Shown here piece after piece: positions 1-11,387 of a DNA stretch of 11,387 nucleotides. The position numbers were made by a program, and so were the translations under genes. The notes below the pieces were generated by a model. The model did no database searches and was not told where the DNA came from. It was given only the letters and a program-made list of their open reading frames with translations. This DNA is from a bacterium (lineage in GTDB: Bacteria > T1Sed10-126). Positions within the stretch are counted from its first letter, which is position 1. Each line of letters begins with the position of its first letter. The stretch is from NCBI GenBank assembly GCA_003557545.1, contig PWOD01000236.1, positions 1 through 11,387 of the forward strand, given 5' to 3'.

Positions 1-618
1 CCGTTCTTTTTTCCGCCTATTTAAATTATTCCATTCCGATTTTGTTCCGATGTAATTATTTTCACCCGCCCAATCTTCATTGATTTTTTCTCCCATCAAC
101 TCTCTATATAACTCAGTTTTTTCGTTTCCGCAAAAAAACGGCGGAAAACGCCAACTTTTCAAATTAATTTGAGGGTTCTGTGATCGATAATAGTGATCAG
201 AGTGCCATTGATAATTTTCAGGGCTATCAGTTAGTCCAGCTTTTGGTGCATTTTGATGAATATAGGGGACAAGTTGGAGAAGATAGGAGTTGTTAAGAAT
301 AATTTTCATTCCAGGACGATCTTTGAATAAATTACCATCACCGGCATGAACGGAATTGAAATAGCGAGCGTACTTCATATGAATGGTTTGAAATATACGA
401 CCGAAGGGTATTGGTCCCATTTGTCCAAGCAAATGATAATGATTGGTTAAAAGGCTATAACCACCGATAGCGGCCTTCATACGATCAAAATCTGAGTCGA
501 GTATTTTTAGAAATTTGCGTCGGTCAGCGTTTGTATAAAATAGCGGAGCCCCTCGCTGCTGTCGAGCAAAAATATGATACCAGTATCCTTCGTGAAACTG
601 TCTTGGTGGATAAGCCAT
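1..618 (-). CDS. Y1 (HUH) transposase, IS200-like / REP-associated type, 3' end cut by window edge
   Basis: An open frame of 206 codons runs from an ATG at 618 to the window edge without a stop, so the C-terminus is missing. It reads as a Y1_Tnp-type single-strand DNA transposase. The metal-binding HUH motif is His60-Tyr-His62 in the context TNHYHLLGQM. The candidate catalytic Tyr119 lies in VPYIHQNAPKAGL, matching the Y-I-x-x-N-P-x-x-A-G-L block of the REP-associated (RAYT) branch. A basic segment near residues 92-103 (GDGNLFKDRP) matches the family's conserved loop. Both active-site elements are intact. No Shine-Dalgarno is visible, but a perfect TATAAT lies 16-21 bases upstream. No insertion-sequence ends or target duplications were seen, which fits a domesticated chromosomal RAYT better than a free IS200 element. 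Family call is strong; subtype is an inference. Confidence 0.85.
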   Translation of the reverse strand, partial: MAYPPRQFHEGYWYHIFARQQRGAPLFYTNADRRKFLKILDSDFDRMKAAIGGYSLLTNHYHLLGQMGPIPFGRIFQTIHMKYARYFNSVHAGDGNLFKDRPGMKIILNNSYLLQLVPYIHQNAPKAGLTDSPENYQWHSDHYYRSQNPQINLKSWRFPPFFCGNEKTELYRELMGEKINEDWAGENNYIGTKSEWNNLNRRKKER

Positions 619-633
619 AGTGGCTACTATTGT

Positions 634-639
634 ATTATA
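634..639 (-). promoter_or_regulatory. candidate -10 element for the Y1 transposase
   Basis: The minus strand carries a perfect TATAAT ending 16 bases before the ATG at 618. A 17-bp spacing would place the -35 (AAGTTG, poor match) inside the adjacent palindrome. The implied leader is only about 9 bases and has no ribosome binding site, so the transcript may be near-leaderless. This is an AT-rich stretch, so chance is possible. Confidence 0.3.
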
Positions 640-653
640 TTTATTTATTTTTT

Positions 654-684
654 AAACAACTTTACCTCCGAGGTAAAGTTGTTT
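654..684. repeat. perfect 31-nt palindrome (15-bp arms) between transposase and LPP20 gene
   Basis: Arms at 654-668 (AAACAACTTTACCTC) and 670-684 are exact inverted complements around a single base at 669. As RNA it would form a stem of about 14 bp with a 3-nt loop. It begins 7 bases after the TAA of the LPP20/DUF4384 gene and 35 bases upstream of the transposase start. A T-run (688-693) follows on the plus strand, while the minus-strand side is followed by A's. It is therefore a poor intrinsic terminator for the minus-strand operon, although it could still block 3' decay. Its position beside a RAYT-like gene makes it a candidate REP-type substrate hairpin. No second copy was seen in this window. 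Confidence 0.8.
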
Positions 685-691
685 GCGTTTT

Positions 692-1879
692 TTAGGGTTG
701 TATTAGGACGGAGATTACGTCAAGGTCCTGGATGTTTGCCTGGTGTTCATCCAGCCATTCCATAAGGCGGTGAATCTGATAGCTGGTTTCACCCGCCAGC
801 GGGGGGCTTTCTTCAAGTAAACGTTGGAAACCTGATGTTGGTAATGGTGTGGACGATAAAATTGCAAGATAAAGATCCTGAGTTGGTTGATTATGTTCGA
901 TGGGGAAGGCCATGAAAGCTTCACCGGCGGCTTGCTCCTTCTGGCTGGGTATTTCCCGATTGGACCCGGGTTGAATCTGTAAATTTTCATCAAGAATGCT
1001 GACTCTGCCATCCTCATAAATATTAAACAGAGTTATGTGACCTTCTGTCTGTGCAGCAATTTCAAAGATGAACCAGTCACCCTCCCGTAAGCGATTGTAA
1101 CCACGCAATATATCTAAAGGACGCAGAGATAATTGAACCAGGTTGTTAGCGTTCTTTACCGGTAATCCGAACAACCGGGGAAAATCAGGTTCATCCAGTG
1201 CAACATGGAAAGGTTCCGACTCCTCGGGGCGAACCACCAGATACCACTGTTCGTCGCGGCGTTGAAGATTAAGTTCAACTGTGGCCTGTTCACCGCCCTT
1301 ACGCAAAAGGGTAGATTCAATCTTTGGGATGATATTACCGTTTATCAACGACCGAGGACCGATCCATTTTACAGATCCGGGTTGAATTCTCAGAGAGTTT
1401 TTAATTTTTTCTGCCACAACGACCGGTGCCGCACGACGATCAAGTATAATGATAGCGTAGTGTTGATCGCCCACCTGTTTGGATTTCTCCAGCCGCCAGT
1501 CCTTTAGATGATGAGTGGCTTCAGCTCGTACCCGATGTGTATATTCCTCGGTTATCTGCTGTTGTTGCTCCTGTACAAACTCCATTGTCAGATCCTGGGC
1601 TTCAGAGTGTATAGTAACGCCAAGTTGTCGGGAAATATCCTCAAGCGCATTAAGCCGCGCCTGTTCGGGAGAAGCCCCGCGACCGTAGCCTCGGATAATC
1701 CGGGTTTCTTGTGGTGGATAAAAAGGATTAATATACCAGTCTGGTGAACCGGTCTCTGATGGTTCAATTGTTTGCTCAATATCCGTAACAGTATCTTGCC
1801 CACTGATCCCGAGACAGGCGGTTAAAAAGATTGTTAAGCTTAAAATTAGTGCTATTTGTAGAAGGTTTTTACCAGTCAA
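692..1879 (-). CDS. LPP20-family lipoprotein with C-terminal DUF4384-like domain
   Basis: Predicted 395-residue envelope lipoprotein. Hydrophobic signal with lipobox LTAC and lipidated Cys22. Residues 46-160 resemble the LPP20 family (PDWYINP, then GYGRGASPEQARLNALEDIS, a Gly-rich turn into an Ala-rich helix). Residues 262-345 resemble DUF4384 (EGDWFIFEI, GHITLFNIYEDGRVSIL), a domain I recall accompanying caspase-like peptidases. I prefer the TTG at 1879: GGAG (1889-1892) sits 9 bases upstream and the signal then starts MTGKNLL. An alternative TTG at 1894 would add an acidic MECLI prefix. With the 1879 start the gene overlaps the caspase gene's 3' end by 11 bp, implying translational coupling. 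Likely role: envelope-anchored partner of the caspase. No enzymatic residues are recognised; the molecular function is unknown. Confidence 0.85.
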   Translation of the reverse strand: MTGKNLLQIALILSLTIFLTACLGISGQDTVTDIEQTIEPSETGSPDWYINPFYPPQETRIIRGYGRGASPEQARLNALEDISRQLGVTIHSEAQDLTMEFVQEQQQQITEEYTHRVRAEATHHLKDWRLEKSKQVGDQHYAIIILDRRAAPVVVAEKIKNSLRIQPGSVKWIGPRSLINGNIIPKIESTLLRKGGEQATVELNLQRRDEQWYLVVRPEESEPFHVALDEPDFPRLFGLPVKNANNLVQLSLRPLDILRGYNRLREGDWFIFEIAAQTEGHITLFNIYEDGRVSILDENLQIQPGSNREIPSQKEQAAGEAFMAFPIEHNQPTQDLYLAILSSTPLPTSGFQRLLEESPPLAGETSYQIHRLMEWLDEHQANIQDLDVISVLIQP

Positions 1880-4793
1880 TATTAGACACTCCAAAGAACT
1901 CCGGTGTCTGGTGATAAGCTGATCCCATTTCTAGCGAGGAGTCTTCTACGTTACTGCGTACGTACTGGACGAGTTGCTGGCCACGATAGTTTTCCATAAT
2001 GCCCTTCATCAGCCAGTAACTGAACAGTCGATGCTGGCGTTCAAAATAGGCGTTGGAAAACTGTTCGTCGGTGCCCGCCGTGAGCAAAGTTAACTTATCG
2101 GGAAGCCGGGTTGGGGAGGCTTCGCCTCTCAGAAGCCGGCCGGCCGGGGCCACCCCTTCAAACACCAGTTGATCCTCGTTTACCTGGCCGGAGAAACAGG
2201 CATCGATAAAACCAAAGATCTGTCGGGCCCGGGAAGAGTCAAGTCGGTTATAAAGCGCCTGAAGTGAGAACTGTTCGAAGCGGTCATAGGAGCCGGGCGA
2301 GGCATCCTGCGCCAGAATATAAGCGGCGTCACCGGTGCGGGAGGGAACCCCGTGACCTGAGTAGTAAAAGAATAGCACATCGTCATCTCGCAGCCGCGCC
2401 AGCATCTGTTCCAGCCGGGCGTCGATTCGGCCCACCGTAGCGTCTCTACCGGTGAGCACAGTCATGTTACGGTCGGTGTTAGGTACTCCGAGCCGCTTAT
2501 TTGCCACCTCCCGAAAAAATTCCGTTGAGCGTTCAGAGAAGGGGACGTCCGGGGCTTCAGAATAAACCTCAATACCGATAGCAAACAGGTAGTGGTTGGG
2601 ATTTTCTGGAACTGGCTCGACATGATCCAGTATCTCTCGCAGATCATCGTAAAATTGAATAGATTGTGCTCGTTCTTTACCAGTTCGGGTGGGGACGTCC
2701 CATTCATACATCGGCGCCCGGGCTTCAATGGAGCCGCCGCGTCGCAATTCGACCTGACTGCTAAGATCAGCCATCTCTATGCTGGCCCGCTGACGTAGCT
2801 CTCCCTCGGGGGGATTCATCGTATAGCGAGTCTGTTGTATTTCTACCGAGGCAGATGCCCAATCGATCCCAGAACCACTTATTTCGAATCTTATTTCCGG
2901 GTTGGTTTGTTTGAGCTCTTTTAGAAATTTAGGTCCTTCCTCAGTAAGATTTACGAACGATTTGCGCAACATTAATTGCTGGGAGAAATCTCCAGCCCAG
3001 TCTTGATCTGAACCAATTGTTACGGTAAATACCCGAGCGTCAGCATTGTATTCGGCCTGTTTAATTACCGGGTTACCGAAAACCATTCGGAAGGTTTTGT
3101 TAACCACACCAGGCCACAGGATATTCTGATAAAAGGCATTAATATCTTGTTCGAGTTGGTCGGCCTCTCTATTGTAGAGTTCAGCCTCCTGTTCCCAGCG
3201 TCGAGCTTTCTGCTGGTATTCGTTGCGTAGACGTAATACTCGTTGGCGGTATTGGGCGGTGGTCTCAAACTGACCCTGTTCGGCCCGAGGCGGTTCGGGC
3301 TGGCTGGCTGCAAGTTGTTGCTCGCGAGCGGTTATTTCGGCCTGCCGCGTACGCAATTTTTCGGGTAGAATATTTTCACTGCGGGAAAGGTTGTCAAACC
3401 GTGTTCGAGCCCATTTCTGGACAAGTTCGAACCCTCTTGCATCGTATGGAACATCAAGTTCGCTTCCGTCTGGATAGGTAATCCGGGTCCAGTCGAAACG
3501 TGATAGTCTCTGGATAGCCACACGGTTTTTCCAGTTTGTCCCTATACGAACGTTTTGAATGATAGCAAATGTATAGGCATCAGTTCCTGGAACTACGCGC
3601 GGACGGTGTGTTCGTTCTGCTGCAGGAGTAGTTTCTTTAAACGGATCAGTCATTGCGTAAAATGGGCGAAGAGTATTGGCATCGAAGGCCACGAAGTTTC
3701 CACCGTATTGTGTATGTTTTAGAGCACCATCTTCAACGTGAAAAAATGAATCGGTTGAGAACTGACGCAGAAGGGTAGAACTGTCGTGTGAGTAGCGAAT
3801 TGACCAGGGATCCATCGTATCGGTATGGAATTGGGAGCTTTGTACTCCGCCCCGGCGGAGCATGTCGCCTGTTTCGGCATCGTAAATACGTATGTTGTAG
3901 TAATACATGGCTTCAGCAACCGTTCTGCCGGTACTGCGCCGTAGGGCAACTGCTACTTCCGATCCGTCAGGAGAAAATACTGCATCAGCCGGTTCTATCT
4001 CGGCCTGATCGCTTACGAACAAGAGGGTATGAACGATGTCATCGCTTTGGGTATCAAGAATTCTGACGTAATAATTCCAGTTTCGATCTCTTCCCCAGAC
4101 TACAATTTGTGAACCGTCTGGGGATAGGCCTGTGGATGAATAAGGTAATCGAAGCACGTTTTTAGTTCGACCGGATCCAAGGTCGATGAAATAAATTGCC
4201 CTGGAGGGGTTTCCGGCAGCCACAGCCAGGATCTGGTTGTTCCGGGTGATTGTAAGATCATTTATAATTGGGTCAAAAGAGAATCGCTGGAGCAGTTCAC
4301 CAGTTATGCCGTCAAAAACCCTGATGTCCCTGTCGATGTTTTGCTCTGTGCTCCTCGAGTTGAAAGCGTAGATTAGCAGAGAACCGTCTGGACTGAACTG
4401 CCAGTGTTCGTCGCTTGCAAACACGGAGGCCCGCACGTCAAGCCGGCGTATCTGTTCTCCGCTTTTCAGCTCTTCCAGATAAGCTCCATCACCGGTGTGT
4501 GTGAGTATATGGGACTGATTTGGAGAAATCTGCAGGGCTCGCATCTGTCTTCCTTCTGAAATCACAAATGAACGCAGTGTTTCAATTTCAGGGGTGGTCA
4601 CCTGTTTGTGGTGGGGGAAGAACGGCACATTGCGGGCGGACCAGATAATTTCGTGAGATTCTTCCGCGGTTTGTAGATGAGGAACCTGTGGTCTATCATT
4701 ATCTACAGCGGTTGTTTTAAAGGTGGGAAGACAGGAAGTAGTTAGGACGATAAATAAGAATAATACCACGATAAAATTATAGGTGAATTTCAT
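1869..4793 (-). CDS. exported caspase (peptidase C14) lipoprotein with WD40-like sensor region
   Basis: 974 residues from ATG 4793; a TTG at 4814 would only lengthen the signal. Signal MKFTYNFIVVLFLFIVLTTS ends at Cys21 in a slightly weak lipobox (TTSC). Residues about 70-430 contain WD40/TolB-like blades with repeated SPDGS turns at 134, 224 and 274. Residues about 478-555 are charged, Gln/Arg/Glu-rich and probably coiled coil, including a QFETTAQYRQRV segment. A beta-rich region of unknown type follows. Residues 734-974 form a caspase/p20-type domain with catalytic His814 in YYSGHG and Cys866 in DACFSG, so the dyad is intact. It is the middle gene of the minus-strand locus and has its own near-consensus promoter upstream. 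Inferred role: a proteolytic effector held at the envelope, with the propeller sensing a ligand or partner. The substrate is unknown. Metacaspase-type Arg/Lys specificity versus another specificity cannot be decided here. Confidence 0.92.
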   Translation of the reverse strand: MKFTYNFIVVLFLFIVLTTSCLPTFKTTAVDNDRPQVPHLQTAEESHEIIWSARNVPFFPHHKQVTTPEIETLRSFVISEGRQMRALQISPNQSHILTHTGDGAYLEELKSGEQIRRLDVRASVFASDEHWQFSPDGSLLIYAFNSRSTEQNIDRDIRVFDGITGELLQRFSFDPIINDLTITRNNQILAVAAGNPSRAIYFIDLGSGRTKNVLRLPYSSTGLSPDGSQIVVWGRDRNWNYYVRILDTQSDDIVHTLLFVSDQAEIEPADAVFSPDGSEVAVALRRSTGRTVAEAMYYYNIRIYDAETGDMLRRGGVQSSQFHTDTMDPWSIRYSHDSSTLLRQFSTDSFFHVEDGALKHTQYGGNFVAFDANTLRPFYAMTDPFKETTPAAERTHRPRVVPGTDAYTFAIIQNVRIGTNWKNRVAIQRLSRFDWTRITYPDGSELDVPYDARGFELVQKWARTRFDNLSRSENILPEKLRTRQAEITAREQQLAASQPEPPRAEQGQFETTAQYRQRVLRLRNEYQQKARRWEQEAELYNREADQLEQDINAFYQNILWPGVVNKTFRMVFGNPVIKQAEYNADARVFTVTIGSDQDWAGDFSQQLMLRKSFVNLTEEGPKFLKELKQTNPEIRFEISGSGIDWASASVEIQQTRYTMNPPEGELRQRASIEMADLSSQVELRRGGSIEARAPMYEWDVPTRTGKERAQSIQFYDDLREILDHVEPVPENPNHYLFAIGIEVYSEAPDVPFSERSTEFFREVANKRLGVPNTDRNMTVLTGRDATVGRIDARLEQMLARLRDDDVLFFYYSGHGVPSRTGDAAYILAQDASPGSYDRFEQFSLQALYNRLDSSRARQIFGFIDACFSGQVNEDQLVFEGVAPAGRLLRGEASPTRLPDKLTLLTAGTDEQFSNAYFERQHRLFSYWLMKGIMENYRGQQLVQYVRSNVEDSSLEMGSAYHQTPEFFGVSNIDW

Positions 4794-4841
4794 AATGACC
4801 TGTCCCAGATGCAAAAATCAATAAAAAACAAATTCAGACTC

Positions 4842-4870
4842 AGTATAATATAGAAATGAAGAAAATTCAA
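4842..4870 (-). promoter_or_regulatory. sigma-70-type promoter for the caspase gene
   Basis: On the minus strand a -35 TTGAAT (4865-4870) and a -10 TATACT (4842-4847) are separated by exactly 17 bp. The implied start is near 4835, giving a leader of about 42 bases before the ATG at 4793. It lies in the 239-bp gap after the WD40-ankyrin gene, so the caspase and LPP20 genes can be transcribed independently of that gene. Confidence 0.6.
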
Positions 4871-5032
4871 CTAAACAACTTAATAAAGTCACAGGAGATT
4901 TCTTCTTTTGGCTATTTATAAGTAGAAAAATGGAAAATTCTTATCATAAAAGATTTAGTTTATAAATTAAATTTCCCGAAATTTTTATGTATAGGTCTAA
5001 GATTATCTGGCTAAACTCGCCGCTTGTCAGTT

Positions 5033-6562
5033 CTATCGATTCTCAATTTTGCTGTTATGACTGGCGTTCGCTTTTTCTAATAGTGTTTTGATTTTATGGC
5101 GATCAGCTTCTTGGGCTAGATCCAGAGCTGTTCGCCCGTCTTCCAGTTGAGCGTTTAGATTAGCTCCCATTTCTAATAAAACTTCCAGAACACTGGCTTG
5201 TCCTGTGCTGGCCGCCATATGTAAAGCCGTCATTCCGAGGGAGTTTCGTGTCTCCACGTCTGTGCCACAATGATGACCAGCTCTGGCGAGATCAGGCCAG
5301 CCATATTCTGCGGCCAGATGGAGAATGGTTCCGGTTGATGTTTTTTGTCTGGCAATTCCGGCCAGAAAGAATTGATCGAGTAGTTTAGTATTGTTTGTAT
5401 CCCAGAGTTCTGTAAAAAAGCCCAGTATTCCAGTTTTTATCGGGTCAGCAAAACCCGTAAGTTCTGCTACCCGCTGGCGGGCTTGTTTTTGTTCTGTATC
5501 GGTTGGGTAACAGATCAGACCGTAAGGCAGGGTGGAAATTCGCAGGGTTTGAGCTGTGGGTTTAGGGTGCTCATCCAGCAGGACTATTTGAGAGGTTGCC
5601 GGAGATACAGTTTGTAATTCTCGTTCTTTGTAAAGGCGAAGTACTGTGAGTGTTTCAATATCGAATGTTCCCAGTAGTTTATTAGTATCATATGATAGCA
5701 GTTTGGAATCGTTGTCATAAAATTTGACTAATTGAAGCGGTGCTGAATGTACAATATAAGAGTGAAATGAAGTTCCTTTTTTTACGTCAAACAGTTGAAT
5801 TACGTGGTCATCTCCACCAGAAGCCAGACGGGATCCGTCACTGGAAAAAGCCAGGGTACGGACCGGTTGAGTATGGCCGACGAATAAATGTTCCTGTTGA
5901 CCGGTGTGTAGGTTCCATAATCGAATGTTATTGTCGCCACCACCGGATACCCGCGATTTTTCGTCCGGTGAAATAGTCAGTGCAAAAACTCCTGTGTCAT
6001 AAATCTGCTGGTGCTCCGGCAATTTATCAAGCTGCTTATTTAAGGTAAGACTCCAGATTACGATTGTGCCTTCGCCGGTCCCCGCAATTAGCCGTTCGCC
6101 GGTATGAGTCACAACAAGGGCGGTGATCGGTTTGTCATGGATGGTCCATTTTTTGTCTGGTTTTCCTGTGTTTGTATTCCAGCGCCGTACGCTTCCATCT
6201 TTATGTCCGGTAAAAAGATGATGGCTGTCCGGCGAAAAGATGATTGAATGGACCGGAAGGGGAGTTTCCCATTCGGTTCTTTTCATGGAGTTTTTCCCGG
6301 TTTTCACGACAGTTAGAATTTGTTTGTCATCTGTCTCCAGGACTAAACAAAGCTGGCTTTCGTCGGGGGAAAAGGTTGCTTTGGATACAGTCATATCGGC
6401 ATCGATTACTGCATTAGCGGGCATTGCCCAACTGTGAGCTTGTGCATCGTAAGCGCTGAGTGGTGAGATAATATCGTCGCAAGTATTAATAAGCATAAAT
6501 AGACTAATTAGCCAGAGAGATGTAAATAAAAATTTTGATGAAATTATTTTGAAAAAAACCAC
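5033..6562 (-). CDS. exported WD40-repeat / ankyrin-repeat fusion protein
   Basis: 509 residues from a GTG at 6562, with AGGAG (6573-6577) 10 bases upstream. The N-terminus is one hydrophobic stretch (residues 5-27), a signal peptide or anchor. Cys28 in LINTC resembles a lipobox but Thr at -1 is atypical, so lipidation is doubtful. WD40 blades span about 60-310; clear repeats lie at 109-135 (SGHKDGSVRRW-type), 159-172, 197-222 (GGGDNNIRLWNLHTG) and 239-264 (GGDDHVIQLFDV). Residues 409-497 form about three ankyrin repeats (ILHLAAEYG, TALHMAASTG, TALDLAQEA). Both modules bind proteins and no catalytic motif is seen. It is upstream of the caspase lipoprotein on the same strand and shares its WD40 theme, while the ankyrins match the divergent lipoprotein. 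Inferred role: scaffold, sensor or inhibitor for the caspase. Domain calls are firm; the role is not. Confidence 0.9.
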   Translation of the reverse strand: MVFFKIISSKFLFTSLWLISLFMLINTCDDIISPLSAYDAQAHSWAMPANAVIDADMTVSKATFSPDESQLCLVLETDDKQILTVVKTGKNSMKRTEWETPLPVHSIIFSPDSHHLFTGHKDGSVRRWNTNTGKPDKKWTIHDKPITALVVTHTGERLIAGTGEGTIVIWSLTLNKQLDKLPEHQQIYDTGVFALTISPDEKSRVSGGGDNNIRLWNLHTGQQEHLFVGHTQPVRTLAFSSDGSRLASGGDDHVIQLFDVKKGTSFHSYIVHSAPLQLVKFYDNDSKLLSYDTNKLLGTFDIETLTVLRLYKERELQTVSPATSQIVLLDEHPKPTAQTLRISTLPYGLICYPTDTEQKQARQRVAELTGFADPIKTGILGFFTELWDTNNTKLLDQFFLAGIARQKTSTGTILHLAAEYGWPDLARAGHHCGTDVETRNSLGMTALHMAASTGQASVLEVLLEMGANLNAQLEDGRTALDLAQEADRHKIKTLLEKANASHNSKIENR

Positions 6563-6642
6563 TGTTGCTCAACTCCTATGCGAGAAAAATATATTTGATG
6601 GTCAGGTTTTTTACCATAAAAAATATCGATCAATACGTATCA

Positions 6643-6671
6643 ATCATATCTGCGTTTATCAGAACCGGCAA
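6643..6671 (-). promoter_or_regulatory. sigma-70-type promoter for the WD40-ankyrin gene
   Basis: Minus strand -35 TTGCCG (6666-6671) and -10 TATGAT (6643-6648) with a 17-bp spacer, leading to a leader of about 75 bases before the GTG at 6562. Immediately downstream, overlapping the -10, two ATCAAT direct repeats (6629-6634, 6639-6644, plus strand) flank ACGT, a possible operator. The match is reasonable but the region is AT-rich. Confidence 0.45.
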
Positions 6672-6813
6672 CGGTTTGAGAATAAGATTTAAATTTATCG
6701 GGGTTATTTCGGGTAAGGTAGAAAATCTTTATAAAATTGAAATATTTAAAAGAAAATTGGTCGTGTTAGTTTTACAGATGGATATTGAATGTAATTTATT
6801 GGTCAAGCAGTTC

Positions 6814-6847
6814 TTTGAAAAGATATAATTATTGTATCTTTTTCAAA
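6814..6847. repeat. AT-rich imperfect inverted repeat
   Basis: Arms TTTGAAAAGATA (6814-6825) and TATCTTTTTCAAA (6835-6847) pair with one bulged base around a 9-nt loop. Neither side is followed by a T-run in the transcribed sense, so it is not a standard terminator. It separates the two divergent leader regions. Confidence 0.4.
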
Positions 6848-6916
6848 AAAGATCTCTGGAGTAAAAAATTGTTTATTCTAGTAATTGGTATTTGTCCTGT
6901 AGTGTTTCGTTTTTGA

Positions 6917-6940
6917 CTTTTCGATATACTGCTCGAAAGG
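6917..6940. promoter_or_regulatory. inverted repeat upstream of the ankyrin lipoprotein gene, possible operator
   Basis: CTTTTCGA (6917-6924) and TCGAAAGG (6933-6940) are inverted complements with one mismatch, separated by 8 bases that contain a -10-like TATACT (6925-6930). No good -35 is placed 16-18 bp upstream. It could be an operator over a weak or activator-dependent promoter for the gene at 7003. Low certainty. Confidence 0.3.
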
Positions 6941-7002
6941 TTAGCAGTTATAGAAGTCATCTAATAATAATAGGTTCTGAGCGGAAGGAGGCTGCAATTA
7001 TT

Positions 7003-7779
7003 ATGAATGAGCGATTTCAGCCGGATGGATTAGTTCGAGTGGTGAAGTGGTTGATTGTTGTTATTCTGGTTTTTGGATTGGCGGGTTGTCTGTTCAGAAG
7101 TCCTTTGGTACGGGCCATTGAATCAGGTGACCTGGAGAGAGTGCAGTCTTTGATTGAAGCTGATCCTGATCAGCTTCACCAGGTGCAAAATCCGCTGGGC
7201 GAGGTACCGCTGGTGATCGCCGCTCGCTCGAGTTCTCCCGAAGTTGTTCGTTTTTTGTTGGAGGCTGACCAGGATCCAGTTGTGATGAGCTGGGTTGGGG
7301 TTTCCCGGCGGGCAATTGAGAACGCCGTTGCTTATGGAAATCTGGAAATTTTAAAGTTGCTGGTTGAGTATGGAGGGAGCGTAGAACCTGATTCTGAAGC
7401 TGAAAGATCACTATTGCATCATGCCGCGCGGGTTCGGGGAACTCCTGAATTGATCAACTACCTGATAGAACAGGGACACGGCGTTGATGATCAGAGTCGT
7501 TCGGCGGGATATATGCCACTGCATTATGCGGCATGGTCTGACCGGCCCGAGATAATAACAACCTTGATTGAAGCGGGTGCTGACCCTGGAGCCGTTTCTG
7601 ATAATGGCTGGACTCCGCTGAGATTTGCAATTTTCAATTGTTCTCAGGAACTGTGGGATATATTGATTGACAGTGGCGCCGATCCAGATGAAGTGCGTCC
7701 AAATACGGCTCAGACTTTATCAGCCCGGGAATACATGGAAGTTGCTGAAGATTGTGGTCGGCGTTTAGTTGTTGAGTGA
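7003..7779 (+). CDS. ankyrin-repeat lipoprotein
   Basis: 258 residues. The frame is open upstream, but the ATG at 7003 is chosen because the classic signal begins there: basic n-region, hydrophobic core residues 17-27, lipobox LAGC with Cys29. A strong GGAAGGAGG (6983-6991) lies about 11 bases upstream, slightly far. Nearly all the mature protein is ankyrin: six repeats at about 33-62, 66-96, 101-131, 134-164, 169-199 and 202-232, with typical turns such as MPLHYAAWSD and EAGADPGAVSDNGWTPL. No enzymatic domain is seen. It is transcribed divergently from the WD40-ankyrin gene, so the two probably belong to one system. Inferred role: envelope-tethered protein-binding partner, for example a regulator or immunity-like inhibitor of the caspase. 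Other explanations, such as a general envelope scaffold, remain open. Confidence 0.9.
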   Translation: MNERFQPDGLVRVVKWLIVVILVFGLAGCLFRSPLVRAIESGDLERVQSLIEADPDQLHQVQNPLGEVPLVIAARSSSPEVVRFLLEADQDPVVMSWVGVSRRAIENAVAYGNLEILKLLVEYGGSVEPDSEAERSLLHHAARVRGTPELINYLIEQGHGVDDQSRSAGYMPLHYAAWSDRPEIITTLIEAGADPGAVSDNGWTPLRFAIFNCSQELWDILIDSGADPDEVRPNTAQTLSAREYMEVAEDCGRRLVVE

Positions 7780-7790
7780 AGGGGTCTTTA

Positions 7791-7807
7791 TAAAAAACTA
7801 TTTTTTA
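7791..7807. repeat. A/T-only hairpin after the ankyrin lipoprotein gene
   Basis: TAAAAAA (7791-7797) and TTTTTTA (7801-7807) pair around a CTA loop 11 bases after the stop at 7779. The stem has no G or C, so it would be unstable and is at best a weak terminator. Read-through into the small gene at 7857 is likely. Confidence 0.3.
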
Positions 7808-7856
7808 AGTAAGTAGACTTACAAGAAATTTAAAAGGAGGTTGAATCGGTCAAGTT

Positions 7857-8048
7857 ATGGCTTCTTTTAGCTGTACGTTTATGGAATATGAAAAACGTTA
7901 TTGTTATCGCATAAATGCAGAATGTGTGCCAGGAAGACCCGGTTGTATTTTGCCCGATGATACTAAATTTAATGTGGATTGGAAGCAGCGTTTAGAAAAA
8001 CGCCGTCAGGAAAAACAGCAAGCTCCAAATCAAAAATTTTATGGTTAA
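7857..8048 (+). CDS. small four-cysteine protein of unknown function
   Basis: 63 residues from ATG 7857. An in-frame TGA shortly upstream fixes this as the only ATG start. A perfect AGGAGG (7835-7840) lies 16 bases upstream, longer than usual, so translation may be modest or use local structure. Cys6, Cys17, Cys23 and Cys30 (spacing 10, 5, 6) precede a PGRPGC turn, a plausible metal-binding knuckle. Residues 41-55 are a basic, charged helix (WKQRLEKRRQEKQQ). No signal peptide or membrane segment, so probably cytoplasmic. I have an uncertain recollection of short anaerobe proteins with a similar Cys...CVPGRPGC pattern. The composition and Shine-Dalgarno argue for a real gene. It lies 77 bases after the ankyrin lipoprotein gene and may share its transcript. 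Function unknown. Confidence 0.65.
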   Translation: MASFSCTFMEYEKRYCYRINAECVPGRPGCILPDDTKFNVDWKQRLEKRRQEKQQAPNQKFYG

Positions 8049-8469
8049 CAGTGATAATTATAGCAGTTCTGAGGCAATAATAAAAAAACTTCAAGAGGAT
8101 CTCCTTCTAAAAAAAACGATTTTACCAGGGTTGTAGTTAAAACTGATAATTATGCGAGAAAGTTTCTCCAGATGTTAATAATTAAACCCGAAAAAAAGCT
8201 GAGTTTTTCTAAGGATAGGAATTATTGTACTAATGATATTTGTCACCAAAGTCAGGTTGATATAATCCAGCTTTGCAGAACATTCTATTTTATCATCTAC
8301 CATGCTCTATTGTGAGCAAGAAATTTGCTCCAATTGATCTAATAATTATATATAGAAGTGATTTGGGTCGTAGTATTAGAAACTTTTTTTGAACCGTTCA
8401 AGTTGTTCACAGAAATCAATTGTTAAGATTATTATTGTTGGTTAATTTTTGATAAGGGATGGAAATAAA
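8049..8469. other. gene-poor stretch, no recognisable coding sequence
   Basis: About 420 AT-rich bases. A plus-strand frame stays open from 8073 to about 8315 but lacks a start near its beginning, a ribosome site and any recognisable protein. A solid hairpin is present at 8309-8334. This looks like decayed DNA continuous with the aminotransferase relic that follows. Confidence 0.5.
8309..8334. repeat. hairpin in the gene-poor stretch
   Basis: ATTG-(T)-GAGCAA (8309-8319) pairs with TTGCTC-CAAT (8325-8334): 10 bp with one bulged T and a 5-nt loop. No T-run follows on either strand and no gene ends here, so its role is unclear. Confidence 0.5.
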
Positions 8470-8644
8470 CTGAATCAGGATTTATTGGATGATGCGAAAA
8501 ATAACTCCGGGTGAGGTTAACAGTTCGGCGCTGGATTTCAGTTATTTTCCTACTTATCCGATTTTTATTGAAAAGGGAACAGGTGTTCATCTTTATGATT
8601 CGGGCTGATGTTGTAGTATGGATTTATTTGCTCCTGTTTTTATT
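8470..8644 (+). pseudogene. 5' relic of a class-III (glutamate-1-semialdehyde-type) aminotransferase
   Basis: Joining two frames gives the N-terminus typical of HemL-like, PLP-dependent class-III aminotransferases. Frame one from CTG 8470 reads NQDLLDDAK; after the A-run 8497-8501 the next frame reads ITPGEVNSSALDFSYFPTYP and then IFIEKGTGVHLYDSG. Family members start with a similar helix, then a PGGVNS motif and an F-I-x-x-G-x-G-x-x-L-Y-D-x-x-G strand. The expected EYIDF follows only as a damaged SMDLFAP. Lesions: the start position holds CTG where ATG is expected, a frameshift in the A-run, TGA at 8606-8608 and TGA at 8645-8647. Nothing recognisable remains of the other 350 or so residues, so the gene is truncated and dead. 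HemL versus a paralogous aminotransferase cannot be told from this piece. Confidence 0.6.
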
Positions 8645-8744
8645 TGAAATAATTTTTATCTCTCGCCAGCATAGTTTTGAAAGCATTGCACCAGTGGCAT
8701 CGATATAGAGGCATGTGATCGTTATGTGGTTTTAGAAAAGTTAT

Positions 8745-9161
8745 TTAAATTGAGTAGTTGAAGGTTCCCTGGTGCCGCTGCCAGCAGCTGAGTAGTTCTC
8801 TGAAACTGGTATCAAAACAGCCTGTGAATTCATCATCGGTATCTTTCCAGTAATTTTTTAAGATTGGATTTTCAACTTTAGCTGCTGCCGTAAGATCGAC
8901 TTCGCCTTCCAAGATTTGAACCACATCCCAGACAGTTATTTCTTCCGGCGTTTTTTCTAAGGTATATCCACCTCGGGCTCCCCGATGACTGGCAACTATT
9001 TCCGCTTTTTTCAATTCAATTAAAATTTGATCGAGATAGTTGCGAGGAATATTATGTTTTTGAGAAATATCTTTTACCCTGGTTGGTTCCTGTCCATAAC
9101 GCAGAGCCAGCTCAAAGATAGCCGATACTCCATAAACCGTTTTGGCTGATAGTTTAAGCAT
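8745..9161 (-). CDS. Rrf2-family transcriptional regulator, CymR-like
   Basis: 138 residues from ATG 9161, giving the family's usual MLKLSAKTVYG start. A TTG 72 bases further upstream is rejected because it lies in the -35 of this gene's promoter. AAGGA (9170-9174) is 8 bases from the ATG. The winged helix-turn-helix spans about 8-70 (VKDISQKHNIPRNYLDQILIELKKA, then the wing SHRGARGGYTL), followed by the DVVQILEG dimer helix. The three-Cys Fe-S cluster loop of IscR/NsrR is absent near residues 91-105; only Cys115 and Cys126 occur. The tail (VENPILKNYWKDTDD) resembles CymR, the Bacillus and Staphylococcus cysteine-metabolism repressor that also lacks a cluster. It lies downstream of sulfur-carrier enzymes on the same strand. 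Inferred role: cytoplasmic repressor of sulfur or cysteine genes; the assignment to CymR is by resemblance only. Confidence 0.85.
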   Translation of the reverse strand: MLKLSAKTVYGVSAIFELALRYGQEPTRVKDISQKHNIPRNYLDQILIELKKAEIVASHRGARGGYTLEKTPEEITVWDVVQILEGEVDLTAAAKVENPILKNYWKDTDDEFTGCFDTSFRELLSCWQRHQGTFNYSI

Positions 9162-9170
9162 AGTTAAAAT

Positions 9171-9185
9171 CCTTTTCAAAAAAGG
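9171..9185 (-). promoter_or_regulatory. small hairpin covering the Rrf2 ribosome binding site
   Basis: CCTTTT and AAAAGG arms form a 6-bp stem with a 3-nt loop in the leader. The minus-strand AAAAGG arm is part of the Shine-Dalgarno AAGGA (9170-9174). The stem is weak, but it could dampen translation of the regulator. Confidence 0.35.
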
Positions 9186-9204
9186 TTTTTCAAGTGCTTT
9201 ATTA

Positions 9205-9233
9205 AGTATATTAAATTGTCCAGCTTCTGCCAA
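9205..9233 (-). promoter_or_regulatory. sigma-70-type promoter for the Rrf2 gene
   Basis: Minus strand -35 TTGGCA (9228-9233) and -10 TATACT (9205-9210), each 5 of 6 to consensus, with a 17-bp spacer. The start would be near 9198, giving a leader of about 37 bases. Upstream, a tandem GTGATC GTGATC (9251-9262, plus strand) lies 17 bp beyond the -35 and may be a regulator site. Confidence 0.65.
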
Positions 9234-9955
9234 TGGATTTACAAATAGGCGTGATCGTGATCAAACAAGACTATCCTGTTTTTTGGAAATAATCTTTGGA
9301 TTATAGTCATGTTTTATTGACAGTTAAACGGTTATTCGATCAAAAGCAGTAGATACTGTTGAATTTAAAAAATCGTGGTTGTTGATAACCCTTTTAAAAT
9401 CAAATTTTCTTAATTATTGATTGACTGGCGAAAGTAATGAAATCAATTTCCCTGCAGCGAGTTTTTTATTATTATGCTGGAGCAGTTTCATAACTGGTCT
9501 TATAAAGTGAAAAATAATTTTTAACCGAACTGCTCAGATAAATCGGGACTGGTTAATAGAGTTTAAAATAATCGATAGTTCAGTTTTTTTCGGGAATTTA
9601 TCTAGAACTTTCGTTCCAAAATACCACGTTATATCTCTGTCGTGAGTATTTTTTAAAAGCGAAAACTATGAGAAAAATTTCGCTTTCTGAGATTGATGAT
9701 TTCTGTTTGATCAGTACAGGGTAATTAATAGTGATTCAGAACTATTTCGTTAGTACGGTTGAGTCGATAAGCTGTCCGGCAGAAAAAGTATAAGCTGCGA
9801 ATTAATTGTTAAAAGATAGGCTTTTCAGGATCATTTTGGGCATTAACGAGAATGCAGATATTCAGTTTGAAAGGCTCCGGTCTGGCGACATTTAGTAATT
9901 GGTGGTTTGACAGCTGGTACGCGGGGAAAACTTGCTGTAATTGTTAAATAAAGGT
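9234..9955. other. long gene-free stretch between Rrf2 and the JAMM protease gene
   Basis: About 720 AT-rich bases dense with stops in all six frames. The longest pieces (for example a 31-codon plus-strand frame at 9852-9947) have no ribosome site or recognisable product. Contents seen: the tandem GTGATC near 9251 and a hairpin at 9656-9686. No tRNA, riboswitch or CRISPR repeats were recognised. It may be a graveyard of a lost gene between two sulfur-related loci. Confidence 0.55.
9656..9686. repeat. perfect 9-bp inverted repeat in the gene-free stretch
   Basis: AAAGCGAAA (9656-9664) and TTTCGCTTT (9678-9686) are exact inverted complements around a 13-nt loop. It lies about 270 bases beyond the end of the JAMM gene. 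No proper T-run follows on the minus strand, so it is not a clear terminator. Confidence 0.45.
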
Positions 9956-10399
9956 TTAATCAGTATTTAAAAATTTTATTGGAATTTCTCTAACAGTTTT
10001 TTCTTGGTCGATAATAAATCCCCGAAACTCTGGTTGTTGTTTTTCCAGGGAGACAATCAGATAGACTACAGTTGGATAGAAAGCCAGCTTTTTATCTTCT
10101 TCCGAGGGATATGCTTCGCTGTGAGGATGGCTGTGATAGATCGCCAGTACAAGATCTTCCGTGCCACGCAGATTTTTGAACAGTTCGAACTGCTCTCGGG
10201 GATCAATAGTATAATGTTCCCGGGAGCTGTCAGTGTTGGTCATGCGGTGAACAGTCTTTACTCTGTCCGGTTTTCCCGATAAAAGTCCACAGGCTTCCAG
10301 TGGTGCCATCTGGCGACAATGTTCGACTATTTGCTGACGCAGTTGTCTCGGTAATATTAATTTATCTGGCGGCTTAGAGATCACTGACTGGTTTTTCAT
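9956..10399 (-). CDS. JAMM/MPN+ metalloprotease of the Mec+ (M67) type
   Basis: 147 residues, the size of stand-alone bacterial JAMM peptidases; ATG 10399 has GGAAGG (10406-10411) 6 bases upstream. The zinc site is complete: Glu35 in LEACGLLSG, His89 and His91 in YHSHPHS, Ser99 and Asp102 in the JAMM pattern HSHPx7SxxD. Known relatives, such as mycobacterial Mec and Wolinella HcyD, cleave residues from the C-terminus of a ubiquitin-like sulfur carrier, freeing either the product amino acid or the Gly-Gly end. It overlaps the end of the E1-like gene by 26 bp, so the two are coupled and should act on the same carrier. No signal peptide, so cytoplasmic. The active site is seen; the substrate is inferred. 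Confidence 0.9.
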   Translation of the reverse strand: MKNQSVISKPPDKLILPRQLRQQIVEHCRQMAPLEACGLLSGKPDRVKTVHRMTNTDSSREHYTIDPREQFELFKNLRGTEDLVLAIYHSHPHSEAYPSEEDKKLAFYPTVVYLIVSLEKQQPEFRGFIIDQEKTVREIPIKFLNTD

Positions 10400-11177
10400 A
10401 GTTAACCTTCCGTAGATCGGTTATTGAGGCTTTATTGCTGCAGACCGGACAGCTGGAATTCTGTTTTATTGAGACCCGTTGAAAATTCATTTTTTCGACA
10501 TTAACCAGTAATAATTTATTGTCTAGCAATTCTCCGTAGCCCAGCAGATATTTCAATGTTTCAGCTGCCTGGATAGTTCCTAATATTCCGGCAACAGCTC
10601 CTAAAACTCCAGCCTGCCGGCAGCTTGGAACTGCTTGAGGATCGGGGGGTTGAGGAAAGATGCAGCGCAGACAGGAAGCTCCGGGTAGATGTGTCATAGT
10701 TTGCCCCTGCAATCGGAGAACTCCGGCGTGGGAGTAGGGGGTAGAGGTTAATACTGCTGCATCATTTATCAAAAATTTTGTAGCAAAGTTATCGGTTCCA
10801 TCTACTACAAAATCGTATTCATCAAAAAGTTCAACGGCGTTTCCGGGGACTAACCGATGCTGATAAGTCTGAAAACTGACGTCTGGATTTAGATTTTTTA
10901 ATTTACTGACAGCCGACTGTGTTTTAGGTTGTTCGAGATCATCAGTAAAATGAACAATCTGTCGCTGCAGGTTTGAAAGATCAACAGAATCATTGTCAAC
11001 AATTCCAATTTTCCCAACGCCGGCTGCCGTCAGATAGTAGAGGATGGGGGAACCCAGTCCGCCCGCACCAACCACCAGGACTTTTCCACCAAGAAACTTT
11101 TTCTGGCCTGTTCTACCAATATTCGGGATGATAATATGGCGGTTGTATCTTCCAATCTGTTCCTCTGTTAGATCCAT
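10374..11177 (-). CDS. E1-like ThiF/MoeB/HesA sulfur-carrier adenylyltransferase
   Basis: 267 residues from ATG 11177, with GGAGG (11188-11192) 10 bases upstream; usual length for the family. ATP-binding Rossmann loop GAGGLGS (37-43), Asp61 after the second strand, the NLQRQ segment (69-73), Lys85, and DGTDN (126-130). Two zinc CxxC pairs are present (Cys169/172 and Cys243/246). Cys186 in VPSCRQAGVLG matches the conserved active-site cysteine. It adenylates the C-terminal Gly of a ThiS/MoaD-like carrier so that sulfur can be loaded as a thiocarboxylate. No rhodanese domain is fused, so sulfur must come from a separate donor. The JAMM neighbour favours a cysteine or homocysteine type pathway over thiamine or molybdopterin. 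Cytoplasmic. Family call is firm; the exact pathway is inferred. Confidence 0.93.
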   Translation of the reverse strand: MDLTEEQIGRYNRHIIIPNIGRTGQKKFLGGKVLVVGAGGLGSPILYYLTAAGVGKIGIVDNDSVDLSNLQRQIVHFTDDLEQPKTQSAVSKLKNLNPDVSFQTYQHRLVPGNAVELFDEYDFVVDGTDNFATKFLINDAAVLTSTPYSHAGVLRLQGQTMTHLPGASCLRCIFPQPPDPQAVPSCRQAGVLGAVAGILGTIQAAETLKYLLGYGELLDNKLLLVNVEKMNFQRVSIKQNSSCPVCSNKASITDLRKVNYEKPVSDL

Positions 11178-11387
11178 TTAAATTACGCCTCCATTTTGAT
11201 AATGTAGACCGAAAATTGCATGCTCAGTTCCGCCGGTGGTAATTTTGAAGTTGAAATCAACATATCATCCGGCTTCTACTGCAGTCCGCGGTTGGTAGTC
11301 AGGATGGCTGTTTAGTCGTTAACAGATAATTGTAAAATGTCACTTCCTGACTTAATCGTAGAGTGTGGTACTAAGATATCGTTCTCC

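Follow-up and report, generated by a model that had tools for sequence, protein, structure and literature searches.

An exported caspase and an LPP20–DUF4384 lipoprotein are encoded by two overlapping genes in the window (the whole stretch of DNA analyzed here, an entire contig of 11,387 bp), and the pairing of related caspase genes with DUF4384 genes has been found in at least eight further phyla; this points to an envelope protease system that has yet to be described. Our preferred reading, to which we assign a probability of roughly 0.6, is that the caspase is an envelope-anchored sensor regulated by the LPP20–DUF4384 lipoprotein. Caspase homologues are common in bacteria; a role is known for few of them, and the most familiar are regarded as cytoplasmic proteins. 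If the reading is true, caspase-type proteolytic signalling would occur in the bacterial envelope, and the locus offers a testable handle: a defined protein pair, a predicted compartment, a mutable dyad, and a predicted change in specificity. The window is part of a 2.15-Mb genome (91.9% complete) of a bacterium from a little-known phylum.

Gene organization

The caspase gene (1869–4793, minus strand) likely begins at the ATG at 4793, giving 974 residues, while the alternative TTG at 4814 would give 981. The LPP20–DUF4384 gene (692–1879, minus strand) likely begins at the TTG at 1879, with GGAG upstream of it, and this start overlaps the end of the caspase gene (stop codon, 1871–1869) by 11 bp. 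Because of the overlap and the start context, the two genes are probably translationally coupled, as a two-gene operon would be. The WD40–ankyrin gene (5033–6562, minus strand; 509 aa) is on the same strand, upstream of the caspase gene, with at least 218 bp between its stop and the caspase start. The ankyrin-repeat lipoprotein gene (7004–7779, plus strand), divergent from the other three, likely starts at the ATG at 7004, downstream of a Shine–Dalgarno-like AAGGAGG, and encodes 258 aa. The preliminary description had treated these four genes as one compact locus. All four were found with the claimed domains as open reading frames with Pfam matches, those to LPP20 and DUF4384 lying just below the hmmscan cut-off. 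By sequence, the grouping is supported for the overlapping caspase and LPP20–DUF4384 genes, and not for the divergent ankyrin gene or, across its gap, for the WD40–ankyrin gene.

Architecture of the two core proteins

In the predicted structure, the caspase consists of a signal helix, a WD40 propeller (approximately residues 69–379), a coiled coil (approximately 452–558), a low-confidence beta region, and the C14 domain (approximately 717–974). Confidence in the structure models is moderate, with a mean pLDDT of 59 for the caspase, higher within its domains, and of 67 for the other model. The propeller has seven blades and is weak by sequence and clear in the model: residues 69–379 match WD40 propellers such as those of Sec12, WDR5, and Apaf-1 with Z scores of about 20–21. 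The C14 domain scores 36.9 bits, over the Pfam cut-off of 21.4 (E = 4e-9), and its model aligns with the MALT1 paracaspase over 217 residues (Z = 21.4); the fold is alike, whereas the overall architecture and the predicted location differ, and the identity is 13%. The catalytic dyad is complete, as the preliminary description had stated: its figures, H814 and C866, follow the numbering from the ATG at 4793, and the motif D-x-C-x-S-G is intact. Among the relatives described below, the His is kept in 149 of 151 and the Cys in 150 of 151. At the thresholds used, the caspase domain is the sole C14 domain in the genome, the DUF4384 domain is likewise the sole one, and the genes that carry them adjoin.

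The LPP20–DUF4384 protein has a strong lipobox (LTAC). Its LPP20 domain (E = 4e-5) is borderline, with 27.6 bits in the genome search (cut-off, 25.9) versus 24.3, just under the cut-off, in hmmscan, and the DUF4384 domain scores 21.7 bits against a cut-off of 27 (E = 2e-4). An iterated DUF4384 profile, of which the window protein was a seed, recovers that protein together with other members at E = 2e-27. A partner-family profile gives a weak match to Campylobacter FlgP (9hmf_C in the flagellar motor structure 9HMF; E = 0.003), and an SHS2-like fold is common to FlgP, Lpp20, and FlgT (PMC12222027). When the model of the LPP20 domain was inspected for a ring-forming insert such as that of FlgP/FlgT, about 40 low-confidence residues were seen from the helix to the next strand. 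The DUF4384 domain is modelled as an Ig-like beta-sandwich with modest VIA-align Z scores (8–9) that are close to background, and a Foldseek search with the LPP20–DUF4384 model returned nothing at E < 0.001. The N-terminal domain and the lipobox are like those of the LPP20/FlgP/FlgT family (PMC12222027), while the C-terminal Ig-like DUF4384 domain, the caspase neighbour, and a window without flagellar genes set the partner apart from it. In two loci of Campylobacterota, exported proteins encoded directly upstream of the caspase (L020, 8203–8994; L095, 5038–5982) have, by eye, an LPP20/FlgT-like N-terminus without a Pfam match.

Recurrence of the caspase–DUF4384 pair

When genome contigs were searched, the full-length caspase gave no match, while the C14 domain profile gave matches. 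By tblastn, an exported caspase with 38% identity over the caspase domain was found on a plasmid of Sulfurimonas aquatica, where an LPP20 lipoprotein gene then follows the caspase gene with a 4-bp overlap. A profile built from these two caspases detected relatives in 37 of 386 genomes. DUF4384 was mapped separately in the same 386 genomes, and it lay within 5 kb of 18 of the 61 caspase relatives (15 genomes), against 0.27 expected from the DUF4384 hits per genome. In a second collection, of named genomes, the C14 domain profile yielded 79 loci. Of the caspase loci, 30 of 75 in the named genomes and 14 of 39 in the first collection have a same-strand DUF4384 gene no more than 5 kb away; since the queries included linked members, these proportions describe the relatives of this caspase rather than all bacterial caspases. 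The named phyla that have the pair number at least eight: Campylobacterota, Myxococcota/Deltaproteobacteria, Nitrospirota, Nitrospinota, Cloacimonadota, Bacteroidota, Latescibacterota, and Pseudomonadota.

Among the linked loci (n = 46), the gap is shorter than 60 bp in 26, the genes overlap in 12, and the partner is downstream in 33. When neighbours were clustered, the DUF4384 family was the most frequent, at 46 of 121 loci; the second most frequent occurred at 14. In L061 and L063, the caspase and DUF4384 domains are fused in one protein, and an LPP20–DUF4384 partner is also encoded downstream of the caspase in Sulfurimonas, Thiovulum, Helicobacteraceae, and a deltaproteobacterium. By a crude hydrophobicity rule, N-terminal export signals occur in 90 of 105 and 37 of 47 caspase relatives and in 30 of 31 and 14 of 14 DUF4384 partners. 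The linkage to DUF4384 was seen for 50 of 127 exported caspases versus 3 of 14 apparently non-exported ones, which is not a significant difference (Fisher p = 0.25). At about 60% of the loci with a related caspase, the visible stretch lacks a DUF4384 gene, which means that such a partner is not required.

The preliminary description had proposed that a recurrent neighbourhood would mark an envelope caspase system with ankyrin partners. A recurrent neighbourhood was indeed found, far above chance and across at least eight phyla, for the caspase and DUF4384 (often LPP20–DUF4384), and the N-terminal signals on nearly all products and the WD40 and ankyrin fusions described below agree with an envelope system; separate ankyrin genes did not recur, and lipid anchoring of all four proteins was not borne out.

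Putative sensor modules and the ankyrin genes

Fused modules were identified in the 152 related caspases, mostly N-terminal to the caspase domain: ankyrin repeats in 19 and WD40 in 18, with FG-GAP, LamG, or CARDB domains in others. At six loci, the gene next upstream of the caspase gene encodes a related exported protein; in Bacteroidota, the three such proteins that were examined are WD40-like propellers. Exported caspase genes, several with ankyrin repeats, were observed as arrays in L118, L123, L139, L074, and L075, with six genes in a row in L118 (Nitrospirae). Another neighbour family recurs in eight loci (L056, L075, and L133 among them) and includes proteins that, by eye, resemble CHASE2-type extracytoplasmic sensors.

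The domain calls for the two ankyrin proteins of the window are unambiguous in Pfam (WD40, E = 3.5e-28, and Ank_2, E = 4e-12, in the WD40–ankyrin protein; Ank_2, E = 2e-35, in the other). Export or lipoprotein signals had been ascribed to all four products. The lipoboxes of the LPP20–DUF4384 protein and the ankyrin protein (LAGC) are strong, that of the caspase (LTTSC) is weak, and that of the WD40–ankyrin protein (INTC) is doubtful and may be a signal anchor, so that protein is best called exported or signal-anchored; lipid anchoring of the caspase and of the WD40–ankyrin protein is uncertain. LspA and Omp85 were found in the genome; a search for Lgt in the 91.9% complete assembly found none.

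The WD40–ankyrin gene is associated with the caspase only by its position and by analogy with WD40–caspase and ankyrin–caspase fusions, and the ankyrin gene only by position. Since such fusions and upstream propeller genes exist elsewhere, both proteins may plausibly belong to the system. No separate ankyrin gene was seen beside a caspase in the other loci, except one short fragment in the frame-broken L138, so the claim that these genes are caspase partners failed to find a parallel. Within the phylum of the window, the comparison covered one other genome, the sister genome G001, which gave no caspase match at E ≤ 0.001 and no DUF4384 match at E ≤ 1e-5; its ankyrin matches are located elsewhere and not at a four-gene unit. 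The four-gene unit is accordingly unproven, and the two-gene core is solid.

A narrower reading, which we regard as an even call and which is compatible with the core of the sensor-caspase reading, is that the unit comprises the caspase and LPP20–DUF4384 genes only, the two ankyrin genes being unrelated neighbours. An AT-rich stretch of over 200 bp and a divergent gene orientation set the ankyrin genes apart, which fits this reading, as do the relatives that, but for the L138 fragment, have no separate ankyrin gene by the caspase. On the other hand, all four products are exported repeat or partner proteins, fusions of ankyrin repeats or WD40 to caspases are common, and the Bacteroidota have a separate propeller gene just upstream.

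A change in the S1 pocket

A tree of 70 caspase domains, made by a quick method with SH-aLRT as its sole support measure, places the window protein in a clade with one Oxalobacteraceae and four Campylobacterota proteins (SH-aLRT 99). Three DUF4384-linked proteins join at the next step out (SH-aLRT 98), and eight of the nine members of this wider clade have a DUF4384 neighbour. By alignment to metacaspases, Ser756 of the window protein (763 if counted from the TTG; codon at 2526–2528, minus strand) occupies the site of the S1-pocket Asp95 of the trypanosome metacaspase TbMC2. In the alignment columns, 144 of 151 relatives have Asp at this site; the six members of the window clade all have Ser, as does one unrelated copy. 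The second pocket Asp, two residues before the Cys, is kept (D864), and the two-Asp acidic pocket that goes with the Arg/Lys specificity of metacaspases is thus incomplete in the window protein. The accommodation of basic substrate residues is stated to depend strongly on Asp95 and Asp211 (PMC6426788). The change from Asp95 to Ser therefore predicts a shift in cleavage specificity.

Relation to known systems

It was described in 2012 that bacterial caspases may carry WD40 modules and N-terminal transmembrane or signal segments, and action at the cell surface was suggested for some of them (PMC3501461). The earlier statement that known systems act mostly in the cytoplasm is thus correct in part, although a possible extracellular location had already been noted. 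The window caspase resembles the bacterial orthocaspases (Peptidase C14; PMC3501461, PMC5756287) in its p20 His/Cys dyad, its D-x-C-x-S motif, its fusion to WD40, one of the interaction modules found there, and its N-terminal signal, which some of them have. It differs in that its relatives are mostly exported and in many cases have an exported DUF4384 or LPP20–DUF4384 gene as partner, and in the Asp-to-Ser change of the S1 pocket in its clade. In cyanobacteria, the caspase is also tied to DUF4384, by fusion to orthocaspases (23 proteins listed; PMC8283722); in the window, by contrast, DUF4384 belongs to a distinct exported protein, the lipoprotein that also has the LPP20 domain. Neither a description of an exported caspase with an LPP20/DUF4384 partner nor an experiment on any member was found in the literature, where our search was thin on subscription papers, and this absence is not a proof of novelty. 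"Caspase family protein" and LPP20 occurred together in no paper found, and caspase and DUF4384 only in papers on cyanobacteria or orthocaspases.

Proposed mechanism and alternatives

The sensor-caspase reading may be outlined as follows. Gene 1 would encode an exported, membrane-anchored caspase of the orthocaspase type, in which the WD40 propeller would serve as a sensor or docking head, linked by the coiled coil to the C-terminal catalytic p20 domain. Gene 2 would encode a lipoprotein with an LPP20 domain (SHS2-like and FlgP/FlgT-related) and an Ig-like DUF4384 domain. This lipoprotein would interact physically with the caspase and probably hold it at the membrane and control it, as an anchor, an inhibitor, or an assembly scaffold. 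An envelope ligand bound by the propeller may cluster the caspase and thereby activate it, the signal possibly being relayed through the neighbouring WD40–ankyrin and ankyrin proteins, and the active caspase would cut one or a few envelope proteins. The outcome would more probably be signalling or quality control than cell death. More tentatively, and with the odds somewhat against it, the locus may represent a widespread, undescribed class of diderm envelope sensor-caspases with exchangeable WD40, ankyrin, or lectin-like heads and LPP20/DUF4384 regulators, in which the Asp95-to-Ser change has turned the cleavage specificity of one sub-branch (the window, Campylobacterota, and Oxalobacteraceae) away from Arg/Lys.

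Gingipains and PorU, secreted proteases of clan CD, offer a parallel for a processing enzyme. The adjacency of the two genes could reflect a protease and its substrate: a housekeeping envelope protease, not engaged in sensing or signalling, that trims the LPP20–DUF4384 lipoprotein or the proteins of surface appendages. Some relatives weakly match other clan CD families (C25 and C13), and the LPP20 domain of the partner has relatives among flagellar accessory lipoproteins that form rings (PMC12222027), both of which suit such an enzyme. We nevertheless consider it unlikely, because the N-terminal modules vary widely (WD40, ankyrin, FG-GAP, LamG, and CARDB), which fits sensors better than one fixed substrate, and because the distribution is patchy and the search of G001 found none. 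The same patchiness, together with variable, repeat-rich sensors, could also suit defence or cell suicide, in which phage adsorption or attack by a competitor would set off an envelope caspase that kills by cutting envelope proteins; the relative in L020 lies on a plasmid among genes of the toxin–antitoxin type, and the PADLOC caspase model was matched, weakly. We hold this to be distinctly improbable: among the Pfam matches listed for the four proteins (for the WD40–ankyrin protein, the best 25 of 48), there is no NACHT/STAND domain and no pore-former or nuclease partner, and the clustering of neighbours around related caspases revealed no recurrent defence genes. To our knowledge, neither DUF4384 nor LPP20 is a defence partner.

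Surroundings of the locus

The idea of a horizontal island was examined by GC content and was not supported (0.45–0.53 in the locus versus 0.46 in a 55-kb genome sample). A gene for a REP-associated tyrosine transposase (1–618, minus strand), open at the contig edge, adjoins the LPP20–DUF4384 gene, and a 15-bp palindrome (653–685) lies between them. Just 3′ of the ankyrin gene is a short open frame (7857–8049, plus strand) that starts MASFSCTFMEYEKRYCYRINAECVPGRPGC. Farther along, a cluster at 8745–11177 (minus strand) comprises an E1-like ThiF/MoeB/UbaA protein, a JAB-domain desampylase-like protein, and an Rrf2 regulator, and it can be read as a bacterial sulfur-carrier or small protein-modifier set.
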